DNA from: Microbacterium yannicii PS01
GTDB taxonomy: Bacteria > Actinomycetota > Actinomycetes > Actinomycetales > Microbacteriaceae
Direction: 5' to 3'
Length of the DNA stretch: 64,000 nt
NCBI RefSeq assembly: GCF_000304335.1
Contig: NZ_CAJF01000006.1
Coordinates: 1-64,000, forward strand
Below the pieces are notes generated by a model. That model was not told the origin of the DNA. It worked only from the letters and a program-made list of their open reading frames with translations, and made no database searches. A program made the translations under genes and the position numbers. Positions 1 to 64,000 of this stretch are shown piece by piece; position 1 is the stretch's first letter, and each line of letters starts with the position of its first letter.

Positions 1-933
1 CTCAGCGGTTTCGTGGTGCTCTTCGTCGGTTTGGCCTACCTGTTGCAGGTGCGCGTGCTGCGCAGCGGCCGCTATGCGACGATCACCGGCAAAGGAGCTC
101 GCTCCGGTGTCGCGAAGCTGGGTGGCTGGCGATGGCCGGTGCGCATCGCGGTGATGCTCTACGTCTTCATCTCGACGCTTCTGCCGATCATCGCGCTCGT
201 GCTGGTCTCGCTCAACGGGTTCTGGACCCCGGACATCGACTGGGGTTCGCTCAGCTTCGATGCCCTGCGTACCGCGGTGATCGACGACGCCCTCACCCGC
301 CAGGCACTCGTGAACAGCCTGGGCCTCGGCTTCGTCGGCGGTCTCCTCGGGATCCTCGGCGCGGCGATGGTGGCGCTGTACGTGCACCGCACGCGCACCG
401 CGTTCTCCCGGGGCATCGACGCCGCGATCAAGCTCCCTGCCGCGATCTCCAACATGGTCATCGCGGTCGGTGTGCTGCTGCTCTTCGCCGGGCCGCCCTT
501 CTACATGTCCGGCACGCTCGCGATCCTGCTGATCGGCTACCTCGCGCTGTATCTTCCGCAGGCTTCGATCGCAGCGGATGCCGCGGTGACGGGCGTCGGC
601 AAGGAGTTGCCCGAAGCATCGGCCGTGGCGGGCGCTTCGCCGGTGCGCACATTCTGGCGCGTGCTGCTGCCCCTGATGATTCCGGGGCTCGTCGCCGGGT
701 GGGCGCTGCTGTTCATACGTATGGTGGGTGACCTCACCGCGTCCGCGATCCTCGCCGGGACGTCCAATCCCGTCGTCGGTTTCCGCATCCTCGAGGTGTT
801 CAATGGAGGGTCGTACGCCCTGCTGGCAGCGCTTTCGACGGTGCTCGTGCTCATCACCGGCACGGTGCTCGTACTGGTCATGTGGTACACGCGCCGCAAG
901 TCCAGGTTCGGCATCTCGGCGAAGGTCGGCTGA
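1..933 (+). CDS. ABC transporter permease, Fe3+/FbpB type, 5' truncated
   Basis: Inner-membrane permease of a binding-protein-dependent importer. The frame is open from the first base, so the N-terminal part lies outside the window; the GTG at 13 is only an internal codon. The visible part has about seven hydrophobic segments. The region around residues 195-215 (PEASAVAGASPVRTFWRVLLP) fits the EAA loop that docks the ATPase, with the usual spaced Gly and the LP ending. This matches the second half of a double-length FbpB/ThiP-like permease for ferric iron, thiamine or phosphonate-type substrates. The stop overlaps the next ATG (TGATG), and the binding lipoprotein follows at 1802, so the three genes form one transport operon. 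Substrate unknown. The ATPase is presumably upstream. Confidence 0.85.
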   Translation, partial: LSGFVVLFVGLAYLLQVRVLRSGRYATITGKGARSGVAKLGGWRWPVRIAVMLYVFISTLLPIIALVLVSLNGFWTPDIDWGSLSFDALRTAVIDDALTRQALVNSLGLGFVGGLLGILGAAMVALYVHRTRTAFSRGIDAAIKLPAAISNMVIAVGVLLLFAGPPFYMSGTLAILLIGYLALYLPQASIAADAAVTGVGKELPEASAVAGASPVRTFWRVLLPLMIPGLVAGWALLFIRMVGDLTASAILAGTSNPVVGFRILEVFNGGSYALLAALSTVLVLITGTVLVLVMWYTRRKSRFGISAKVG

Positions 934-1805
934 TGAGACTCATCCTCCTGGGAACCAAGGGCGGCCCGCGCGTCTCACCGACGCACTGCGGGCCGGGGCA
1001 GCTCATCGTTGCGGGCGACGGCGTGATCCTCGTCGACTGCGGTCACGGCATCCCTCAGCAGCTCCTGCGCGCCGGCATCGCCCCGTCGGCGCTCACCGAC
1101 ATCGTCATCACCCACCACCACTCAGATCACAACGTGGCGCTCGGAACGGTTCTCATGGCGGCATGGGCGCACGGCCTGGAGCGGCCGCTCACGGTGCACG
1201 GACCGGCGCCGCTCGGTCGCATCGTCGCGGCGCATCTCGAGGCGAACGCGTACGACATCGGCATCCGGGTTCTCGACGAAGGCCGCCCAGACCTGCGCGA
1301 TCTCATTCGCGTGGCCGAAATCGACGGCGGTGACGAACGGATGCTGGGCGACGTGGTCATGCGTGCAGTCCGGGTGCGCCACGCCCCGGTGGAGCCGGCG
1401 CTCGGCTACCGGTTCGACGCGCCATCGGGATCCGTGGTCATCTCCGGCGACACCGGGCCGAGCCCCGAACTCATCGACCTCGCCCGCGGGGCGGACACCC
1501 TCGTTCACGAGGTCATCAACCCGGAACTCGTCCGGCCGTACGGCGAGGACGAGAGCAACGCGCGCTGGGAGGACCTGCACCGGCACCTGGTGGAGTCTCA
1601 CACCGCGGTGTCGGACGTCGGCGCGGTCGCGCAGGCCGCGGGCGTACGCCGGCTCGTGCTCAGCCACCTCGTGCCCGGCAACACCTTCGACTCCGTCGAC
1701 TGGCGGACGGTCGTCGAGCGGGACTTCGACGGCGAAGTCGTGCGAGGGGAAGACCTCATGGAGCTGTCCATAAGGCAGAACGCACCAAAGGAGATGCAGT
1801 CATGA
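933..1805 (+). CDS. MBL-fold metallo-hydrolase, RNase Z/arylsulfatase-like
   Basis: A 290-residue metallo-beta-lactamase-fold hydrolase with no signal peptide. Zn-ligand motifs visible are HHHSDHN near residue 67 (the HxHxDH signature), an SGDTG segment near 178 carrying the bridging Asp, and LSHLVP near 247 with the last His. The fold and motif order resemble the RNase Z/arylsulfatase branch, which includes many small-molecule phosphodiesterases, sulfatases and lactonases. The ATG overlaps the permease stop, and the gene's own stop overlaps the ATG of the binding protein, so it sits inside the importer operon. That suggests it hydrolyses the imported compound or a product of it, not tRNA. 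This is inference; the substrate cannot be read from the sequence. Confidence 0.85.
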   Translation: MRLILLGTKGGPRVSPTHCGPGQLIVAGDGVILVDCGHGIPQQLLRAGIAPSALTDIVITHHHSDHNVALGTVLMAAWAHGLERPLTVHGPAPLGRIVAAHLEANAYDIGIRVLDEGRPDLRDLIRVAEIDGGDERMLGDVVMRAVRVRHAPVEPALGYRFDAPSGSVVISGDTGPSPELIDLARGADTLVHEVINPELVRPYGEDESNARWEDLHRHLVESHTAVSDVGAVAQAAGVRRLVLSHLVPGNTFDSVDWRTVVERDFDGEVVRGEDLMELSIRQNAPKEMQS

Positions 1806-2830
1806 CGAAGAAACTCGCGGCGACCGCCGCAATCCTGGCCGCCGCGGCGCTGGTGCTCACCGGCTGCGGCGGTGCCACCGGCGACGATCGGCCCGCCGCA
1901 AGCTCGACGCCGGTGGAGGACCCCGAACTCCAGGCGCTCATCGAGGCGGCGCAGGAGGAAGGCACGCTCACCCTCTACGGCATCCCGGACGAGCGCGTCC
2001 TGCGCGCCGTGGCAGAGGACTTCACCGCGAAGTACGGTGTCGACGTCACCGTGCTGCGCCTGGTCTCGGCCGACCTGTCGCAGCGCTTCGCGGCCGAGGC
2101 GGATGCCGGAGCCGTGCAGGCCGACAACATCCTGCTGACCTATTCGCCGTTCTACGCCGAGGCCTTCGACAACGACTGGCTCACGCCGGTGACCGAGGCC
2201 GACATCCCGGACTTCGACGCGTATCCGGCCGACTACGTCGAAGAGGACGGCACCCCGATCGTCAGCATGGTGCCGACGCAGCTGGTGTACAACTCCGAGG
2301 CGTTGGACGAGGCCCCCGACAGCTGGGAGATCTACGCCGACCCCGAGTTCGAGGGCGAGCTGCTCTTCGCCGAGCCGGCGACGTCGCCGGCGAACCTGGC
2401 GTTCTGGTCGCTCATGATCGATGAGTACGGCGAGGAGTTCCTGAGCGACATCGCCGCCAACAACCCGACGTGGATGAACAGCGCCGTCAACACGACGCAG
2501 GGCGTCGCGGCGGGCGAAGGCTCGCTCGCCCACCCCGGCGTGTACGCGATCGTCGAGACGCTGAAGCAAGAGGGCGCCCCGGTCGAGGCGGCGCTGCTCG
2601 GGCCGACCACAGGACCCGAGATCGGACTCGGCATCTCGGCCGATGCGCCGCACCCGAACGCGGCGCGCCTGTTCGCGCACTACCTGCTGTCGGAGGAGGG
2701 GAACACCTTCCTCGCCGAGGAGTCCGGAGGCAGCTCGCCGTATGGCACCAACCTCGTCGAGGGATGGGTGCGTCCCGAGCCGGTGCCCGAGGACCGCGCG
2801 CAGCTCATCAACGAGCTGTTCGGTTTCTGA
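1802..2830 (+). CDS. Extracellular solute-binding lipoprotein, Fe3+/polyamine-type ABC importer
   Basis: A 342-residue substrate-binding protein. The N-terminus is a lipoprotein signal: MTKK, a hydrophobic Ala/Leu stretch, then a lipobox LTGC with Cys near residue 22. The mature part starts with an acidic helix and LIEAAQEEGTLTLYG, typical of the family 1/FbpA-like binding proteins (ferric iron, 2-aminoethylphosphonate, thiamine). A hinge-type VPTQLVYNSEAL segment lies near residue 160. I do not see the paired Tyr motif of ferric-binding FbpA, so iron is not assured. The ATG overlaps the hydrolase stop (ATGA). A 51-bp gap with an AGGAGA ribosome site leads into the P450 genes, so the importer and the oxygenases are probably co-transcribed. 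Confidence 0.88.
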   Translation: MTKKLAATAAILAAAALVLTGCGGATGDDRPAASSTPVEDPELQALIEAAQEEGTLTLYGIPDERVLRAVAEDFTAKYGVDVTVLRLVSADLSQRFAAEADAGAVQADNILLTYSPFYAEAFDNDWLTPVTEADIPDFDAYPADYVEEDGTPIVSMVPTQLVYNSEALDEAPDSWEIYADPEFEGELLFAEPATSPANLAFWSLMIDEYGEEFLSDIAANNPTWMNSAVNTTQGVAAGEGSLAHPGVYAIVETLKQEGAPVEAALLGPTTGPEIGLGISADAPHPNAARLFAHYLLSEEGNTFLAEESGGSSPYGTNLVEGWVRPEPVPEDRAQLINELFGF

Positions 2831-2881
2831 CCGCGATTCCGGGGCGCCCAGGGCGTCCCGGAATGCACCCAGAGGAGAACC

Positions 2882-4123
2882 ATGTCGCAAGGACGATGCC
2901 CTTTCGGTTTCGACGATCCGGAGGCGCTCGCGCGTCGGCGGACGGACCACGATTTCGACCCCGTGCCGGATGAGGCCGAGACCTTCACCAGCGCTCACGA
3001 GGAGTTCGCGCGTCTGCGAAACGATCGGCCGGTCGCGCGCAGCCAGGAGTACGACGGATTCTGGGCGCTTCTCGGCTACGACGAGGTGCTCACCGCCATC
3101 ACCGACATCGACCGGTTCACCACCACGACGCAGAACGCGATTCCCAAATTCGCCTTCACCGGAGTGCGCCCGCCGCTGCACCTGGATCCGCCCGAGCACA
3201 CCTCGTACCGACGCGTCATCAACCGAGCCTTCACCCCGCCGCGCATGCGCGAGCTCGAGCCGCGCGTCCGGGCGGCCGCGGTGGAGCTTCTCGATCCGCT
3301 CATCGCGGGCGGATGGGCCGACATCTGCCGCGAGTACGCCCACCGGTTCCCGGCGTTCGTCTTCGCCGACTTCTTCAACCTCGACGTCGAGACGTCGGAG
3401 CTCATCAAGGCCGTGACGGGCCGGTACGTCGATGCCATCCAGGTGCTCGATCACGAGACGGTGCGCGGTCTCAGCGGCCGTCTCTACGAGATCGCGCAGT
3501 CGATCATCGATTCACGAGCCGTGCAGCCTCTCGATCCTGAGGAAGACCTCACCACGGCGCTCATGCAGGCGGAGCATGACGGTGAGCCGCTGCCGGCAGC
3601 GATGGTCCTCGGTTGCGTGAGGCAGCTCATCGTCACAGGGATGGTCGCGCCCAGCGTGTTCACGGGGAACATGTTCGTGCACCTCGCCCGCGATCCACAG
3701 CTGCAGGACTATCTGCGCGAGCAACCCGAGAAGATCCCCGACGCGGTCGAGGAGTTCCTGCGTCTGTACTCCCCGTACCGCGGCATGGCGCGCACCGCTC
3801 GCGAGGACGTCGAGCTCGGCGGTGAGCTCATCCGCGAAGGCGACCCCGTCGCGCTCGTCTACACCTCGGCCAACCGTGACGAGCGGGTGTTCCCGGACGG
3901 CGAGTCGTTCATCCTCGATCGTCCGAACATCGCCAAGCACATCTCGTTCGGCCGCGGCACCCACAGCTGCCCGGGCGCACCCCTCGCGCGCATGATGATG
4001 AGGATCACACTGGAGGAGGTGCTCGCGCGCAGCGCCTCGTTCCACGAGGCGGGTGAGCCCGAGATGGCCATCTGGGCCGAGTGGGGTACGCGCTCGGTGC
4101 CGCTGGACTTCGTACGGGCGTGA
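2882..4123 (+). CDS. Cytochrome P450, first of a tandem pair, atypical I-helix
   Basis: A 413-residue soluble bacterial P450. The heme loop is FGRGTHSCPG with the thiolate Cys at 363. The K-helix ExxR is E291-R294, and the FxPERF-like region reads FPDGESFILDRPN. The start is fixed by AGGAGAACC directly before the ATG. The striking feature is the I-helix: where P450s normally carry A/G-G-x-D/E-T-T/S, this protein has TGMVAPS (residues 252-258), so the acid-alcohol pair is Val255-Ala256. The paralogue 14 bp downstream has the same change. No ferredoxin or reductase gene is visible. The pair probably oxidises, or otherwise transforms, the compound taken up by the upstream importer. P450 identity is certain from motifs; the CYP family and substrate are unknown. 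Confidence 0.95.
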   Translation: MSQGRCPFGFDDPEALARRRTDHDFDPVPDEAETFTSAHEEFARLRNDRPVARSQEYDGFWALLGYDEVLTAITDIDRFTTTTQNAIPKFAFTGVRPPLHLDPPEHTSYRRVINRAFTPPRMRELEPRVRAAAVELLDPLIAGGWADICREYAHRFPAFVFADFFNLDVETSELIKAVTGRYVDAIQVLDHETVRGLSGRLYEIAQSIIDSRAVQPLDPEEDLTTALMQAEHDGEPLPAAMVLGCVRQLIVTGMVAPSVFTGNMFVHLARDPQLQDYLREQPEKIPDAVEEFLRLYSPYRGMARTAREDVELGGELIREGDPVALVYTSANRDERVFPDGESFILDRPNIAKHISFGRGTHSCPGAPLARMMMRITLEEVLARSASFHEAGEPEMAIWAEWGTRSVPLDFVRA

Positions 4124-4137
4124 GGGGCGTGACAGGT

Positions 4138-5331
4138 ATGACCGAGGCATCCGCGTTGCCTCCTGACGATTTCGACGCGGCTGCGACGGAGACGTTCGAC
4201 AGCCCGCACGACACCTATCGCGAGCTGCGAGAACGGTGCCCGGTCGCCCACTCGTCCGCGTACGGGGGATTCTGGGCGCTGACACGGTTCGACGATGTCG
4301 AGCGTGCCGCGCGCGACTCCGAGACATACATCTCATCTGTGCGAGCCGTCGTCCCGAGCGATCCGCGCGGCATCCGTCGACCGCCTCTCAACTTCGATGC
4401 GCCGGCGCACTCACCGTTCCGGCGGGCACTGGACCGAACCCTGCACCGCTCACGGCTGGAGCGCCTCGAGCCCAGACTGCGTCTGCACGCGGAGCGTGAG
4501 TTCGGACGATTCCTCGCCGATGATGGTGGCGACATCTGCGTCGGCTTCGGCACGCTCTACCCCGCTTACACCGCCGCCGAGTGGCTCAATCTCGATCCGG
4601 CTGACGTTCCACGACTGGCCGAGACGTCGTCGATGTGGGTGGATGCCTGGCGTCGCCAGGACGGCGCCCTCGTCACGGCGAAGAGCGAGGCGATGTACGA
4701 CATGGCCCGTGCACTCGTCGCCGACCGCACCGCGCGACCGCGATCGATCGACGAGGACCCGGCGAGCTCGCTTCTCGCGGAGGAGTACGAGGGCGCACCG
4801 CTCGATCAGGAGCTCGTCGTGGGGGCACTGCGTCAATCCCTCGTCGTAGGGCTCGTTGCGCCGCCCATCCTTCTCGGCGGGATCTGCGTGCACCTCGCCC
4901 GGCACCCTGAACTGCATCGCGAACTGCGCGACGACCCCTCGCTCATCCCCGCAGCGCTCGAGGAGTTCGTGCGCCTCTACACCCCGTACCGGGGCTTCGC
5001 GCGCACCGTCTCGGAGCCGGTGACCCTGCATGGGCGAACGATCGAGCCCGGCGAACCCGTCACCCTCGTTTACGCCTCAGCGAATCGTGACGAGCGCGTC
5101 TTCGATGAGCCCGATGACTTCGTCCTCGGTCGGCCGAACATCGCCCGACACCTGGGTTTCGGACGTGGTCGGCACAGGTGCATCGGCATGGCGCTCGCGC
5201 GGATCAGCCTGCGGATCGCGTTGGAGCAGATCGTCACTCGCACGCGAAGGCTCGAGATCGATGGGCCGATCGAGAGCACACGGATGCCGGAGGTCGGCGC
5301 GCAGTCTGTGCCGCTGCGCGTCCACCTCTGA
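4138..5331 (+). CDS. Cytochrome P450, second of a tandem pair, atypical I-helix
   Basis: A 397-residue P450, clearly a paralogue of the preceding gene: both share PYRG-ART after the K-helix, a VY-SANRDERVF segment and FGRG in the heme loop. Heme Cys348 lies in FGRGRHRCIG, and ExxR is E276-R279. The I-helix again lacks the acid-alcohol pair: VGLVAPP at 237-243, with Val240-Ala241 in the D/E-T positions. I chose the ATG at 4138; a GTG at 4129 is an alternative three codons upstream. The gene lies 14 bp after the first P450 and is surely co-transcribed. It converges on the PaaX-type regulator with a 26-bp gap. Whether the two proteins act in sequence or as partners cannot be told from sequence. 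Confidence 0.95.
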   Translation: MTEASALPPDDFDAAATETFDSPHDTYRELRERCPVAHSSAYGGFWALTRFDDVERAARDSETYISSVRAVVPSDPRGIRRPPLNFDAPAHSPFRRALDRTLHRSRLERLEPRLRLHAEREFGRFLADDGGDICVGFGTLYPAYTAAEWLNLDPADVPRLAETSSMWVDAWRRQDGALVTAKSEAMYDMARALVADRTARPRSIDEDPASSLLAEEYEGAPLDQELVVGALRQSLVVGLVAPPILLGGICVHLARHPELHRELRDDPSLIPAALEEFVRLYTPYRGFARTVSEPVTLHGRTIEPGEPVTLVYASANRDERVFDEPDDFVLGRPNIARHLGFGRGRHRCIGMALARISLRIALEQIVTRTRRLEIDGPIESTRMPEVGAQSVPLRVHL

Positions 5332-5357
5332 CGCAGCGGCCCCGTGCGGACGACGAG

Positions 5358-6278
5358 TCAGCGCTCGCCGTCACCCGAGACGTGGTGCGAGGTGAGAGCA
5401 GCGAGCGACGCGTCGTACCGCCCGACGATCTCGGAGAACCGCCGCTCGGCCGGGGCGCCCAGCGAGTCATAGATCGCGAGGAAGACCGCGCGCGCGCTGT
5501 CACGGGGCCAGTCGGCGGGAAGCATCTCGCGAGGCAGCTCGGGGTCGGTGAACCGGAACCCGAGCCAGCGCCCCATGACTCGGGTGCGGAGGGTGAGCGC
5601 ATGGGCGGGATCGAGCCGACCGCCGACCGCGTCGTCGACGTGCCCGGCGAAGTCCGCGATGAACAGGCGATACTCGGCCTCCAGGGCGTGCAGCTCGAAC
5701 GCCTCGCTCACATCAGGCGAGCGGCCGTCGCGCGGCACGAAGTCGGATCGCATCACCGTGGCGGTGCCCACCGAAAGGCGCTTCAGAAGACCCACCGCCT
5801 CTTCGGCGTAGTCGTGAGGCGTGATCCACACGGCCTCCTGCAGCAGGGCGAAACCCAGCTCCCGCAGGCCCATGCGGAGATGCCTGCGCACGTCACGCAG
5901 CTCCTCGGGAACCGAGAACACCACGACCGTCCAGCGGCCATCCCACGGCGGGTAGGCGAGTCCGAAGTTCATCGCGCGCTTCAGTCGCGTCTCCGTCGCT
6001 TCGGCGGTGCTCTGCGGGCGTGCGTAGAAGGTCGACCGGCCGTGCTTCGACGCGACCAGCATGCCGCGCGCCGTCAGCCTCCGGATCGCCTGGCGTGCCG
6101 AACTCTCGGTGGTTCCGAATTCGGACAGCAGGTCGACCAGGGCCGCCGAGGGCACCGCCTCGGTGTTACCCCACCAGTAGTCGCCGAGCAACGTCGCCAG
6201 CAGATGCTGCGGGTCGGTGCCGGTGGCTGAACGCGGGATGCCGAAGGTGGTCCCCGGTCGCGTGCCCATCTGCGGCAT
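5358..6278 (-). CDS. PaaX-family transcriptional repressor
   Basis: A 306-residue regulator of the PaaX type, which repress aromatic catabolic operons and respond to CoA-thioester ligands (family knowledge). The N-terminal winged helix reads LLGDYWWG...ALVDLLSEFGTTESSARQAIRRL, followed by the GMLVASKHGRSTFYA wing. The middle domain carries WDGRWTVVVFSVPEELRDVRRHLR, a hallmark of PaaX central domains, and the C-terminal helical domain follows. The ATG at 6278 is preferred over one at 6290 because GGGAGGAACC sits just before it and the upstream codon would overlap that ribosome site. The gene converges on the two P450 genes, so it is the obvious candidate regulator of the importer-hydrolase-P450 cluster. 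The operator was not identified. Confidence 0.9.
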   Translation of the reverse strand: MPQMGTRPGTTFGIPRSATGTDPQHLLATLLGDYWWGNTEAVPSAALVDLLSEFGTTESSARQAIRRLTARGMLVASKHGRSTFYARPQSTAEATETRLKRAMNFGLAYPPWDGRWTVVVFSVPEELRDVRRHLRMGLRELGFALLQEAVWITPHDYAEEAVGLLKRLSVGTATVMRSDFVPRDGRSPDVSEAFELHALEAEYRLFIADFAGHVDDAVGGRLDPAHALTLRTRVMGRWLGFRFTDPELPREMLPADWPRDSARAVFLAIYDSLGAPAERRFSEIVGRYDASLAALTSHHVSGDGER

Positions 6279-6382
6279 GGTTCCTCCCATCGCGCCAGTG
6301 AGTCAACTGTGACAGATGCTCGGTCAGTGCCAGGTGCGTGGCGACACACGCCCGACGACCATCGCAGCCTCGCGGGACCGGA

Positions 6383-8437
6383 CTAGCGGACGGTGACGGT
6401 GATCGGCCGCGATGACGTCTCCCCGGCGTCATTGACGAAGACGGCGACGTACTCGTAACTGCCCGGCGCTCTGTCCGTCACGCTGGAGGTCGCCCGCTGC
6501 GCGCCCGGAGTGGCCGCCGACAGCGTCTGCTCGTCGATCAGTTCGCCGTTCTCAAAGAGGCGGTAGTCGGTGGCGTTCGTTCCCCACCAGAGGTCGGTGG
6601 TGAGGGTGAAGTCGCCATCGCGGTCGCGGTTGTCGTGCGACAGGACGATCTTCCCGGGTGCCGCATCGGTCACGCGTACGGTCACCGAGCCTGTTTCGGT
6701 GGCTCCGGCGCCGTTGGAGACCACGCCCGTGTAGACATACGTCCCGTCGACCCGGCCGGAGAGCTCCACCGTGGCTGACTGTGCTCCCGGCGTGTTCGGC
6801 CGCAGTGTTCGCGTCGCGATCAGCTCACCATTCTCGTAGAGCCGGAACACCGAGCCGTTGACGCCGTGCCACAGGTTCATGGTGACCGTGTGCGTACCGT
6901 CGTGCAGACCGTCGGCCCATCCGCTGTCGGTCGACAACCGAGCCCGCGCGGGTGCGGTCGTCGTTTCGTCCGCCGGCACATACGTTCCCCAGTTGGTGAA
7001 GTCCCACGTTCGCAGCGCCGGCGGTAGGTCGCCGAACGGGATGTACTTCCCGACGCCGCCGCCGCCGAGCAGAGCCGAGTCGATCTCACCGCTCTCGGCG
7101 AGCGCAGCGACGCGAGCGTTCATCGCCTGAGGTGACACATCGGGCCACGAGCCGGAATCGAGGCGGGCTTCGAGAGCACGGAAGGCCACCAGCATCTCGC
7201 CGAACGACTGGCCGCCGTGACCTGGACGCTCGATCAGAAGGGTCCGCACGTGCGTTCCTGCCCGCCCCGCCGCTTCGAAGGTGCGCAGATAGGCCTCGTC
7301 CAGCGGAGCCGGGTCGGCGGAGTCACCCAGTGTCTTGACCGTCATCACGGGGCTTCCGGTGCCGTCATAGGTTCCGATGTCTTCGACCGCTGCGACGGCT
7401 TCCGGGTCGGCGCTGTAGCGTTCGGCTCCGGCGAGGAGATCGAGGTCGGCATCCAGGTCGAGCCCGGCGTGCTCGTACCACCAGCGCACTCGGTCCGCGT
7501 CGCCCGATCGCTCAAGGAGGTCGCGGTAGTCCACGCCGTGATTCCACACCACGGGGCCGCCGGCCATCACCTCGATCTCCTTGTGGACGAACTGCGGGTT
7601 GCCGAAGGCGAATGCGCCGGCGATGAGCTGTCCCTGCGTCAGGTAGTCGTCCTGCGCGGGCGGCTCCGAGCCCGAGGGGAAATCGGTGGCTTGTTCGAAG
7701 GCCGCAGCGAGCACGAGTCGTGCCATGCCCTGATCACTTGCGCGGGCCTCGGTGACGAGCGCGTCGAGTTTGACGTTCTGGTCGTAGCTCGGCCCATATG
7801 TCGCCCCCGGCGGGATGTCAGGCAGGTTGTTGATCGCGAGCCCCGCGTCCGGGTTCACCAGCTCCTGCAGCGCCCATACCGCGTCGGCTTTGCCGAGCCA
7901 GCTGGCGAGAACACCGGCACCACCTCCGGCTCCGGCCAGGGCGCCATCGAAGACATCCGGTCGGTACTGCGCCGCCATGCGGGCGACGAAGCCACCGCGG
8001 GAGTTGCCCCACGCGATCGTGCGCGTCGGCTGGCTCTCCGAGCCTGTATCGGCGATGGCCTCCGTGAGGAGATCCCGCGTGGTGACCAGGTTTTCCACGT
8101 AGTCCTTGATCTCGTACGCGGTCTCGTTCTGGGTCCGCTGGTTACCCCCGATGGCGTAGCCCTTGCTCAAGAAGTAGTCGCGGCGCGCCACGTTCCACGA
8201 GTTGAAGTCAAGGTCGAGGATCAGTGTTCCGTTCCACTCGGCCGGGCGGATCGCCTCGTAGACCACCTGTGCGGGCGTTCCCTCGTGCAGCACTCCAGCC
8301 ACGCGGACGTCACTGTCAGCTGCAGAAGCGGGCACCGGCAGGCTCAGCAGCGAGCCGATGAGGGCGACCGCCCCGATAGCCGCGGCGATGGGCCGCCGTG
8401 AGCGCCTGAGGGGCGCTTCGAGAGCAGGAGCGGACAT
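6383..8437 (-). CDS. Secreted alpha/beta hydrolase with two C-terminal beta-sandwich repeats
   Basis: A 684-residue exported protein. The N-terminus is an Arg-rich Sec-type signal peptide ending around PVPASAADS (residue 40). An alpha/beta hydrolase core follows, with nucleophile elbow GNSRGG (Ser near 144) and a likely catalytic His in RPGHGGQSF near 345. The last about 190 residues are two copies of a roughly 90-residue domain with the motif LWWGTNATDYRLFENG. The same domain ends the GH32 protein at 14268 and is common in actinobacterial secreted chitinases. The start at 8437 has GAGGAGG seven bases upstream; the longer open frame adds only an unlikely leader. The substrate is unknown; a carbohydrate ester is a guess based on the shared C-terminal modules. 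Confidence 0.85.
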   Translation of the reverse strand: MSAPALEAPLRRSRRPIAAAIGAVALIGSLLSLPVPASAADSDVRVAGVLHEGTPAQVVYEAIRPAEWNGTLILDLDFNSWNVARRDYFLSKGYAIGGNQRTQNETAYEIKDYVENLVTTRDLLTEAIADTGSESQPTRTIAWGNSRGGFVARMAAQYRPDVFDGALAGAGGGAGVLASWLGKADAVWALQELVNPDAGLAINNLPDIPPGATYGPSYDQNVKLDALVTEARASDQGMARLVLAAAFEQATDFPSGSEPPAQDDYLTQGQLIAGAFAFGNPQFVHKEIEVMAGGPVVWNHGVDYRDLLERSGDADRVRWWYEHAGLDLDADLDLLAGAERYSADPEAVAAVEDIGTYDGTGSPVMTVKTLGDSADPAPLDEAYLRTFEAAGRAGTHVRTLLIERPGHGGQSFGEMLVAFRALEARLDSGSWPDVSPQAMNARVAALAESGEIDSALLGGGGVGKYIPFGDLPPALRTWDFTNWGTYVPADETTTAPARARLSTDSGWADGLHDGTHTVTMNLWHGVNGSVFRLYENGELIATRTLRPNTPGAQSATVELSGRVDGTYVYTGVVSNGAGATETGSVTVRVTDAAPGKIVLSHDNRDRDGDFTLTTDLWWGTNATDYRLFENGELIDEQTLSAATPGAQRATSSVTDRAPGSYEYVAVFVNDAGETSSRPITVTVR

Positions 8438-8471
8438 GGACGACCTCCTCGTCGTTCGATGCATTACAGAA

Positions 8472-8500
8472 ACCGTAACGATCGTCCACAAAGGTGTCAA
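8472..8500 (-). promoter_or_regulatory. Sigma70-like promoter of the secreted hydrolase
   Basis: On the minus strand a perfect TTGACA (8500-8495) is followed 17 bases later by TACGGT (8477-8472). This is 35 bases before the start codon and ribosome site of the secreted hydrolase. The -35 match and spacing are seen in the sequence; activity is inferred. Confidence 0.55.
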
Positions 8501-8637
8501 AGAAAAGAACGAACTCGGCTCGATGACGTCGGACGCTCTCTAAGAGGGGATCTCCGCACCGAGACGCGTGGCACTCGACGACTCATTCGTCGCGGTGCGA
8601 GCCGCGGCATCCGTCACCGTCGTTCTGCCCGTGTCTG

Positions 8638-9591
8638 TCAGCCTCGGAGCGAGTCGGCGACGTCTCGCAGCGCGGCGGCCGAACGATGGAAGAGGTCGAG
8701 CTCGCGCTCGTCGAACTGGGTCTCGACGATGGGCGCGGCCCCCGCGGAACTGACGACCGACGGCACCGACAGGGCGACACCACTCACGCCGTGGAACCCG
8801 TCGAGCACGGGCGAGACCGGCATGACGGCACGCTCGTCGTTCAGGATCGCCTCGATGATGCGCGCGGTCGACAGGCCGATGGCGTAGTTGGTGGCGCCCT
8901 TGCCCTGGATCACCTTGTAGGCGGCGTCGCGCACGTCGACGGCGATCTGATCGAGCTCCTCGACCGTGAGGCGATCGCCGCGCGGCGTCACCCAGTCAAG
9001 GATCGGGACGGTACCGATCGTGGCCTTAGACCACAGCGGGAACTCGGTGTCGCCGTGCTCGCCGACGATGTAGGCGTGCACGCTGGAGGTCGAGACTCCG
9101 GCTCGCTGGCCGAGCTTCCACCGCAGGCGCGACGTGTCCAGCACGGTGCCCGACGCGAAGATCTTCTCCGGCGGCAGGCCGGTCTCCTTCTGTGCGAGGA
9201 CGGTCAGCACATCGCACGGGTTCGTGACGATGACGTAGATCGCGTCGGGCGCCACCTCGAGCAGCCGCGGCATCATCTTGCGCATGATGCCGGCGTTGAC
9301 GCCGGCGAGCTCGGTGCGGGTCTGACCCGGGTCCTGCTTCGCGCCCGCCGTGATCACCACGACGTGCGAGCCCTCGACGACCGCCAGATCGCTGCCGCCG
9401 GTGATGTCGCTCGAGCCGGTGAACTGCGTCCCGTGAGCGAGATCGAGCACCTCGGCCTCGACCTTCTGCGTCGCGATGTCGTAGAGCGCGACGTGACGCG
9501 CCGATCCGCGGATCAGCGAGGCGTATGCGGCGCTCGAGCCGACGCTGCCGGCTCCGACGATGGTGACTTTCGAGTTCTCGATCACGGCCAT
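8638..9591 (-). CDS. ldh: L-lactate dehydrogenase
   Basis: A 317-residue NAD-dependent L-lactate dehydrogenase that interconverts pyruvate and lactate in the cytoplasm. Family marks: VTIVGAGSVGSS (NAD-binding GxGxxG) near residue 9, the substrate-loop DPGQTRTELAGVN with Gln and Arg, VTNPCDV, LDTSRLRW with the Arg/Asp pair, and the active-site motif IVGEHGDTE with catalytic His. The Gln in the DPGQTR loop supports lactate over malate, since malate dehydrogenases have Arg there. The ATG at 9591 gives the normal family length; the longer frame upstream is GC-rich noise. Divergent from the glutamine amidotransferase gene, with a 135-bp gap that should hold both promoters; no clear boxes were found. 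Confidence 0.95.
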   Translation of the reverse strand: MAVIENSKVTIVGAGSVGSSAAYASLIRGSARHVALYDIATQKVEAEVLDLAHGTQFTGSSDITGGSDLAVVEGSHVVVITAGAKQDPGQTRTELAGVNAGIMRKMMPRLLEVAPDAIYVIVTNPCDVLTVLAQKETGLPPEKIFASGTVLDTSRLRWKLGQRAGVSTSSVHAYIVGEHGDTEFPLWSKATIGTVPILDWVTPRGDRLTVEELDQIAVDVRDAAYKVIQGKGATNYAIGLSTARIIEAILNDERAVMPVSPVLDGFHGVSGVALSVPSVVSSAGAAPIVETQFDERELDLFHRSAAALRDVADSLRG

Positions 9592-9726
9592 GGGGCCAGT
9601 CTTGCAGGCGACGATGTGTCGGCGACGCCGGCGGTGGCCTATCGGCCGGAGGGATCCAGCCCTACGATGACTGGCACACGGCGACGCCCTTCGCGTGACG
9701 GTGCCGACGAGATCTCGGGAGGCATC

Positions 9727-10563
9727 ATGTGCCGCTGGCTGGCTTACACCGGAGAGGCGCTCCAGCCCTCCACGCTCATCCTCGACGCGCAGCACTCGGT
9801 GGTGGCGATGTCGCTCAATTCACCACTGGGTGCCGAGACGGTCAACGGGGACGGCTTCGGGTTCGGCTGGTATCCGGCGGATGCCACGGACTCGGGGCAT
9901 CCCGCCGTCTTCCGCAGCATCGAGCCGGCGTGGAACGACCAGAACCTGCGGGAACTGAGCTCGGCGGTGCGCAGCCCGCTGTTCTTCACCCATGTGCGGG
10001 CGGCCGCCGGACCGCCGATCCAGCAGACCAACTGCCACCCGTACCGGCACGAGAAGTGGCTGTTCATGCACAACGGCTTCGTCGCCGGCTTCAGCTCATT
10101 CAAGCGCGATCTTCTGCTCGCGGTGGACCCGTCGCTCTTCCCGCTGATCCAGGGCACCACCGACTCGGAGGTGATGTTCCATCTGGCGCTGACGTACGGA
10201 CTGGAGGACGACCCGATCGCCGCGGTGGGTGCCGCAGTGCGCCGGGTCGAAGAAGCCGGTCATGCCGCGGGCGTGCAGTTCCCGATGCAGGGGACGATCG
10301 CAGTGACGAACGGTGAGACGGTGTGGGCGTTCCGCTACTCGTCGCAGGGGCGCTCGCGCACGCTGTTCCACTCCGCCGATGTGCCGACCCTGCGGACGAT
10401 GTATCCCGATGTCGAACGCCTGTCGACGTTCGGCGATCACGCCCAGGTCGTCGTCTCCGAGCCGCTCAACGACCTGCCAGGGGTGTTCCTCGAGGTGCCT
10501 GAGTCGACCGTCGCCGTACTCGACCCGACGGGCTACCATCACGCGGAGTTCTTGGCCGCCTGA
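9727..10563 (+). CDS. Class II glutamine amidotransferase domain protein, YafJ/EgtC-like
   Basis: A 278-residue single-domain Ntn amidotransferase. After Met removal the N-terminal nucleophile would be Cys2 (MCRWLAYTG). The pattern NGDGFGFGWY, THVRAA and CHPYRHEKWLFMHNG matches class II glutaminase domains that bind glutamine and release ammonia. It has no fused synthase domain. Relatives include YafJ and EgtC, the gamma-glutamyl hydrolase of ergothioneine synthesis, but no other egt genes are nearby, so that role is not claimed. The ATG with a GGGAGG-like site just upstream supports the start. The 3' end overlaps the end of the convergent MFS gene by 25 bp. Confidence 0.88.
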   Translation: MCRWLAYTGEALQPSTLILDAQHSVVAMSLNSPLGAETVNGDGFGFGWYPADATDSGHPAVFRSIEPAWNDQNLRELSSAVRSPLFFTHVRAAAGPPIQQTNCHPYRHEKWLFMHNGFVAGFSSFKRDLLLAVDPSLFPLIQGTTDSEVMFHLALTYGLEDDPIAAVGAAVRRVEEAGHAAGVQFPMQGTIAVTNGETVWAFRYSSQGRSRTLFHSADVPTLRTMYPDVERLSTFGDHAQVVVSEPLNDLPGVFLEVPESTVAVLDPTGYHHAEFLAA

Positions 10564-11957
10564 TTCTCGTCAGCGGTCGCGCGGGGCGGATTGCGGATGC
10601 CGAGGAACGAGGTGATTCCGCCCGCGATCATGAGGGCTGCCGTGACGATCGCGGCTCGATGGAACCCGTCGAGGTCGAGCGTGCCGCCGACGATCGTGGC
10701 GAGGGCGGCGATGGTCACCAGACCCGCGACACGGGAGACCGCGTTGTTGACCGCCGAGGCGATCCCCGAGCGCTCCGAGTCGATCGCACCGAGGATGGCC
10801 GAGGTCAGCGGCGCCACGGTCAGCGCGAGGCCGAGCCCCATCACCACCATGCTCGGGAGAACCTGCCACCAGTAGGAGAAGTCGCCCCCGACGGTGAGGA
10901 GGAGCAGCGCGCCGATCCCCATCGTGATCGGGCCGACCGTCATGAACAGGCGCGGACCCCACCGACCGCTCAGCGCGCCGATGCGCGAGCTGAAGAGGAT
11001 GAGAAGGACGGTCATCGGAAGGCTCGCGAGGCCGGCCAGCGTCGCGGGCAGCCCCGCGCCCTGCTGCAGGTACACGACCACGACGAAGCCGTTCAGCGAG
11101 AGGGCGCCGTAGATGAAGAGCGTCGCGATGTTGCCTGTCCAGAAGTTGCGCACCCGGAAGAGATCCAGGGGAAGGATCGGGCTGCGCACCAGCCGCTGGC
11201 GAACGATGAAACCGGCGAACATGAGGGCCCCGACGATCATCGGCGCCCAGATCGCGGGCGAGGACCAGCCGAGATTCGGCTGCTCGATGAGCGCGAAGAC
11301 CATGGCGCCGAGCCCGAGCGTGCAGAGGATCGCGCCGAGCCAGTCGATCGAGGCATCCGGCTTTCGGATGTCGCGGAAGCTGCCGCGCGCCAGCAGCAGG
11401 AGGGTCACCGCGATCGGCACCACGTTGATGAGGAATGCCAGCCGCCAGGAGAGCAGATCGACGAAGACGCCCCCGATGACCGGGCCGACGATCATCGCCG
11501 TCGTGGTGGCGGCGGTCCAGACGCCGATCGCGCGGCCTTGTGCCGGACCGGTGAAGTTGGAGGTGATGAGCGCAAGCGAGCTGGGGACGAGGAACGCGCC
11601 CGCCGCACCCTGCACGGCGCGCGCGACGATGAGGAACTCTGCCGTCGGCGCCGCCGCGATCGCGACCGACGCGATGCCGAAGCCGATCAGCCCGATGCGC
11701 AGGACGAGGACACGTCCGTAGGCGTCGCTGACCGAACCCGCCACGAGGATGAGTGCGCCGAGCGTGATGAGGTAGGCGTCCACCACCCACTGCTGAGTCG
11801 TGAGCCCGCCGCCGAGCTCGTCGCTGATGGCCGGGAGGGCGACGTTCACGACGGTGCCGTCGAGGAATGCGACGAAGGAGGCCAGAATCGCGATCCACAG
11901 CACCGACCGCTGGGTCGCGCTCATCTGCTGGGCCGTCGCCGGGGGATTGTCGGGCAC
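10539..11957 (-). CDS. MFS multidrug exporter, DHA2 family
   Basis: About 472 residues with roughly 14 hydrophobic segments, as in the DHA2 (EmrB/QacA) proton-drug antiporters of the inner membrane. Motif A-like VSDAYGRVLVLR lies after TM2, and an antiporter motif C-like segment IVGPVIGGVF lies in TM5. The opening LASFVAFLDGTVVNVALPAI is typical of DHA2 TM1. The start is uncertain: the GTG at 11957 is used, with an ATG at 11924 as the alternative; neither has a strong ribosome site. The gene is convergent with and overlaps the glutamine amidotransferase, and is divergent from the flavoprotein gene. The exported compound cannot be deduced. Confidence 0.88.
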   Translation of the reverse strand: MPDNPPATAQQMSATQRSVLWIAILASFVAFLDGTVVNVALPAISDELGGGLTTQQWVVDAYLITLGALILVAGSVSDAYGRVLVLRIGLIGFGIASVAIAAAPTAEFLIVARAVQGAAGAFLVPSSLALITSNFTGPAQGRAIGVWTAATTTAMIVGPVIGGVFVDLLSWRLAFLINVVPIAVTLLLLARGSFRDIRKPDASIDWLGAILCTLGLGAMVFALIEQPNLGWSSPAIWAPMIVGALMFAGFIVRQRLVRSPILPLDLFRVRNFWTGNIATLFIYGALSLNGFVVVVYLQQGAGLPATLAGLASLPMTVLLILFSSRIGALSGRWGPRLFMTVGPITMGIGALLLLTVGGDFSYWWQVLPSMVVMGLGLALTVAPLTSAILGAIDSERSGIASAVNNAVSRVAGLVTIAALATIVGGTLDLDGFHRAAIVTAALMIAGGITSFLGIRNPPRATADENQAAKNSA

Positions 11958-12135
11958 GGATTCACCGTAGTCCGCTCCTCGGACGCCCGGGCCGTTGCCC
12001 GAGATCCGCGGCCCCACAACGGCTCGCAGAAACGCGGGATCCGCTCGAGCGTGCTCAGAGCCTTTCGGCCGCGCCCGCGCGGGTCTACACTCACCGCCAG
12101 ACGGGCGACGCGACCGCCGACGGAGGCGAGGGGCG

Positions 12136-13836
12136 ATGGAGGATCCGACGCACCCGGTGATCGTCGTCACCGAGAAGACGCCGAACTCGGCGGGGCCGGA
12201 CGTCGCGGAGGTCCTTCGGCGTCGCTACGGCGCCGACTATGCCGTAGTCCGCGCGGATGCCGATCCGCACGCGGCGCTGGCAGCGCTCGCATCGGAAGGA
12301 CGCCCGGTCGCGCTGGTGCTCGCGGACGACGACCGGCCCGGCCCAGCGGGCGAGACGGTCTTCGCCGACGCCCGGCGACTGTTCCCCGACGCGCGACGCG
12401 GGCTGATGATGACCTGGGGAACGTGGGCGGACCCCGAGACCGTGCAGCGGGTTCTCGAGCTGATGTCGCAGCTGCGGATCGACTACTACGTGGTGCGTCC
12501 GCAGGACCCGGCCGACGAGGACTTCCATCGCATCGTCACCGAGCTGCTGCGGGAGTGGCGCCACGCCGCCGGCGGACGCGCGGGATACACGGTGGTCGGC
12601 GAAGACCACGCCCCGCGAACGCACGTGCTCGAACAGCTTCTTTCTCGCGCGGGCGTGTCGGTGGCGCGCGTGGAGCCGGACTCGGCCGCCGGCGTGCGGG
12701 TGCTGGCGGAGGCGGGCGTCGCCTACACGGGAGCGCCGGTCGTCCGCACCGCCGCCGGTCGGCTGCTCGTCGATCCCGACGACGCCGAGATCGCGGCGTC
12801 ACGAGGGCACGGCACGGCCCTCCCGGACGGGCCGGTCGATGTCGCGATCGTCGGTGCGGGGCCGGGTGGCCTGGCGGCGGCGGTCTATGCCGCGTCGGAG
12901 GGACTGTCGACGCTCGTGCTCGAGCGCGAGTCGCTCGGGGGGCAGGCGGGCGGCAGCTCGCTGATCCGCAACTATCTGGGCTTCCCCCGCGGCGTCAGCG
13001 GCGTGGAGCTGGCAGACCGCGCGTATCAGCAGGCGTGGGTCTTCGGCGCGCGCTTCTGTCTGGCCCGGGCCGTGACGGGCCTCGAGATCGATCATGGATT
13101 CGTGGTGCACATGGGGGATGAGCGGGTCGCGGCAGGGGCGGTCGTGCTGGCCACGGGGGTGTCATATCGCAAGCTGCGGGTGCCGGCGCTCGAGCGCTTC
13201 GTCGGCGCCTCGGTGTTCTACGGCGCGTCATCGGTCGAGGCGAAGGCTCAGCGCGGACGCACGGTGTTCGTGATCGGCGGCGGCAACTCCGCAGGACAGG
13301 CGGCGCTCCATCTGGCTCGCTACGCGGCATCCGTCGCCCTCCTCGTTCGTGGGCCCTCGCTCGCCGCGAGCATGTCGTCGTACCTGGTCGAACAGCTCAC
13401 GGCACTCGGGGTCGAGATCGTGACGGAGAGCCGGGTGGTCGACGCGCACGCGGATATCGAAGGCGACCGGCTGGCGCAGATCGAGATCGAGCATCTCCGC
13501 ACCGGCGAGCGTCGACGCGTCGCCTGCGAGGGGCTGTTCATCACGATCGGCTCGCAGCCGCACACCGGCTGGCTCCCCCCGCAGGTGCTGCGCGATCGGT
13601 GGGGCTTCCTCTTCACCGGTGCGTCCGAGGCCGACGAGGACGCGCCGGAGCCGTGGGCCGGGCGCGCCGTGCCCGAGCCCCTGGAGACATCCGTGCCCGG
13701 GCTCTACGCCGTCGGCGACTCCCGCCGCAGCTCGGTGAAGCGCGTCGCGTCGGCGGTGGGCGAAGGCTCGGTGGTCGTCTCGTCCGTGCACCGGCACCTC
13801 AGTGCAAGAGGCGAGCGGATGCCGCGGACCCGGTGA
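12136..13836 (+). CDS. Receiver-like domain fused to thioredoxin-reductase-like flavoprotein
   Basis: A 566-residue cytoplasmic protein in two parts. Residues 1-130 look like a response-regulator receiver fold (VIVVTEKTP, ALVLADDDRPG with acidic cluster), and a thioredoxin-like stretch (YTVVGEDHAPRTHVLEQLL) follows to about 225. Residues 235-560 form an FAD/NAD(P)H domain: VAIVGAGPGGLAAAVYAASE (FAD), ESLGGQAGGSSLIRNYLGFP, VIGGGNSAGQAALHLA (NADPH) and GLYAVGDSR. The redox Cys-x-x-Cys of true thioredoxin reductases is missing: the corresponding segment reads VFYGASS. The architecture is a known actinobacterial arrangement usually annotated fused response regulator/thioredoxin reductase. It probably passes electrons to an unknown acceptor, not to thioredoxin. 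The ATG is preceded by GAGGGG. Confidence 0.87.
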   Translation: MEDPTHPVIVVTEKTPNSAGPDVAEVLRRRYGADYAVVRADADPHAALAALASEGRPVALVLADDDRPGPAGETVFADARRLFPDARRGLMMTWGTWADPETVQRVLELMSQLRIDYYVVRPQDPADEDFHRIVTELLREWRHAAGGRAGYTVVGEDHAPRTHVLEQLLSRAGVSVARVEPDSAAGVRVLAEAGVAYTGAPVVRTAAGRLLVDPDDAEIAASRGHGTALPDGPVDVAIVGAGPGGLAAAVYAASEGLSTLVLERESLGGQAGGSSLIRNYLGFPRGVSGVELADRAYQQAWVFGARFCLARAVTGLEIDHGFVVHMGDERVAAGAVVLATGVSYRKLRVPALERFVGASVFYGASSVEAKAQRGRTVFVIGGGNSAGQAALHLARYAASVALLVRGPSLAASMSSYLVEQLTALGVEIVTESRVVDAHADIEGDRLAQIEIEHLRTGERRRVACEGLFITIGSQPHTGWLPPQVLRDRWGFLFTGASEADEDAPEPWAGRAVPEPLETSVPGLYAVGDSRRSSVKRVASAVGEGSVVVSSVHRHLSARGERMPRTR

Positions 13837-13882
13837 AGCCGCGATTCGCGAGGTGCGCGGGCCGTGACGTACACTTGTCGGC

Positions 13883-13973
13883 GGTGACGTGTCCGAGCGG
13901 CCGAAGGTGCAACTCTCGAAAAGTTGTGTAGGGTAACCCCCTACCGTGGGTTCAAATCCCACCGTCACCGCCA
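13883..13973 (+). tRNA. tRNA-Ser (anticodon CGA)
   Basis: A 91-nt class II tRNA with encoded CCA. The acceptor stem GGTGACG (13883-13889) pairs with CGTCACC (13963-13969), the discriminator is G, then CCA at 13971-13973. The anticodon arm is CAACT-CTCGAAA-AGTTG, giving anticodon CGA, which reads UCG. The long variable arm (AGGG...CCCT) is the serine hallmark, and the T-arm is GTGGG-TTCAAAT-CCCAC. A TACACT at 13870-13875, eight bases upstream, is a plausible -10 box for an almost leaderless transcript. tRNA-Ser genes are common integration sites, but no integrase or repeated tRNA 3' end is present in this window. Confidence 0.96.
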
Positions 13974-13980
13974 CTTTTCC

Positions 13981-14010
13981 AGATCAGCGCCATGTCTATG
14001 GCGCTGATCT
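13981..14010 (+). terminator. Perfect 13-bp hairpin just after tRNA-Ser
   Basis: AGATCAGCGCCAT (13981-13993) and its exact complement ATGGCGCTGATCT (13998-14010) flank a 4-base loop, only 7 bases after the tRNA CCA end and after a short CTTTTCC run. No T-tract follows, so it may be a terminator or processing structure of the tRNA transcript. Perfect pairing is seen; function is inferred. Confidence 0.6.
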
Positions 14011-14221
14011 GCGTTTGGGCATGGGTTTGCGAAAGAGCGGCCGGCGTGTCGGTTACCCATCTCTTTCTCACAACGGCGCTCGCGACCCCGAAAAGCCCGC
14101 TGCATCCGTGTGATTCGACGGTCTCCAGGCGCTACCTTCGGTGGCCCAACTGTCGCACCGTCACTCCGCGAGCGGCCAACCCGTATACGCCTCTGCGAGA
14201 AACGTCCGTCCGGCCTTCGGA
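14011..14221. other. Intergenic stretch, no gene recognised
   Basis: About 210 bases between the tRNA hairpin and the GH32 terminator. It is less GC-rich in places than its surroundings. An open frame runs through it on the plus strand from 13992 to 14309, but its composition and lack of a ribosome site make it unconvincing. I see no repeat, promoter or RNA element. Confidence 0.5.
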
Positions 14222-14255
14222 GCGGAGGGGGGCGAGCGAACTCGCACCCCTCCGC
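14222..14255 (-). terminator. Terminator hairpin of the GH32 gene
   Basis: Nine-base arms GCGGAGGGG (14222-14230) and CCCCTCCGC (14247-14255) enclose a second stem GCGAG/CTCGC with a CGAA loop. It lies 12 bases beyond the stop codon of the minus-strand GH32 gene. It is GC-rich without a strong T-tract, as is common in actinobacteria. Confidence 0.6.
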
Positions 14256-14267
14256 TGTCGCATTCGG

Positions 14268-17200
14268 CTAGCGCCGCACGGTTACCGTCACCGGCGCGCT
14301 GACCGTTGAGCCGGCCGCGTTGGTGAACTCGACTCGATAGACGTGCTTGCCCTTCGCCGCACCGACCAGGTCGAGCTCGGCGGTCTGCGCACCCGGCGTG
14401 TTCGCCGCGAGGACGCCCTCGTCGATGACCGCATCGCCTTCCAGGAAGCGGTACGACGTCGCGTTGGTGCCCCACCACAGGTTGGCGGTGAGCGTGAAGG
14501 TGCCGTCCCCGTCGTGGTTGTCGTGGCTCAGGACGGGCTTCGCCGGGGCGGCGTCGCTGACTTTCACCTTGAGAGTCGTCGTCGCGGTGACGCCCTGGGA
14601 GTTGACGAGCTCGCCTGTATACACGTATGTCCCGTTCGACTTGCCCGAGACCGGCACGCTCGCGCGCTGAGCAGAGAATCCGCCGTAAGGCAACGGCACG
14701 GTCGCGACGAGGACGCCGTTCTCGAACAGACGGAACTCCGTTGCGTTCTGACCCCACCACAGGTTCATGGTGACGTTGTAGTCGCCGTCGGCCAGCCCGG
14801 TGTCCCGTCCGTTGTCGTGCGACAGCACTCCCTTGGCGGGAGCGGCTGCCGCCCCATCCGGAACGACGACCGCCGCGCTCCACCCCGACCGCGGTCCCTC
14901 CCCGGCGCTGTTCACGGCGCTGACGGCGAACCGCGCGTTCGTTCCCGGCGCCAGGCCGGTGACCGGGGCCGCCGTCGTCGCGGCTGTTGCGATGGGCGCA
15001 TCGACGCCCTCGCGGTAGACGCGGTACTCGCCGACCGGTGCGCCGCCGTCCTCCGTCGGCGCCGTCCACGCCACCGTCGCCCCGTCGGCCGTGGCCGTCG
15101 CGGTGACCTCGGTGGGAGCGCCCGGCACGTCTACCGGCGCGGGGATCTTCCACATCGTCGGGGTGATCGGGGTGACCGTGATCGCCTGGATCACTGCGGT
15201 GCCGCCCTCGGACCATGCCGTGATGTCGTCGGCCCCGGCCAGGGGGAAGACCTGGTCCGTGATCGTGACGCGGCCCTCGGCGGCGAACAGCTCCACGGAC
15301 GCCCGGTCGAGATACAGCTCCAGGGTGACGGTCCCGTCGTCGCTGAGCGCGACGGGCGCGTCCTCGACGGAGGCGAACGCCGGGTGGAAGTCCACGTTGC
15401 CGGAGTCGCGCCGGTCGACGAAGACGCGTTCGGTGTTCGCGTCGTAGCCGATGCGGGTGCCCGACTCGTCGTCGCCGAAGACGACGATGCCGGCGCGATC
15501 GGCGTCACCGGGCTGCAGCGTCAGGTCGATCTTGACGACCTCACCCGACAGGTCCAGTGCGGTGTCACCCGTCACTGCCACGTCGGATCGCGTCTGCGCG
15601 ACGTCCGTCTCAAGCTGCTCGTCGATCTGCGAGACGACCTTCTGCGTGAGGCGCGGCCCGTCGGATGTTTCGGTCAGCGTGACCTCGCGGGGCAGGGTCA
15701 TCGAACTGCGCCAGGGCGATGTGGGGATGTCGTTGGCGTAGTCCCAGTTGTTCATCCAGCCCTGCATGATGCGCGTCGTCCTGTCTGGGGTGCCGAAGTA
15801 CGAGACGGTCGCGTAGTAGTCGCGGCCCCAGTCGAGCCAGTCGTAGCTCTCCAGGCGCGTGGGGGCCGCGGCATCCGATGTCATGACCTGGTCGATCAGG
15901 ATGTGCCCCCACCCGCCGCGGTTGTTGTCGACGACGCGGACGGTCGCCCGCTTCCCGGCGAACTCCCGCACGTCCCAGCTGGCCCAATCGAGGTTCTCGC
16001 TGTCCGAGCCCGTCGCCGATCTGACGACCTCGCCGTCCACCACGAGGTTCACCGACGTCTCGTCGCTGCGCAGCTTCGCCTCGACATCGCCGACCACGAC
16101 GTGGTCGAAGGTGAGGTGGCCCCACCCGCCGGTGGCCTCGTCGCGGATGCGGACCTGCGCCTGCTCTCCCGCGAACTCGGACACATTCCACGACGCCCAG
16201 TTGAGAGCCCCGGACTCGGGTCCCGTCTTGGTCCTGACCACGGCGCCGTCGACGACGAGCTCAGCCTGAAGCGTGCCATCGGTGCGCTTGCCGCCGCCGA
16301 TGAGGAACGAGACGAAGTCGCCGTCGAGCGTGAACTCGGGGGAGAGCAGCTCGCCGACGTTGTCGTCGCCGCGCGGACCGCCTTCCCAGGTGTTCAGCCG
16401 CTTGGCGCCGAGGTAGTGGTCGCCCCCGTTGGTGGACGGGTTGCGCGCCGGATCGGTGGCGAAATCGCCGGTGATCTGCCAGCCCGAGTCGGCCAGGGTC
16501 TGACCGTCAGGCAGCTCGAAGTCGAAGACCGAGGCGCCCGCGGGCGGATCATTGCTGAGCTGGGACCCCGCGATGTGCGGGTGGTGGCCTCCGCCGACGA
16601 GCAGGTTGACGTAGTCGTCCGAGACCGTGAACGCCGGCGACTCGAGGGTCCCTGCGGGCCAGTCGCCGTCATAGAAGCCGTTCACCAGTCCGGCGCCGAC
16701 GAAGCCGGTCACGGTGTTCTGACCGGGCAGCGTGCCCGCCGCAGGCTCGAGGCCCCACGGTCCGTTCAGGTGGTTGGCCGGTTCGTTGGAGACGGTCCAG
16801 CCGTCGAACGAACCGTTGTCGAATCCAGCCAGCACGTCGCCCTCAGGAAGTTCCTGAGCGCCCTCGGTGCTCTCGCTGGTGAAGGTGGTCCCGTCGAACT
16901 CGCCGACGAAGTACTGGCCGCCACTCCCGCCGGCGACGGCACCCGGGTTGAGGTTGACGACCATCACCCACTTGGTGTTGTTCGGGTCGCCGTCCACGGG
17001 GAGCTCGAAGAGGTCGGGGCACTCCCAGATTCCGCTCGTTGAGTTGGCCGGGCCGAAGTCGGACAGGTGCTCCCAGTCGCGCAGGTTGGCGCTCTTGTAG
17101 AGGACGACCTTGTGGTCCGTCGCCTCGACGGCCGCCATGACCCAGTACTGGCCGGCAGGCCCGTCGTACCAGAAGACCTTCGGGTCGCGGAAGTTCGCCG

Positions 17201-17780
17201 ACCCGCGGTCGAGGACGGGGTTGTTCGCGTACTTCTGCCACGTGTAGCCGCCGTCGAGGCTGTACGCCAGCGACTGCGCTTGACGACCGGCGAGCGTCGG
17301 GTGAGCAGCCTCGTACGCGCTCGTGTAGATCGCGACGAGGGGTGGTTCGCCGCCCTCGCCGAAGCCCGACGTGTTGTTCTCGTCGATGACGACGGACCCC
17401 GAGAAGATGCTCTCGATCGCCTGGCCCTGCTCATTGAACGTCTGCGGGATCGCGATCGGCTGCTCGGTCCACGTGAGCAGGTCGCTGCTGGTCGCGTGCC
17501 CCCAGCTCATGTTGCCCCACCGGGTGCCGCTGGGGTTGTGCTGGAAGTACAGGTGATACACCCCGTCGGCGTAGACGAGACCGTTGGGGTCGTTCATCCA
17601 GTTCTCCTCCGGAGAGAAGTGCACCAGCGGGCGGTAAGGCTCATCGCCCGGCGGAACCTCCGCGGATGCTGCGGGGGTGGCCATGCCCAACGTCGTGATG
17701 AGGGCCATGGTCGCAGCGACCGCGACGGCCGTCTGCTTCTTCGTTCCTGGACGCAACCCGGCTCTCCGGTGGTGCGTCAT
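14268..17780 (-). CDS. Secreted GH32 fructan hydrolase (levanase/inulinase type), multidomain
   Basis: A 1170-residue exported enzyme. The signal peptide runs to about residue 40 (TPAASA). The GH32 five-bladed propeller shows all three acid blocks: WMNDPNG with nucleophile Asp64, FRDP with Asp199, and ECPDLF with acid/base Glu253. After about residue 315 the propeller is interrupted by about 325 residues of beta-sandwich sequence, then resumes at GRDYYATVSYF near 645. The GH32 C-terminal sandwich follows, then one fibronectin III domain, then two copies of the LWWGxNAT repeat shared with the secreted hydrolase at 6383. The start at 17780 has GAAGGA upstream. It probably cuts levan or inulin outside the cell to release fructose for the importer encoded divergently. 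Levan versus inulin preference is unknown. Confidence 0.93.
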   Translation of the reverse strand: MTHHRRAGLRPGTKKQTAVAVAATMALITTLGMATPAASAEVPPGDEPYRPLVHFSPEENWMNDPNGLVYADGVYHLYFQHNPSGTRWGNMSWGHATSSDLLTWTEQPIAIPQTFNEQGQAIESIFSGSVVIDENNTSGFGEGGEPPLVAIYTSAYEAAHPTLAGRQAQSLAYSLDGGYTWQKYANNPVLDRGSANFRDPKVFWYDGPAGQYWVMAAVEATDHKVVLYKSANLRDWEHLSDFGPANSTSGIWECPDLFELPVDGDPNNTKWVMVVNLNPGAVAGGSGGQYFVGEFDGTTFTSESTEGAQELPEGDVLAGFDNGSFDGWTVSNEPANHLNGPWGLEPAAGTLPGQNTVTGFVGAGLVNGFYDGDWPAGTLESPAFTVSDDYVNLLVGGGHHPHIAGSQLSNDPPAGASVFDFELPDGQTLADSGWQITGDFATDPARNPSTNGGDHYLGAKRLNTWEGGPRGDDNVGELLSPEFTLDGDFVSFLIGGGKRTDGTLQAELVVDGAVVRTKTGPESGALNWASWNVSEFAGEQAQVRIRDEATGGWGHLTFDHVVVGDVEAKLRSDETSVNLVVDGEVVRSATGSDSENLDWASWDVREFAGKRATVRVVDNNRGGWGHILIDQVMTSDAAAPTRLESYDWLDWGRDYYATVSYFGTPDRTTRIMQGWMNNWDYANDIPTSPWRSSMTLPREVTLTETSDGPRLTQKVVSQIDEQLETDVAQTRSDVAVTGDTALDLSGEVVKIDLTLQPGDADRAGIVVFGDDESGTRIGYDANTERVFVDRRDSGNVDFHPAFASVEDAPVALSDDGTVTLELYLDRASVELFAAEGRVTITDQVFPLAGADDITAWSEGGTAVIQAITVTPITPTMWKIPAPVDVPGAPTEVTATATADGATVAWTAPTEDGGAPVGEYRVYREGVDAPIATAATTAAPVTGLAPGTNARFAVSAVNSAGEGPRSGWSAAVVVPDGAAAAPAKGVLSHDNGRDTGLADGDYNVTMNLWWGQNATEFRLFENGVLVATVPLPYGGFSAQRASVPVSGKSNGTYVYTGELVNSQGVTATTTLKVKVSDAAPAKPVLSHDNHDGDGTFTLTANLWWGTNATSYRFLEGDAVIDEGVLAANTPGAQTAELDLVGAAKGKHVYRVEFTNAAGSTVSAPVTVTVRR

Positions 17781-17833
17781 CGTGGAGTCCTTCACTCGCT
17801 CTCCCTTGTGCGTGGTTGCGTGTGGCAACCGAC

Positions 17834-17847
17834 TGACATCGATGTCA
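17834..17847. promoter_or_regulatory. LacI-type operator O1, upstream of GH32 gene
   Basis: A perfect 14-bp palindrome, TGACATCGATGTCA, between the GH32 start codon and its likely -10 box. The same sequence with one change occurs at 18952-18965 and at 19028-19041, the other two control points of the locus. Repressor binding is inferred from the CG-centred symmetry and the adjacent LacI gene. Confidence 0.8.
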
Positions 17848-17861
17848 TGCGAACGGGAGCG

Positions 17862-17891
17862 ATGCTAGACACTGTCCAGCGGACAACGCAA
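17862..17891 (-). promoter_or_regulatory. Probable promoter of the GH32 gene
   Basis: Minus strand TTGCGT (17891-17886) and TAGCAT (17867-17862) are 18 bases apart. Operator O1 lies about 14 bases downstream of the -10 box, a typical position for repression. Box matches are moderate. Confidence 0.45.
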
Positions 17892-17937
17892 GAGCCGAGA
17901 ACGGATGCCGACAACGATGGCATGCGCCTCGCGGAGG

Positions 17938-18957
17938 CTACGAGGGGCGGATCTCTCCGCTACCGCGAGGGATGAGCGTAGTGGGGATGACCGTGTGGCG
18001 AGCCGGCCCGTTGTCGCCCTCGAGGCGCGCGAAGACGTGCTCGACGGCGACCCTGCCGATCTCGTAGGGGTGCTGCGCGACGACGGTCACGCCCGGCTCG
18101 AGAAGGTCGGCGAGCGGGATGTCGTCGAACCCGATCAGGGCGATCGCGCGCTGCAGGCCGGCGGCGCGCAGGGCGTGCACCGCACCGACGGTTACGAGGT
18201 TCTGTGCACTGAAGACAGCCGTCGGCCGGTCGGGGCCGGTCAGCAGGCGCGCCGTCGCCTCCTCGGAGGAAGCCGCGTCGTGGAGATCCATCACCGTGAT
18301 GGTCTCGGATGTCGGGATCCCGGCCTGGCCGATGGCCTCGAGGAACCCCTCGCGGCGCTCATGGGCGGTTTGCAGATCGCTGCGGTCCGCCAGCAGCGCA
18401 ATGCGCCGATGGCCGTGTGCGATCAGATGCGCCGTCGCCTCTGCCGCGCCCTCACGGTTGTCGCTGGTCACACTGTCGAGCTCGACGTCGATGGGCCGCC
18501 GGTCGACGAAGACCGCGGGGATGCCTCGGTCGCCGAGCGTCGTGACGTAGTCCGGTCGTGGTCGCGCCGTGGTGAGGACCAGTCCGTCCACGCGGCGCTG
18601 GAGGAATGCCCGGACGGCGGTCTCCTCCCTGCGCGGGTCATCGTCCAGGCTCGAGGCGAACACGGCGATGCCGCGCTCGACGGCGGCGTCTTCGACGGCG
18701 CGATGGATGGCGCCCGAGAACGGGTTGTCCACGCTGCCGACGAGCAGTCCCAGGGTCCGCGTGCGGCCGTCCATCCGGCGCAGGCTGCCGGCCTGGAGGT
18801 CGAGGTGATAGTCGAGTGCGCGCACCGCGGCGTTCACGCGCTCGGCGGTATCGGGTGCCACGTTCGGCTCGTTATTGAGCACGCGGGACACGGTCTTGAT
18901 TCCCACCCCGGCGAGGGCGGCAACCTGCTTCATGGTCACACGGGGTGAGTTCGACAT
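17938..18957 (-). CDS. LacI-family repressor of the fructan/fructose locus
   Basis: A 339-residue LacI/GalR regulator. The N-terminal HTH is RVTMKQVAALAGVGIKTVSR followed by VLNNEPNVAPDTAERV and the hinge. The effector domain has the periplasmic-binding-protein fold, with GLLVGSVDNPFS, DRRPIDVELDSVTSDN and GFDDIPLADLLEPGVT. The ATG at 18957 is used; a GTG three codons upstream at 18966 has a better-placed AAGGAG and is an alternative. It is divergent from the importer operon and next to the GH32 gene. Palindromes matching TGACATCGATGTCA lie over its own start region and in front of both neighbours, so it very likely controls all three units, with fructose or a phosphorylated fructose as the likely inducer (inference). 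Confidence 0.93.
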   Translation of the reverse strand: MSNSPRVTMKQVAALAGVGIKTVSRVLNNEPNVAPDTAERVNAAVRALDYHLDLQAGSLRRMDGRTRTLGLLVGSVDNPFSGAIHRAVEDAAVERGIAVFASSLDDDPRREETAVRAFLQRRVDGLVLTTARPRPDYVTTLGDRGIPAVFVDRRPIDVELDSVTSDNREGAAEATAHLIAHGHRRIALLADRSDLQTAHERREGFLEAIGQAGIPTSETITVMDLHDAASSEEATARLLTGPDRPTAVFSAQNLVTVGAVHALRAAGLQRAIALIGFDDIPLADLLEPGVTVVAQHPYEIGRVAVEHVFARLEGDNGPARHTVIPTTLIPRGSGEIRPS

Positions 18958-18965
18958 CGATGTCA
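18952..18965. promoter_or_regulatory. LacI-type operator O2, over the repressor start codon
   Basis: CGACATCGATGTCA, 13 of 14 bases identical to O1, spans the start codon of the LacI gene. This position suggests autoregulation by blocking transcription of its own gene. Confidence 0.7.
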
Positions 18966-18992
18966 CGGTTTGATTTCGCTCCTTGGTCGCAC

Positions 18993-19021
18993 TTGACACT
19001 AGCGAACGAGTCGACTAAATC
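18993..19021 (+). promoter_or_regulatory. Promoter of the sugar-importer operon
   Basis: A perfect TTGACA (18993-18998), exactly 17 bases, then TAAATC (19016-19021). The transcript would start near 19028, inside operator O3, and the first gene begins at 19072. This is one of the best-formed promoters in the window. Confidence 0.7.
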
Positions 19022-19027
19022 CTTAGT

Positions 19028-19041
19028 TGACATCGTTGTCA
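19028..19041. promoter_or_regulatory. LacI-type operator O3, upstream of the importer operon
   Basis: TGACATCGTTGTCA differs from O1 at one base. It sits 7 bases after the -10 box, overlapping the expected transcription start, so bound repressor would block initiation or early elongation. Confidence 0.78.
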
Positions 19042-19071
19042 TGTCGACGACGACCTGCCGAGAGGAATTCA

Positions 19072-20187
19072 ATGACGAATCATATGAAGGCGAAGCGCTC
19101 CGCGTTCACGTTCGCCGCGGTTTCCGCTGTGGCCATTCTGGGGCTCACGGGATGCGCGGGCAGCGGCGCAGCCGGTGGAAGCTCCGCGGATGCCGATGCC
19201 GACGGCATCGGTGTGTCGCTGATCGTGAAGACCAACTCCAACCCGTTCTTCGTGGCCATGCAGGAAGGCGCTCAGGCCGCGGCCGAAGAGAGCGGCGTCA
19301 ACCTGACGCTCGCCGCCGGCAAGGAGGATGGCGACGAGGACACCCAGATCCAGGCCATCGAGGCGGCGATCTCGAAAGGCGACGCGGGCATCCTGATCAC
19401 CCCGAACGGTCCCGCCGTGCTCGACGCCGTGCAGAAGGCACGCGACGCCGGCCTGTTCGTCATCGCGCTGGACACCGTGCCCGACCCCGCCGACGCGGTG
19501 GACATCACGTTCGCCACCGACAACTTCCTCGCCGGCCAGTACATCGGCCAGTGGACCGCAGAGACTCTTGCGGGAGAGGATGCCGTCATCGGCCTCATCG
19601 ATCTCTTCGACGACAAGGCCGTGAGCGTCGACTACAACCGCGACCAGGGCTTCCTCGACGGCATGGGCATCGACCTCGCCGACGAGACGGTGAACGGCGA
19701 CGAGGAGTCGACCGGCACCTACTCGGGCGGCCAAGGCGGCAGCTACACGATCGTCGGCAACGAAGCGTCGCAGGGCGCTGAGGACGGCGGCCGGACGGCG
19801 ATGGAGAACCTCCTCGCGAAGAACCCCGACATCAACGTCGTCTACACGATCAACGAGCCGGCCGCGTATGGCGCGCACCAGGCGCTCGAGGCCGCGGGCA
19901 AGAGCCCCGAGGACGTCATCGTCGTCTCGATCGACGGCGGGTGCGCCGGCGTCGGTCAGGTCGCTGACGGCATCATCGATGCGACGAGCCAGCAGTACCC
20001 GGTGAAGATGGCCGAGCTCGGAGTCGAGGCGATCGTCCAGCTGGTCGAGACCGGCACCGCACCCGAGACGTCTGACGGACTGGACTTCTTCAACACCGGC
20101 GTGGCACTGGTCACCGACAGCCCGGTCGACGGCGTCGAGTCCATCGACACGGCCGAGGCCGCAGAGATCTGCTGGGGCGGCGAGTAA
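19072..20187 (+). CDS. Sugar-binding lipoprotein of a ribose/fructose-type ABC importer
   Basis: A 371-residue substrate-binding protein of the periplasmic-binding 4 (RbsB/FrcB) type. A lipoprotein signal ends in LTGCAG with Cys near residue 24. The mature part opens with VSLIVKTNSNPFFVAMQEGA, the standard start of this fold, and contains ILITPNGPAVL, IALDTVPDP, GLIDL, VVYTINEPAAYGA and VSIDGGCAGV hinge and pocket segments. The start has AGAGGA five bases before the ATG. First gene of the operon binding protein, permease, ATPase, ABM-like protein and kinase, expressed from the promoter at 18993. The fructose assignment rests on the GH32 and PfkB context and FrcB likeness. Confidence 0.92.
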   Translation: MTNHMKAKRSAFTFAAVSAVAILGLTGCAGSGAAGGSSADADADGIGVSLIVKTNSNPFFVAMQEGAQAAAEESGVNLTLAAGKEDGDEDTQIQAIEAAISKGDAGILITPNGPAVLDAVQKARDAGLFVIALDTVPDPADAVDITFATDNFLAGQYIGQWTAETLAGEDAVIGLIDLFDDKAVSVDYNRDQGFLDGMGIDLADETVNGDEESTGTYSGGQGGSYTIVGNEASQGAEDGGRTAMENLLAKNPDINVVYTINEPAAYGAHQALEAAGKSPEDVIVVSIDGGCAGVGQVADGIIDATSQQYPVKMAELGVEAIVQLVETGTAPETSDGLDFFNTGVALVTDSPVDGVESIDTAEAAEICWGGE

Positions 20188-20291
20188 ACATCCCTCTCGA
20201 GTGAGGATGCCGCGTCCCGGCCCGCCCTGGCGCGGCATCCTTACCCCCCACCTCACGCGCGATGACGCGTCGTACCGACGGAAGTGAACCT

Positions 20292-21329
20292 GTGACCCAA
20301 CAACAAGTACCGCCCACCTCGACGCTCGACCTCGCGGCCGAGTTCCTTGACCGGCGTACACCGCTGGACCGCATCCGCGGTGTGCTCCACCGCTATCCCG
20401 CGATCAGCCCGGCCATCGTGCTGGTTCTCGCGATCATCGTGTTCGGGAGCATCAATCCCCGATTCTTCGCCCCGGCGAACCTGTCGCTCGTCCTCGACCA
20501 GGTGTCCGTCGTCGGCACGGTCGCCATCGCGCAGACCCTCATCATCCTCACCGCGGGCATCGACCTCTCCGTCGGCGCCGCGATGATCCTCGCCTCGATG
20601 GTCATGGCCCAGACGGCCTACCACAACGGGCTTCCGGCACCGCTGGCGCTCTTCGCCGGCCTGCTCGCAGCTCTTGCCGCGGGCGCACTGAACGGCTTCC
20701 TCGTCACGAGGGTCAAGCTGCCCCCGTTCATCGCGACGCTGGGCACGTTCAACGTCTTCGTCGCGCTCACACTTCTCTATAGCGGCGGGCAGACGATCCG
20801 GCGAGCCGAGATGCCGGAGCTCCTCACCTGGACAGGGACCGCGATCCCCCTCGGAGACGTGAGGCTCACCGTCGGCGTGATCATCATGCTCGTCCTCTAC
20901 GCCATCGTCGCGTACACACTCGGCCGGACCGCCTGGGGTCGCCACGTCTACGCGGTGGGCGACGACGCCGAGTCCGCGCGTCTCGCCGGCATCTCGACCG
21001 GGCGCGTGCTCATGAGCGTCTACATCGCCGCTGGAGCCGTACTCGCGGTCGCCGCGTGGATCCAGATCGGCCGATCGGGAGCAGCAAGCCCCAACGCCGG
21101 TGCCGACCTCAACCTCGACTCCATCACCGCCGTCGTCATCGGCGGCACGTCCCTCTTCGGCGGGCGCGGGTTGATCTGGGGCACCCTGCTGGGCGCCATC
21201 ATCGTCGGCGTCTTCCGCAACGGCCTCTTCCTCGCAGGCGTCGACGGTCTCTACCAGACGCTGGCCATCGGCATCCTGGTCATCGTCGCCGTCGCGGTGG
21301 ATCAGTGGATCAGAAAGGTACGCAAGTGA
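20292..21329 (+). CDS. Sugar ABC importer permease, RbsC/FrcC type
   Basis: A 345-residue inner-membrane permease with about eight to ten hydrophobic segments. The family core is clear: LIILTAGIDLSVGA (the EAA-like loop of ribose-type permeases), LNGFLVTRVKLPPFIATLGT, and GRHVYAVGDDAESARLAGI. The GTG at 20292 has GGAAG seven bases upstream; an ATG at 20262 lacks a ribosome site. The stop overlaps the GTG of the ATPase. It works with the binding lipoprotein before it and the single-domain ATPase after it, as in the fructose importer FrcABC of rhizobia (family knowledge). Confidence 0.92.
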   Translation: MTQQQVPPTSTLDLAAEFLDRRTPLDRIRGVLHRYPAISPAIVLVLAIIVFGSINPRFFAPANLSLVLDQVSVVGTVAIAQTLIILTAGIDLSVGAAMILASMVMAQTAYHNGLPAPLALFAGLLAALAAGALNGFLVTRVKLPPFIATLGTFNVFVALTLLYSGGQTIRRAEMPELLTWTGTAIPLGDVRLTVGVIIMLVLYAIVAYTLGRTAWGRHVYAVGDDAESARLAGISTGRVLMSVYIAAGAVLAVAAWIQIGRSGAASPNAGADLNLDSITAVVIGGTSLFGGRGLIWGTLLGAIIVGVFRNGLFLAGVDGLYQTLAIGILVIVAVAVDQWIRKVRK

Positions 21330-22126
21330 GCCTCATCCAAGACGCCGTCACCCCGGCGCCGACCCCACCGCAGACGCCCGTGCTCGAAGCACGGCGCCTG
21401 GTCAAGACGTTCGGCCGCGTCGTCGGCCTCGACGGCGTCAGCCTCCAGCTGCATGCCGGGGAAGTTCTCGCGATCATCGGCGACAACGGCGCAGGAAAGT
21501 CCACTCTCGTGAAGTGCCTGACGGGCGCCTACATCCCGGACGAGGGCACGCTGCTGCTCGACGGCCAGGAGGTGCACTTCAAGCGCCCGCAGGACGCGCG
21601 CGCGGCCGGGATCGAGACGGTCTACCAGAATCTCGCCGTCTCGCCCGCGCTGGATGTCGCCGCCAACCTCTTCCTCGGACGGGAACGGCGCAAGCCCGGC
21701 ATCGCCGGCTCCCTCTTCCGGGCTCTCGACAGATCGGGCATGCGCAAGGAGGCACGCGACGAGGTGCAGAGGCTGGGCATCTCGACCCTTCAGGACGTCA
21801 GCGTCGCGGTCGAGAATCTGTCCGGCGGCCAGCGCCAGGCGGTCGCCGTCGCACGCGCAGCGGCCTTCGGCTCGAAGGTCGTCGTCCTCGACGAGCCCAC
21901 GGCCGCTTTGGGGGTGCGCGAGTCGAACCAGGTGCTCGAACTGATCGGGCGGCTCCGCGAGCAGGGCGTTCCCGTCATCCTCATCTCGCACAATATGCCG
22001 CACGTCTTCCAGGTCGCCGACCGCATCCACATCCAGCGCCTCGGCAAGCGAGCGGCGACCATCACGCCGCAGTCGCACTCGATGACGGACGCGGTCGCCA
22101 TCATGACCGGCGCGGCGCAGGCATGA
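21326..22126 (+). CDS. Sugar ABC importer ATPase, single-domain FrcA type
   Basis: A 266-residue cytoplasmic ATPase. Walker A is GDNGAGKST, the signature is LSGGQRQ, Walker B is VVVLDEPTAALG, and the H-loop is ISHNM. It has one nucleotide-binding domain, like FrcA, not the double domain of RbsA/XylG. This supports a fructose-type importer. The GTG start overlaps the permease stop by four bases, and the stop overlaps the next ATG, so translation is coupled along the operon. Confidence 0.93.
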   Translation: MSLIQDAVTPAPTPPQTPVLEARRLVKTFGRVVGLDGVSLQLHAGEVLAIIGDNGAGKSTLVKCLTGAYIPDEGTLLLDGQEVHFKRPQDARAAGIETVYQNLAVSPALDVAANLFLGRERRKPGIAGSLFRALDRSGMRKEARDEVQRLGISTLQDVSVAVENLSGGQRQAVAVARAAAFGSKVVVLDEPTAALGVRESNQVLELIGRLREQGVPVILISHNMPHVFQVADRIHIQRLGKRAATITPQSHSMTDAVAIMTGAAQA

Positions 22127-22452
22127 CCGGCCTTCACGAAGGCGCCGTGGCCGAGGAGCCCGTCGTCCTCTACGCCGAGTTCACGGCGCGCGCCGATTCG
22201 GTCGCTGTGGTCGAAGGGCTCATCAGGGACTACGCGAAGAGCGTGAGCGCTGAGCCCGGCAACCTGCGGTTCGACATCTATCGACGGCAGGAGGAGCCGA
22301 CCCGGTTCTTCGTGTTCGAGATCTACCGGGATCGGGCGGCGTTCGAGGCCCACCTCGGTGCCGAGCCGGGGCGTGCGTTCAACGAGGTGCTCGTGGAGCA
22401 CATCGAGGGCGCAGGGAGCGATCTGCGCTTCCTGACCCCGGTCCCGCGATGA
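22123..22452 (+). CDS. ABM-fold protein (quinol monooxygenase YgiN-like) in the fructose operon
   Basis: A 109-residue protein of the antibiotic-biosynthesis-monooxygenase (dimeric alpha+beta barrel) superfamily. Typical segments are VVLYAEFTARADSVAVVEGLI, PGNLRFDIYRRQEEPTRFFVFEIYRDRAAFEAHL and FNEVLVEHI, the last being a conserved position of the fold. It starts inside the ATPase stop and ends inside the kinase start, so it belongs to the operon translation chain. A quinol or antibiotic oxygenase makes little sense between a sugar importer and a sugar kinase. The fold is also used by sugar mutarotases such as RhaM, so a fructose anomer-converting role is a reasonable guess. Nothing in the sequence proves it. 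Confidence 0.85.
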   Translation: MTGLHEGAVAEEPVVLYAEFTARADSVAVVEGLIRDYAKSVSAEPGNLRFDIYRRQEEPTRFFVFEIYRDRAAFEAHLGAEPGRAFNEVLVEHIEGAGSDLRFLTPVPR

Positions 22453-23354
22453 GCGCGGACGAAGCGCGCCCGGCCGTGCGCGATGTGCTCGTGATCGGCG
22501 AGGCGCTCATCGACGTCGTCGACGACGGGACCGTGGCCATCGAGCACGTAGGAGGAAGCCCCGCCAATGTCGCGCTCGGGCTCGGACGCCGCGGGGTGTC
22601 CGTCTCGCTGCTGACGCAGGTGGCGGACGACGCGCGCGGCCGCGCCATCGCCGAGCACCTGCGGGCCTCCGGTGTCGTGGTGCTGCCCGAGTCGTTGGTC
22701 GGGGCCGCTACGTCGGTGGCCGCAGCCGAGATCGACGCGGACGGCCACGCGGAGTACACCTTCGACGTCCATTGGGACCGTTTCGAGCAACCCTCGACGG
22801 CCGCGCGGATCGTCCACACCGGTTCGATCGCCGCGTTCATGGAGCCGGGAGCGTCGTCGGTGCTGCGCGCACTCCAGCAAGCGGATGCCGCGGAGATCAC
22901 GTTCGACCCGAACATCCGGCCGGACCTCGTCGGAGAGCACACGGAGACCGTCGCCACCTTCGAGGCGATCGCGCGCCTGGCCACGGTCGTGAAGCTGAGC
23001 GACCAGGATGCATCGTGGCTGTACCCAGGTCTCTCCGTCGAGGCTGCCGTCGATGCGGTCCTGCAGCTCGGCCCTCGCCTCGTCGTCATGACGCTCGGCG
23101 CAGCCGGCGCGATCATGGCGAGCGGCGCCGGGCGCGTCAGGGTGCCTGCGACCGCGGTCGATGCGGTCGACACGATCGGCGCCGGCGACACCTTCATGGC
23201 GTCGCTGATCCACTCGCTGCTCGAGCGAGGAAGCGCCGACCTGCGACGCCACGACCTGGAGGAGTTCGGGCAGGCGGCTGCCCGCGCCGCCGCCATCACG
23301 GTCTCGCGAGCGGGAGCCGATCTGCCCTGGAAGCGTGAACTGGAGCCCGCCTGA
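22449..23354 (+). CDS. PfkB-family sugar kinase, probable fructokinase
   Basis: A 301-residue ribokinase-fold kinase. The N-terminal VLVIGEALIDVVDDG and GGSPANVALGLGRRG segments bind sugar. The C-terminal signature DTIGAGDTFMASL carries the catalytic Asp and the anion hole, and TFDPNIRP is typical of fructokinases. The ATG overlaps the preceding stop. Last gene of the importer operon, it would phosphorylate the imported hexose; with a GH32 enzyme in the same regulon, fructose is the likely substrate (inference). No terminator was identified in the 68 bases before the convergent lipoprotein gene. Confidence 0.92.
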   Translation: MSADEARPAVRDVLVIGEALIDVVDDGTVAIEHVGGSPANVALGLGRRGVSVSLLTQVADDARGRAIAEHLRASGVVVLPESLVGAATSVAAAEIDADGHAEYTFDVHWDRFEQPSTAARIVHTGSIAAFMEPGASSVLRALQQADAAEITFDPNIRPDLVGEHTETVATFEAIARLATVVKLSDQDASWLYPGLSVEAAVDAVLQLGPRLVVMTLGAAGAIMASGAGRVRVPATAVDAVDTIGAGDTFMASLIHSLLERGSADLRRHDLEEFGQAAARAAAITVSRAGADLPWKRELEPA

Positions 23355-23422
23355 GTTCTCCGCCCGCATCCGATCCGCGGCGATGCGTGCGAGACAGCCG
23401 CCTCCAGCCGTCGCCGCTCAAG

Positions 23423-24061
23423 TCATCCACCCGGTCCGACCGGATCGACCGGCGCACCGTCGCCGGTATCGGGCAAGTCGCCACGCTCTACTGGAGCGGC
23501 GGGGACGTCGGGAACGTCGGAGAAGAGGAGCTCCAGTTCGGCATCCGACGGCACGCGCACGGCCTTCGCTGCTGCAAGGAGTTCCGCGGGCGGGGCGTTG
23601 TTCATGCCGGTCACTTGGATCAGCACATCGTCGCGGACCGCGATGTACTCGTCGACGCCGCCCCCTGATCGATGCCAGACGCCATCCTCATCAGTGCACG
23701 TCACCGGATCGGCGGGTGCATCCCACAGCGGTGTCTCGACGCAGGACGCCGCCGTGAGCTCACCCCGGTCCGTCCGGATCGTCACCATGGCGCCCGTGCT
23801 CTCGTTGTACCACGTGGCCGACATCCCGTCATCGGCGCCAGGGCCGACCGACTGCGGCGCCAGACTGTAACCGTCGACCGTGGTGGTATAGACGAGTTCA
23901 GGCGCGATGCCGACTGCGCTCGCGCGCTCTGCGATCGAGTGCGGGTCAGCGGCGCCCATGCCCGGTTCCACCGATGCGCAACCGCCGAGAGACACGGTCA
24001 GGACGACGGCGGCCGTCACGACAACCGAAGCGATGGCGCGGAATGGACGTGGTCGACGCAT
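23423..24061 (-). CDS. Hypothetical exported lipoprotein
   Basis: A 212-residue protein of unknown function. The ATG at 24061 is preceded by AGGAAGGA. A basic start (MRRPRPFR), a hydrophobic segment and a lipobox LGGC near residue 27 make it a lipoprotein anchored outside the membrane. The mature part contains a paired-Cys region (SCVETPLWDAPADPVTC) that could form a disulfide, and a Pro/Asp-rich C-terminus (DLPDTGDGAPVDP). No family recognised. It converges on the PfkB kinase gene. Confidence 0.75.
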   Translation of the reverse strand: MRRPRPFRAIASVVVTAAVVLTVSLGGCASVEPGMGAADPHSIAERASAVGIAPELVYTTTVDGYSLAPQSVGPGADDGMSATWYNESTGAMVTIRTDRGELTAASCVETPLWDAPADPVTCTDEDGVWHRSGGGVDEYIAVRDDVLIQVTGMNNAPPAELLAAAKAVRVPSDAELELLFSDVPDVPAAPVERGDLPDTGDGAPVDPVGPGG

Positions 24062-24213
24062 GACAGCATCCTTCCTCACGTGCACGACGGTGACACCGTG
24101 ACACGGCTCTGCGGCGAACAGTGCCGGCCCCGCATCCGCTTCGGCCGGTGTTCCTCACTCGAAGCATGGGTTGAGCCATCGTCTGCCAGAAAGGGGTCGG
24201 CTAGCATTCGGGG

Positions 24214-24441
24214 ATGACCAACCCGGCTCCGATCGAGGACGTCCCGATCGGCGGCGAGGGCATCCGCCTCGGGCAGTTCGTGAAGTTCGCCGGTCTTCTC
24301 GACTCTGGCGGGAACGTCAAAGAAGCCATCATCGATGGCTATGTGACGGTGAACGGCGAGGTGGATCGTCGCCGCGGACGCCAGCTGCAGGTCGGCGACG
24401 TCGTCAGCTTCGAGGGACGCACGGTCCGCGTCTGCTCATGA
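24214..24441 (+). CDS. S4-domain RNA-binding protein, YbcJ-like
   Basis: A 75-residue protein made of one S4 RNA-binding fold. The pattern IRLGQFVKFAGLLDSGGNVK, IDGYVTVNGEVDRRRGRQL and VGDVVSFEG follows the S4 alpha-L motif, with basic RRRGRQ at the RNA face. Stand-alone S4 proteins of this size (YbcJ/RlbA type) bind structured RNA; the target here is unknown. It is monocistronic between a lipoprotein and a zinc-finger protein gene. Confidence 0.87.
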   Translation: MTNPAPIEDVPIGGEGIRLGQFVKFAGLLDSGGNVKEAIIDGYVTVNGEVDRRRGRQLQVGDVVSFEGRTVRVCS

Positions 24442-24495
24442 GGGACGGCGGGCTCCCTGTTTCACCGCGCCGCTGCCGTCACTACGATCTGACGC

Positions 24496-24891
24496 ATGCA
24501 TGACGAGCCCGATGACATGAGACCGGTATCAACGGCTCCGCCCTCGGGTACGGGCTGCGCGGAGTGCGAAGACCTCGGGGGATGGTGGGTCCATCTCCGT
24601 CGATGTGCCGCGTGCGGGCACATCGGGTGCTGCGACTCCTCGCTCGGCCGCCATGCCTCGGGTCACTACGCCGCCACCGGACACCCTCTGGTCCAGAGCT
24701 TCGAGCCGAGGGAGGACTGGTTCTGGGACTACCGGACGCAGGAGCTGGTGGAAGGGCCAGAGCTGTCACCACCGAGAAGCCACCCGGAGGGTCAGACATC
24801 ACCCGGGCCGAGGGAAAGAGTGCCGGCCGACTGGCGGGCGGTTCTTCGCGGCCGCGACATCGCAGAAGAGGCAGAGAACGCTCAGCGGTGA
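24496..24891 (+). CDS. UBP-type zinc-finger protein
   Basis: A 131-residue protein whose first two thirds are a UBP-type zinc finger: GCAECEDLGGWWVHLRRC, then CAACGHIGCCDSSLGRHASGHY and ATGHPLVQSFEP, giving the conserved Cys/His ligand set and the Trp/His ubiquitin-contact positions. The last about 40 residues are charged and probably disordered. Such single-finger proteins are frequent in actinobacteria, where the partner is unknown. Confidence 0.85.
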   Translation: MHDEPDDMRPVSTAPPSGTGCAECEDLGGWWVHLRRCAACGHIGCCDSSLGRHASGHYAATGHPLVQSFEPREDWFWDYRTQELVEGPELSPPRSHPEGQTSPGPRERVPADWRAVLRGRDIAEEAENAQR

Positions 24892-25033
24892 GGATCCTCA
24901 CCGGCGGCCGGTCTCGATGTCCGCCCCGTCCTAGGCGACGGCGCCGCGAAGATAGGGCATTCGCCCGATGAGTCGCCCACCCCTCAGCGAGGAGAGTCGT
25001 ACCTGTCCGAATCGATCGGAACGGGAGCACGAC

Positions 25034-25237
25034 ATGGATGCCGCCACCTTGGCCATCGCCACACTGAACGCCCACCGCGCCGCCGAGCAGCAGCGTGAAC
25101 TGCGCATCCTCGCCGCGCAGCGGGAGCGCCGCTCGCGGACGACCGCGGCGGCAGACGGTCGTGCTCCGTCCGAGGTGACGACGGCGGCCGACGCGCCGAG
25201 CGCCGCCGCTTTCGGCCTCGCCGGACCGGCGAGGTGA
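25034..25237 (+). CDS. Small hypothetical protein, Ala/Arg-rich helix
   Basis: A 67-residue protein of unknown function. The ATG at 25034 is preceded by GGGAG at the right distance. Residues 8-40 form a likely amphipathic helix (LNAHRAAEQQRELRILAAQR followed by ERRSR), then an Ala/Thr-rich tail. No domain recognised. It lies 62 bases before the large regulator gene. It could be a chance frame in GC-rich DNA, but the ribosome site and codon bias favour a gene. Confidence 0.5.
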   Translation: MDAATLAIATLNAHRAAEQQRELRILAAQRERRSRTTAAADGRAPSEVTTAADAPSAAAFGLAGPAR

Positions 25238-25299
25238 ACTCAGCCGACGTGCACGACCGGAGCAGAGCGGGTGTCGGGGCCGGGGTGCAAGATGGGACC

Positions 25300-28212
25300 A
25301 TGTCTGCACCGGCGCGCAGTCCCCGGATGATCGGACGCCGGGACGAGCTCGAGTCGCTTGTCGCGGCCTTCGACGAGGGTCGGGATGGGCGCCCGCGCAC
25401 GGTCGTCGTCCGCGGCGAGGCCGGTATCGGCAAGACGCGGCTGGTGCAGGAATTCCTTGCGGCGGCGCAGAGCCGCAGCGGTGACCTGCCGCTGGTCGTC
25501 GCGGTCGGGCAGTGCGTGGACCTCGGCCCGATCGGCTCGCCGTTCGGGCCGATCCGCCGGGTACTGAGGGACCTGCACACCGAGCTCGGCACCGAGACCC
25601 TGCGCGCGGCAGCGGGGTCGACCGCGGCCATCGCCAGTCTCGCCGCGCTCGTGCCCGGCATCGCGGTCGATGCGAGCCCCCGAGAGGATCCCGCCGGGGG
25701 TTTCGCAGAGGCGATCGAGGTGCTTCTCGAGCGCTTGTCACGTGAGGTCCACATCGTCGTCGTCATCGAAGACCTGCAGTGGGCGGATGCCGCCACCCTC
25801 GCTCTTCTGAAGACCCTCGCCAGCACGCTGCGCGGACGTCACCTCACCATCGTCGCGACGTACCGCTCCGACGACATCGACCGATTCCACCCGCTGCGAC
25901 CCGTGCTGGCCGAGCTCGACCGCACCCGTGCGATCCTGCGGGTCGAGATCGAACCGCTCACCGCGGAACAGGTCGCGGAGCAGGTCGTCCAGCTGTCTGC
26001 TGCCGCCGATCCGCGGGACATCGCCGGTCTCGCCGACCGCAGCGGCGGCATCCCGTTCCTGGTCGAAGAGCTCGTCGACCTCGATGACAGCGGGCTCCCC
26101 GACACGCTGCGCGAACTCGTCCTCGCCCGCTACACGCGACTGACCGCATCCGGGCAGCAGGTGGTGCGGACGATGGCGGCCGGCGGCGTGCACGCCGACC
26201 ACGAAGTGCTCGCCGGCGTGTCCACGCTCGACGACCGCGCCCTCGACCTCGCGATCCGCGAGGCGATCGACTCGCGGGTGATCCTGACCGATGGCGCCGG
26301 GTACTCGTTCCGTCACGCGCTCACCCGGGAGGCGGTCGAGAGCGAGATGCTTCCCAGCGAACGCGTTCGCGTCCACCGCGCCTACGCCGAGTTCCTCACC
26401 GAGCATCGCTCCGACCAGCCCGACGACGCGTCCTCGATCGCCGAGCACTGGCTGGCGGCGCGCGATCTGCCGGCCGCCTTCGATGCGACAGTCGCCGCCC
26501 TGCGTCACACCCGATCGCACTATTCACCCGCGATGTCCGCCAAGCTCGCCGAGCGATTGACCGAGCTGTGGGATCAGGTGCCGGATGCCGCGGCTCGGGC
26601 CGACATGACGCTGCCGGAGATCCATCTGGCCGCCGCACTCGCGTGGCACGACATCGGTGATGCGGTGCGGGCGCTGCGCTCGGCCGATGAGGGGCTGGCC
26701 GTCTGCACGGACGACCCGCTCACGCGAGCCGCGCTGCTGCGGCAGCGGTACGTGCAGGCCTTCAACAGCCAGCATCGCGATCGGCGCGAGGACCTGCTCG
26801 CCGCGGCAGAGCTGCTCGAGGGCCGGGACGACCTGCCCGCCCGGACGCTCCTCTCGCGCATCATGACGAACCTGTCGATGGGTGAGCACGGTGCCGAAGC
26901 CGCCGAGCAGGCACGGCGAGCGATCGCCCTCGCCGAGGAAGCCGGCGACGATGCTGCCCTGGCCGTCGCGCTGACCAGCGAGGCGTGGCGCATCGCGTCG
27001 GACGAGGATGATGAGCCGGCTGCGCTGATCCCGCTCGAACGCGCCACGACCCTGGATGTGAGTCCGGCGATGCGCGCATACGTGGGCGAGGCGCACGTCG
27101 ACATGCTCGCTCGCCTCGCCCGCTACGACGAGGCGGCGGTCGTCGGTGAGCGTCGCTACGCGGAAGCCGTCCGGGCAGGTGTCGAACGCGGCTCGGGAGC
27201 ATCGATCGCCTACTCGCTCGCACGCGTGCTGTTCAGTCTGGGCCGTCCTGACGAGGGCCTGCGCTACACGCGTCGGGCACGCCGTCTGGTCGAGCGAGCC
27301 AATCGCGTCTCGATGGTCCGGCTGCTGTCGACCCACTACACCTGGTCCGATGAGCCGGAAGCACGCGCTGCGCTGCTCGAGGACGAGCGACAGGCGATCG
27401 CCGAGTCGATCGCGAAGCATCCCGAGAAGCACTCTTCGTGGATCATCGACCGCGCCGACGCGCTCATCTCGTTGCGGGCACTCGACGAGCCGATACTCGA
27501 CGCCGACGAACGAGCGGCTGCGACCTCCGCGATCCTCGACCTCGTGGACGACACCGAGCGGTCGAGTCCGACGATGCGGCGGTATGCGGCACTCAGCGGG
27601 TCGATGCTGCTCGCGTCCGCTCCCGACGACCCTGCGGCCCGCGCACGGCTCGCGGCATCGGTGGATGCCTGGCCCGCCCGCGGCATCGCGCCGGTGTACG
27701 CCCAGTACGCCCACGCGATGCTGAAGGAGGCGGCCGGCGCTGGTGCGGCCGAAAGGGCGGCGCTGTGGCGTGGGCTGATGCCCCACATCGCCGAACGCGT
27801 GTTCCCGGTCTGGCACTTGCACATCGCCCGCTGCAGCCTCGCCGCGGCGCTCATCGAGAACGGTGAGCGCGAGGAGGCCGCGGTGATTCTCGAGCACGTT
27901 CGGGCGGAAGCCCCGAGCCAGGGAGCCGCCCGCGTGGCGCGGTGGGCCACATCATTGGCGGCTCAGGCGCGGCTGGCGACGGTAACGCCAACCCATGCCG
28001 AGGCGATCGTCGCCCTGACACCGCGCGAGCGGCAGGTGCTCGAACTCGTCGCCGAAGGCCTGACGAACCCGCAGATCGGACGACGCCTGTTCATCAGCCC
28101 CAAGACGGCGTCGGTGCACGTCTCGGCGATCCTGGCGAAGATCGGTGCGGCCAACCGTGCAGAGGCGGCGGCGCTGTACGCCTCGGTGGGGCGGGCGCCT
28201 GCGACGGGGTAG
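25300..28212 (+). CDS. Large LuxR-type transcriptional regulator with AAA ATPase (MalT/LAL-like)
   Basis: A 970-residue LAL regulator. Residues about 10-260 are a STAND/AAA module: IGRRDELESLVAAF, Walker A RGEAGIGKTRL near 40, and Walker B VVVIEDLQWAD near 150. A long helical, TPR-like region fills residues 350-890. The C-terminus is a LuxR HTH: ALTPRERQVLELVAEGLTNP, then IGRRLFISPKTASVHVSAI. Proteins of this build sense a small ligand in the repeat region and activate promoters after ATP binding (MalT model). The ATG at 25300 is chosen because it starts just before the first conserved block; a weak AAGATGGG precedes it. Neighbours do not point to a target. Confidence 0.9.
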   Translation: MSAPARSPRMIGRRDELESLVAAFDEGRDGRPRTVVVRGEAGIGKTRLVQEFLAAAQSRSGDLPLVVAVGQCVDLGPIGSPFGPIRRVLRDLHTELGTETLRAAAGSTAAIASLAALVPGIAVDASPREDPAGGFAEAIEVLLERLSREVHIVVVIEDLQWADAATLALLKTLASTLRGRHLTIVATYRSDDIDRFHPLRPVLAELDRTRAILRVEIEPLTAEQVAEQVVQLSAAADPRDIAGLADRSGGIPFLVEELVDLDDSGLPDTLRELVLARYTRLTASGQQVVRTMAAGGVHADHEVLAGVSTLDDRALDLAIREAIDSRVILTDGAGYSFRHALTREAVESEMLPSERVRVHRAYAEFLTEHRSDQPDDASSIAEHWLAARDLPAAFDATVAALRHTRSHYSPAMSAKLAERLTELWDQVPDAAARADMTLPEIHLAAALAWHDIGDAVRALRSADEGLAVCTDDPLTRAALLRQRYVQAFNSQHRDRREDLLAAAELLEGRDDLPARTLLSRIMTNLSMGEHGAEAAEQARRAIALAEEAGDDAALAVALTSEAWRIASDEDDEPAALIPLERATTLDVSPAMRAYVGEAHVDMLARLARYDEAAVVGERRYAEAVRAGVERGSGASIAYSLARVLFSLGRPDEGLRYTRRARRLVERANRVSMVRLLSTHYTWSDEPEARAALLEDERQAIAESIAKHPEKHSSWIIDRADALISLRALDEPILDADERAAATSAILDLVDDTERSSPTMRRYAALSGSMLLASAPDDPAARARLAASVDAWPARGIAPVYAQYAHAMLKEAAGAGAAERAALWRGLMPHIAERVFPVWHLHIARCSLAAALIENGEREEAAVILEHVRAEAPSQGAARVARWATSLAAQARLATVTPTHAEAIVALTPRERQVLELVAEGLTNPQIGRRLFISPKTASVHVSAILAKIGAANRAEAAALYASVGRAPATG

Positions 28213-28260
28213 CCCGGTTCGGCCTAGCCTGGAAGCGCAGCCGTCCCGAAGGAGCCCTGA

Positions 28261-28659
28261 ATGCCGAAGCGCTGGAACGACGTTCGCCACTACTTCGATC
28301 GGGGCGCGGTCGCGCACATGGCAACGCTTCTGCCGGACGGATCTCCGCACAGCGTGCCCGTCTGGGTGGGCGTCGAAGGCGACGAGCTCGTGGTGTTCAC
28401 CGAGGTGGGCACCCGGAAAGACAAGAACCTCGCCGCCGACCCCCGGGTGGCCGTCTCGATCACGCATCCCGAGGAACCCCTCGACTCCGCCTTCGTGCGC
28501 GGTCGCGCGGTCCGGCGCATCGAGGGGGATGCCGCCATGCCGTTCATCGACCGCATCTCGCAGATCTACACCGGCAAGCCGTATGACATCCGCCACGGCT
28601 TCGCGGTCTTCTTCATCCGCCCCGAGGCGGCTTGGGCGCAGGACTACACCGCGGAGTAG
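28261..28659 (+). CDS. Pyridoxamine-phosphate-oxidase-fold flavin/F420 enzyme
   Basis: A 132-residue split-barrel protein of the PPOX superfamily. AHMATLLPDGSPHSVPVWVGVEGDELVVFTE is the usual first half, followed by RKDKNLAADPRVAVSI with cofactor-phosphate-binding residues and a C-terminal RHGFAVFFIRPE strand. Actinobacterial relatives use FMN or F420 to reduce diverse substrates. The substrate is not visible from sequence. It lies 48 bases after the LuxR-type gene and is convergent with the UbiB kinase. Confidence 0.85.
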   Translation: MPKRWNDVRHYFDRGAVAHMATLLPDGSPHSVPVWVGVEGDELVVFTEVGTRKDKNLAADPRVAVSITHPEEPLDSAFVRGRAVRRIEGDAAMPFIDRISQIYTGKPYDIRHGFAVFFIRPEAAWAQDYTAE

Positions 28660-28716
28660 GCAGGACGGCCGCGCGGGGTGCGTGGGCGAGCTACCCGTCG
28701 CCCGAGGTTCTCCGTC

Positions 28717-30366
28717 TCAGCGCCGGCGCCTTCGCGCGGTCAGCAGCAGATAGCCGCTCAAGGTGGTGGCGACCGTCATCCCGGCGCCGAGCAGCCCGCT
28801 CTGCCATCCACGCCATCGCTCGTCGCGCACGACGAGATGGCCGAGGGCGTTGATGAGCGCGGCGGTGATCACGCCGGCGACGAGCCGGTTGCCGATCCGC
28901 TCCGTCCGGGCGACGAGGGGGTCCAGTTCGGCGGCCCGGAGGTGGACCTCCAGCCCGTTGTAGTCCACGGAGTCGAGCAGCCTCCGCACGCGGGTGGGGA
29001 GCTCCAGCAGGAGGGCCCCGGCGTCGCTGGAGGCCCGGGCCATTCGCTTGGCGAGCGCCGTCGGAGAGAGCCTCTCGCGCACCAGTCTTCGGCCATAGGG
29101 TGTGACCACGGCCGTCAGATCGAATGACGGGTCGAGCTGAACCCCCGTGCCCTCGACCATCATGAGCACCTTGAACAGCAGCGACACCTCTCGCGGAAGC
29201 TGCAGCCGCTGCTCGCGAAGCACGCGCAGCAGTTCGGACGCCATCCGCCCGAAACCGACCTCGCTGAGAGACCGGTCGGCGTAGAGGCCGATGAACGACG
29301 CCAACGCCTGGCGGAATTCGTCGCGATTCACCACGCCCTTGGTCACCGAGACGCGCACGAGCGCGTCCGCCAGGGCATCCGGGTTCTGCAGGGCGAACGC
29401 GATCAGGAAGTCGGCGAACTGATCGCGCAGCTCCTCGCTGATCTCACCGACCATGCCGAAGTCGATCAGGGCGATGCTCCCGTCCGGCTGGACGAACATG
29501 TTGCCCGGGTGCGGGTCGGCATGGAAGAAGCGGTGCTCGAAGATCATGCGCAGCATGATGTCGGCGCCCCGGAGCGCCAGCGCGGAGCGGTCCACGCCCG
29601 CGGCATCGAGCGCGGCCAGATCATTGATCTTGATTCCCGTCACCCGCTCGAGAGTCAGGACGCGGGAGGTGGTGCGGTCCCAGTAGACCTGCGGAACGTG
29701 GACGTCCGGCTGGCCCTCGAAGTTCGCGGCGAACCGATCCGCGTTCTCTCCCTCCCGCACGTAGTCCAGCTCCCGGCGGAGGGTCCGGGAGAACTCCTGC
29801 ACGATTCCCCGGACGTCGTAGGTGCGGGCCGGTTCCCACACGCGGGCCGCGCGATCCGCGAGATTGTTGAGGATCTCAAGATCTTCGTGCACTTGCCGCA
29901 CGGCGTCGGGGCGGCGCACCTTGACGACCACGGAGGCGCCGTCCTGCAGCGTCGCTGCGTGAACCTGGCCGATGGATGCGGATGCGAGGGGTGCAGAGTC
30001 GAACGAGGCGAACAGCTCTTCCGGCTCGGCGCCGAGCTCGCGCTCGATCGTCTTGCGGATCTCCTGTGCGGGCACCGGGGGAGCGCCATCCTGCAGCTTC
30101 GACAGCTCTCCGATGTAGCTCGGGGGCAGCAGGTCCGGCCGGGTCGAGAGCAGTTGGCCGAGCTTGATGAACGTGGGGCCCAGCTCTTCCAGCGCGAGTC
30201 GCACCCGCGCCGCCACGGTGCGCGTCTCGCCGTTCGCCCGGCGTCCGCCGTCACGGCGACCGCCGGGAACCCAGCGGCCCACGCCGGTGGCCCCTGCGAG
30301 AAATCCCAGTCCCTGACGCGCGAGCGTGTCGGCGATCTCCTGATACCTGCCGAGATTCGCCCTCAC
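28717..30366 (-). CDS. ABC1/UbiB-family atypical protein kinase-like membrane protein
   Basis: A 549-residue member of the ABC1/ADCK/UbiB family. The N-terminal helix has LGPTFIKLGQLLSTRPDLLP, the KxGQ-type motif of the family. ASIGQVHAA replaces the glycine-rich loop, VVVKVRRP carries the ATP Lys, and HADPHPGNMF and LIDFGMVG supply the catalytic and metal-binding Asp residues. Two C-terminal hydrophobic segments (residues about 500-545) would anchor it in the membrane. Homologues support quinone biosynthesis or lipid handling. The GTG start is at the beginning of conserved sequence. It is divergent from the olefin operon, which may hint at a membrane-lipid link, but this is weak. Confidence 0.92.
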   Translation of the reverse strand: MRANLGRYQEIADTLARQGLGFLAGATGVGRWVPGGRRDGGRRANGETRTVAARVRLALEELGPTFIKLGQLLSTRPDLLPPSYIGELSKLQDGAPPVPAQEIRKTIERELGAEPEELFASFDSAPLASASIGQVHAATLQDGASVVVKVRRPDAVRQVHEDLEILNNLADRAARVWEPARTYDVRGIVQEFSRTLRRELDYVREGENADRFAANFEGQPDVHVPQVYWDRTTSRVLTLERVTGIKINDLAALDAAGVDRSALALRGADIMLRMIFEHRFFHADPHPGNMFVQPDGSIALIDFGMVGEISEELRDQFADFLIAFALQNPDALADALVRVSVTKGVVNRDEFRQALASFIGLYADRSLSEVGFGRMASELLRVLREQRLQLPREVSLLFKVLMMVEGTGVQLDPSFDLTAVVTPYGRRLVRERLSPTALAKRMARASSDAGALLLELPTRVRRLLDSVDYNGLEVHLRAAELDPLVARTERIGNRLVAGVITAALINALGHLVVRDERWRGWQSGLLGAGMTVATTLSGYLLLTARRRRR

Positions 30367-30541
30367 CGCCGCATGCGCCCTTCCGCCACCGGCTCATTGT
30401 CGCCGACCAGCCCGGTGCGGACAAGAGATTCGCATAGGACACTCCGCCGCCGGACGCAAGCGTCGCCCCTGCGCGCGATGTGCCGCGTAGAGTGAACTTC
30501 CCGAACGACAGCGCCTGATGGGCCCGCGCAACGGAGGTCCC

Positions 30542-31564
30542 GTGGCCGGTAACGCAACCACTCGTTTCGACAACGTCTCACTGTTGTCGGTGACGAGAAC
30601 TCTGCCTAGTCGTGTGACGACATCAGAGGAGATCGAGGACCGCCTGTCGCTCGCGCTCCGGAGACTCCGGCTGCCCGGCGGGCTGTTGCAGCGCGTCGCG
30701 GGTGTGCTCGAACGCCGGAACTGGGCGGAGGACGAGTCGTCGGACGACGCGACGGTGGCAGCCGGCCGCCGCGCGCTGGCCGAGGCGCAGGTCGACCCCG
30801 CCGACGTCGGTCTTCTCATCAACACATCGGTGTCACGCCGACACCTCGAACCGTCGGTGGCGGTGCGGCTGCACCATGGTCTGGCTCTTCCCAGCTCCGC
30901 CATCAACTTCGACGTCGCGAACGCGTGCCTGGGATTCGTGAGCGGGATGAGTCTCGCGGCGAACATGATCGAGTCCGGTCAGATCCGCTACGCGCTCGTC
31001 GTGAACGGAGAGGATGCCGACGAGATCCAGGGCAACACGATCCGGCGGCTGCTGCGCGATGACGTCGGCCGGGAAGGATTCATGAGCGAGTTCGCATCGC
31101 TCACCCTCGGCTCGGGAGCTGCGGTCGCGGTTCTGGGGCGCGCCGACGAGCACACCGACGGTCATCGGATCCTCGGCGGAGTGTCCCGTGCAGCGACACA
31201 GTTCCACGACCTGTGCGTGGGCAGTGTGGACGGCATGTTCACGGATGCGAAGGCTCTTCTCAACGGCGGACTCGACCTCGTGGTCTCCGCCTGGAAGGAG
31301 GCGTCCGCGGAGTGGGACTGGTCGTCGATGGATCGGTACATCACCCATCAGGTCTCGGCCGTCCATACCCGCGCGATCGTGAAGGCTGCCAAGCTCGACC
31401 GGTCACGGGTGCCCGTGACCTTCCCGAAGTACGGCAATGTCGGGCCGGCGTCGATTCCGATCACTCTCGCCGAGGAGCAGGCGACGCTCGTCAGGGGCGA
31501 CCGCGTGCTTCTCATGGGCGTCGGCTCGGGACTCAACACCGCGATGATGGAACTGGCCTGGTGA
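30542..31564 (+). CDS. oleA: OleA, head-to-head acyl-CoA condensing thiolase
   Basis: A 340-residue thiolase-fold enzyme that joins two fatty acyl-CoAs into a 2-alkyl-3-ketoacid, the first step of long-chain olefin synthesis. The catalytic triad is visible: Cys129 in NACLGF, His269 in ITHQ, and Asn299 in KYGNVGPAS. Glu103 in HLEPSVAV may match the second-channel glutamate of Xanthomonas OleA (inference). I chose GTG 30542, with GGAGG four bases upstream, because homologues begin there; an ATG at 30518 lacks a ribosome site. The identity is secured by the next two genes: its stop overlaps the GTG of oleBC, followed by oleD. Confidence 0.94.
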   Translation: MAGNATTRFDNVSLLSVTRTLPSRVTTSEEIEDRLSLALRRLRLPGGLLQRVAGVLERRNWAEDESSDDATVAAGRRALAEAQVDPADVGLLINTSVSRRHLEPSVAVRLHHGLALPSSAINFDVANACLGFVSGMSLAANMIESGQIRYALVVNGEDADEIQGNTIRRLLRDDVGREGFMSEFASLTLGSGAAVAVLGRADEHTDGHRILGGVSRAATQFHDLCVGSVDGMFTDAKALLNGGLDLVVSAWKEASAEWDWSSMDRYITHQVSAVHTRAIVKAAKLDRSRVPVTFPKYGNVGPASIPITLAEEQATLVRGDRVLLMGVGSGLNTAMMELAW

Positions 31565-34239
31565 GGGACAACGCGTCTCTTCCGCCCGGCGGGCTTCCGG
31601 GACTGGACCCTCGATGGAGCCGTATCGTCGCCGTCCCGGGCACGGGCATCGACGCCGGCGTCATGCGGGAGTGGCACTGCCTCGACACCGGTGCCGAGCT
31701 CGCACGTCGTGGTGTCGAGCCGGAGGGCACGATCCTGGCCGTGCACGGCAATCCGACGTGGTCGTATCTCTGGCGCGATCTCCTCGCCCAGTCGCTGCGG
31801 CTGGCCGACGAGGAAGGCCCGGCGTGGCGAGTCGTCGCGGTCGATCAGCTCGACATGGGTTTCTCTGAGCGCACGGGCACGCATCGCCCGCTCGCGCAAC
31901 GCGTCGCCGACCTCGGCGCCTTCACGGATGCGCTGAACGTCGACGGTCCCGTCGTGACGCTCGGTCACGACTGGGGCGGAGTGGTATCGCTGGGGTGGGC
32001 GGTCGATCATCCCGCGTCGCTGGCGGGCGTCATGCTGCTCAACACCGCCGTTCACCATCCGGACGGAGTGCCGATTCCCTTTCCGTTGCGGATCGCCGGT
32101 GCGCGAGGGCTCATGGCCGGCGCTACTGTCGCCACTCCGGCATTTCTCGATACGACGCTCTCGCTCGCCTCTCCGGCTCTAGACGCCGAGACGAGAACCG
32201 CGTATCGCATGCCGTATCTCGCGGCGGCACGGCGTCGTGCGATCGGCGGCTTCGTCGCCGACATCCCCGCCGACGTGCGTCATCGAAGTCGTCGTGAACT
32301 CGACCGGATCGCGGCCGAGGTGGGCCGCCTCGACGTGCCGGCGCTGCTGCTGTGGGGCCCCGAGGACCCGGTCTTCGGCGATCGCCACCTCGACGATCTG
32401 ATCGACCGCCTCCCGCAGGCAGACGTGCATCGGTTCGAGGGCGCGGGTCACCTCCTCGCCGAGGACCGCCCCTACGCCCCGGCGCTCCTGGCGTGGCTCC
32501 GAGACCACGGCGGCCGGCCTGCACGCGTCCACCCGACATCGCCGCGCGCAGTCCCCGAGCGCACGGGGTCGGAGGACTCCGCCTCACCGCCCTTCGCGCC
32601 GCTATGGCACCGGCTCGACGAGCGTCGCGATGACGATGACATCGCGATCGTGGAGATGTCGCGCGCCGGCAGTCCGGACCGGCGAGTGAGCTGGCGGCAA
32701 TTCCACGATCGCGTCCAGCGACTGGCCGCCGGGCTGTATCGCGTGGGCGTGCGCAAGGGCGATCGGGTCTCGCTCCTCGTCGAGCCCGGTCCCACCCTCT
32801 CGGCCATCGTCTATGCCTGCCTCCGGATCGGCGCCGTCGTCGTCGTCGCCGACGCGGGCCTCGGCGTCCGCGGCCTCACTCGAGCGGTCCGCGGAGCATG
32901 GCCCGACGTCATCATCGGCGGATCGCGCGGCCTCGCCGCCGCCCGCGTTCTCGGCTGGCCCGGCATCCGCATCTCCGCGGCACGACTGCCGAAGGCGGCA
33001 GCCGCCGCGCTGGGGGTTTCGTTCTCGCTGAGCGACATCCTGCGTGAAGGCACCGGCGCTCCACTCCCGGACGCACCGGGTGCGGGCGACGCGGCCGCGG
33101 TCCTCTTCACGTCGGGCTCCACCGGGCCCGCCAAGGGCGTGGCGTACACGCACGAGCAGCTCTCCGCGCTGCGTGACGTGCTGGCCGCGCACTTCCAGGT
33201 GACCAGCGACACGGGGCTCGTGACCGGGTTCGCCCCCTTCGCGCTGCTCGGGCCGGCGCTCGGGACCCGTTCGGTGACGCCCGACATGGATGTCTCCGCG
33301 CCACGCACGCTCACCGCGAGGGCCGTCGCCGCGGCGGTGCGTGCATCCGCCGCTCGCGTGGTCTTCCTCTCTCCCGCCGCGATCCTCAACGTGGTCGACA
33401 CGGCGGGGGCACTGACCGTCGAGGATCGCGCGGCGCTCGCCGGAGTCGAGACGTTTCTCTCGACCGGGGCGCCGATCAGCGCGCGGCTGCTGGAGTCCGT
33501 CGCGGCACTCATGCCGAATGCGACCCCGCACACGCCGTACGGCATGACGGAGTGCCTGCTGGTGACCGACATCACGCTGCCGGGCGTCCACGATGCGGCC
33601 GACAGCCCCGACACCGGTGTGTGCGTCGGCTCGCCGATCGGGTCCAACCGCGTGCGCGTGAGTGCGCTGGACCGTGACGGGCGCGCAACCGGCGCTCCGA
33701 GTGAGGAGCCCGGTGTGGTGGGAGAGATCGTCATCTCGGCGCCGCACCTCAAGGATCACTACGACCGGCTCTGGCTCACCGACCAGGAGGCCATGCGTGA
33801 CACCGGCGACCTCGACCCCGCGGTGCGCTGGCATCGCACGGGGGATGTCGGCCACCTCGACCGGCGCGGACGCCTGTGGGTCGAGGGACGGACGCAGCAC
33901 GTCATCGTCACCGAGGACGATCCCGTCGCACCGGTGGGTCCGGAGCAGGGTGTGGAGCGCGTCGACGCCGTCCGGCGGGCCGCCGTCGTGGGAGTAGGAC
34001 CGCACGGTCTGCGCCAAGCCGTCGCGGTCGTCGAGACGATTCCTCCGACCGCACGCGCCGGCCTCGCCGCACCGGAGATCACGCGCGGCGTGCGTGCGGC
34101 GGCCGGCATCCCTCTGGCCGCGGTGCTGACGGTCCCACGACTGCCCACCGACATCCGGCACAACTCCAAGATCGACCGGTCGAAGCTGTCGGTCTGGGCG
34201 GAGCGGATCCTCGCCGGCGAAAGGCCGTTCGCCCCATGA
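31561..34239 (+). CDS. oleBC: OleBC fusion, beta-lactone decarboxylase plus beta-lactone synthetase
   Basis: An 892-residue fusion. Residues 1-about 330 are OleB, a haloalkane-dehalogenase-like alpha/beta hydrolase: oxyanion motif HGNPTW at 62-67, nucleophile Asp137 in GHDWGG, LWGPEDP, and His in FEGAGHLL. OleB removes CO2 from the beta-lactone to give the alkene. Residues about 350-892 are OleC, an AMP-ligase fold that makes the beta-lactone: P-loop LFTSGSTGPAKGV near 515, YGMTE near 660, and a C-terminal Lys in HNSKIDRSKL. The oleB-oleC fusion is known in actinobacteria such as Micrococcus. The GTG overlaps the oleA stop (GTGA), and the stop overlaps the oleD ATG. A longer frame upstream is only oleA read out of frame. 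Confidence 0.95.
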   Translation: MRDNASLPPGGLPGLDPRWSRIVAVPGTGIDAGVMREWHCLDTGAELARRGVEPEGTILAVHGNPTWSYLWRDLLAQSLRLADEEGPAWRVVAVDQLDMGFSERTGTHRPLAQRVADLGAFTDALNVDGPVVTLGHDWGGVVSLGWAVDHPASLAGVMLLNTAVHHPDGVPIPFPLRIAGARGLMAGATVATPAFLDTTLSLASPALDAETRTAYRMPYLAAARRRAIGGFVADIPADVRHRSRRELDRIAAEVGRLDVPALLLWGPEDPVFGDRHLDDLIDRLPQADVHRFEGAGHLLAEDRPYAPALLAWLRDHGGRPARVHPTSPRAVPERTGSEDSASPPFAPLWHRLDERRDDDDIAIVEMSRAGSPDRRVSWRQFHDRVQRLAAGLYRVGVRKGDRVSLLVEPGPTLSAIVYACLRIGAVVVVADAGLGVRGLTRAVRGAWPDVIIGGSRGLAAARVLGWPGIRISAARLPKAAAAALGVSFSLSDILREGTGAPLPDAPGAGDAAAVLFTSGSTGPAKGVAYTHEQLSALRDVLAAHFQVTSDTGLVTGFAPFALLGPALGTRSVTPDMDVSAPRTLTARAVAAAVRASAARVVFLSPAAILNVVDTAGALTVEDRAALAGVETFLSTGAPISARLLESVAALMPNATPHTPYGMTECLLVTDITLPGVHDAADSPDTGVCVGSPIGSNRVRVSALDRDGRATGAPSEEPGVVGEIVISAPHLKDHYDRLWLTDQEAMRDTGDLDPAVRWHRTGDVGHLDRRGRLWVEGRTQHVIVTEDDPVAPVGPEQGVERVDAVRRAAVVGVGPHGLRQAVAVVETIPPTARAGLAAPEITRGVRAAAGIPLAAVLTVPRLPTDIRHNSKIDRSKLSVWAERILAGERPFAP

Positions 34240-35204
34240 TCGTTCTCGTCACCGGTGCGTCGGGGTTCCTCGGCAGGGCGGTCGCTGCACGGCTCGTCGC
34301 GTCGGGGCACCAGGTTCGCACGATGCAGCGGCGTCCCTCGGGCGTCGAGGGAGCCGTCGACATCCTCGGATCGATCACTTCACCGACCGACGTCGCGCGC
34401 GCGATCCAGGGGGCGGAAGGCATCGTGCACCTTGCCGCCAAGGTGTCGCTGGCCGGTCACGAGGATGAGTTCCGAGCGGTGAACGTGGCCGGCACGCGCT
34501 CGCTCCTGGACGAGGCCGAACGAGCCGGCGTCGCCCGGTTCGTGCACGTCTCCTCCCCGTCCGTCGCGCACGCGGGACGCGCGCTCGCGGGTGTCGGCGC
34601 CGAGCCCGCGGATCCTCGCCGCGCCCGCGGCGCGTACGCGCGGACGAAGGCCGAGGCCGAACTGATCGCGCTGGCACGCGATTCGTCGTCGCTCCCGGTC
34701 GTCGCCGTTCGTCCGCACCTCGTGTGGGGACCCGGCGATACGCAGCTGGTCGCGCGCATCGTGGACCGCGCTCGTCGCGGACGGCTTCCGCTGCTCAACG
34801 GTGGGACGGCCCTCATCGACTCGACCTACATCGACAACGCGGCGAGCGGGATCGCAGCGGCACTCGACCGCGCTCACATCTCCCACGGCCGGGCCTTCGT
34901 GCTGACCAACGGCGAGCCGCGTCCGGTGGGCGAGCTTCTCGCCGGCATCTGCCTTGCGGCGGGCGCGCCGCGTCCGCGCTGGAGCGTTCCGGCGTGGCTG
35001 GGCCGCACCGCGGGTGGCGCTATCGAACAGCTGTGGCGCGTGGCGCCCGGAAACGGCGAGCCGCCGATGACGCGCTTCCTCGCCGAGCAGCTGTCGACGG
35101 CGCACTGGTTCGATCAGCGCGAGACGCGGCGCGCGCTCGATTGGTCGCCGTCGGTCTCGATCGACGAGGGGCTCCAGCGCCTCGCCGCCTCCTACGCCGG
35201 GTGA
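34236..35204 (+). CDS. oleD: OleD, 2-alkyl-3-ketoacid reductase
   Basis: A 322-residue extended short-chain dehydrogenase of the 3-beta-hydroxysteroid dehydrogenase type. The NAD(P) motif is VTGASGFLGRAV at the N-terminus, the catalytic Ser lies in VHVSSPSV, and Tyr-x-x-x-Lys in YARTKAEAE. It reduces the OleA keto product to the 2-alkyl-3-hydroxyacid that OleC cyclises. The ATG overlaps the oleBC stop (ATGA). It is the last gene of the ole operon and converges on the TetR gene with a 3-bp gap. The full set A, BC and D means this organism should make long-chain internal alkenes, often unsaturated C25-C31 chains in actinobacteria. Confidence 0.93.
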   Translation: MIVLVTGASGFLGRAVAARLVASGHQVRTMQRRPSGVEGAVDILGSITSPTDVARAIQGAEGIVHLAAKVSLAGHEDEFRAVNVAGTRSLLDEAERAGVARFVHVSSPSVAHAGRALAGVGAEPADPRRARGAYARTKAEAELIALARDSSSLPVVAVRPHLVWGPGDTQLVARIVDRARRGRLPLLNGGTALIDSTYIDNAASGIAAALDRAHISHGRAFVLTNGEPRPVGELLAGICLAAGAPRPRWSVPAWLGRTAGGAIEQLWRVAPGNGEPPMTRFLAEQLSTAHWFDQRETRRALDWSPSVSIDEGLQRLAASYAG

Positions 35205-35207
35205 GCC

Positions 35208-35837
35208 TCACAGCGGCGCTTGGCGGTGAGAGAGCAGCGCATCGAGCAGGCTCAGCGCCGCGTCCTGCGGGACTGCGGGGTCGAGCAGCCATTGCGTCTG
35301 GAGACCGTCGGATGCCGCGATGACGAGCGCCGCGACCGCGTCGGGTTCGACGTCCGCACGCAGCCGGCCCGCCGCCTGATTGCGGCGCACGCGGTCGGCG
35401 AGATCGGAGCGGACACGGGCGAAGCGCTCGGTGGCGAAGTCCCGCGCGGCGTCGTGCCCCTCTTCGAGCGCCGTCGCGACAAGGGTGGAGTAGAGCTGCA
35501 CCAGCCCGGGCACCTCGCGGTTGGACTCGGTCCACTGCCGGAGCAGCTCGACGGGGGTGGCGTCGGGGCCTGCGGAGTCGTCCGGATCGCCGCGGCGCTC
35601 CGACTCCCGGTAGACGGCGACGAGCAGCTCCTCGAGCGAGCCGAAGTAGTGCTTCAGCGCCGCGTGCGTGACGCCGACCTCTTCGGCGATGGCGCGCAGG
35701 CTCGTCTTCTCCGAACCCCGTCGCGCGAACACCTCGATCGCCCGGTCGAGGATCTCCTGCCGCCGGGCGATGCCCTTCGCGTACGACCCGCGGGCGATCG
35801 GCGCTCCCTCTTCCGGCATGGTCCGAATCCTATCCAT
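35208..35837 (-). CDS. TetR-family repressor
   Basis: A 209-residue TetR regulator. The HTH is RRQEILDRAIEVFARRGSEK followed by TSLRAIAEEVGVTHAALKHYFGS. The C-terminal ligand domain is diverged, as usual. The ATG at 35837 has GGAGG seven bases upstream. A perfect inverted repeat of seven-base arms at 35844-35859 overlaps this ribosome site, so autoregulation is likely, together with control of the divergent isomerase-dehydrogenase pair. It converges on oleD with three bases between stops, but the operator position ties it to the sugar genes, not to ole. Confidence 0.9.
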   Translation of the reverse strand: MDRIRTMPEEGAPIARGSYAKGIARRQEILDRAIEVFARRGSEKTSLRAIAEEVGVTHAALKHYFGSLEELLVAVYRESERRGDPDDSAGPDATPVELLRQWTESNREVPGLVQLYSTLVATALEEGHDAARDFATERFARVRSDLADRVRRNQAAGRLRADVEPDAVAALVIAASDGLQTQWLLDPAVPQDAALSLLDALLSHRQAPL

Positions 35838-35843
35838 CTGAAT

Positions 35844-35859
35844 ACCTCCAGTTGGAGGT
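35844..35859. promoter_or_regulatory. TetR operator between regulator and sugar genes
   Basis: ACCTCCA-GT-TGGAGGT is a perfect inverted repeat with a 2-base centre. On the minus strand its second half is also the GGAGG ribosome site of the TetR gene. The site lies 74 bases before the isomerase start. Symmetry is seen; regulator binding is inferred. Confidence 0.7.
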
Positions 35860-35932
35860 TTTGTGCTAGGTTAGCCCGCAGGCGGCTGAGCCGCCACTCA
35901 CGTCACCGACGACTACCGAAGGAGTGCGGCCC

Positions 35933-36751
35933 GTGCCGGTCCAGACATCCATCCAGCTCTTCACCGTCAACACCGCCCTCGAGGCCGATCTCGACGGCAC
36001 GCTCGCCGAAGTCGCCTCCCGCGGCTTCACCGCCGTCGAGCCGTACGACTTCGTGCGTCGCGCCGATGCCCTGGCCGCCGCGCTCGCCGCGCACGGTCTG
36101 GCGGCGCCGACCGGGCACGCGTTCCTCGCGTCGACGTCGTTCGTGAATCCCGACGGCAGCGGCACCACCGTTCCCGTCCCGGCGCCCGAGGTCGTGTTCG
36201 ACGCCGCCGAGAAGCTGGGGATGACCACCGTCATCGACCCCTACACCGAGCCCGCTCGCTGGCAGACGCGCGAGCAGATCGAAGAGACCGCGCGCCTGCT
36301 CAACGCCGCCGCTGAGATCGGCGCGAGCCGCGGCATCCGTGTCGGCTACCACAACCACGCTCACGAGCTCGAGGCGACCTTCGACGGCAAGACCGGTCTC
36401 GAGGTGCTCGCCGACCTGCTCGACCCCCGTGTCGTGCTCGAGGTCGACCTGTACTGGGTCGCCCGGGCCGGCGTGTACTCGCCGGAGCTGCTCCGCACGC
36501 TCGGCGACCGCGTCATCGCCGTCCATGTCAAGGACGGCACCCTCGACCCCGAGGCCATCGCCGCCTACCCGCCGGCCGATCAGGTGCCGGCCGGGCAGGG
36601 CGTCGTCCCGCTCCGCGAGGCGCTGGAGGCGGCATCCGCCCTCGAGGTGGCCATCATCGAGTTCGATCACTTCCCCGGCGACCTCTACGACGCGATCGAG
36701 CAGAGCCGCCTGTTCCTGGACGAGGACGCTGCGGCAGAGGTCGTCTCCTGA
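35933..36751 (+). CDS. Sugar isomerase/epimerase-like TIM-barrel protein
   Basis: A 272-residue AP-endonuclease-2-family (xylose isomerase-like) barrel. VQTSIQLFTVN opens the first strand; metal-site candidates are the His of GYHNHAHE, Asp of VLEVDLYW, His of AVHVKDG and Glu of AIIEFDHF, the ordered set of this family. I chose GTG 35933, eight bases after AAGGAG; a GTG at 35924 is possible. The stop overlaps the ATG of a Gfo/Idh/MocA dehydrogenase. Such pairs occur in inositol catabolism and in the 3-keto-glycoside routes, where the dehydrogenase oxidises a sugar and the barrel protein isomerises or eliminates it. The actual substrate is unknown. Confidence 0.88.
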   Translation: MPVQTSIQLFTVNTALEADLDGTLAEVASRGFTAVEPYDFVRRADALAAALAAHGLAAPTGHAFLASTSFVNPDGSGTTVPVPAPEVVFDAAEKLGMTTVIDPYTEPARWQTREQIEETARLLNAAAEIGASRGIRVGYHNHAHELEATFDGKTGLEVLADLLDPRVVLEVDLYWVARAGVYSPELLRTLGDRVIAVHVKDGTLDPEAIAAYPPADQVPAGQGVVPLREALEAASALEVAIIEFDHFPGDLYDAIEQSRLFLDEDAAAEVVS

Positions 36752-37878
36752 TGGCCGCGGCGAACGCGCCCGTCGGCGTCGGCATCATCGGCGCGGGCAA
36801 CATCAGCGACCAGTACCTCACGCACCTCACGAGCTTCCCCGACGTGCGGGTGCTGGCGGTGGGCGACGTGCTCGAAGACCGGGCGCGTGCGCAAGCCGCG
36901 AAGTACGGCGTCCCGCGCGGCGGCGGCGTCGACCTGGTGCTCGGCGATCCCGACATCGACATCGTCGTGAACCTCACGATTCCGGCCGTGCACGTCGAGG
37001 TCTCGGAGGCGATCATCGCCGCCGGCAAGCACGTGTGGACCGAGAAGCCGATCGGCATCGACCGCGAAGAGTCGCAGCGACTGCTCTCGAAGGCGGATGC
37101 CGCGGGCCTGCGCGTCGGCGTCGCGCCCGACACCGTGCTCGGCCCGGGAGTGCAGACCGCCAAGCGCGCGATCGCCCGCGGCGACATCGGCCGGCCGCTG
37201 TTCGGGACCACGACGTTCCAGTGGCAGGGACCCGAGCTCTGGCACCCGAATCCCGCCTTCCTCTACGCGAAGGGCGGCGGGCCGCTGCTCGACATGGGTC
37301 CGTACTACGTGTCGACGCTCGTGCACGTGTTCGGCGCGGTGGGATCGGTCGCGGCTCTCGGCCTGCAGGGCGTTCCGACCCGCACCGTGAAGTCCGGAGA
37401 GCTCGCCGGTCAGGAGTTCCCGGTCGAGATCCCGTCGACGCTGTCGGTGCTGATGGAGTTCGAGCAGGGCGGACACGCGCAGAGCCTGTACAGCACCGAC
37501 TCTCCGCTCCTGCGCCACGGCATCGTCGAGATCAACGGCACCGAGGGCACCCTCGTGATCCCCGACCCGAACACCTTCGGCGGCGACATCACGATCACCC
37601 GGCCCCTCAGCGACGCGTCGGTGCGCGAACAGGACGTCATCCAGGTGCCGCAGGAGGGCGTGCTCGCCGGCCGCGGACTCGGCCTGCTCGACATGGCCCG
37701 CTCGATCCGCGAGGATCGCCCGCACGTCGCGACCGGGCAGTTCGGGTACCACGTGCTCGACACCCTCCTCTCGATCGAGGAAGCCGCGGCGAGCCGCAGC
37801 TTCGTCACCGTCGAGAGCACGGTCGACGAGGTCGGCACCCTGCCGGCCGACTTCGACCCGCTCGCGGCGACTCTCTGA
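36751..37878 (+). CDS. Gfo/Idh/MocA-family sugar dehydrogenase
   Basis: A 375-residue NAD(P)-dependent oxidoreductase. The Rossmann motif is VGIIGAGNISDQYLTHL, and the catalytic Lys is in TEKPIGID (EKP motif, near residue 97). The C-terminal sheet domain has WHPNPAFLYAKGGGPLLDMG followed by the YYVSTLVHVFG segment, with the Asp-His-like pair of the active site. Translation is coupled to the TIM-barrel gene (TGATG), so the two proteins very probably act on the same sugar or cyclitol. It ends before a long inverted repeat and the convergent AraC gene. Confidence 0.92.
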   Translation: MAAANAPVGVGIIGAGNISDQYLTHLTSFPDVRVLAVGDVLEDRARAQAAKYGVPRGGGVDLVLGDPDIDIVVNLTIPAVHVEVSEAIIAAGKHVWTEKPIGIDREESQRLLSKADAAGLRVGVAPDTVLGPGVQTAKRAIARGDIGRPLFGTTTFQWQGPELWHPNPAFLYAKGGGPLLDMGPYYVSTLVHVFGAVGSVAALGLQGVPTRTVKSGELAGQEFPVEIPSTLSVLMEFEQGGHAQSLYSTDSPLLRHGIVEINGTEGTLVIPDPNTFGGDITITRPLSDASVREQDVIQVPQEGVLAGRGLGLLDMARSIREDRPHVATGQFGYHVLDTLLSIEEAAASRSFVTVESTVDEVGTLPADFDPLAATL

Positions 37879-37906
37879 CAGCTGACCCGGCGCGGACCCG
37901 CCTCGC

Positions 37907-37958
37907 CGAAGGGGAGATTCCCCGCCAAACGCCAACGCGCGCGGGAATCTCCCCTTCG
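37907..37958. terminator. Long inverted repeat between convergent genes
   Basis: Perfect 16-base arms, CGAAGGGGAGATTCCC (37907-37922) and GGGAATCTCCCCTTCG (37943-37958), around a 20-base loop, 28 bases after the dehydrogenase stop and 32 bases before the AraC stop. It would work as a bidirectional terminator. The arms are longer and the loop larger than usual. Confidence 0.65.
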
Positions 37959-37990
37959 TCGTACCGGAGGGCGTGGCTGAGTGTGACGGG

Positions 37991-38944
37991 CTATGCCGGT
38001 GCGGGTGCGAGCCGGGTCATCCGCCACGCCGACGGGGTCATGCCGCTGTGGCGCCGGAACGCCCGGCTGAATCCCTCGTCCGAGACGTAGCCCAGCTCGC
38101 GGGCGACGCTCGAGACCGGCAGCCCGTCCTCCAGCATCCGCTTCGCCGCGTTCATCCGCACCTCGGCGACGTAGGTGGCGGGGGTGCTCCCGAGCGCGGC
38201 GCGGAAGCGCTCGGCGAACACCGATCGCGACATCGCCCCGACCGAGGCGAGCAGCTCGACGGTCCACTCGCGGCCCGGCTCGTCGTGGATCGCCTCCACG
38301 ACCCGCTCGAGGAACGGATCCTTCGAGCGGAAGGGCCAACCGTCGGGCGCGCACCCGTTCTCGGCCCATGCCCGCACGACCGAGAGCAGCACGGTGGTCG
38401 CCATCATGCGGCAGATGACGGGATCGCCCGAGCGCAGCGCGCAGGTGGCGGGCTCGGCCACCCCCATGTTGGCGGCGAGAGCCGCTGCAGCCGGCTCAAG
38501 GCCGGCGAAATCCGTCACGATGACGACATCGGGCACGAGGGCGCCGAAGTCGCGCGCGCTATCGGACAGGTCGAACTCGAAGACGACGAGCGTCGCGGAC
38601 TCCTCCGGCTCGAACAGGAAGTCGCCGGTGCCGAGGGTGATCAGGGCGTCACCGGCGACGAGGCGCGAACGATCGCCCTCCGCGGTGACATCGCCTTCCG
38701 CGGTGACATCGCCTTCCGCGGTGACTGAGACCTGCTGTGACGCGCGGTCCACCTGGATCCGGCATCCGGTGCCGAGCGGGGGGTGACCGCGAACGCTGCC
38801 GTCGACGACATAGACGAGCGTCACCGTCGCCGATGAGACCGGCAGGACGCTTCCCGGCAACAACTCGATCCGGCGGGCCTTCCCGACGCGGACGTCGATG
38901 GAGCCGAGCACTTGGGTAAGAGCTTCCGAGTCGACGACGGCCAT
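37991..38944 (-). CDS. AraC-family regulator with cupin domain
   Basis: A 317-residue regulator. The N-terminal part is an AraC-type cupin ligand domain. The C-terminal about 100 residues hold two HTH motifs: WTVELLASVGAMSRSVFAER and SSVARELGYVSDEGFSRAFR with the final HSGMTPSAWR. Residues 74-91 are three perfect copies of VTAEGD encoded by an 18-bp tandem repeat. They lie in the cupin, so copy changes would lengthen a loop without a frameshift. The ATG at 38944 is used; no strong ribosome site is seen. It may control the neighbouring efflux gene at 39151, as cupin-AraC regulators often do, but no operator was identified. Confidence 0.9.
   Translation of the reverse strand: MAVVDSEALTQVLGSIDVRVGKARRIELLPGSVLPVSSATVTLVYVVDGSVRGHPPLGTGCRIQVDRASQQVSVTAEGDVTAEGDVTAEGDRSRLVAGDALITLGTGDFLFEPEESATLVVFEFDLSDSARDFGALVPDVVIVTDFAGLEPAAAALAANMGVAEPATCALRSGDPVICRMMATTVLLSVVRAWAENGCAPDGWPFRSKDPFLERVVEAIHDEPGREWTVELLASVGAMSRSVFAERFRAALGSTPATYVAEVRMNAAKRMLEDGLPVSSVARELGYVSDEGFSRAFRRHSGMTPSAWRMTRLAPAPA
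38672..38725. repeat. 18-bp tandem repeat, three units, in the AraC gene
   Basis: Units at 38672-38689, 38690-38707 and 38708-38725 read ATCGCCTTCCGCGGTGAC, with one base change in the first. Each encodes VTAEGD on the minus strand. The near-identity at DNA level suggests recent slippage expansion. Confidence 0.92.
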
Positions 38945-39150
38945 GCGGTGACGCAACGCGAGGCCGGAGGCGGCTATTCCGTGCGAAGCCCGAGGCGGCT
39001 GCGCGGAGCGGGCTCACAGACTTCGGAGACTGTCGCCGATTTCGCAGGGATCGCCCGGAAACGTGCGAGATCCGTGCCATCCTGCGAAGGCTGTGAAGGT
39101 GTGGCGGCCCGAAGGGACCCCGCGGGCAGGCCCGAGAACGGGCCGAGGAC

Positions 39151-40359
39151 TCAGGCCCGCGCGCGGTTGGACGCCCCGAAGAGCCCGGCCCCGATCAGCA
39201 GCATCACCGCGCCGATGACGTAGACGAGCTCGACTCCGACGTTGTCGACGATCACGCCCCCGAGGGCGGCGGCGATCGCGATCGCACCCTGGAAGCCGAC
39301 GACCACGAGGCTGCCGCCGGCTTCGAGGCGGTCGGGCATCCGGTGGCCGATCCACGTGTTCACGACGATCAGCCATGAGGCGAAGAAGAACCCCCACACG
39401 AACGCGACGATCGCGACGGCGGCCACGGAGTTCGAGAACAGCAGCATCGCGAGCACCGCCACCGCGATCACGATCGGTGTGAGCACCGCGAAGAAGGCGA
39501 AAGAGCGGTCCACCACCATGCCGATCACGATGTTGCCGATCAGGCCTCCCGCGCCGAACAGCGCCAGGAGCAGAACGACGGTCCCCGCGTCGATCGGGGC
39601 GCTGTCGGGCCCGATCTGCATGCGATCCAGCGCGAGGCGGATGTAGGTGTAAGCCAGGAAGTGGCCGAGCACCACCAGCACGTGGCCGACGAGACCGAGC
39701 GTGATGCCGGGACGACGGGCCGTGTCGATGAGGACGGCGAAGCTCGAGGCGGCGGCCGGCGGCACCGAGGGCAGCAGCACGCGCATCGCGATCGCGAGCA
39801 GCCCGGTGACCACGCCGGTGAGCGCGAACACCACGCGCCAGTCCATCACGGTGCTCAGCATGACTCCGATCGGAACGCCGGCGACCGTGGCCAGCGATGC
39901 TCCGGCGGAGGCGAACATCACCGCACGGCCGAGCCGCTCCGGTCCGGCGATGCGCGCGGCGACCGTGATCGACATCGCCCAGAACGCGCTGATCGCAGCG
40001 CCGAGGAAGAAGCGGGCCGCCAGGATGATGACGAGGTTCGGCGCGATCGCGACGATGAGGTTCGACACCGCCGCCGCGAGAGCCATCCACGCGAGCAGCG
40101 AACGGCGGTCGAGCCGCGGGAAGACCAGTCCGACCGTCGGTGCGACGATCAGCCCGACGAGCGCCGTGACCGTGACGGTCTGACCGGCCTGCCCGGGGCT
40201 GACGCCGAGCCCCGCGGCCATGTCGGTGAGCACCCCGTTGGGGAGGAACTCCGCGGTGACGAGCACGAAGCTCATCAGCATCATGGCGATGAGGCCGCCG
40301 TAGCGCATCTTCTGAGCGGATGCCGGCGATACGACGGGGAGCGAAGCGGTCGTTGACAT
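39151..40359 (-). CDS. MFS exporter, DHA1 family (arabinose/chloramphenicol efflux-like)
   Basis: A 402-residue membrane protein with about 12 hydrophobic segments. The N-terminus (LIAMMLMSFVLVTAEFLPNG) is typical of DHA1 sugar-efflux/drug-efflux proteins of the AraJ/YdhP/CmlR group, and GLIVAPTVGLVFPRLDRRSL fits motif A between TM2 and TM3. The ATG at 40359 follows GAGGCTGAAGTC, giving a normal length; the longer frame is an artefact. A sugar or drug substrate cannot be assigned. The minus-strand AraC gene 206 bases downstream is a possible regulator. Upstream on the same strand is the small SH3-like protein gene. Confidence 0.87.
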   Translation of the reverse strand: MSTTASLPVVSPASAQKMRYGGLIAMMLMSFVLVTAEFLPNGVLTDMAAGLGVSPGQAGQTVTVTALVGLIVAPTVGLVFPRLDRRSLLAWMALAAAVSNLIVAIAPNLVIILAARFFLGAAISAFWAMSITVAARIAGPERLGRAVMFASAGASLATVAGVPIGVMLSTVMDWRVVFALTGVVTGLLAIAMRVLLPSVPPAAASSFAVLIDTARRPGITLGLVGHVLVVLGHFLAYTYIRLALDRMQIGPDSAPIDAGTVVLLLALFGAGGLIGNIVIGMVVDRSFAFFAVLTPIVIAVAVLAMLLFSNSVAAVAIVAFVWGFFFASWLIVVNTWIGHRMPDRLEAGGSLVVVGFQGAIAIAAALGGVIVDNVGVELVYVIGAVMLLIGAGLFGASNRARA

Positions 40360-40363
40360 GACT

Positions 40364-40648
40364 TCAGCCTCGCTCCGGCCCCGGTTCTGCGCCCGACCTG
40401 TCGTCCGCGGCATCCGACCGTTCGTCTGGAAGGCCGGTCCTCGAGCGCCGCGGGCGGGGAGCCGGCGGAGGCGGCACCTCTTTCGCCGCGATGATGTCGG
40501 ACACGGGGATGCGCTCGACGCCGCGCTTGCCGTCGACGACGACGGTCGCGGCATCCGCGCTCAGCAGTTGGCCCAGCGCGTCGGTCGCCTGCCCCGACGG
40601 CAGCAGGTAACGCACCACGACACGGCGGCCGGGCGGCGGCAGTCTCAC
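40364..40648 (-). CDS. Small SH3-like domain protein
   Basis: A 94-residue protein. GRRVVVRYLLPSGQATDALG, then ATVVVDGKRGVERIPVSDI and IAAKEVPPPPAPRPR, resemble the N-terminal SH3-like module found before GNAT acetyltransferase domains in actinobacteria (Rv0428c type), but here it stands alone with a disordered acidic tail. The GTG overlaps the stop of the preceding SDR gene (GTGA), which sets the start and makes co-translation likely. Function unknown. Confidence 0.7.
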   Translation of the reverse strand: MRLPPPGRRVVVRYLLPSGQATDALGQLLSADAATVVVDGKRGVERIPVSDIIAAKEVPPPPAPRPRRSRTGLPDERSDAADDRSGAEPGPERG

Positions 40649-42150
40649 CACGCGCCGGGAGCGTAGTCCTTGAGGAACACGCCGAACAGGTCTTCGCCGG
40701 CCTCGCCGCGCACGATCGGGTCGTAGACGCGCGCAGCGCCGTCGACGAGGTCGAGGGGCGCGTGGAAGCCCTCCTCGGCGAGGCGCACCTTGGTGGGGTG
40801 CGGGCGCTCGTCGGTGATCCACCCGGTGTCGACGCTGGTCATGAGGATCCGGTCGGTCTCGAACATCTCCCGCGCGCTCGTGCGGGTGAGCATGTTGACG
40901 GCTGCCTTCGCCATGTTCGTGTGCGGATGCCCCGGCCCCTTGTATCCGCGGTGGAAGACGCCCTCCATGGCGCTGACGTTGACGACGTAGGTGCGCCGGG
41001 CCCCGCTCGCGGCCATCGCCGGGCGGAGCTTCGAGACCAGCAGGAAGGGCGCCGTCGTGTTCGCGAGCTGCACCTCGAGCATCTCGAGCGGGTCGACCTC
41101 GTCGACGCGCTGCGTCCAGGAGTTGACGTCGTGGAGGTCGGGCACGAGCCCGCCCGCGTCGATCGCGGTCCCGGCGGCGAGGCGCTCGAGCGAACTGGAG
41201 CCCGCGGCCATCGCCTGCTCGGTGAGCTCATCCGCGCGCGCGGCCGCCGCGGCGAGGATCGGATGCGCGCTGACCGACCGCTCCAGCGCCTGGGGGTGCT
41301 GGTCGTTGGTGTGGCCGAAGGTCACGAGCTCCGGAAGGGGCCCGTCGGGAAGCGGCGCGAGCTCGGCGTCGACGAGCGGCTGGTACGCGCCCGGCGAGCG
41401 CCGCACCGTCTGGGTGGCGTTGTTGATCAGGATGTCGAGGGTGCCGGCCGCCGCGACGTCGTCGGCGAGACCGATGACCTGGGCGGGGTCGCGCAGGTCG
41501 ATGCCCACGATCTTGAGCCGGTCGATCCACTCGGGGGCGTCCGGAAGGCTGCTGAACCGCCGCACCGCATCGCGCGGGAAGCGGGTCGTGATGGTCGTGT
41601 GCGCGCCATCGCGCAGCAGGCGCAGCGCGATGTACATGCCGATCTTCGCGCGGCCGCCGGTGAGCAGCGCGCGCTTGCCGGTGAGGTCGGTACGGGCGTC
41701 GCGCTTGGCGTGACTCATCGCCGCGCACGAGGGGCAGAGCTGGTGGTAGAAGGCATCGACCACCGTGTACGGCTGCTTGCAGATGTAGCAGGCGCGTGCC
41801 TTGAGCAGCGTGCCCGCCGTCGGCGCCGTCGTGGCGGTGCTGATCGGGATGCCGCGCGTCTCGTCGTCGATGCGGTCGGGCGCCCCGGTCGCCGTGGCGG
41901 CGACGACGGCCTTGTCGGCCTGCGCGATCGCCTCGCGGATCTCGCGGCGGCGCACCTTCTTGACGGCCTTGAACATCTTCGCCGTCGCCTGCCGCACCGC
42001 GACGAAGTCGGGGTGGGTCTCGTCGAGCCCGGCCATTCCGCCGAGCACCCGGAGGGTGACCTCGAGGTCCGCCGGGTCGATGCCGCTCGGCGGGAGGTCG
42101 GAGGAGGCAGGCGTCTCGGGAAGCACACGCGATTCTACGTCGGCGCGCAT
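40645..42150 (-). CDS. SDR-family oxidoreductase with N-terminal zinc ribbon
   Basis: A 501-residue protein. Residues 1-90 are helical. Residues about 119-143 form a Zn ribbon (CYICKQPYTVVDAF...CPSC, a Cys4 set). From about 155 follows a short-chain dehydrogenase domain: LTGKRALLTGGRAKIGMYIA and DILINNATQTV. The active-site region is unusual: after the Ser segment VVNVSAMEG, the Tyr-x-x-x-Lys motif reads TNMAK, so the catalytic Tyr position seems to be Thr, with the Lys kept. A long insert of about 100 residues separates the NNA motif from the catalytic region. Whether it is an active dehydrogenase is uncertain. The small SH3-like gene overlaps its 3' end. Confidence 0.85.
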   Translation of the reverse strand: MRADVESRVLPETPASSDLPPSGIDPADLEVTLRVLGGMAGLDETHPDFVAVRQATAKMFKAVKKVRRREIREAIAQADKAVVAATATGAPDRIDDETRGIPISTATTAPTAGTLLKARACYICKQPYTVVDAFYHQLCPSCAAMSHAKRDARTDLTGKRALLTGGRAKIGMYIALRLLRDGAHTTITTRFPRDAVRRFSSLPDAPEWIDRLKIVGIDLRDPAQVIGLADDVAAAGTLDILINNATQTVRRSPGAYQPLVDAELAPLPDGPLPELVTFGHTNDQHPQALERSVSAHPILAAAAARADELTEQAMAAGSSSLERLAAGTAIDAGGLVPDLHDVNSWTQRVDEVDPLEMLEVQLANTTAPFLLVSKLRPAMAASGARRTYVVNVSAMEGVFHRGYKGPGHPHTNMAKAAVNMLTRTSAREMFETDRILMTSVDTGWITDERPHPTKVRLAEEGFHAPLDLVDGAARVYDPIVRGEAGEDLFGVFLKDYAPGAW

Positions 42151-42191
42151 GGGCGGAGCCTGTTACCGTGCGCCCCTGTTACCTTGCGACA

Positions 42192-42608
42192 GTGACCTCC
42201 GCGAGTGCCGACCATCCCGACCCGCGCCGCATCCACGTCTCGGCCGCCGTCATCCTCGACGGTGAGGGGCGACTCCTGCTGGTGCGCAAGAACGGCACCA
42301 CGGCGTTCATGCAGCCGGGCGGCAAGCCGGAGCCGGGCGAGTCGGCGAGCGAGACCCTCAGCCGCGAGCTGGCAGAGGAACTCGGCATCCGGATCCCGCC
42401 GCACGAGCTGCGCCCGCTCGGCGAGTTCACGGCCGCGGCGGCGAACGAGCCGGGGTTCGTGGTGGTGGCGGACGTGTTCGCCGCCGACCTCGGCGAGCAG
42501 CGTCCGCGCGTGGGGGCCGAGATCGCCGAGCTGCGGTGGGTGCGGCGAGCGGATGCGGCGACCTGCGAGATCGCGCCGCTCGCCAGCGAGAACTTTCTGC
42601 CGGCCTGA
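42192..42608 (+). CDS. Nudix hydrolase
   Basis: A 138-residue Nudix enzyme that cleaves nucleoside diphosphate-linked compounds. The Nudix box is complete: G5xE7xREUxEExGU matches GGKPEPGESASETLSRELAE followed by ELGI, with the metal-binding Glu cluster. SAAVILDGEGRLLLVRK precedes it. I used GTG 42192 as the start; GTG 42168 is an alternative and neither has a strong ribosome site. It is divergent from the SDR gene by 41 bases. The exact substrate, for example a damaged nucleotide, is not visible. Confidence 0.88.
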   Translation: MTSASADHPDPRRIHVSAAVILDGEGRLLLVRKNGTTAFMQPGGKPEPGESASETLSRELAEELGIRIPPHELRPLGEFTAAAANEPGFVVVADVFAADLGEQRPRVGAEIAELRWVRRADAATCEIAPLASENFLPA

Positions 42609-42660
42609 CGCCCGGCGCCCGTCGTCCGCGTCCGCCGGGTCCAGGCGTCGTGCCGCCGTG

Positions 42661-42933
42661 TCAGTGCGCGGGAGGGTGATGAGGGATCGGCACGGGCCGG
42701 GTCGAGCCGCCGGTTGCGGCGGCCTCCTGGCGGCGCGCGAGATCGTCGAGCACGTCTTCGACGCGGAGGTACTCGGTGGGCAGCGGCAGGGGGAGCACCC
42801 AGGTGACCCGGAAGAGGTGCTCGGTCGCCTCGACGTACGCGACGACATGGCGGGAGTCGTCGATCGGGAACCGGGTGTCTTCGATGATCCAGTCCGTCTC
42901 GGTGACGCGCATCGCGGTGAACTGTGTGGTCAT
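42661..42933 (-). CDS. Small conserved-looking hypothetical protein
   Basis: A 90-residue protein of unknown function. The ATG at 42933 has AAGGAG eight bases upstream, a strong site. It opens MTTQFTAMRVTETDWIIEDT, then runs through a beta-rich segment (FRVTWVLPLPLPTEY), a helix and a Pro/His-rich tail ending HHPPAH. The codon pattern looks genuine. I do not recognise a family. It is convergent with the Nudix gene. Confidence 0.65.
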   Translation of the reverse strand: MTTQFTAMRVTETDWIIEDTRFPIDDSRHVVAYVEATEHLFRVTWVLPLPLPTEYLRVEDVLDDLARRQEAAATGGSTRPVPIPHHPPAH

Positions 42934-43097
42934 GGTTGGCGCTCCTTCGCTCTCGCCGCGCCGTTGTGCGCAGCGAGCATCGCACGACGACGCAAGGGTC
43001 GGAATGGGGCTTGACTTTCCCGGTGCCCGTTTGCCTGTGGCGTACGCAGATGTCAAGGCCCGTACGGACTCGAATCGTCAGCGCGTACGGTGTGGGG

Positions 43098-43442
43098 ATG
43101 AAGCACGTGATGTACGCCGAGAAGTCCCTTCTGATGGGCGATGAGGTCGCGGACGCGATCCTGGAGTACGCGAGGCTTCTCGCCGAGGGGGGCCACGCCG
43201 ACACGGTCACCGTTCGAGCGATCGGCGTCGACGGCAACACCGTCGACGCGGCCTTCCTGCTCAATGCGACGAGCGTGATGATGGTCGAATCGACCAACTC
43301 GACCGTCGTCCCGCCTGACAATGAGGAAGCCGTTCGGTATCTTCAGGAGCGGATCGAGCGACTGAGCCGGCCACCCGGCGTCCAGGCTGAGGACGACGGC
43401 GGCATGTTCTACGACGACGACATCGATCTGCGCGGCGCGTGA
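43098..43442 (+). CDS. Small hypothetical protein
   Basis: A 114-residue protein of unknown function. MKHVMYAEKSLLMGDEVADA begins a helix that continues LEYARLLAEGGHADTVTVRAI, followed by a beta strand and an acidic tail (EDDGGMFYDDDIDLRGA). The upstream GTGGGG is a plausible ribosome site for the ATG at 43098. It lies 48 bases before the next small gene and may share its transcript. No family recognised. Confidence 0.6.
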   Translation: MKHVMYAEKSLLMGDEVADAILEYARLLAEGGHADTVTVRAIGVDGNTVDAAFLLNATSVMMVESTNSTVVPPDNEEAVRYLQERIERLSRPPGVQAEDDGGMFYDDDIDLRGA

Positions 43443-43490
43443 AGCCCGAGCTCGCCGTTACCGAGGGCTCATGAGGAGATCGAGGTCGAG

Positions 43491-43820
43491 ATGGGCCATT
43501 TGATTTACGGCGTCGCCCCCGCCATCGCGATCGACGACTGGGCGCTGGAGCACCTCCGCTTCGTCATCGTCACGAAGCTCCGTCGCGATGAGAGCTTCAG
43601 CTTCAGCTGGGAGAACGAGCCGGATGTCGATGGCGATGTCACGCGTGCCTCCCCGGGTGTGTACGGGACGGTGTGGATCTCGAAGAGCTCGTCGCTGTAC
43701 TTCAGCTTCGACAAGCCCCGCGCCCACGACTTGAACCGGCACTGGCTGGATGCGCTGGCACGAGCCGCCAACAGCAGCAGCGGCCTGCGACTCGTGCCGG
43801 AGCCGACGTCCGCGGCGTGA
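43491..43820 (+). CDS. Microbacteriaceae-type small protein (DUF7882-like)
   Basis: A 109-residue protein of a small family frequent in Microbacteriaceae: MGHLIYGVAPAIAIDDWALE, then HLRFVIVTKLRRDESFSFSW, GTVWISKSSSLYFSF and LNRHWLDALARAANSSSGLR. The motif order is memorable. Databases often call it ATP-dependent DNA ligase, but no ligase motif (KxDG) is present, so that name should not be used. Function unknown. The short length, Arg-rich first strand and conserved Trp hint at a nucleic-acid-independent binding role only. It is followed 13 bases later by the PhzF gene. Confidence 0.75.
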   Translation: MGHLIYGVAPAIAIDDWALEHLRFVIVTKLRRDESFSFSWENEPDVDGDVTRASPGVYGTVWISKSSSLYFSFDKPRAHDLNRHWLDALARAANSSSGLRLVPEPTSAA

Positions 43821-43833
43821 GAGGGGGACTGTC

Positions 43834-44517
43834 GTGAGTCTCCTGGTGAACGTGGTCAGCGTCTTCGTCGACGACGAGGGCCAGTACGGCAACCCGCTCG
43901 GGATCGTCTGGGCCTCGTCGTGGACGCGGAAGAACGAGCAGCGGATCGCCGCCGACCTCGGCTTCAGCGAGACCATCTTCATCGACGGCTTCGCAGACGG
44001 GATCGCGACGGCGCGCATCTTCACTCCGGCGCAGGAGCTGCCGTTCGCCGGCCACCCCACCGTCGGGCTCGCGGCATGGCTCCGCAGCAGCGGGGACGAC
44101 GTGAGAGCCATCGATGTGCCGGCCGGGAAGGTGCAGGTGCGGTTCGATGAGGAGCTCGTCTTCGTGACGGCCTCGCCCCGATGGGCTCCTGCGTTCGAAC
44201 TGGATCAGCTCGACACCCCTGGTGACGTCGACGCCGTCGATCCCGACGCGTACGGCGACGGCCTGCACTACGTCTGGGCCTGGCGGGACGAGTCGTCGCG
44301 GCAGGTGAGGGCCCGCATGTTCGCGCCCGACCTCGGCATCCGCGAAGACGAGGCGACGGGCGCGGCCGCCGTCCGGCTCACCTCGAAACTCGGGCGCGAC
44401 CTCGAGATCGTCCAGGGACGAGGCTCGGTCCTCCACACCCATTCGCTCGTGCTCGATGGGCTGGTCGAGGTCGGAGGTCGCGTCGCAGAGGAACGCACCA
44501 TCGAAGTGCGCTCCTGA
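43834..44517 (+). CDS. PhzF-family isomerase/epimerase, short form
   Basis: A 227-residue PhzF-fold protein. VNVVSVFVDDEGQYGNPLGIV, DLGFSETIFI with the catalytic Glu, RIFTPAQELPFAGHPTVG and REDEATGAAA are diagnostic. PhzF proteins isomerise small-molecule double bonds. Family members usually have 260-300 residues, so this one is shorter, mostly by trimmed loops in the second half. The GTG at 43834 is preceded by GAGGGGG. There are no phenazine genes nearby, so a general metabolic or metabolite-repair role is more likely. It is convergent with the M20 peptidase. Confidence 0.86.
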   Translation: MSLLVNVVSVFVDDEGQYGNPLGIVWASSWTRKNEQRIAADLGFSETIFIDGFADGIATARIFTPAQELPFAGHPTVGLAAWLRSSGDDVRAIDVPAGKVQVRFDEELVFVTASPRWAPAFELDQLDTPGDVDAVDPDAYGDGLHYVWAWRDESSRQVRARMFAPDLGIREDEATGAAAVRLTSKLGRDLEIVQGRGSVLHTHSLVLDGLVEVGGRVAEERTIEVRS

Positions 44518-44582
44518 CGGTCGTTCTCGACGAACCGATCGCGCTTGCCAATCCGATTCCGGCACGGTTCCGAAATGCTTCG

Positions 44583-44635
44583 GTGACCCCCGGAGTGCGG
44601 GCACTGGGGAGTCCGGCCAGGGGGCCGGGGGTCAC
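44583..44635. terminator. Inverted repeat between convergent PhzF and M20 genes
   Basis: Eleven-base arms GTGACCCCCGG (44583-44593) and CCGGGGGTCAC (44625-44635) around a 31-base GC-rich loop. The position between two convergent stops fits a bidirectional terminator. Confidence 0.5.
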
Positions 44636-44709
44636 GACCGCTCTCGCGGCGCCCAGGCGTCAGGTCGAGCCGGAGCTGCCGACGCCTCGAGTCCGCTGCG
44701 CGGCTGGAC

Positions 44710-46161
44710 TCATCGTAGATCCGCAGGCCGCATCGCACCCAGCTCGCTCCACAGATGGGCGATGGATGCCGCGCCCCGGAGCAGCATGTCGATGTCGATG
44801 CTCTCATCGCCGGCGTGCCAGTGATCCTCGGGAAGGCCCGTCCCGAGGAACAGCACATCCGCGTCGAGGGTCCTGGCAAGAAGGTCGGCCGGCCCTCCAC
44901 CCGCGTTGCCCATCCGAAGGCCGGTGGGACGCTCGAATCCGGCGGCGATCGCCCGCTCCAGGCAGTCCAGCGCCACGCCGCGGCGGGTGACGTAGGGAGG
45001 CTGGGAGAGCTCCTCGTCCACCTCGAGCGAATACGTGACGGTCTCGGGTGTCCGCTGCCGCACGTATTCGCGGAGCTGTTCGGCAACGGTGGCGATCTTC
45101 TGGTTCGGGACGGTGCGGATACTCAGGCCGGCCTGTGCGGTCGCCGGAATGACGGCTCGCGCGATGCCTTCCGGGTCGCCGGCGAGCAGCGACAGCACCT
45201 CGATCGACGGGCGCTCCCACAGCCGCTCGGGCACGGTGTACCCGGCCTCGCCGGTGACGCCGCGGGTCTCGGTGCGCGCCGTCCAGCTGTCGTCGTCGTA
45301 CGGCAGTTCGGCCAGCTCCTCCCGACGCTCCGGAGTGAGCGGGGCGACATCGTCGTAGAAGCCCGGCAGCGTGACGCGGCCCTCCGCGTCGTGCAGTCCG
45401 CCCACCACCTCGGCGAGCACATGAGTGGCGTTCACCGCAGCGCCGGATACAGCGCCGCTGTGCAGATCGCGCGCCGCCCCGGTGATCGAGAGGGATCCCG
45501 TGATCACGCCGCGCATCGAGGTCACCACGGCCGGGGCTTCACGCTGCCACTGCACGGTGTCGGAGAACACGATGATGTCGCAGCTGAGCTCGGTTCGATG
45601 CCTGTCGAGAAGCTCGGCGAGATGCGGCGATCCGATCTCCTCTTCGCCTTCGACGAGGAGCTTGAGGTTGACGGCGGGCTGGTTGCGTCCGGTCGCCGCA
45701 AGGTGGGCGCGCAGTCCCCACAGATGGGCCATGACCTGCCCTTTGGCGTCGGAGGCGCCCCGCCCGAACAGCCGGTTGTCGCGGACGGTGGGAGCGAAGG
45801 GCGAGGTGACGTGCCATTCTTCGGCCTTGGCGTGACGAACGTCGTGATGGCTGTAGACGAGCACAGTGGGCAGGTCCGGGTCGACGAGCCATTCGGCGTA
45901 GACCGCTGCGCTCTCGCCCGATCGAAGAAGCCTGCTCGACAGGCCGGCGTCGCGGAGGCGACGGCGGAGCCACCGGGCCGAGCGCAGCATGTCGGCGGTG
46001 CGTTCGGGGTCGGCCGCGACCGAGGGGATCCGGATCCACTCATCGAGGGCGTGCACGATCTGCGCAGTGGAGGCCGCGAGGAACCCGCTGACGGAGGGGC
46101 CGCCGGCGACCGGTGACATCGACGCCCTGTCCTGGGCGCCTCGGGCGGCACCGACGCTCAT
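44710..46161 (-). CDS. M20-family metallopeptidase (dipeptidase-like)
   Basis: A 483-residue co-catalytic zinc peptidase. Ligands and catalysis are visible: LVYSHHDV (first His and Asp), GRGASDAKGQ (bridging Asp), LLVEGEEEIGS (catalytic Glu and ligand Glu), DLHSGAVSG in the dimerisation domain and EDHWHAGDESI with the last His. This pattern fits the CNDP/DapE-like dipeptidase branch (M20A). The ATG at 46161 follows AGGAGG at ideal spacing; a longer frame upstream is unlikely. It probably hydrolyses dipeptides or N-acyl amino acids in the cytoplasm. No operon partner. Confidence 0.93.
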   Translation of the reverse strand: MSVGAARGAQDRASMSPVAGGPSVSGFLAASTAQIVHALDEWIRIPSVAADPERTADMLRSARWLRRRLRDAGLSSRLLRSGESAAVYAEWLVDPDLPTVLVYSHHDVRHAKAEEWHVTSPFAPTVRDNRLFGRGASDAKGQVMAHLWGLRAHLAATGRNQPAVNLKLLVEGEEEIGSPHLAELLDRHRTELSCDIIVFSDTVQWQREAPAVVTSMRGVITGSLSITGAARDLHSGAVSGAAVNATHVLAEVVGGLHDAEGRVTLPGFYDDVAPLTPERREELAELPYDDDSWTARTETRGVTGEAGYTVPERLWERPSIEVLSLLAGDPEGIARAVIPATAQAGLSIRTVPNQKIATVAEQLREYVRQRTPETVTYSLEVDEELSQPPYVTRRGVALDCLERAIAAGFERPTGLRMGNAGGGPADLLARTLDADVLFLGTGLPEDHWHAGDESIDIDMLLRGAASIAHLWSELGAMRPADLR

Positions 46162-46365
46162 CTGTCTCCTCCTGACGCGGGAAGCGCCATCGCGATTCTT
46201 CCTCGGGCCCACCATCGGGCATCGCCGCGCGGTGACGGGAAGGGATTGACGCGAGTGGAGGCCGCGCGCTAGCGGCGGCACCGTTCAGTACGGCGACGAT
46301 CTTCGACCGAGTTGCTAACGGCGCCTCCCAGAGAGCACGCCCGCACGGATCGCCGCCCGTACCCG

Positions 46366-46812
46366 TCAGTCCTCGGGGCCCTTCCCCGCGTCGAACCGCT
46401 CCTGGTAGCGCTGCGTCGCCTCGCGCAGGAGCGCGTCGTCGATGCGCGCCACGGGCACGACGTCGCGCAGCAGCGGCTCGCAGTCCGGCCCACGGCCGAC
46501 CTCCTCGCCGCGCAGCACCCAGGGGAATCGGGCGGGATTCTTCGCCTGAAGCTCGTTGTACTGGCACACCTGGCGTGCCAGCCAGTCCTCGAACGGCCGG
46601 TCCCACCACCGCTCGGCGTGCAGGGGGTTGACGGACAGGCCGGGAAGCTCCAGACCGCTCTCGGTGTCGATGCTGGGGCGGTCGTCGCGCTCCGGTCCCT
46701 CGCTGTACCGGACATAGGCGACGCCCAGTTCCGAGACGAGCCCGGCGAGCTCCTCGAGCGTGCGCACCGACGTATCCAGGCGGACCGAGCGCAGCAGCGG
46801 CATCCCTTCCAT
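46366..46812 (-). CDS. Conserved actinobacterial protein, DUF6098-like
   Basis: A 148-residue protein with no known function. The core LEELAGLVSELGVAYVRYSE, then GLELPGLSVNPLHAERWWDR and PFEDWLARQVCQYNELQ, matches from memory a small actinobacterial family annotated DUF6098. The ATG at 46812 lacks an upstream ribosome site, so the start is provisional. It is divergent from the beta-galactosidase gene, separated by 148 bases that should hold both promoters. A TTGACT at 46853 is a possible plus-strand -35 box without a convincing -10. Confidence 0.65.
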   Translation of the reverse strand: MEGMPLLRSVRLDTSVRTLEELAGLVSELGVAYVRYSEGPERDDRPSIDTESGLELPGLSVNPLHAERWWDRPFEDWLARQVCQYNELQAKNPARFPWVLRGEEVGRGPDCEPLLRDVVPVARIDDALLREATQRYQERFDAGKGPED

Positions 46813-46960
46813 GCGGCGACGATGCCTCTGCGAATCACCACCGACGAGAGCCTTGACTCGTGGCGGCTCGGTGTGGAAGGAGCTGACTAGTGTCTTACGT
46901 GAGCAGTCGGGCATCGACGTCCTCACCCGGGCGGCCCCCGACGTTCAGAAAGCACGCTCC

Positions 46961-48727
46961 GTGGCATCCTTCTCCATCGGCGACGCCGACTTCCTCCTCG
47001 ACGGGCAGTCCCACCGCATCCTCTCGGGGGCGATCCACTACTTCCGGGTGCACCCGGAACAGTGGGCCGATCGCATCCGCAAGGCACGGCTCATGGGTCT
47101 GAACGCCATCGAGACGTACGTGGCGTGGAACGTCCACGAGCCCAGGAAGGGACAATGGGATGCCGCGGGCTGGAACGATCTCGGACGGTTCCTCGACCTC
47201 GTCGCCGAGGAGGGCATGCACGCGATCGTGCGACCGGGACCCTACATCTGCGCGGAATGGCACAACGGCGGGCTGCCCGTCTGGCTGACCAGCATTCCCG
47301 GCATCCGGCTGCGCTCTTCCGATCCTCGGTATCTGGCCGAGGTGACGCAGTACCTGCGCCGTGTCTACGCGATCGTCGCGCCGCGGCAGATCGACCAGGG
47401 CGGGAACGTCATCCTCGTGCAGATCGAGAACGAGTACGGCGCCTACGGCGCCGACCGTGACTACCTGCGCGAGCTGGTCGATGCGACCCGCGCGGCGGGC
47501 ATCACGGTGCCGCTCACCACCGTCGACCAGCCGGTGCACGACCATCTCGCGAACGGCACCCTGCCGGGGCTGCACGCGACCGGGTCGTTCGGCTCCCGCG
47601 CGGCCGAGCGCCTCGCGACGCTGCGCGAGCACCAGGCCACCGGACCCCTGATGTGCTCGGAGTTCTGGGACGGCTGGTTCGACTGGTGGGGCGGCCACCA
47701 CCACACCACGAGCGCGAGTGCGGCGGCGAGCGAGCTCGACGACCTGCTGTCGGCCGGTGCTTCCGTGAACGTCTACATGTTCCACGGCGGCACCAACTTC
47801 GGCCTCACGAACGGCGCCAACGACAAGGGCCGCTATCTGCCGATCGTGACGTCGTACGACTACGACGCGCCGCTGGACGAGGCGGGTCACCCCACCGAGA
47901 AGTACTGGGCGCTGCGCGAGGTGCTCGCGAAGTACACCGAAGTCCCCGACGAGGTGCCCCCAGGACCCGTCGAGGCATCGGTCTTCACCGTCGAGCTGAG
48001 CGGCACCGGCGACCAGCAGTGGAGCTCCGCCGCCGACAGCGCCGCGCACGTCGAGCCGCCCACCTTCGAAGAGCTGGACCACACCGGGGCGCTGGTCGTG
48101 TACGAAGCCGAGCTCCCTGACGATGCGTTCCGCCACGGCGGGCCCGCGCTCTTCGAGGTCGATGAGGTTCGGGACCACGCCTGGGTGAGCGTGGATGGGC
48201 GGCCCGTCGGGACGATGTCGCGCACCCTGCACCAGCGTGCACTAGCCATCCCGCAGGGCACGCGCCTCCGACTCCTCGTCGAGGAGCAGGGCCGGGTCAA
48301 CTACGACCACCGGATCGGCGAGCGCAAGGGCCTCATCGGCAACGCGCGACTGGACGGCAGGCCCGTCACCGGCTGGAGTGCCACGCCCATCGATCTCGCC
48401 TCGGTCGCCCGCGCCGCCGCCGAGTCGACCGGGCACGGTGCCGGCCGCGCCCGCTTTGTCGGACCGGTCGCGCTGCGCGGTGAGTTCGACCTCGACGCGC
48501 CGCACGATCTCTTCCTCGACACGGAGGCCTGGGGCAAGGGCTACGCCTTCGTGAACGGCCTCTTCCTCGGCAGGTACTGGTCCAACGGACCGCAGCGCAC
48601 TCTGTACGTGCCCGCGCCGGCGACCCGGCAGGGACGCAACGTCATCGTCGTCGTCGAACTCGAACAGCTCGGCGAGGCGACAGCGCGGTTCGCCCCGTAT
48701 CCGGTCCTCGGCGGCCTGGAGCAGTGA
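46961..48727 (+). CDS. GH35 beta-galactosidase, cytoplasmic
   Basis: A 588-residue glycoside hydrolase family 35 enzyme. The TIM barrel shows HYFRVHPEQWADRIRKAR, YVAWNVHEPRKGQWD, the acid/base Glu in QIENEYGAYG, the nucleophile Glu in MCSEFWDGWFDWWGG, and MFHGGTNFG. The C-terminal half is the usual beta-sandwich set (KGYAFVNGLFLGRYW, PQRTLYVP). No signal peptide is seen, so it acts on imported oligosaccharides. I used GTG 46961 because homologues begin with the FSIGDADFLLDG block; a ribosome site is weak. It would cleave terminal beta-galactose. No sugar transporter is adjacent. Confidence 0.93.
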   Translation: MASFSIGDADFLLDGQSHRILSGAIHYFRVHPEQWADRIRKARLMGLNAIETYVAWNVHEPRKGQWDAAGWNDLGRFLDLVAEEGMHAIVRPGPYICAEWHNGGLPVWLTSIPGIRLRSSDPRYLAEVTQYLRRVYAIVAPRQIDQGGNVILVQIENEYGAYGADRDYLRELVDATRAAGITVPLTTVDQPVHDHLANGTLPGLHATGSFGSRAAERLATLREHQATGPLMCSEFWDGWFDWWGGHHHTTSASAAASELDDLLSAGASVNVYMFHGGTNFGLTNGANDKGRYLPIVTSYDYDAPLDEAGHPTEKYWALREVLAKYTEVPDEVPPGPVEASVFTVELSGTGDQQWSSAADSAAHVEPPTFEELDHTGALVVYEAELPDDAFRHGGPALFEVDEVRDHAWVSVDGRPVGTMSRTLHQRALAIPQGTRLRLLVEEQGRVNYDHRIGERKGLIGNARLDGRPVTGWSATPIDLASVARAAAESTGHGAGRARFVGPVALRGEFDLDAPHDLFLDTEAWGKGYAFVNGLFLGRYWSNGPQRTLYVPAPATRQGRNVIVVVELEQLGEATARFAPYPVLGGLEQ

Positions 48728-48766
48728 GGCCTGTCCAGCGAACGCTTGCCGCAATAGCCTGAGCGC

Positions 48767-49786
48767 ATGCGCCAGGGCGAGCTGGATGTCGGGGACGTCG
48801 GTCAGATCGCGCGGACGGGCGCCGTTCCGCCCGGTCAAGACATCGATGCGGTGGTCGCCGCTGCGCACGCCCGGGCGCTCCGCCACTCCCAGGGCGCGGT
48901 GGCGGATTACATCCCTGTCCTCGCCGAGGCCGATCCCGAGCTGTTCGGGCTGTGCGTCGTCGACGTCGACGGCGGTGTGCACGCCGAGGGCGACACCGGC
49001 GCGCTCTTCTCGATCCAGTCGATCTCGAAGGCCTTCGTCTATGCGCTGCTCTGCGACGCGCTCGGTCACGAAGAGGTCTTCGACGTCGTGGGAGTCAACA
49101 ACACCGGCGCCGCGTTCAACTCGGTCGTCGCGATCGAGCTCAACGGCGGCCACCCGGGCAACCCCATGGTCAACGCCGGCGCGATCGCCACGACGGCGCT
49201 GCTGCCGGGCGACTCGGCCGAGGCCCGGTGGGAGGGGATCCGTGCCGGCCTCTCCCGCTTCGCCGGACGCGAGCTCGAGATCGACGAGGAGGTCTACCGC
49301 TCCGAGACCCTGACCAATCAGCGCAACCGCGCGATCGGGCAGCTGCTCGAGAGCTACGGCCGTATCCGGTCCGACCCGGCCGAGGCCGTCGACGTCTACA
49401 CGCGTCAGTGCTCGCTTCTGGTCGACGCGCGCGATCTCGCCGTCATGGGCGCGACGCTCGCCGACGGCGGGGTGAATCCGGTCACGGGGGAGCGGGTCGT
49501 GTCGGCCGATGTCTGCCGCGACACGCTCGCCGTGCTGGCGGCGAGCGGACTGTACGAGCGCTCGGGCGAGTGGCTGTTCGAGATCGGGCTGCCCGGCAAG
49601 TCGGGAGTCGCCGGCGGGCTGGTGACCGTCGCCCCGGGGAAGGCCGGGATCGCCGCGTACGCGCCGCGGCTCGACAGCGCCGGCAACAGCGTGCGGGGAC
49701 AGATCGCCACCGCCTACCTCTCGCGCGCGCTCGGCTTCAACATCTTCGCCTCCGACTCCCACTACTCCCGAGGAGATCTCGCATGA
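48767..49786 (+). CDS. glsA: Glutaminase A
   Basis: A 339-residue serine-dependent glutaminase (beta-lactamase fold) that converts glutamine to glutamate and ammonia. The catalytic Ser-x-x-Lys is in FSIQSISKAF, with VNNTGAAFNS, GGHPGNPMVNAGAI, LGHEEVF and KSGVAGG as further family blocks. The length is slightly above the common 310, with a short extra N-terminus. Its stop overlaps the ATG of an MFS exporter (ATGA). Bacterial glutaminases paired with a transporter can contribute to acid resistance by releasing ammonia (established for E. coli YbaS with GadC). Here the partner is an MFS, so the link is only suggestive. Confidence 0.94.
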   Translation: MRQGELDVGDVGQIARTGAVPPGQDIDAVVAAAHARALRHSQGAVADYIPVLAEADPELFGLCVVDVDGGVHAEGDTGALFSIQSISKAFVYALLCDALGHEEVFDVVGVNNTGAAFNSVVAIELNGGHPGNPMVNAGAIATTALLPGDSAEARWEGIRAGLSRFAGRELEIDEEVYRSETLTNQRNRAIGQLLESYGRIRSDPAEAVDVYTRQCSLLVDARDLAVMGATLADGGVNPVTGERVVSADVCRDTLAVLAASGLYERSGEWLFEIGLPGKSGVAGGLVTVAPGKAGIAAYAPRLDSAGNSVRGQIATAYLSRALGFNIFASDSHYSRGDLA

Positions 49787-51429
49787 CCTCGACACCCGCC
49801 ACCCGGGCCAGCCGGAGCGCCACCGATCGGGCGTCCTGGGCGCCCATGATCGGGCTGTTCCTCGCCCAGATCCTCATGTCGTACAACGTCTCGGCGCTCC
49901 CGGTCTCGCTGGGAGGGATGGTCGAGACCTTCGGCGTCTCGCCGACCGACGTCAGCACGGCGATCGTCACCTACGGCCTGGTCGTCGCCGCGCTGGTGAT
50001 GGTCGGCGCGAAGATCGGCCAGCGCGTCGGCTGGGTGATCATGTTCCGCATCGTCGTCGCGCTGTTCGCCGCGTCGGCGCTGACGATGATCTTCGCACCC
50101 GGCGTCGAGTGGGTCATCTTCGCCCAGGCGCTCGCCGGCGCGTCCGCGGCGATCATCGTCCCGTCCCTCGTCGCGCTCATCGCCGAGAACTACCACGGTG
50201 CCCAGCAGGAGACCGCGATCGGATCGCTGGGATCGGCGCGAGCACTGGCCGGCGTGAGCGCGTTCCTCATCGGCGGCACACTGGCGACCCTCGTCGGATG
50301 GCGCCAGGTCTTCGTCGTGGTGCTGGTGCTGGCGGTCGCGGTGTTCCTGCTGAGCTTCCGGCTGCGGGGCGCTCCCGGCAACCGCGGCATCAAGATCGAC
50401 TTCGTCGCCGCCGTCCTCATCGGCCTCGGAATCGTGTCGCTGACGCTCGGCATCAACAACCTCAACGGCTGGGGCCTCCTGTTCGCCCGTCCCGACGCGC
50501 CGTTCGACATCCTCGGGCTGTCGCCGGCACCGGTGCTGATCGTGATCGGCGTGGTGCTGGTGCAGCTGTTCTTCGTGTGGACCCGCAGACGGATGAGGGC
50601 CGGCAAGGTGCCGCTGGTCAGCCTCTCGGTCTTCGGGTCCAGCCGCGAGCGCGCGGCCGTGTACGCGATGTTCATCGTGGTCGCGATGGAGGCGGCCCTG
50701 AACTTCACGATCCCGCTGTACATCCAGATCGTGCAAGGACGCACGCCGTTCGACACGTCGCTGGCGATGCTGCCCTTCAACCTCACGGTGTTCTTCACCG
50801 CGATGCTGGTGGTGCGCTTCTACCGGCGGTTCTCGCCGCGCACGATCGGCATGTTCTCGTTCGGTCTGACCACGGTGGCGCTGGTGTGGCTCGCGTTCGT
50901 GGTCACCAACAACTGGGAGACGCTCCCGACGATTCTGGGGCTCTTCGTGTTCGGCGTGGGGCAGGGCGCACTCGTGACGCTCGTGTTCAACGTGCTCGTC
51001 ACCGCCTCCCCGAAGGAGTTGGCAGGCGACGTGGGATCGGTGCGGGGCACCACGCAGAACCTCGCCTCGGCGGTCGGCACCGCGGTCGCCGGTGCGCTGC
51101 TGGTCGGGATCCTGAGCGTGAACGTCGTGTCGTCGCTGGCCGAGCACCCCGAGCTCTCGCCCGAGCTGGTCTCGCAGGTCGACCTCGACCGCGTGACCTT
51201 CGTGAGCAACGATCGCCTCGACGAGGTGCTGTCGCAGACCGACGCGACGCCCGCGCAGGTCGACGCCGCCGTCGCCCTGAACGAGCAGGCGCGCCTGAGT
51301 GCACTCAAGCTGGGCCTGCTGATCCTCGCCGGCGTCAGCGCGCTCGCCATCGTTCCCGCGAGCCGGCTTCCCGACTTCCGCCCCGGCGAGATCCCGGAAT
51401 CGGTGGCGACGGGCGAGAACGCCGACTAG
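49783..51429 (+). CDS. MFS transporter, DHA2-like, coupled to glutaminase
   Basis: A 548-residue protein with about 14 hydrophobic segments and a long soluble segment near residues 455-500 (LAEHPELSPELVSQVDLDRV region) before the last helix. TM1 reads MIGLFLAQILMSYNVSALPV and an antiporter-type stretch GSARALAGVSAFLIGG occupies TM5. The ATG overlaps the glutaminase stop, so both are co-translated. The substrate is unknown: export of glutamate or a glutamine-derived compound would be the simplest reading of the coupling, but a drug substrate is equally possible from the family. Confidence 0.88.
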   Translation: MTSTPATRASRSATDRASWAPMIGLFLAQILMSYNVSALPVSLGGMVETFGVSPTDVSTAIVTYGLVVAALVMVGAKIGQRVGWVIMFRIVVALFAASALTMIFAPGVEWVIFAQALAGASAAIIVPSLVALIAENYHGAQQETAIGSLGSARALAGVSAFLIGGTLATLVGWRQVFVVVLVLAVAVFLLSFRLRGAPGNRGIKIDFVAAVLIGLGIVSLTLGINNLNGWGLLFARPDAPFDILGLSPAPVLIVIGVVLVQLFFVWTRRRMRAGKVPLVSLSVFGSSRERAAVYAMFIVVAMEAALNFTIPLYIQIVQGRTPFDTSLAMLPFNLTVFFTAMLVVRFYRRFSPRTIGMFSFGLTTVALVWLAFVVTNNWETLPTILGLFVFGVGQGALVTLVFNVLVTASPKELAGDVGSVRGTTQNLASAVGTAVAGALLVGILSVNVVSSLAEHPELSPELVSQVDLDRVTFVSNDRLDEVLSQTDATPAQVDAAVALNEQARLSALKLGLLILAGVSALAIVPASRLPDFRPGEIPESVATGENAD

Positions 51430-51508
51430 AACACACCACGATGGGGCGGATGCCGCGGGCCGCGGCATCCGTCCCTCTCCGGCTGCCCGCAAAGAAGTTC
51501 GCTATTCA

Positions 51509-51561
51509 GTGTTGCTAACTACCGGTACTCAGTGGTACTGTCTAGTGGTACTCAGCAACAC
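51509..51561 (+). promoter_or_regulatory. Promoter and repeat-rich operator of the PadR operon
   Basis: TTGCTA (51513-51518), exactly 17 bases, then TACTGT (51536-51541). Embedded are three direct GGTACT repeats starting at 51524, 51534 and 51547, and an inverted repeat GTGTTGCT (51509-51516) with AGCAACAC (51554-51561) flanking the whole. PadR genes are usually autoregulated, and this layout fits an operator over the promoter. PadR genes follow at 51588. Confidence 0.65.
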
Positions 51562-51587
51562 AGAGTAGATCGAAGGAGGTGGAGAAC

Positions 51588-51959
51588 ATGGGCAATCAGA
51601 TGACGGAGATGCTGAAGGGCACTCTCGAGGGCATGGTGCTCGCGATCCTGGCCGGGCGCCCCGCGTACGGCTACGAGATCACGGCGCGACTGCGAGACGA
51701 GGGCTTCTCAGACATCGTCGAGGGCACCGTCTACGCGCTCCTCGTGCGCATCGAGCAGCGCGGACTCGTCGACGTCGAGAAGGTCCCCTCAGAGAAGGGG
51801 CCACCGCGCAAGGTGTTCTCGCTCAACCCGCAGGGACGGGCGCAGCTCGAGGAGTTCTGGGGCACCTGGACCTTCCTCGCAGAGCGGATCGAGCACCTGC
51901 GCGTCGAGCACACAGACAGCAGTGAAGAAGACGACCACACCGAGCAAGGGAAGAACTGA
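51588..51959 (+). CDS. PadR-family transcriptional regulator
   Basis: A 123-residue winged-helix repressor. LKGTLEGMVLAILAGRPAYG, then YEITARLRDEGFSDIVEGTVYALLVRIEQRGLV and the basic wing KGPPRKVFSLNPQGRAQL, are the standard PadR pattern, with a C-terminal dimerisation helix. The ATG lies 8 bases after AGGAGGT. First gene of a four-gene operon with DUF1048 and an ABC exporter; PadR regulators of this class sense a toxic compound and derepress the exporter. The operator candidate is the repeat cluster at 51509-51561. Confidence 0.93.
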   Translation: MGNQMTEMLKGTLEGMVLAILAGRPAYGYEITARLRDEGFSDIVEGTVYALLVRIEQRGLVDVEKVPSEKGPPRKVFSLNPQGRAQLEEFWGTWTFLAERIEHLRVEHTDSSEEDDHTEQGKN

Positions 51960-51960
51960 C

Positions 51961-52329
51961 ATGGCCGCCAAATGGATCGAAACCCTCACCGGGTCCCTCG
52001 AGCAGAAGAAGCAGTACAAGCAGTACAAGGCACGGATCGCCGCGCTGCCCGAGCCGTACGGCAGCGTCGCCAAGGCGACCGAGCGCTATCTCATGTACGC
52101 CGGCGCCATCACCGACGGCGACACCATGATGACGATGTTCGGCGACTTCGCCGACCTGTGGGAGCGGGCGGCCGCCGATGAGACGCCCGTCCGCGACATC
52201 GTCGGAGAGGACCCCGTCGAGTTCGCGGAGACGTTCGCCGCCGCGTACGACGCGAAGCAGTGGATCGACAAGGAGCGGGCGCGGCTGAACAAGGCCGTCG
52301 CCGACGCCGAGAAGGGAGAGCAGAAATGA
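51961..52329 (+). CDS. DUF1048 protein of a PadR-ABC operon
   Basis: A 122-residue, mostly helical protein: WIETLTGSLEQKKQYKQYKA, then ALPEPYGSVAKATERYLMYAG and a C-terminal acidic-basic helix (ARLNKAVADAEKGEQ). The DUF1048 family is almost always found between a PadR regulator and an ABC exporter, as here, and its structure is a helical bundle. The function is unknown. It begins one base after the PadR stop, and its own stop overlaps the ATPase ATG (ATGA). It may be a regulator partner or a drug-binding helper; neither has been shown as far as I know. Confidence 0.85.
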   Translation: MAAKWIETLTGSLEQKKQYKQYKARIAALPEPYGSVAKATERYLMYAGAITDGDTMMTMFGDFADLWERAAADETPVRDIVGEDPVEFAETFAAAYDAKQWIDKERARLNKAVADAEKGEQK

Positions 52330-53150
52330 GCACCGACGCAGCCATCCGGGTCAGAGGCCTGGAGAAGTCGTACAAAGACCTCCACGTCCTGCGCGGCGTC
52401 GACTTCGACGTGGCCACGGGCAGCATCTTCGCCCTGCTCGGCTCCAACGGAGCCGGAAAGACCACCGTGATCCGCATTCTGGCCACGCTCTTGAAGGCGG
52501 ATGCCGGAACCGCGGTCGCGAACGGTTTCGACGTCGCCGCCCAGCCGGGCGAGGTCCGCGAGTCCATCAGCCTCACCGGGCAGTTCGCCGCCGTGGACGA
52601 GGTGCTCACCGGGCGCGAGAACCTCGTGCTGGTGGCGAAGCTGCGCCACCTCGAGAACCCCGGCGGCATCGCGGACGATCTGCTCGCACGCTTCGCGCTC
52701 ACCGATGCGGGCGGGCGCAGGGCGGGCACCTACTCGGGCGGCATGCGACGCCGGCTCGACATCGCGATGAGCCTGATCGGCAACCCGCCGCTCATCATCC
52801 TCGACGAGCCGACGACCGGTCTCGACCCCGAGGCGCGCCTCGAGGTGTGGGGCGCGGTTCAGGAGCTCGCCCGTGGCGGCACCACAGTGCTGCTGACGAC
52901 GCAGTACCTCGATGAGGCCGAGCAGCTCGCCGACCGGATCGCGATCCTCCACGAGGGCCGGATCATCGTCAACGGCACCTTGGCCGAGCTGAAGCAGTTG
53001 CTGCCGCCGGCCAAGGTCGAGTACGTCGAGAAGCAGCCGAGCCTCGAGGAGATCTTCTTCGCGGTCGTCGGCAACCGAACGACCGGCGCCGGAGCCACCG
53101 TCGCCGCCCCGGCCGCAGAGACCGACACGACACGTAAGGAGCGATCATGA
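52326..53150 (+). CDS. ABC exporter ATPase, DrrA-like
   Basis: A 274-residue ATP-binding subunit of a drug exporter of the daunorubicin-resistance type. Walker A GSNGAGKTTV, signature YSGGMRRRLDIAMSL, Walker B LIILDEPTTGLDPEARLEVW and the H-loop TTQYLDEAEQLADRI are all intact. The C-terminal part after residue 220 (EYVEKQPSLEEIFFAVVG) is the DrrA accessory tail. It overlaps the DUF1048 stop and the next ATG. With the single permease it would form a two-subunit exporter for a hydrophobic compound, controlled by PadR. Confidence 0.94.
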   Translation: MSTDAAIRVRGLEKSYKDLHVLRGVDFDVATGSIFALLGSNGAGKTTVIRILATLLKADAGTAVANGFDVAAQPGEVRESISLTGQFAAVDEVLTGRENLVLVAKLRHLENPGGIADDLLARFALTDAGGRRAGTYSGGMRRRLDIAMSLIGNPPLIILDEPTTGLDPEARLEVWGAVQELARGGTTVLLTTQYLDEAEQLADRIAILHEGRIIVNGTLAELKQLLPPAKVEYVEKQPSLEEIFFAVVGNRTTGAGATVAAPAAETDTTRKERS

Positions 53151-53911
53151 GCACCACCCACTTCGCCGGCGATACCGCCGTCCTGACCAAGCGCTCGCTG
53201 ACGCACATCCTCCGCAGCCCCGACACGATCATCACCACCGCTGTGACCCCGGTCGCGCTGATGCTGCTGTTCGTCTACGTGCTCGGCGGCGCGATCGACA
53301 CCGGCTCGATGTCGTACATCGACTACATGCTCCCGGGCATCCTGCTGATCACGATCGCGTCGGGCATCGCGTACACCGCGTACCGGCTGTTCCTCGACAT
53401 GCAGGGCGGGATCTTCGAGCGCTTCCAGTCCATGCCGATCGCACGCTCGTCCGTGCTGTGGGCACACGTGCTTACCTCGCTCGTCGCGAACATGATCTCG
53501 CTCGTGATCGTCGTGGGGGTGGCGCTCCTCATGGGGTTCCGCACCGGCGCGAACGTGCTCGAGTGGCTTGCCGTCGCCGGCATCCTGATCCTGTTCACCC
53601 TGGCGCTGACCTGGATCGCCGTGATCGCCGGACTCTCGGCGAAAACGGTCGACGGAGCGAGCGCGTTCTCGTACCCGCTCATCTTCCTGCCGTTCATCAG
53701 CTCGGCGTTCGTCCCGACCGACACCATGCCGGCTCCGGTCGCCTGGTTCGCCGAGAACCAGCCCGTCACCTCGATCGTCGACACGATTCGCGCGCTGTTC
53801 GCAGGCCAGCCGGTCGGAAACGAGATCTGGGTCGCCCTCGCCTGGTGCGTCGGCATCCTGATCGTCGCGTACTTCGCGGCGATGGCCATCTACCGCAAGA
53901 AGATCAGCTGA
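53147..53911 (+). CDS. ABC exporter permease, DrrB/ABC-2 type
   Basis: A 254-residue membrane subunit with six hydrophobic segments and the ABC-2 signature: LTHILRSPDTIITTAVTPVA at the first helix, MLPGILLITIASGIAYTAYR, LFLDMQGGIFERFQSMPIAR (coupling helix), and LPFISSAFVPTDTMPAPVAW. The ATG overlaps the ATPase stop. It ends the PadR operon and is followed by a strong hairpin at 53935. It exports a hydrophobic compound together with the DrrA-like ATPase. Confidence 0.93.
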   Translation: MSTTHFAGDTAVLTKRSLTHILRSPDTIITTAVTPVALMLLFVYVLGGAIDTGSMSYIDYMLPGILLITIASGIAYTAYRLFLDMQGGIFERFQSMPIARSSVLWAHVLTSLVANMISLVIVVGVALLMGFRTGANVLEWLAVAGILILFTLALTWIAVIAGLSAKTVDGASAFSYPLIFLPFISSAFVPTDTMPAPVAWFAENQPVTSIVDTIRALFAGQPVGNEIWVALAWCVGILIVAYFAAMAIYRKKIS

Positions 53912-53934
53912 CGTGACGTCCGCGACACGTTCGA

Positions 53935-53972
53935 AAGCCCCGCGTTCCCTGGTGACAGGAACCGCGGGGCTT
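53935..53972 (+). terminator. Terminator of the PadR-ABC operon
   Basis: AAGCCCCGCG (53935-53944) pairs with the CGCGGGGCTT end (to 53972), continued by a TTCC/GGAA inner stem. It lies 24 bases after the permease stop and reads well in both directions. Confidence 0.75.
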
Positions 53973-54003
53973 CCGTGCGTGCCGCGTCGGCGGGGCGGGT
54001 CCT

Positions 54004-54038
54004 GGTAACGTTGCCACACATTCTGGTAACGTTGCCAC
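54004..54038. promoter_or_regulatory. Doubled LacI-type operator
   Basis: Two identical copies of TGGTAACGTTGCCA (54004-54017 and 54025-54038), spaced 21 bases (two helical turns), each centred on AACGTT and nearly palindromic. They precede the pair of Gfo/Idh/MocA genes by about 50 bases. A two-site arrangement suggests cooperative binding. The LacI protein at 63183, or one outside the window, would be the binder (inference). Confidence 0.75.
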
Positions 54039-54088
54039 ACGTCGAACGGCCCACCGCGACACCGCCCTGACACAAAGGAGTGCCCAGC

Positions 54089-55105
54089 GTGACAGACGAC
54101 GTCATCGGCGTGGGGATCGCCGGGTTCTGGCACGTCCATGCCGACGATTACGCCCGTGACGCCGCGGAGCACCCGAGGACCAGAGTGGTCGCGGGATGGG
54201 ATGCGGATCCGGACCTCGGTCGCGAGGGCGCGGACCGCCTCGGGATCGCGCGGGCGGAATCCCTCGACGAGCTTCTCACCCGACCCGACGTGGCGGGAAT
54301 CGTCGTGACCACGGCGACCGCCGACCACACCGATGTGATCGCGCGCGCGATCCGTGCCGGCACGCACGTCTTCACCGAGAAGCTCCTCGCGCCGACCGTG
54401 GCGGAGTGCGAGGCGCTGGCCGCGGCGGCTCGCGAGCGCGGGGTCGCCCTCGTGGTGTCGCTTCCCCGGCTGTCGGAGCCGGCGCTGGTGACGGCATCCC
54501 GTCTGGTCGATTCCGGTGCTCTCGGCGCTGTGACGTACGCACGCGTGCGCATCGCCCACGACGGGTGGCTCGGCGGTTGGCTGCCGGACCGGTTCGCCGA
54601 CCCCGTCGCTGCGATCGGGGGCGCCTTCTCGGATCTCGGATGCCACCCGGCCTACCTCGTGCGCCGGTTCCTCGGGTCGGGGCCCGCGGTCGTGACCGCG
54701 GCGTACGGCCACGTGACGGACAAGGCGGTCGAAGACAACGCCGTGGTGATCGCGCGCTACCCCGGCGGAGCGCTGGGCGTGGCCGAGGCGAGCTTCGTGA
54801 CGACGCCGGGTGCCTTCGCCTTCGAGCTGCGCGGAACGCAGGCCTCGCTGCTCTTCGGGTTCGGGCGAGAGGACCTCATCGCCAAGGGCGGCCGCTTCGG
54901 CGACGGATGGGCGGCGGTGCCTCTCGACGAACGCGGGCGGAGTCCGTTCGAGCTGTGGGCCGACGCCGTCGGCGGCGCGGACCTCGCGGCCGAGATCGAC
55001 GACAACCTGCGGACGGCGATCGACCTCACCCGGTTCGTCGTCGCCGCCAACACCGCCGCCGCCACCGGCGGGACAGTGCACATCGAGGAGGAAGAACGGT
55101 CATGA
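54089..55105 (+). CDS. Gfo/Idh/MocA-family oxidoreductase, first of a coupled pair
   Basis: A 338-residue Rossmann-fold protein. The nucleotide motif is degenerate (VGIAGFWHVHADDYARD), and the usual EKP reads TEKLLAPTV, with the Lys retained but Pro lost. The C-terminal sheet has GGAFSDLGCHPAYLVRRFLG with the conserved Asp/His region. The GTG at 54089 has AAAGGAG upstream; GTG 54080 is an alternative. The stop overlaps the next ATG. It probably oxidises a sugar or cyclitol, or acts as a partner of the second enzyme, and lies behind the doubled LacI operator. Confidence 0.88.
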   Translation: MTDDVIGVGIAGFWHVHADDYARDAAEHPRTRVVAGWDADPDLGREGADRLGIARAESLDELLTRPDVAGIVVTTATADHTDVIARAIRAGTHVFTEKLLAPTVAECEALAAAARERGVALVVSLPRLSEPALVTASRLVDSGALGAVTYARVRIAHDGWLGGWLPDRFADPVAAIGGAFSDLGCHPAYLVRRFLGSGPAVVTAAYGHVTDKAVEDNAVVIARYPGGALGVAEASFVTTPGAFAFELRGTQASLLFGFGREDLIAKGGRFGDGWAAVPLDERGRSPFELWADAVGGADLAAEIDDNLRTAIDLTRFVVAANTAAATGGTVHIEEEERS

Positions 55106-56139
55106 CAGGTGCCGGCACACGCAGAGTGCGGATCGGGCTCATCGGCGCGGGAGGAATCGCGGGGGCGCACGTCGCGGGCTACCGCCGCAATTCCGACACC
55201 GTCGAGTTCGCGGCGATCGCCGACCCGGTGCGCGAGAGCGCCGAGAAGCGTCGCGGCGACGACGACGGCGTCCGCATCTATGCCGACTATCGCGAGATGA
55301 TCGCTGCGGGCGGCCTCGACGCGGTCGACATCTGCCTGCCGCATCACCTGCACGCCGATGCGGTCATCGCGGCGGCCGACGCCGGGCTGCACGTGCTGTG
55401 CGAGAAGCCGCTGTGCCTTACGCTCGCCGAGGCCGCCGAGATCGCCGCCGCCGTCGAGCGCACCGGCGTGACCGTGATGTGCGCGCACAACCAGCTGTTC
55501 CAGCCGGCGGTCGCGGCGGCCAAGGAGCTCATCGAGAGCGGCGCGCTCGGACGCGTCTACGAGGTGCGCACCACCGACAGCTTCTTCAACGACTTCACGG
55601 TCGAGAGCATGGGCTGGCGGGCCCGGGCGGCGACGTCGGGCGGCGGCGAGCTGATCGACACCGGCTATCACCCGCTCTATCTCCTTCAGCACCTCGCCGG
55701 AGGCACTCCGGTCGAGGTGGGCGCGATGCTCTCGCGTCATCGTCTGGAGTTCATGGAGGGCGAGGACTCGGCTCAGGTGCTGGTGCGGTATGACAATGGC
55801 GTCGTCGGCCATGTGACCACGAGCTGGGCGTACGAGCCGGCGGTGGGCACCGAGAAGTTCTCTCTCGTCGGCGAGAAGGGGTCGCTGAGCTCGGACGGCA
55901 CCACCCTCCACGTCCGCGTGCGCGGCGAGGAGCCGGTCACGACGACCTTCGAGCCGGTGCACGAGTTCGCGGCCGAGGTCGCCCACTTCGCCGGGTGCGT
56001 GCGCGAGGGCCGCCGGCCGATCCAGACCCACGTCGAGGGCATCGATGTGCTCGGCGTGATCCTGGCCGCCTATGAGTCGGCGACCACCGGCTCGATCGCG
56101 GGCGTGCGTCCCGTCGAAGGCGTGTCGGCACCCGTCTGA
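55102..56139 (+). CDS. Gfo/Idh/MocA-family oxidoreductase, second of the pair
   Basis: A 345-residue member with intact signatures: RIGLIGAGGIAGAHVAGYRR for NAD(P), CEKPLCLTLAEA for the EKP Lys, and HNQLFQPA plus GGGELIDTGYHPLYLLQ for the active-site sheet. Its start overlaps the stop of the first enzyme. Two coupled dehydrogenases next to a GH38/ROK/SIS locus suggest a catabolic route for a glycan-derived sugar. Its last 70 bases overlap the convergent hydrolase-like gene. The exact sugar is unknown. Confidence 0.92.
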   Translation: MTGAGTRRVRIGLIGAGGIAGAHVAGYRRNSDTVEFAAIADPVRESAEKRRGDDDGVRIYADYREMIAAGGLDAVDICLPHHLHADAVIAAADAGLHVLCEKPLCLTLAEAAEIAAAVERTGVTVMCAHNQLFQPAVAAAKELIESGALGRVYEVRTTDSFFNDFTVESMGWRARAATSGGGELIDTGYHPLYLLQHLAGGTPVEVGAMLSRHRLEFMEGEDSAQVLVRYDNGVVGHVTTSWAYEPAVGTEKFSLVGEKGSLSSDGTTLHVRVRGEEPVTTTFEPVHEFAAEVAHFAGCVREGRRPIQTHVEGIDVLGVILAAYESATTGSIAGVRPVEGVSAPV

Positions 56140-56813
56140 GCGGGGATCGCCTCCAGCAGGATCCGCGAGAGCTCGTCGGGGCACTCGATCTGCGGCCACC
56201 GTCCGGCGGGCAGATCGACGATCGTCAGCTTGGCCAGGTGCGGCAGCTCGCGCGCGGGATCGATGCCGGCCGCCATCCACCGGCGGATGTCGTCGGCCGT
56301 GAACTCGGTCGCGACGAGGGTCACCGGCACGGCCAGGCGGCGGGGGTCGGTGAGTTTCTGGACCTGGTCGAGAACGTGCGACGCATTGCTCTGCGTGCGC
56401 TTGTGCAGCGCCGCGAGCGTCGCGTCGACGGCACGGTATCCGGCGGTCATGGTCGTCGTGCCGCGGGCGTCGAGGGTGAAGCCGCTGAGCACGTACGCCC
56501 CGTCTGCGCTGGGAAGGCCGCCGACGTGGATGGCGCGCGCCACGCGGTCGGGGCGCCGGTTGACGGCCGCGTGCACGAGTCCGCATGACTCCGCGTGACC
56601 GACGAGCACGACGGGGCCGCGGCAGCGGTCGATGGCGGCGGTGATCTCGGCGACGTGATCGGCGAGCATCGATCCCTGGCGGTCCGCAGTGCGGGAGTCG
56701 AGGCCGCGCAGCGTCAGCGCGTGAGCGTCGTGTCCTGCGGCGCGAAGGCGGGTGGCGACGCCGTCCCACGACGACGCGTCCAGCCAGAGTCCGGGAACAA
56801 GGATGACGTCCAC
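56070..56813 (-). CDS. Alpha/beta-hydrolase homologue lacking catalytic Ser and His
   Basis: A 247-residue alpha/beta-hydrolase fold protein: MDVILVPGLWLDASSWDGV opens with the oxyanion region, and LTLRGLDS and DHVAEITAAID follow the family pattern. The nucleophile elbow, normally GHSxGG, is VGHAESCG, so the Ser position is Ala. The terminal catalytic His, normally LPxGHWPQ, is LPAGRWPQ. Both residues are gone, so it is probably not a hydrolase but a fold kept for binding. The GTG at 56813 follows AAGGAG at seven bases. It is convergent with and overlaps by 70 bases the second Gfo/Idh/MocA gene. Confidence 0.82.
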   Translation of the reverse strand: MDVILVPGLWLDASSWDGVATRLRAAGHDAHALTLRGLDSRTADRQGSMLADHVAEITAAIDRCRGPVVLVGHAESCGLVHAAVNRRPDRVARAIHVGGLPSADGAYVLSGFTLDARGTTTMTAGYRAVDATLAALHKRTQSNASHVLDQVQKLTDPRRLAVPVTLVATEFTADDIRRWMAAGIDPARELPHLAKLTIVDLPAGRWPQIECPDELSRILLEAIPAQTGADTPSTGRTPAIEPVVADS

Positions 56814-56932
56814 CCAGCATCTCCTTCACGAGGCAACATGCCATCGTGCCTCTTCTCAGCCGAAGGCGCCGAGGGGGTTGCCTGAAGGCGGCTCGTGTGC
56901 AAGCGTTTCGGCGGTAGGCCGGATGCCGTGTC

Positions 56933-58777
56933 TCAGGCGGCCCCGGTGGCGAGGGCGTCCTCGCATCCGAGCAGCAGGACTCCGGCGCTCCAGGCATGCG
57001 AGAGGGTGAGGAGCATGCCCTTCGGCTGGAAGCACGACGTCTGGTAGTAGCGCTCGGTGACCATGCCCCGGTAGGCGTTGAAGTCGCCGTCGAAGCGCGC
57101 GACGAACTGACGGAAGCACGCGAGCGTCTCGAGGGCGCGCTCCCGGTAATGGGGGTCGCCGGTGACCTGCGCGAGCTCGAGCATCTCGCGGGTGCAGACG
57201 AGGCCGTACGCGTGCAGGTGCTGGTTGGATGCCGAGGCCTGGTCGGCGCCGCGCGTTCCGAAGTCGTAGACGCCGAGCATCGAGCTGGGCGCGAAGTCGA
57301 CGTCGTAGGTGTAGCGGAAGGTGAGGGCGAAGTCGGCGGACCGGCGCGCGAGGTCGAGCCACTCTCCGCCGCCGCCGGCACGGAACAGCGCCATGTAGGC
57401 CATGAAGGCGACGTAGCCGTCCTCGCTCGTGACGGCGAGATCGACATCCTCCGGCGCCCCGTGCAGGTACTCGTCGAGCACGAACCGTGCGTAGTAGCGC
57501 CCGGCTCGCTCAGCCGCTTGGCGGTAGCGCGGATCCCAGTCCGCGGCCTCGACGAGCGCGCCGACCCAGGCGAGACCCGCCGATCCGTCCCACGAGAGCA
57601 CCTCGCCCGTCTCGGCGTGATGGATGCTGCCGAGGTTGCCGTCGGCGCGCTGGCGCGCGACCACCGCGTCGAGGTTGGAGCGCGCCGCCTCCCGCCACCG
57701 CCCGTAGCCCGCGACGGCGACGGCGCGCACGAGGAACTGCGTGGCCTCTCCGAGTGTGCGACTGTGCAGTCCGCGACGCTGCGTCGTCCAGCTCTGGGTC
57801 CAGCCGCTTCCGCGATACCAGACGCCCCAGAAGGTGCCGCTCGGCGACAGCTCTCTCGTGCAGAAGTCGATGACGTCGACCGCCGCGTCGCGGAGGGTCG
57901 CGGCATCCGTCCGGTCCGCGTGTCGCAGCATCGCGTACGCCCACGGGATGCCCGACACCCAGCCGACGTGCATCGCCTGCCGATCGACGGGTGCGCCGTC
58001 CCGGCCCGAGACCTCGCGATCGAACCCGACGGTCTCGAGCAGAACACCCGGGTCCGGATCGTAGTGCCAGCGCAGCAGCCCTTCCGCGGCCAGCTCCGCC
58101 GCCGTCGGCACGTCGACCCACGGGCGCAGAGGCGCGGCAGGCGCGGAACCGGCGTGAAGGGCTCGCAGGACGCGGGCGTAGTCGTGACGATCCGGACCGA
58201 GCGTGTGGATGCGCACCCCGAGCATGATCTCGTCGCCGGGGCGGAAGACGTGCCGAAGCGCCTCGGCAGGCCTCGGCTGCGCGTCGCCGTAGTACGTCAC
58301 CGGGAACTCTCGCGCGGGAAAGGTCGCGCTCAGCTCGGCGCGGCCGTCTCGCAGCGCGAAGCCGAGACCGGTCAGCCCCAGTGCGGTGGTCGGGTCGGCT
58401 GACAGCGCCAGGCCTGAGGCGCCGGGAGCCGGCCAGGCGAAGACCACCGGGGTCGCCGCACGGTCGGATCGGAAGTGCCACTCGTCGCTGACGAACGCGT
58501 CGTGCTGCGCGGCCGACCGGGCCCCGGCCTCGAAGCGGGGATACAGCCGGTCGTTGGCTGCCGGGCGGTTCTCGCCGTAGAAGACCCCGGGGATCAGCCA
58601 CCACGGATCCGTGGCGGCGTCGATGCGCACCGTGATGCGGACGGCCGCCGAGACCTCGTGCGGGCCCTCGTAGCGGACGGCGATCCGATGCCCATCGCTC
58701 TCGGCCGTGATGCGCACGGCGAAGTGCTCCGGGGCGGCATCGAGGATCGTCGCCGAGGGCGACGGTGCCTGGTTCAC
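56933..58777 (-). CDS. Predicted (alpha/alpha)6-barrel glycoside-active protein of the mannosidase operon
   Basis: A 614-residue protein. Residues 1-about 200 form a beta-rich domain, and the remaining about 400 residues look like a six-hairpin (alpha/alpha)6 barrel, with repeated Trp/Tyr-rich helices (GWVSGIPWAYAMLRHADR, SGWTQSWTTQRRGLHSR, RYYARFVLDEYLHGAPED). I do not recognise a CAZy family. The GTG overlaps the stop of the GH38 gene (GTGA), so translation is coupled. Conserved Asp and Glu candidates exist, but the catalytic pair cannot be named. It is the last gene of the ROK-SIS-GH38 operon and may remove another sugar from the same glycan (inference). Confidence 0.75.
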   Translation of the reverse strand: MNQAPSPSATILDAAPEHFAVRITAESDGHRIAVRYEGPHEVSAAVRITVRIDAATDPWWLIPGVFYGENRPAANDRLYPRFEAGARSAAQHDAFVSDEWHFRSDRAATPVVFAWPAPGASGLALSADPTTALGLTGLGFALRDGRAELSATFPAREFPVTYYGDAQPRPAEALRHVFRPGDEIMLGVRIHTLGPDRHDYARVLRALHAGSAPAAPLRPWVDVPTAAELAAEGLLRWHYDPDPGVLLETVGFDREVSGRDGAPVDRQAMHVGWVSGIPWAYAMLRHADRTDAATLRDAAVDVIDFCTRELSPSGTFWGVWYRGSGWTQSWTTQRRGLHSRTLGEATQFLVRAVAVAGYGRWREAARSNLDAVVARQRADGNLGSIHHAETGEVLSWDGSAGLAWVGALVEAADWDPRYRQAAERAGRYYARFVLDEYLHGAPEDVDLAVTSEDGYVAFMAYMALFRAGGGGEWLDLARRSADFALTFRYTYDVDFAPSSMLGVYDFGTRGADQASASNQHLHAYGLVCTREMLELAQVTGDPHYRERALETLACFRQFVARFDGDFNAYRGMVTERYYQTSCFQPKGMLLTLSHAWSAGVLLLGCEDALATGAA

Positions 58778-61491
58778 GCGGGCTGCTCTCCCAGCGGCCA
58801 CTCGAGCAGGTCGACCTCGACGATGTCGGCATCCGGGTCCAGCGGCACGCGGAACGTGCGCACCTGGTGCGGCCGGAAGTCGCCCTCGATCGTTCGGCCG
58901 AGCAGCGGCAGCTCGATGCGCGCCGCGGCGTTCGCGCCCCGCGTCTCGACGGCACGCACGATGAGGTCTGCGGGCGCGATCGTCGGCGTGTCCTCACTGC
59001 CCTTGACCGCTGTCACCATCACGGCTCCCGCGCCGTCGTCGGCGAAGCCGTCGCGCGGCGGCAGGTCGCCGTCGTGGAACGACTCGAGCTGCGCCCTCAC
59101 CGGCGAGCCGAGCACCGCGGCACGGCGCGTGGGCTGTGCCGCACGCCAGTCGCCGGCGTGCGGCACCAGCTCGAGGCTGAATCGCTGAACGCCCTGGTCC
59201 TGGAACGAGTACACGCCCTCGGGGTCGAGCAGCCGCGGATCGTGCCACGAGTACACCGGGCTGCGCACTGCGGTGATGCCGATGCTCGGCGTCTGAAGTC
59301 CCGCGGATCCGCTCGGCGACACGTCCCAGCCGTGCTTGGTGGTGCAGACGACCGTCAGGCCGGCGGCCTCGCCGTCCACGGTGCCGGTGAGGTCCACCCA
59401 CGACTGCGCGGGCTCTTCGGCACCGTCGACCGGGCGGGAGATCGTGCCGTACGGGATCTCGTAGGTCGCCTCCGGGTCGGCGAGGCCGACCGGGAAGCGG
59501 AGCTTGAGCAGGTGCGCCTTCTCGCGCCAGTCGATGGTGACGTCGACGCGCACCGCGCGCGCATCGTGGGCGAGCAGATACTCCTCGGTGAGGGTGCTGG
59601 CACCCCAGGACCGCTCGACGCGCACCCGTGAGCGCAACGGCCCCGTCTCGCGCACGACGATGCGATCCAGCGTCATGGCCACGCCGGGCCACGCGTACGA
59701 GATCACGCGATGGCCCCAGGTGTCGGTGGGGTCGTCGCACACCGCCGTGCGCGGCTGTCCCTGCGTACCGCGGAGCGGATCGGCGCCGCTGGCCTTGTCG
59801 AGGAGCGACACGACATCGCCGGTGCGCGGATCGATCTCCACCCGCAGGTGGGCGTTCTCGATGACCGTGCCGTCCTCGGCGACCGAGAGCCCGGTGTCGA
59901 CCGGCAGCGCCGGTCCGGGCAGCATGCGGTACAGGGCGTACCCGAGCGCGGGGACATCGGCCCGGAAGGTCACCGCGCCGCGGCTGAGATCGCCGGTGGT
60001 GGCGGTGGACTGGGTCCCCTGCGACACAACGGGCGTGCCCTCATGGTCGACGACGCGCACGCCGCTGCGCTGCGCCCCGTACTGCATGTCGACGTCGACC
60101 GACACCGGCCACGGGTGCGGGTTGAAGACGACGACCGGCTGCGTCGAGGCATCCATCGGGATGTCGATCCGACGGGCGATGCGGTTGTGCGCACGGGTGA
60201 TGAGGCGCTTCGAGATCGCCACGGCCTCGCCGAGCTGATCACGGGCGTCGTCGTACGACGGCTCGATCGCGGAACCCGGAAGGATGTCGTGGAACTGGTT
60301 GAAGAGGATCTGCTTCCACGCCCGCTCGAGGTCGTCGCGCGGGTACTCGGCGCCGGTGAGCGCCGTGTCGATCACGCTCCAGCGCTCGGCGGACAGCGCG
60401 GCCCACTGCGCCCGGCGCTGCCACGCCTTGATCCCCGAATGCGACGAATAACAGCCCGGCGCGTGATGCTGCAGGTCATCGCGGCGGACCGCGAGCGAGT
60501 CGAGGAAGCCTTCGCCCCGAGCGAGCATCTCGTCGAAGTACGCGCGCGGTGACGACATCGTCATCCTCCCGAAGCTCCCCATGCGGTCATAGCGGTGGAT
60601 CGATTCGATGTTCGCCTTCGTGGGCCCGCCGCCGTGGTTGCCGACGCCGTAGAAGACCATCATCTCGCCGAGCGACCGGTCCAGCTGTGCCAGGGACTTC
60701 TCCGTCTGCCCGGAGACGTCGCCGGGAGGACTGCCGTACTCGAACGGGATCCGGTAGGCGAGCACGCGGGATCCGTCGCGCGATTCCCAGTGGAAGAGCG
60801 TCTCGTCGAGGTCGCCCTCGTGCGGCCCGGGCCGAAGGAAGCAGTACGAGTCCATGCGCTGGCTCTGCAGGATCTGCGGAAGTGACGCGCTGTGCCCGAA
60901 CGGGTCCACATTCATGCCGACGGTGGCGATGCGACCGAACCGGGAGTGCAGGTAGCGCTGGCCGTAGAGGCCCTGTCGCGCGAAGGACTCACCCATCGGG
61001 GTGTTGCAGTCGGGCTCGACCCACCAGCCGCCGACGTTGACCCAGCGCCCTTCGGCGACGCGCGCCTGGATGCGCGCGAAGAGATCGGGGTCCTGTTCTT
61101 CGACCCACGACAGCAGCACGATCTGGTCGCACGTGAAGACGAAGTCCGGGTACTCGTCCATGCGGTCCAGCGCGCTGGCGAAGGTCGCGCGGGCCTCCTG
61201 GTAGCCCTCCTGCCACGGCCAGAGCCACACCGGGTCGAGGTGCGCGTTGCCGATCATGTGCAGCGTGCGGTCGGGCGTCGCCGTCGGCCGCGGCGCCGCC
61301 GCCATGTCGCGCGGCTGGTCGCCGGAGGGCGCATTGGCCACCGGGGCCTTGCGCGTCTGTCCGGTGACGGCGGGCGCGTCGGGCGAGACGCCGTGCGGCT
61401 CCTCGACGAGCTCGACCGCCGCGCCGGCGAGGCCCGGGTCGAGGTGCTCGGCCATGCCGGCGCGCTCGCTCGGGTTGATGGAGTCGTTCAT
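58774..61491 (-). CDS. GH38 alpha-mannosidase
   Basis: A 905-residue family 38 retaining alpha-mannosidase. Zn and nucleophile motifs are intact: GNAHLDPVWLWPW with His84 and Asp86, and NVDPFGHS with nucleophile Asp196; FYGVGNHGGGPTK carries a further Zn His. A middle three-helix bundle (QFHDILPGSAIEPSY) and the C-terminal beta domains follow. There is no signal peptide. The first about 75 residues are Pro/Ala-rich and poorly conserved, unusual for the family; M63 could be an alternative start, but the ATG at 61491 overlaps the SIS stop (ATGA). It would trim alpha-mannose from imported or cytoplasmic oligosaccharides. Confidence 0.94.
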   Translation of the reverse strand: MNDSINPSERAGMAEHLDPGLAGAAVELVEEPHGVSPDAPAVTGQTRKAPVANAPSGDQPRDMAAAPRPTATPDRTLHMIGNAHLDPVWLWPWQEGYQEARATFASALDRMDEYPDFVFTCDQIVLLSWVEEQDPDLFARIQARVAEGRWVNVGGWWVEPDCNTPMGESFARQGLYGQRYLHSRFGRIATVGMNVDPFGHSASLPQILQSQRMDSYCFLRPGPHEGDLDETLFHWESRDGSRVLAYRIPFEYGSPPGDVSGQTEKSLAQLDRSLGEMMVFYGVGNHGGGPTKANIESIHRYDRMGSFGRMTMSSPRAYFDEMLARGEGFLDSLAVRRDDLQHHAPGCYSSHSGIKAWQRRAQWAALSAERWSVIDTALTGAEYPRDDLERAWKQILFNQFHDILPGSAIEPSYDDARDQLGEAVAISKRLITRAHNRIARRIDIPMDASTQPVVVFNPHPWPVSVDVDMQYGAQRSGVRVVDHEGTPVVSQGTQSTATTGDLSRGAVTFRADVPALGYALYRMLPGPALPVDTGLSVAEDGTVIENAHLRVEIDPRTGDVVSLLDKASGADPLRGTQGQPRTAVCDDPTDTWGHRVISYAWPGVAMTLDRIVVRETGPLRSRVRVERSWGASTLTEEYLLAHDARAVRVDVTIDWREKAHLLKLRFPVGLADPEATYEIPYGTISRPVDGAEEPAQSWVDLTGTVDGEAAGLTVVCTTKHGWDVSPSGSAGLQTPSIGITAVRSPVYSWHDPRLLDPEGVYSFQDQGVQRFSLELVPHAGDWRAAQPTRRAAVLGSPVRAQLESFHDGDLPPRDGFADDGAGAVMVTAVKGSEDTPTIAPADLIVRAVETRGANAAARIELPLLGRTIEGDFRPHQVRTFRVPLDPDADIVEVDLLEWPLGEQPA

Positions 61492-62066
61492 CGCAGCTGC
61501 TCTCCCGCCGCCCATGCATCGAGGATCTCGGACAGCGCGTGCAGAAGGAAGGTGTGCAGCTCCTGGATCCGGGGCGTCTCGCGCGAGGGGACCAGGAAGG
61601 CATGATCGGCGAGATCGAGCGATGGGCCGCCGTCGCCGCCGGCGAAGAGCAGGGTCGTGGCGCCGTTGGCGCGGGCGGCGCGCAGTCCGTTGACGACGTT
61701 CGCCGACCGGCCGCTGGTCGTGAAGGCCGCCACCACATCCCGCGGCCGCGCGAGCGCCTCGACCTGCCGCGAGAACACGTCCTCGAACGCGTAGTCGTTG
61801 GCGATGCACGTCGAGACCGTCGCGTCGGTGGTGAGGGTCACCGCCGGAAGCGGCCGGCGGTCGCGCTTGTAGTGGCCGATGAGCTCGCCGGTGAAGTGCT
61901 GCGCGTCGGCGGCGCTCCCGCCGTTGCCGAACGTGTAGAGCGTGGAACCGCGGTCGAAGGCGTCGATGAGCACCGCGCCGACCTCCCGCACCTGGGGGAG
62001 CAGCGGTGCCGCTTCGCGAGCGGTGGCGATGTGAGCGTCGAGCTGTTCGTCGAGCCAGTCAGACAC
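61488..62066 (-). CDS. SIS-domain phosphosugar isomerase, GmhA-like
   Basis: A 192-residue SIS protein. TFGNGGSAADAQHFTGELIG is the diagnostic sugar-phosphate-binding segment of the GmhA branch, followed by FTTSGRSANVVNGLRAARAN. Catalytic Glu and His candidates fit the sedoheptulose-7-phosphate isomerase family. Its ends overlap both the ROK gene (stop region) and the GH38 ATG. In this operon it may isomerise a phosphorylated sugar made by the ROK kinase (inference). No LPS heptose pathway is present. Confidence 0.9.
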   Translation of the reverse strand: MSDWLDEQLDAHIATAREAAPLLPQVREVGAVLIDAFDRGSTLYTFGNGGSAADAQHFTGELIGHYKRDRRPLPAVTLTTDATVSTCIANDYAFEDVFSRQVEALARPRDVVAAFTTSGRSANVVNGLRAARANGATTLLFAGGDGGPSLDLADHAFLVPSRETPRIQELHTFLLHALSEILDAWAAGEQLR

Positions 62067-63042
62067 GGGTGGTCCCCTTGAGATCGAGGTGGTGGGCGAG
62101 ATCGAGGGCGAGGGCGCCGGCGCCGACGACGCACACTTCGTCGCCGAGGCCCGCGAGGGTGACGACCGCGCGCGCGGCGGCAGGCGCCATGGCGGTGTCG
62201 CGGACGACCGCGCGCACCGGGTCGAGGAGCAGCGTGCCGGAGCGCGTCACTCCGCCGCCGAGGACCACGACGTTCGGCTCGAACACGTTGACGAGGTCGG
62301 TGACAGCCTGCCCGAGCAGTGCGGTCGTCTCGTCCCAGAGCTCCGCTGCGAGCGGATCGCCGGCCGCGGCGGCGGCTGAGACGTGCTCGGCGCGCACCGC
62401 CGGAAGCTCACGCAGCGAGGACGGGCGATCCGTCGCGGCCAGCGCCTCGGCAGCGCGCCGGGCGATGTTCGTGCCCGAGGCGTACGCCTCGAGGCAGCCG
62501 TTCCTGCCGCACTCGCAGCGGCGGCCGCCGGGCCGCACCATCACGTGCCCGAATTCACCGCCGTTGCCTGCGGCGCCGCGGTGCAGCCGGCCGTCGATGA
62601 TCGATCCGCCTCCCACCCCGGTCGACAGCGTGAGGTACAGCGCGATGTCTGCGCCGCGCGCGGCGCCGAACCGGTGCTCGCCGAGGACGGCGGCGGTGGC
62701 GTCGTTCTCGACGACCGCCGGCACGCCGAAGGACTCGGCGGCCATGGCGACGATCGGCACGTCCACCCAGCCGGGCAGATGCAGCGGTCCGGTCAGCACT
62801 CCGGCTGCGGCATCGAGCGGTCCGCCGCAGCTGATGCCCACAGCCGCCGGCTCGCCGAGGCCGGCCGCGGCGATGCTGCGTCGACCCATGTCGAACAGGT
62901 GAGCGATGACCGCTTCAGGACCGCGATGCTTCTCGGTCGGCTCGGAGAGGAATCCATGCGTGCGGCCGTCGGGGGTCACCATCGCGACGGCGAGCTTCGT
63001 TCCGCCGATGTCCAGCGCAAGCACCGGGTGCGTCGTTGCCAT
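62059..63042 (-). CDS. ROK-family sugar kinase
   Basis: A 327-residue ROK kinase. LALDIGGTKLAVAMVTPDG is the phosphate motif, VVENDATAAVLGEHRFG carries the catalytic Asp, STGVGGGSIIDG follows, and the ROK Zn motif with GGEFGHVMV and the triple Cys CECGRNGCLE is complete. It phosphorylates a hexose or N-acetylhexosamine at C6; mannose is likely given GH38. The ATG at 63042 follows GGAGGAACCC. First gene of the ROK-SIS-GH38 operon. The LacI-type operator over its promoter is at 63096-63117. Confidence 0.93.
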   Translation of the reverse strand: MATTHPVLALDIGGTKLAVAMVTPDGRTHGFLSEPTEKHRGPEAVIAHLFDMGRRSIAAAGLGEPAAVGISCGGPLDAAAGVLTGPLHLPGWVDVPIVAMAAESFGVPAVVENDATAAVLGEHRFGAARGADIALYLTLSTGVGGGSIIDGRLHRGAAGNGGEFGHVMVRPGGRRCECGRNGCLEAYASGTNIARRAAEALAATDRPSSLRELPAVRAEHVSAAAAAGDPLAAELWDETTALLGQAVTDLVNVFEPNVVVLGGGVTRSGTLLLDPVRAVVRDTAMAPAAARAVVTLAGLGDEVCVVGAGALALDLAHHLDLKGTTRV

Positions 63043-63095
63043 GGGTTCCTCCGGCCTGGGCACAGTCATCACGACGTCACCGAGGTGAGAGACCC

Positions 63096-63142
63096 GATGT
63101 GACATCGTTCCCACATCATAGCAAAGCAGTGCGTCCTCACAA
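63096..63142 (-). promoter_or_regulatory. Promoter and operator of the ROK-SIS-GH38 operon
   Basis: Minus strand TTGTGA (63142-63137), 16 bases, then a perfect-looking TATGAT (63120-63115). Overlapping the -10 is a 22-base element (63117-63096) with arms GATGTG and CACATC, which contains TGGGAACGATGTCA (63113-63100). This is 11 of 14 bases identical to the doubled operator at 54004, so one LacI repressor may control both operons. Confidence 0.65.
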
Positions 63143-63182
63143 GGAGTCTCGGGCTCGCGACAGGGTGGAGGGGCGGCGCGGC

Positions 63183-64000
63183 TCAGCTCGGTGGCGCCGC
63201 GATCGAGCCTCGATCGACGAAGCGCGTCGGCATGACGATGGTGCGCACCGGCGCATCCGGCGTCTCGATGCGGTCCAGGAGAGCGCGCATCGCGGTCGCA
63301 CCGAGGGCTCCGGCATCCTGCATGCGTGTCGAGACGCCCGGGTGCACCATCGTCATCCACGGAGCGTCGTCGAACCCGACGAGGCTCACATCGGAGGGGA
63401 TGCCGAGGCCCAGCGCCTGCGCGGCGCGCCACGTCCCCTCGGTCAGCACGTTGTTGGCGGCGAACACCGCCGTCGGCCGGTCGGGACGCGAGAGGATGCG
63501 CTGGGCGGCGGCCATCGCCTCTTCGGCGTCCCACCCTGCCTGGACGATGAGGGAGTCGTCGACTCGGATCTTCCGCGCCGCGAGCGCGTCGAGGTAGCCC
63601 CGCTGCCGCTCATCGCCGGTCGTCCACTCGGTCTCGTCGATGAGCAGTGCGATGCGCTCGTGCCCGGCGGCGAGGAGGCGCGAGGTGGTGTCGCGCGCCG
63701 CCGCGCGGTTGTCGACGACGACGGCATCGGTCTCGTTCGCGTCGAAGCGGCGGTCCACCTCGATGAGGGGTACGCCGATGCGGCCCAGGAACGTGCTGAG
63801 CTCGGCGGAGACGGGCGTCGCGATGACCCCCGAGACGCGCGAGGCCACGAGGGTCTCGGCGGCCTCCAGCTCGTCCGAGCCGTCGCCGCGGAGATCCACC
63901 ATCACCAGCGTGCGGCCGTGGGCGCGGGCCTCTTCGCCGATGCCCGAGGCCAGCTCGGCGTAGAAGACGTTCCGCAGGTCCGACACCAGGACGCCGACGG
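63183..64000 (-). CDS. LacI-family repressor, 5' truncated by window end
   Basis: C-terminal 271 residues or so of a LacI/GalR repressor. The frame stays open to base 64000 (VGVLVSDLRNVFYAELASGI is the start of the effector domain), so the DNA-binding head lies outside the window; the GTG at 63986 is not a true start. Visible blocks are VIATPVSAELSTFL, EVDRRFDANETDAVVVDN, TAVFAANNVLTEGTWRAAQ and GFDDAPWMTMVHPGVSTR, all typical of the sugar-binding domain. It lies 140 bases upstream of the ROK gene in the same direction, and is the best candidate to bind the operators at 63096 and 54004. Confidence 0.92.
   Translation of the reverse strand, partial: VGVLVSDLRNVFYAELASGIGEEARAHGRTLVMVDLRGDGSDELEAAETLVASRVSGVIATPVSAELSTFLGRIGVPLIEVDRRFDANETDAVVVDNRAAARDTTSRLLAAGHERIALLIDETEWTTGDERQRGYLDALAARKIRVDDSLIVQAGWDAEEAMAAAQRILSRPDRPTAVFAANNVLTEGTWRAAQALGLGIPSDVSLVGFDDAPWMTMVHPGVSTRMQDAGALGATAMRALLDRIETPDAPVRTIVMPTRFVDRGSIAAPPS

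Follow-up and report, generated by a model that had tools for sequence, protein, structure and literature searches.

The window analysed here is a 64,000-nucleotide stretch of Microbacterium yannicii PS01, the first base of which is also the first base of contig C6. Two cytochrome P450 genes, termed A and B in the following, belong to the same-strand run with which the window opens, comprising a permease, a metallo-beta-lactamase (MBL)-fold hydrolase, a solute-binding protein, P450 A and P450 B (all +). The ABC importer permease (Pfam BPD_transp_1; 1..933, +) is truncated by the contig start and is a part-homologue of a double permease of ~590 aa in relatives, with 78% identity to the copy at 4137-5918 of locus L010. 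The same locus contains a neighbour with 55% identity to the MBL hydrolase (933..1805, +), which belongs to an RNase Z-like family and scores below the NCBIfam cut-offs. Relatives of the extracellular solute-binding protein (Pfam SBP_bac_8; 1802..2830, +) share a stretch with P450 A or B in L006, L010, L011 and L013. P450 A (413 aa; 2882..4123, +, from ATG 2882 to TGA 4123) and P450 B (397 aa; 4138..5331, +) are 41% identical. The start of B is most likely the ATG at 4138, 14 nt past the stop of A, the longer alternative being a GTG at 4081. Convergent with B lies a PaaX-family repressor (5358..6290, −), in which three PaaX Pfam domains exceed their cut-offs and which reaches 134.5 bits against TIGR02277, below the cut-off of 264.55. 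Further downstream, an S9-like alpha/beta hydrolase (6383..8293, −), secreted as judged by eye, scores 21.3 and stays just under the Pfam cut-off of 22.6; relatives of it are found in L008, L013, L022, L024, L057 and L059. Profile matches confirmed the importer (permease and binding protein), MBL hydrolase and PaaX repressor that had been named in the initial annotation.

Both P450s match the Pfam p450 family, with 86 bits for A and 63 bits for B at a cut-off of 22.8, and each consists of this one Pfam domain with no flavodoxin fused. The heme Cys and ExxR motif, initially described as intact in both proteins, are indeed present: the heme-thiolate loops read FGRGTHSCPG in A (residues 356-365; 3947..3976, +) and FGRGRHRCIG in B (residues 341-350; 5158..5187, +), and the ExxR motifs are EFLR and EFVR, respectively. 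Cys loop and ExxR are invariant across an alignment of 60 rows. The AF2 model of A (pLDDT 90.2) shows a fold that is ordinary for a P450, with an unbroken I-helix spanning residues 239-270, in which the block 251-260 has a pLDDT of 84.

In the standard account, the splitting of O2 by P450s depends on an acid-alcohol pair within the I-helix motif (A/G)Gx(D/E)T(T/S). The I-helices of A (VRQLIVTGMVAPSVFTGNM) and B (LRQSLVVGLVAPPILLGGI) do not contain this pair. Instead, A reads TGMVAPS (residues 252-258; 3635..3655, +) and B reads VGLVAPP (residues 237-243; 4846..4866, +). Alignments to solved P450s, using 4rm4 for A and 2uuq for B (with a one-residue gap), place Val and Ala opposite the acid and Thr and agree with the replacement as first noticed. 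The initial annotation had also considered a D/E-T pair in a shifted position; none was found in the I-helix stretch of either protein, and as residues 243-264 of A and the matching stretch of B contain zero Asp or Glu, such a pair is excluded. An annotation or frame error is ruled out by the open frames and by the same motif in 240 listed homologues, and a chance loss in a single strain by the motif being common to the listed homologues. Assignment to the P450 glycosyltransferase activators (TIGR04515) was likewise rejected, at 95.8 and 101.3 bits against a curated cut-off of 343.

The proposal that Val-Ala might characterise a clade is borne out among the best listed matches. TGMVAP is present in 121 of 121 rows for A (query and best 120 of 2672 matches), and VG[ML]VAP in 121 of 121 rows for B (query and best 120 of 2205 matches). 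The TGMVAP motif is retained by a Bacillota homologue of 54% identity, and the members from a Hyphomonadaceae MAG and from Litchfieldia (Bacillota) both read TGMVAPS. Five sphingomonad members, from the five of seven plasmid matches that were read, carry VGMVAPM at 47-50% identity. The genome under study encodes a third relative (G000:C17), which shares 42% identity with A, has its own importer and PaaX gene, and reads AGMGAP. In its paralogous family, the Thr position is Ala and the acid position Gly or Ala in 117 of 117 rows, and the Pro is present in 115 rows and absent in 2; these rows comprise 115 of the 120 best (of 987 matches) together with the copies of this genome and of genome G025, all longer than 340 aa. 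Sequences of 340 aa or less were dropped, which applied to 5 of 122 paralogue rows and 1 of 120 B rows.

Among background P450s, 0 of 35 were devoid of both residues, the acid alone being missing in 2 and the Thr alone in 3. This set consists of 27 actinobacterial rows from Pfam-search loci, among which high scores are over-represented, plus 8 further rows; one of the 28 loci yielded no P450 row. Outside the background set, a CYP152-like P450 of this genome appears by eye to have both residues replaced by Arg-Pro. In a maximum-likelihood tree of 62 rows, which contains several long outgroup branches, all 52 clade rows lie across one branch (support 100/99) from the 10 outgroup rows. The basal relative L043 deviates, with HVGP at the Ala position and PNTG at the PYR motif. 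Counting the genome under study, the clade was found with A in 3 of 396 phylum genomes and with B in 2 of 396 order genomes, scoring in both surveys being confined to the four best candidates of each genome; among 58 relatives the clade occurs in 2, again with this genome counted. Genomes G025 and G517 have one clade member each (E 1e-60). Val-Ala is a feature of a rare, scattered clade among the members examined, and the observation is both real and stronger than first stated. Open-licence full-text searches, run without the motif itself as a query, returned neither a characterised clade member nor a paper on the combination of these P450s with the CoA module described below.

Several other residues set the clade apart. 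Arg96, Arg247-Gln248, Tyr299-Arg300 and Glu400 are conserved within it and mostly absent from outgroups, and Arg96, Arg247, Tyr299, Arg300 and Glu400 are predicted to be substrate-facing. By sequence spacing, R96 and R247-Q248 fall at places corresponding to those of the Arg/Ser clamp of CYP199-like enzymes, located in the B-C loop and the I-helix, and may form a similar clamp. The conserved Ala-Pro in combination with new conserved charges argues for a site that was rebuilt rather than for a loss that is tolerated.

The genomic setting of clade members was tabulated over 17 loci from 15 genomes (L006 and L007 stem from the same MAG, the window and L022 from the same genome), with neighbours matched at an identity of at least 35% and more loosely for the CoA-module genes. 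An importer binding protein or permease was found at 13 of the 17 loci, PaaX at 10, the S9-like hydrolase and BzdN/BzdO-like genes at 7 each, a class III CoA-transferase at 6, a CapA-like gene at 4 and one-carbon genes at 3. Two clade members occur together at 9 of the 17, the second one not being a B orthologue in L057 and L058. The importers are of mixed families, i.e., polyamine/2-AEP-like, phosphonate-like and branched-chain-like. In the Litchfieldia stretch (L016), none of the tabulated neighbour genes was present.

A number of loci contain genes of aromatic-acid metabolism, which were picked by eye and then scanned, so that no rate can be derived from them. LigM accompanies MTHFR and PurU-like genes in L013 (869 against a cut-off of 580) and in L022, where it is clipped at the contig end (550 against 580). 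L012 carries a 4-oxalomesaconate tautomerase and a CHA aldolase, L009 BoxB and BoxC, L057 PobA, PcaC and PcaH, and L058 an Hca-like dioxygenase, the beta subunit of which scores 155.8 against a subfamily cut-off of 145 with the alpha subunit under its cut-off. Near the N. aromaticivorans member, the annotation lists catechol and beta-ketoadipate genes. The member of Novosphingobium ES2-1 has CapA, a tannase/feruloyl-esterase-family hydrolase and MmgE/PrpD in its vicinity, that of Croceicoccus CapA together with a CoA-transferase and a gene of the 2-hydroxyacyl-CoA dehydratase family. The neighbours scanned at L006-L008, L010, L011, L014-L016, L024 and L059 include no recognised aromatic-acid gene. 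The proximity of relatives to aromatic-acid genes suggests that the A/B pair follows an unusual route in oxidising a plant-type acid that is imported into the cell.

Unexpectedly, the P450 clade tightly tracks a CoA-transferase/benzoyl-CoA-reductase-like module. L009 and L012 show the gene order PaaX, P450 B, CoA-transferase and two BzdN/BzdO-like genes, with A divergent. In the genome under study, the genes for the CoA-transferase and the two subunits, along with a CapA-like gene, are located at the end of contig C11, the window opening another contig. All 12 clade genomes tested, Litchfieldia included, yielded a BzdO-like protein; these 12 were a selection that left out the genomes of L008, L010, L015 and the sphingomonads, and in two of them the third type of relative was the sole clade P450 found. 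The gene for the BzdO-like protein is mostly accompanied by one for a second such subunit and by a class III CoA-transferase gene: of 15 stretches with a BzdO-like gene, several of them cut, 14 contain the transferase gene and 10 a CapA-like gene. In a phylum draw of 396, BzdO-like proteins occurred in 3 genomes, the same 3 that have the P450 clade, and in 0 of the 393 others, where the sameness of the two 396-genome draws was judged from 23 listed rows, all agreeing. Under independence this coincidence would have a chance of 1e-7, a rough value since the genomes are related and scoring stopped at the four best candidates of each genome.

The coupled subunits show weak but significant homology to subunits of class I benzoyl-CoA reductases (MbdO/BzdO and BzdN). 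Two positions that are Cys in an alphaproteobacterial copy and in MbdO, a solved relative, are Cys in 0 of 10 actinobacterial copies checked, the one of this genome among them. All 3 other copies checked (from Litchfieldia, Hyphomonadaceae and Croceicoccus) have retained both cysteines, and two of these 3 have Cys at a third position as well. We infer that these cysteines bind an Fe-S cluster; judged by them, the BzdO-like subunit found here does not qualify as that of a class I benzoyl-CoA reductase. No activase gene was recognised in the stretches read, and the hosts of the module are presumably aerobic.

With respect to electron supply, the initial annotation saw no redox partner. This holds for the seven scanned proteins of the cluster (1 to 8293), but the window, read for redox partners up to 14.5 kb, encodes a Pyr_redox_2 flavoprotein at 12136-13833, about 6.8 kb from B. 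A search of the whole genome confined to the ferredoxin families Fer4_13 and Fer4_15 (2Fe-2S not included) found none, and two full-length FprA-type reductases are present. At L014, an FprA-type reductase gene adjoins A (by eye).

Our preferred reading, to which we assign a probability of roughly 0.4, is that A and B act on an imported aromatic compound with a carboxylate group, which they oxidise by hydroxylation or O-demethylation with O2 and borrowed electrons, drawing protons from the substrate or from clade-specific side chains. The importer would supply the aromatic acid to A and B. Arg247-Gln248, and perhaps Arg96, could grip its carboxylate in analogy to Arg243-Ser244 and Arg92 of CYP199A4. 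In place of the missing pair, the substrate or Tyr299/Arg300/Glu400 may serve as proton sources; by analogy with P450eryF, Tyr299 above the heme or the substrate's own group might protonate the iron-oxygen species. A and B would work on successive or alternative positions, and the CoA module would take the acid onward after the P450 step. As Val-Ala is clade-wide, the more general expectation of unusual oxygen activation or unusual chemistry, put forward at the outset, appears reasonable.

Several observations speak against oxygenation of an aromatic acid by A and B. To our knowledge, most P450 families in which both residues are absent do not act as monooxygenases. At the loci named above, the scanned neighbours include no recognised aromatic-acid gene. 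The importers vary in type and show no specificity for aromatic acids, the genome is without a Fer4_13 or Fer4_15 ferredoxin and the cluster in the window without a redox partner. The carboxylate clamp was deduced from residue spacing, and the model of A contains neither heme nor ligand. Finally, P450cam with Ala or Val at the Thr position is described as an H2O2-producing oxidase.

Alternatively, A and B might perform non-oxygenase or reductive heme chemistry, i.e., a rearrangement, dehydration or reduction that needs no Compound I, so that nothing would preserve the proton relay. This would suit the fact that both residues are missing throughout the listed rows examined, whether of A, of B or of the paralogous group, as well as the coupling of the P450 clade to a reductase-like CoA module. 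However, some of the linked ring-cleavage and demethylation genes fit oxidation, the FprA-type reductase gene beside the L014 member (by eye) is compatible with either reading, and we regard such chemistry as rather unlikely. H2O2-dependent peroxygenases, in which an Arg-held substrate carboxylate acts as general acid in the manner of CYP152, though bound by Arg at different sites, would account for the absent acid and Thr, the several conserved Arg, a substrate that is probably a carboxylic acid, a cluster in which no redox partner was found and a genome without Fer4_13/15 ferredoxins. Carboxylate-assisted use of peroxide is established in CYP152 (PMC5818669). On the other hand, both proteins have Val-Ala-Pro instead of the I-helix Arg-Pro of CYP152, and their Cys loop is the standard FGxGxHxCxG, whereas it is divergent (by eye) in the CYP152-like protein of this genome. 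The initial annotation had suggested the use of peroxide; a peroxygenase of the CYP152 type is rejected for the absence of Arg-Pro, and a peroxygenase of another make is in our view unlikely.

The loss might also be tolerated by ordinary monooxygenases with bulk water as the proton source. The ordinary predicted fold of A, its Cys loop and ExxR are in line with this, and so is P450eryF, which works without the conserved Thr; since the conserved Ala-Pro and the new conserved charges indicate a rebuilt site, we hold this to be quite improbable. Least of all do we expect one of the pair to be a non-catalytic structural or allosteric partner. In its favour are the tandem arrangement with a gap of 14 nt, the joint occurrence of two clade members at 9 of 17 loci, and scores of about 100 bits against P450-derived activators (TIGR04515), which are below the cut-off of 343. 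A purely structural partner, as suggested initially, finds no backing in the sequences, as in the rows that were compared neither protein has lost the heme Cys, ExxR or the clade residues; moreover, G025 and G517 each have a single clade member (E 1e-60), which implies that a clade protein can act alone.

Going beyond the preferred oxidation of an aromatic acid by A and B, we tentatively propose a new aerobic catabolic module for a plant-type aromatic acid, which would proceed by steps new to both protein families and would combine pair-less P450s, actinobacterial benzoyl-CoA-reductase-like heterodimers without the Fe-S cysteines, a class III CoA-transferase and, in many cases, a CapA-like protein. 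A natural clade that is without the pair in all rows examined and has its own conserved charges offers a direct test of what can substitute for the pair. The coupling to the CoA module provides a concrete pathway and suggests an undescribed use of the benzoyl-CoA-reductase-like fold in aerobes.

Among known systems, CYP199A4, which retains the acid and Thr252, and CYP199A2 resemble the P450s described here in the aromatic-acid setting and in two arginines, one located nine residues ahead of the Thr position and the other in the B-C region. A differs from CYP199A4 in having Val-Ala-Pro, Gln in place of Ser244, and in addition Arg300 and Glu400. As reported in a simulation study, the B-C-region Arg and the I-helix Arg of CYP199A4 contact the substrate carboxylate, and a T252A variant is on record in the literature. 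P450eryF (CYP107A1), equally without the conserved Thr, uses the substrate-assisted proton transfer that serves as the model proposed for A and B. In this enzyme, a substrate hydroxyl protonates the iron-oxygen species and the acidic residue is kept. It differs in its macrolide substrate and, with 132 bits to A (phmmer), is not a close relative. P450nor, cited in the initial annotation as an example of a family without the pair, fits by half, since it keeps the Thr. XplA, which occurs in Actinobacteria, resembles A and B in that the acid-alcohol pair is absent. In GcoA-type aromatic O-demethylases the cognate reductase gene lies beside the P450, and here no reductase is found among the seven scanned proteins, with the Pyr_redox_2 protein 6.8 kb away. 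XplA is a P450 fused to a flavodoxin that acts reductively on RDX, and membership of this type is ruled out for A (413 aa) and B (397 aa), which are single-domain proteins. The CYP152 enzymes (P450BSbeta, OleT) share with A and B the absence of the acid-alcohol pair and combine an I-helix Arg-Pro in place of acid and Thr with carboxylate substrates (PMC5818669). Further papers were also drawn on (PMC11854964, PMC8081977, PMC9112060, PMC9049603, PMC10750395). As for the CoA module, the actinobacterial copies differ from BzdN/BzdO and MbdO in the two missing Cys and in that no activase was recognised, but both coupled subunits are homologous to these proteins and their genes are mostly paired.

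Benzoyl-CoA-reductase-like genes were found in the genome of strain PS01 at the end of contig C11 (stretch L027, 9119-11394), and further such genes were identified in the stretches L009, L010, L012, L014, L015, L029, L057, L058 and L090-L095. They are accompanied by a class III CoA-transferase in 14 of the 15 stretches read and by a CapA-like gene in ten; amino-acid-type ABC genes are also present in several. Two cysteines kept by the Bacillota and alphaproteobacterial copies are absent from the actinobacterial BzdO-like copies checked.

On the importer side, a gene for an SDR-domain protein and one for an APH(6)-like kinase adjoin the importer in two Salinibacterium genomes (L010, 316-2682; L006, 1315-3656), the kinase in L010 scoring below the NCBIfam cut-offs.

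The third clade P450 of strain PS01 is encoded on contig C17 (L022, 10297-11565) and has its own PaaX and a phosphonate-binding-type importer. It is adjoined by genes for MTHFR and PurU and by a LigM-like gene, which is truncated by the contig end.

In a Nocardioides genome, a gene assigned by eye to an FprA-type ferredoxin reductase (L014, 9275-10615) is separated from P450 A by 93 bp. Its product shares 58% identity with two proteins of strain PS01, and the gene may be a chance neighbor. The window itself encodes a Pyr_redox_2 flavoprotein of 566 residues (12136-13833) with an N-terminal extra part of ~230 residues, as well as tRNA-Ser(CGA) (13883-13973), the sole tRNA detected within these 64,000 nt.

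Strain PS01 also encodes a CYP152-like P450 on contig C6 (70373-71674; L005, 652-1953; Pfam p450, 36.9 bits), in which a divergent Cys loop and an Arg-Pro in the I-helix region were recognized by eye. If this reading is right, the I-helix Thr is missing from all five P450s found in the genome. On contig C20, a 984-residue protein (L023, 7398-10349) joins an FprA-like reductase to a flavodoxin part (recognized by eye) and to a P450 with the I-helix sequence AASDAP, in which Thr is replaced by Ala and the acid is kept. This fusion is apparently a self-sufficient protein of XplB/XplA-like arrangement; XplA is absent among the 60 PDB matches listed for it.
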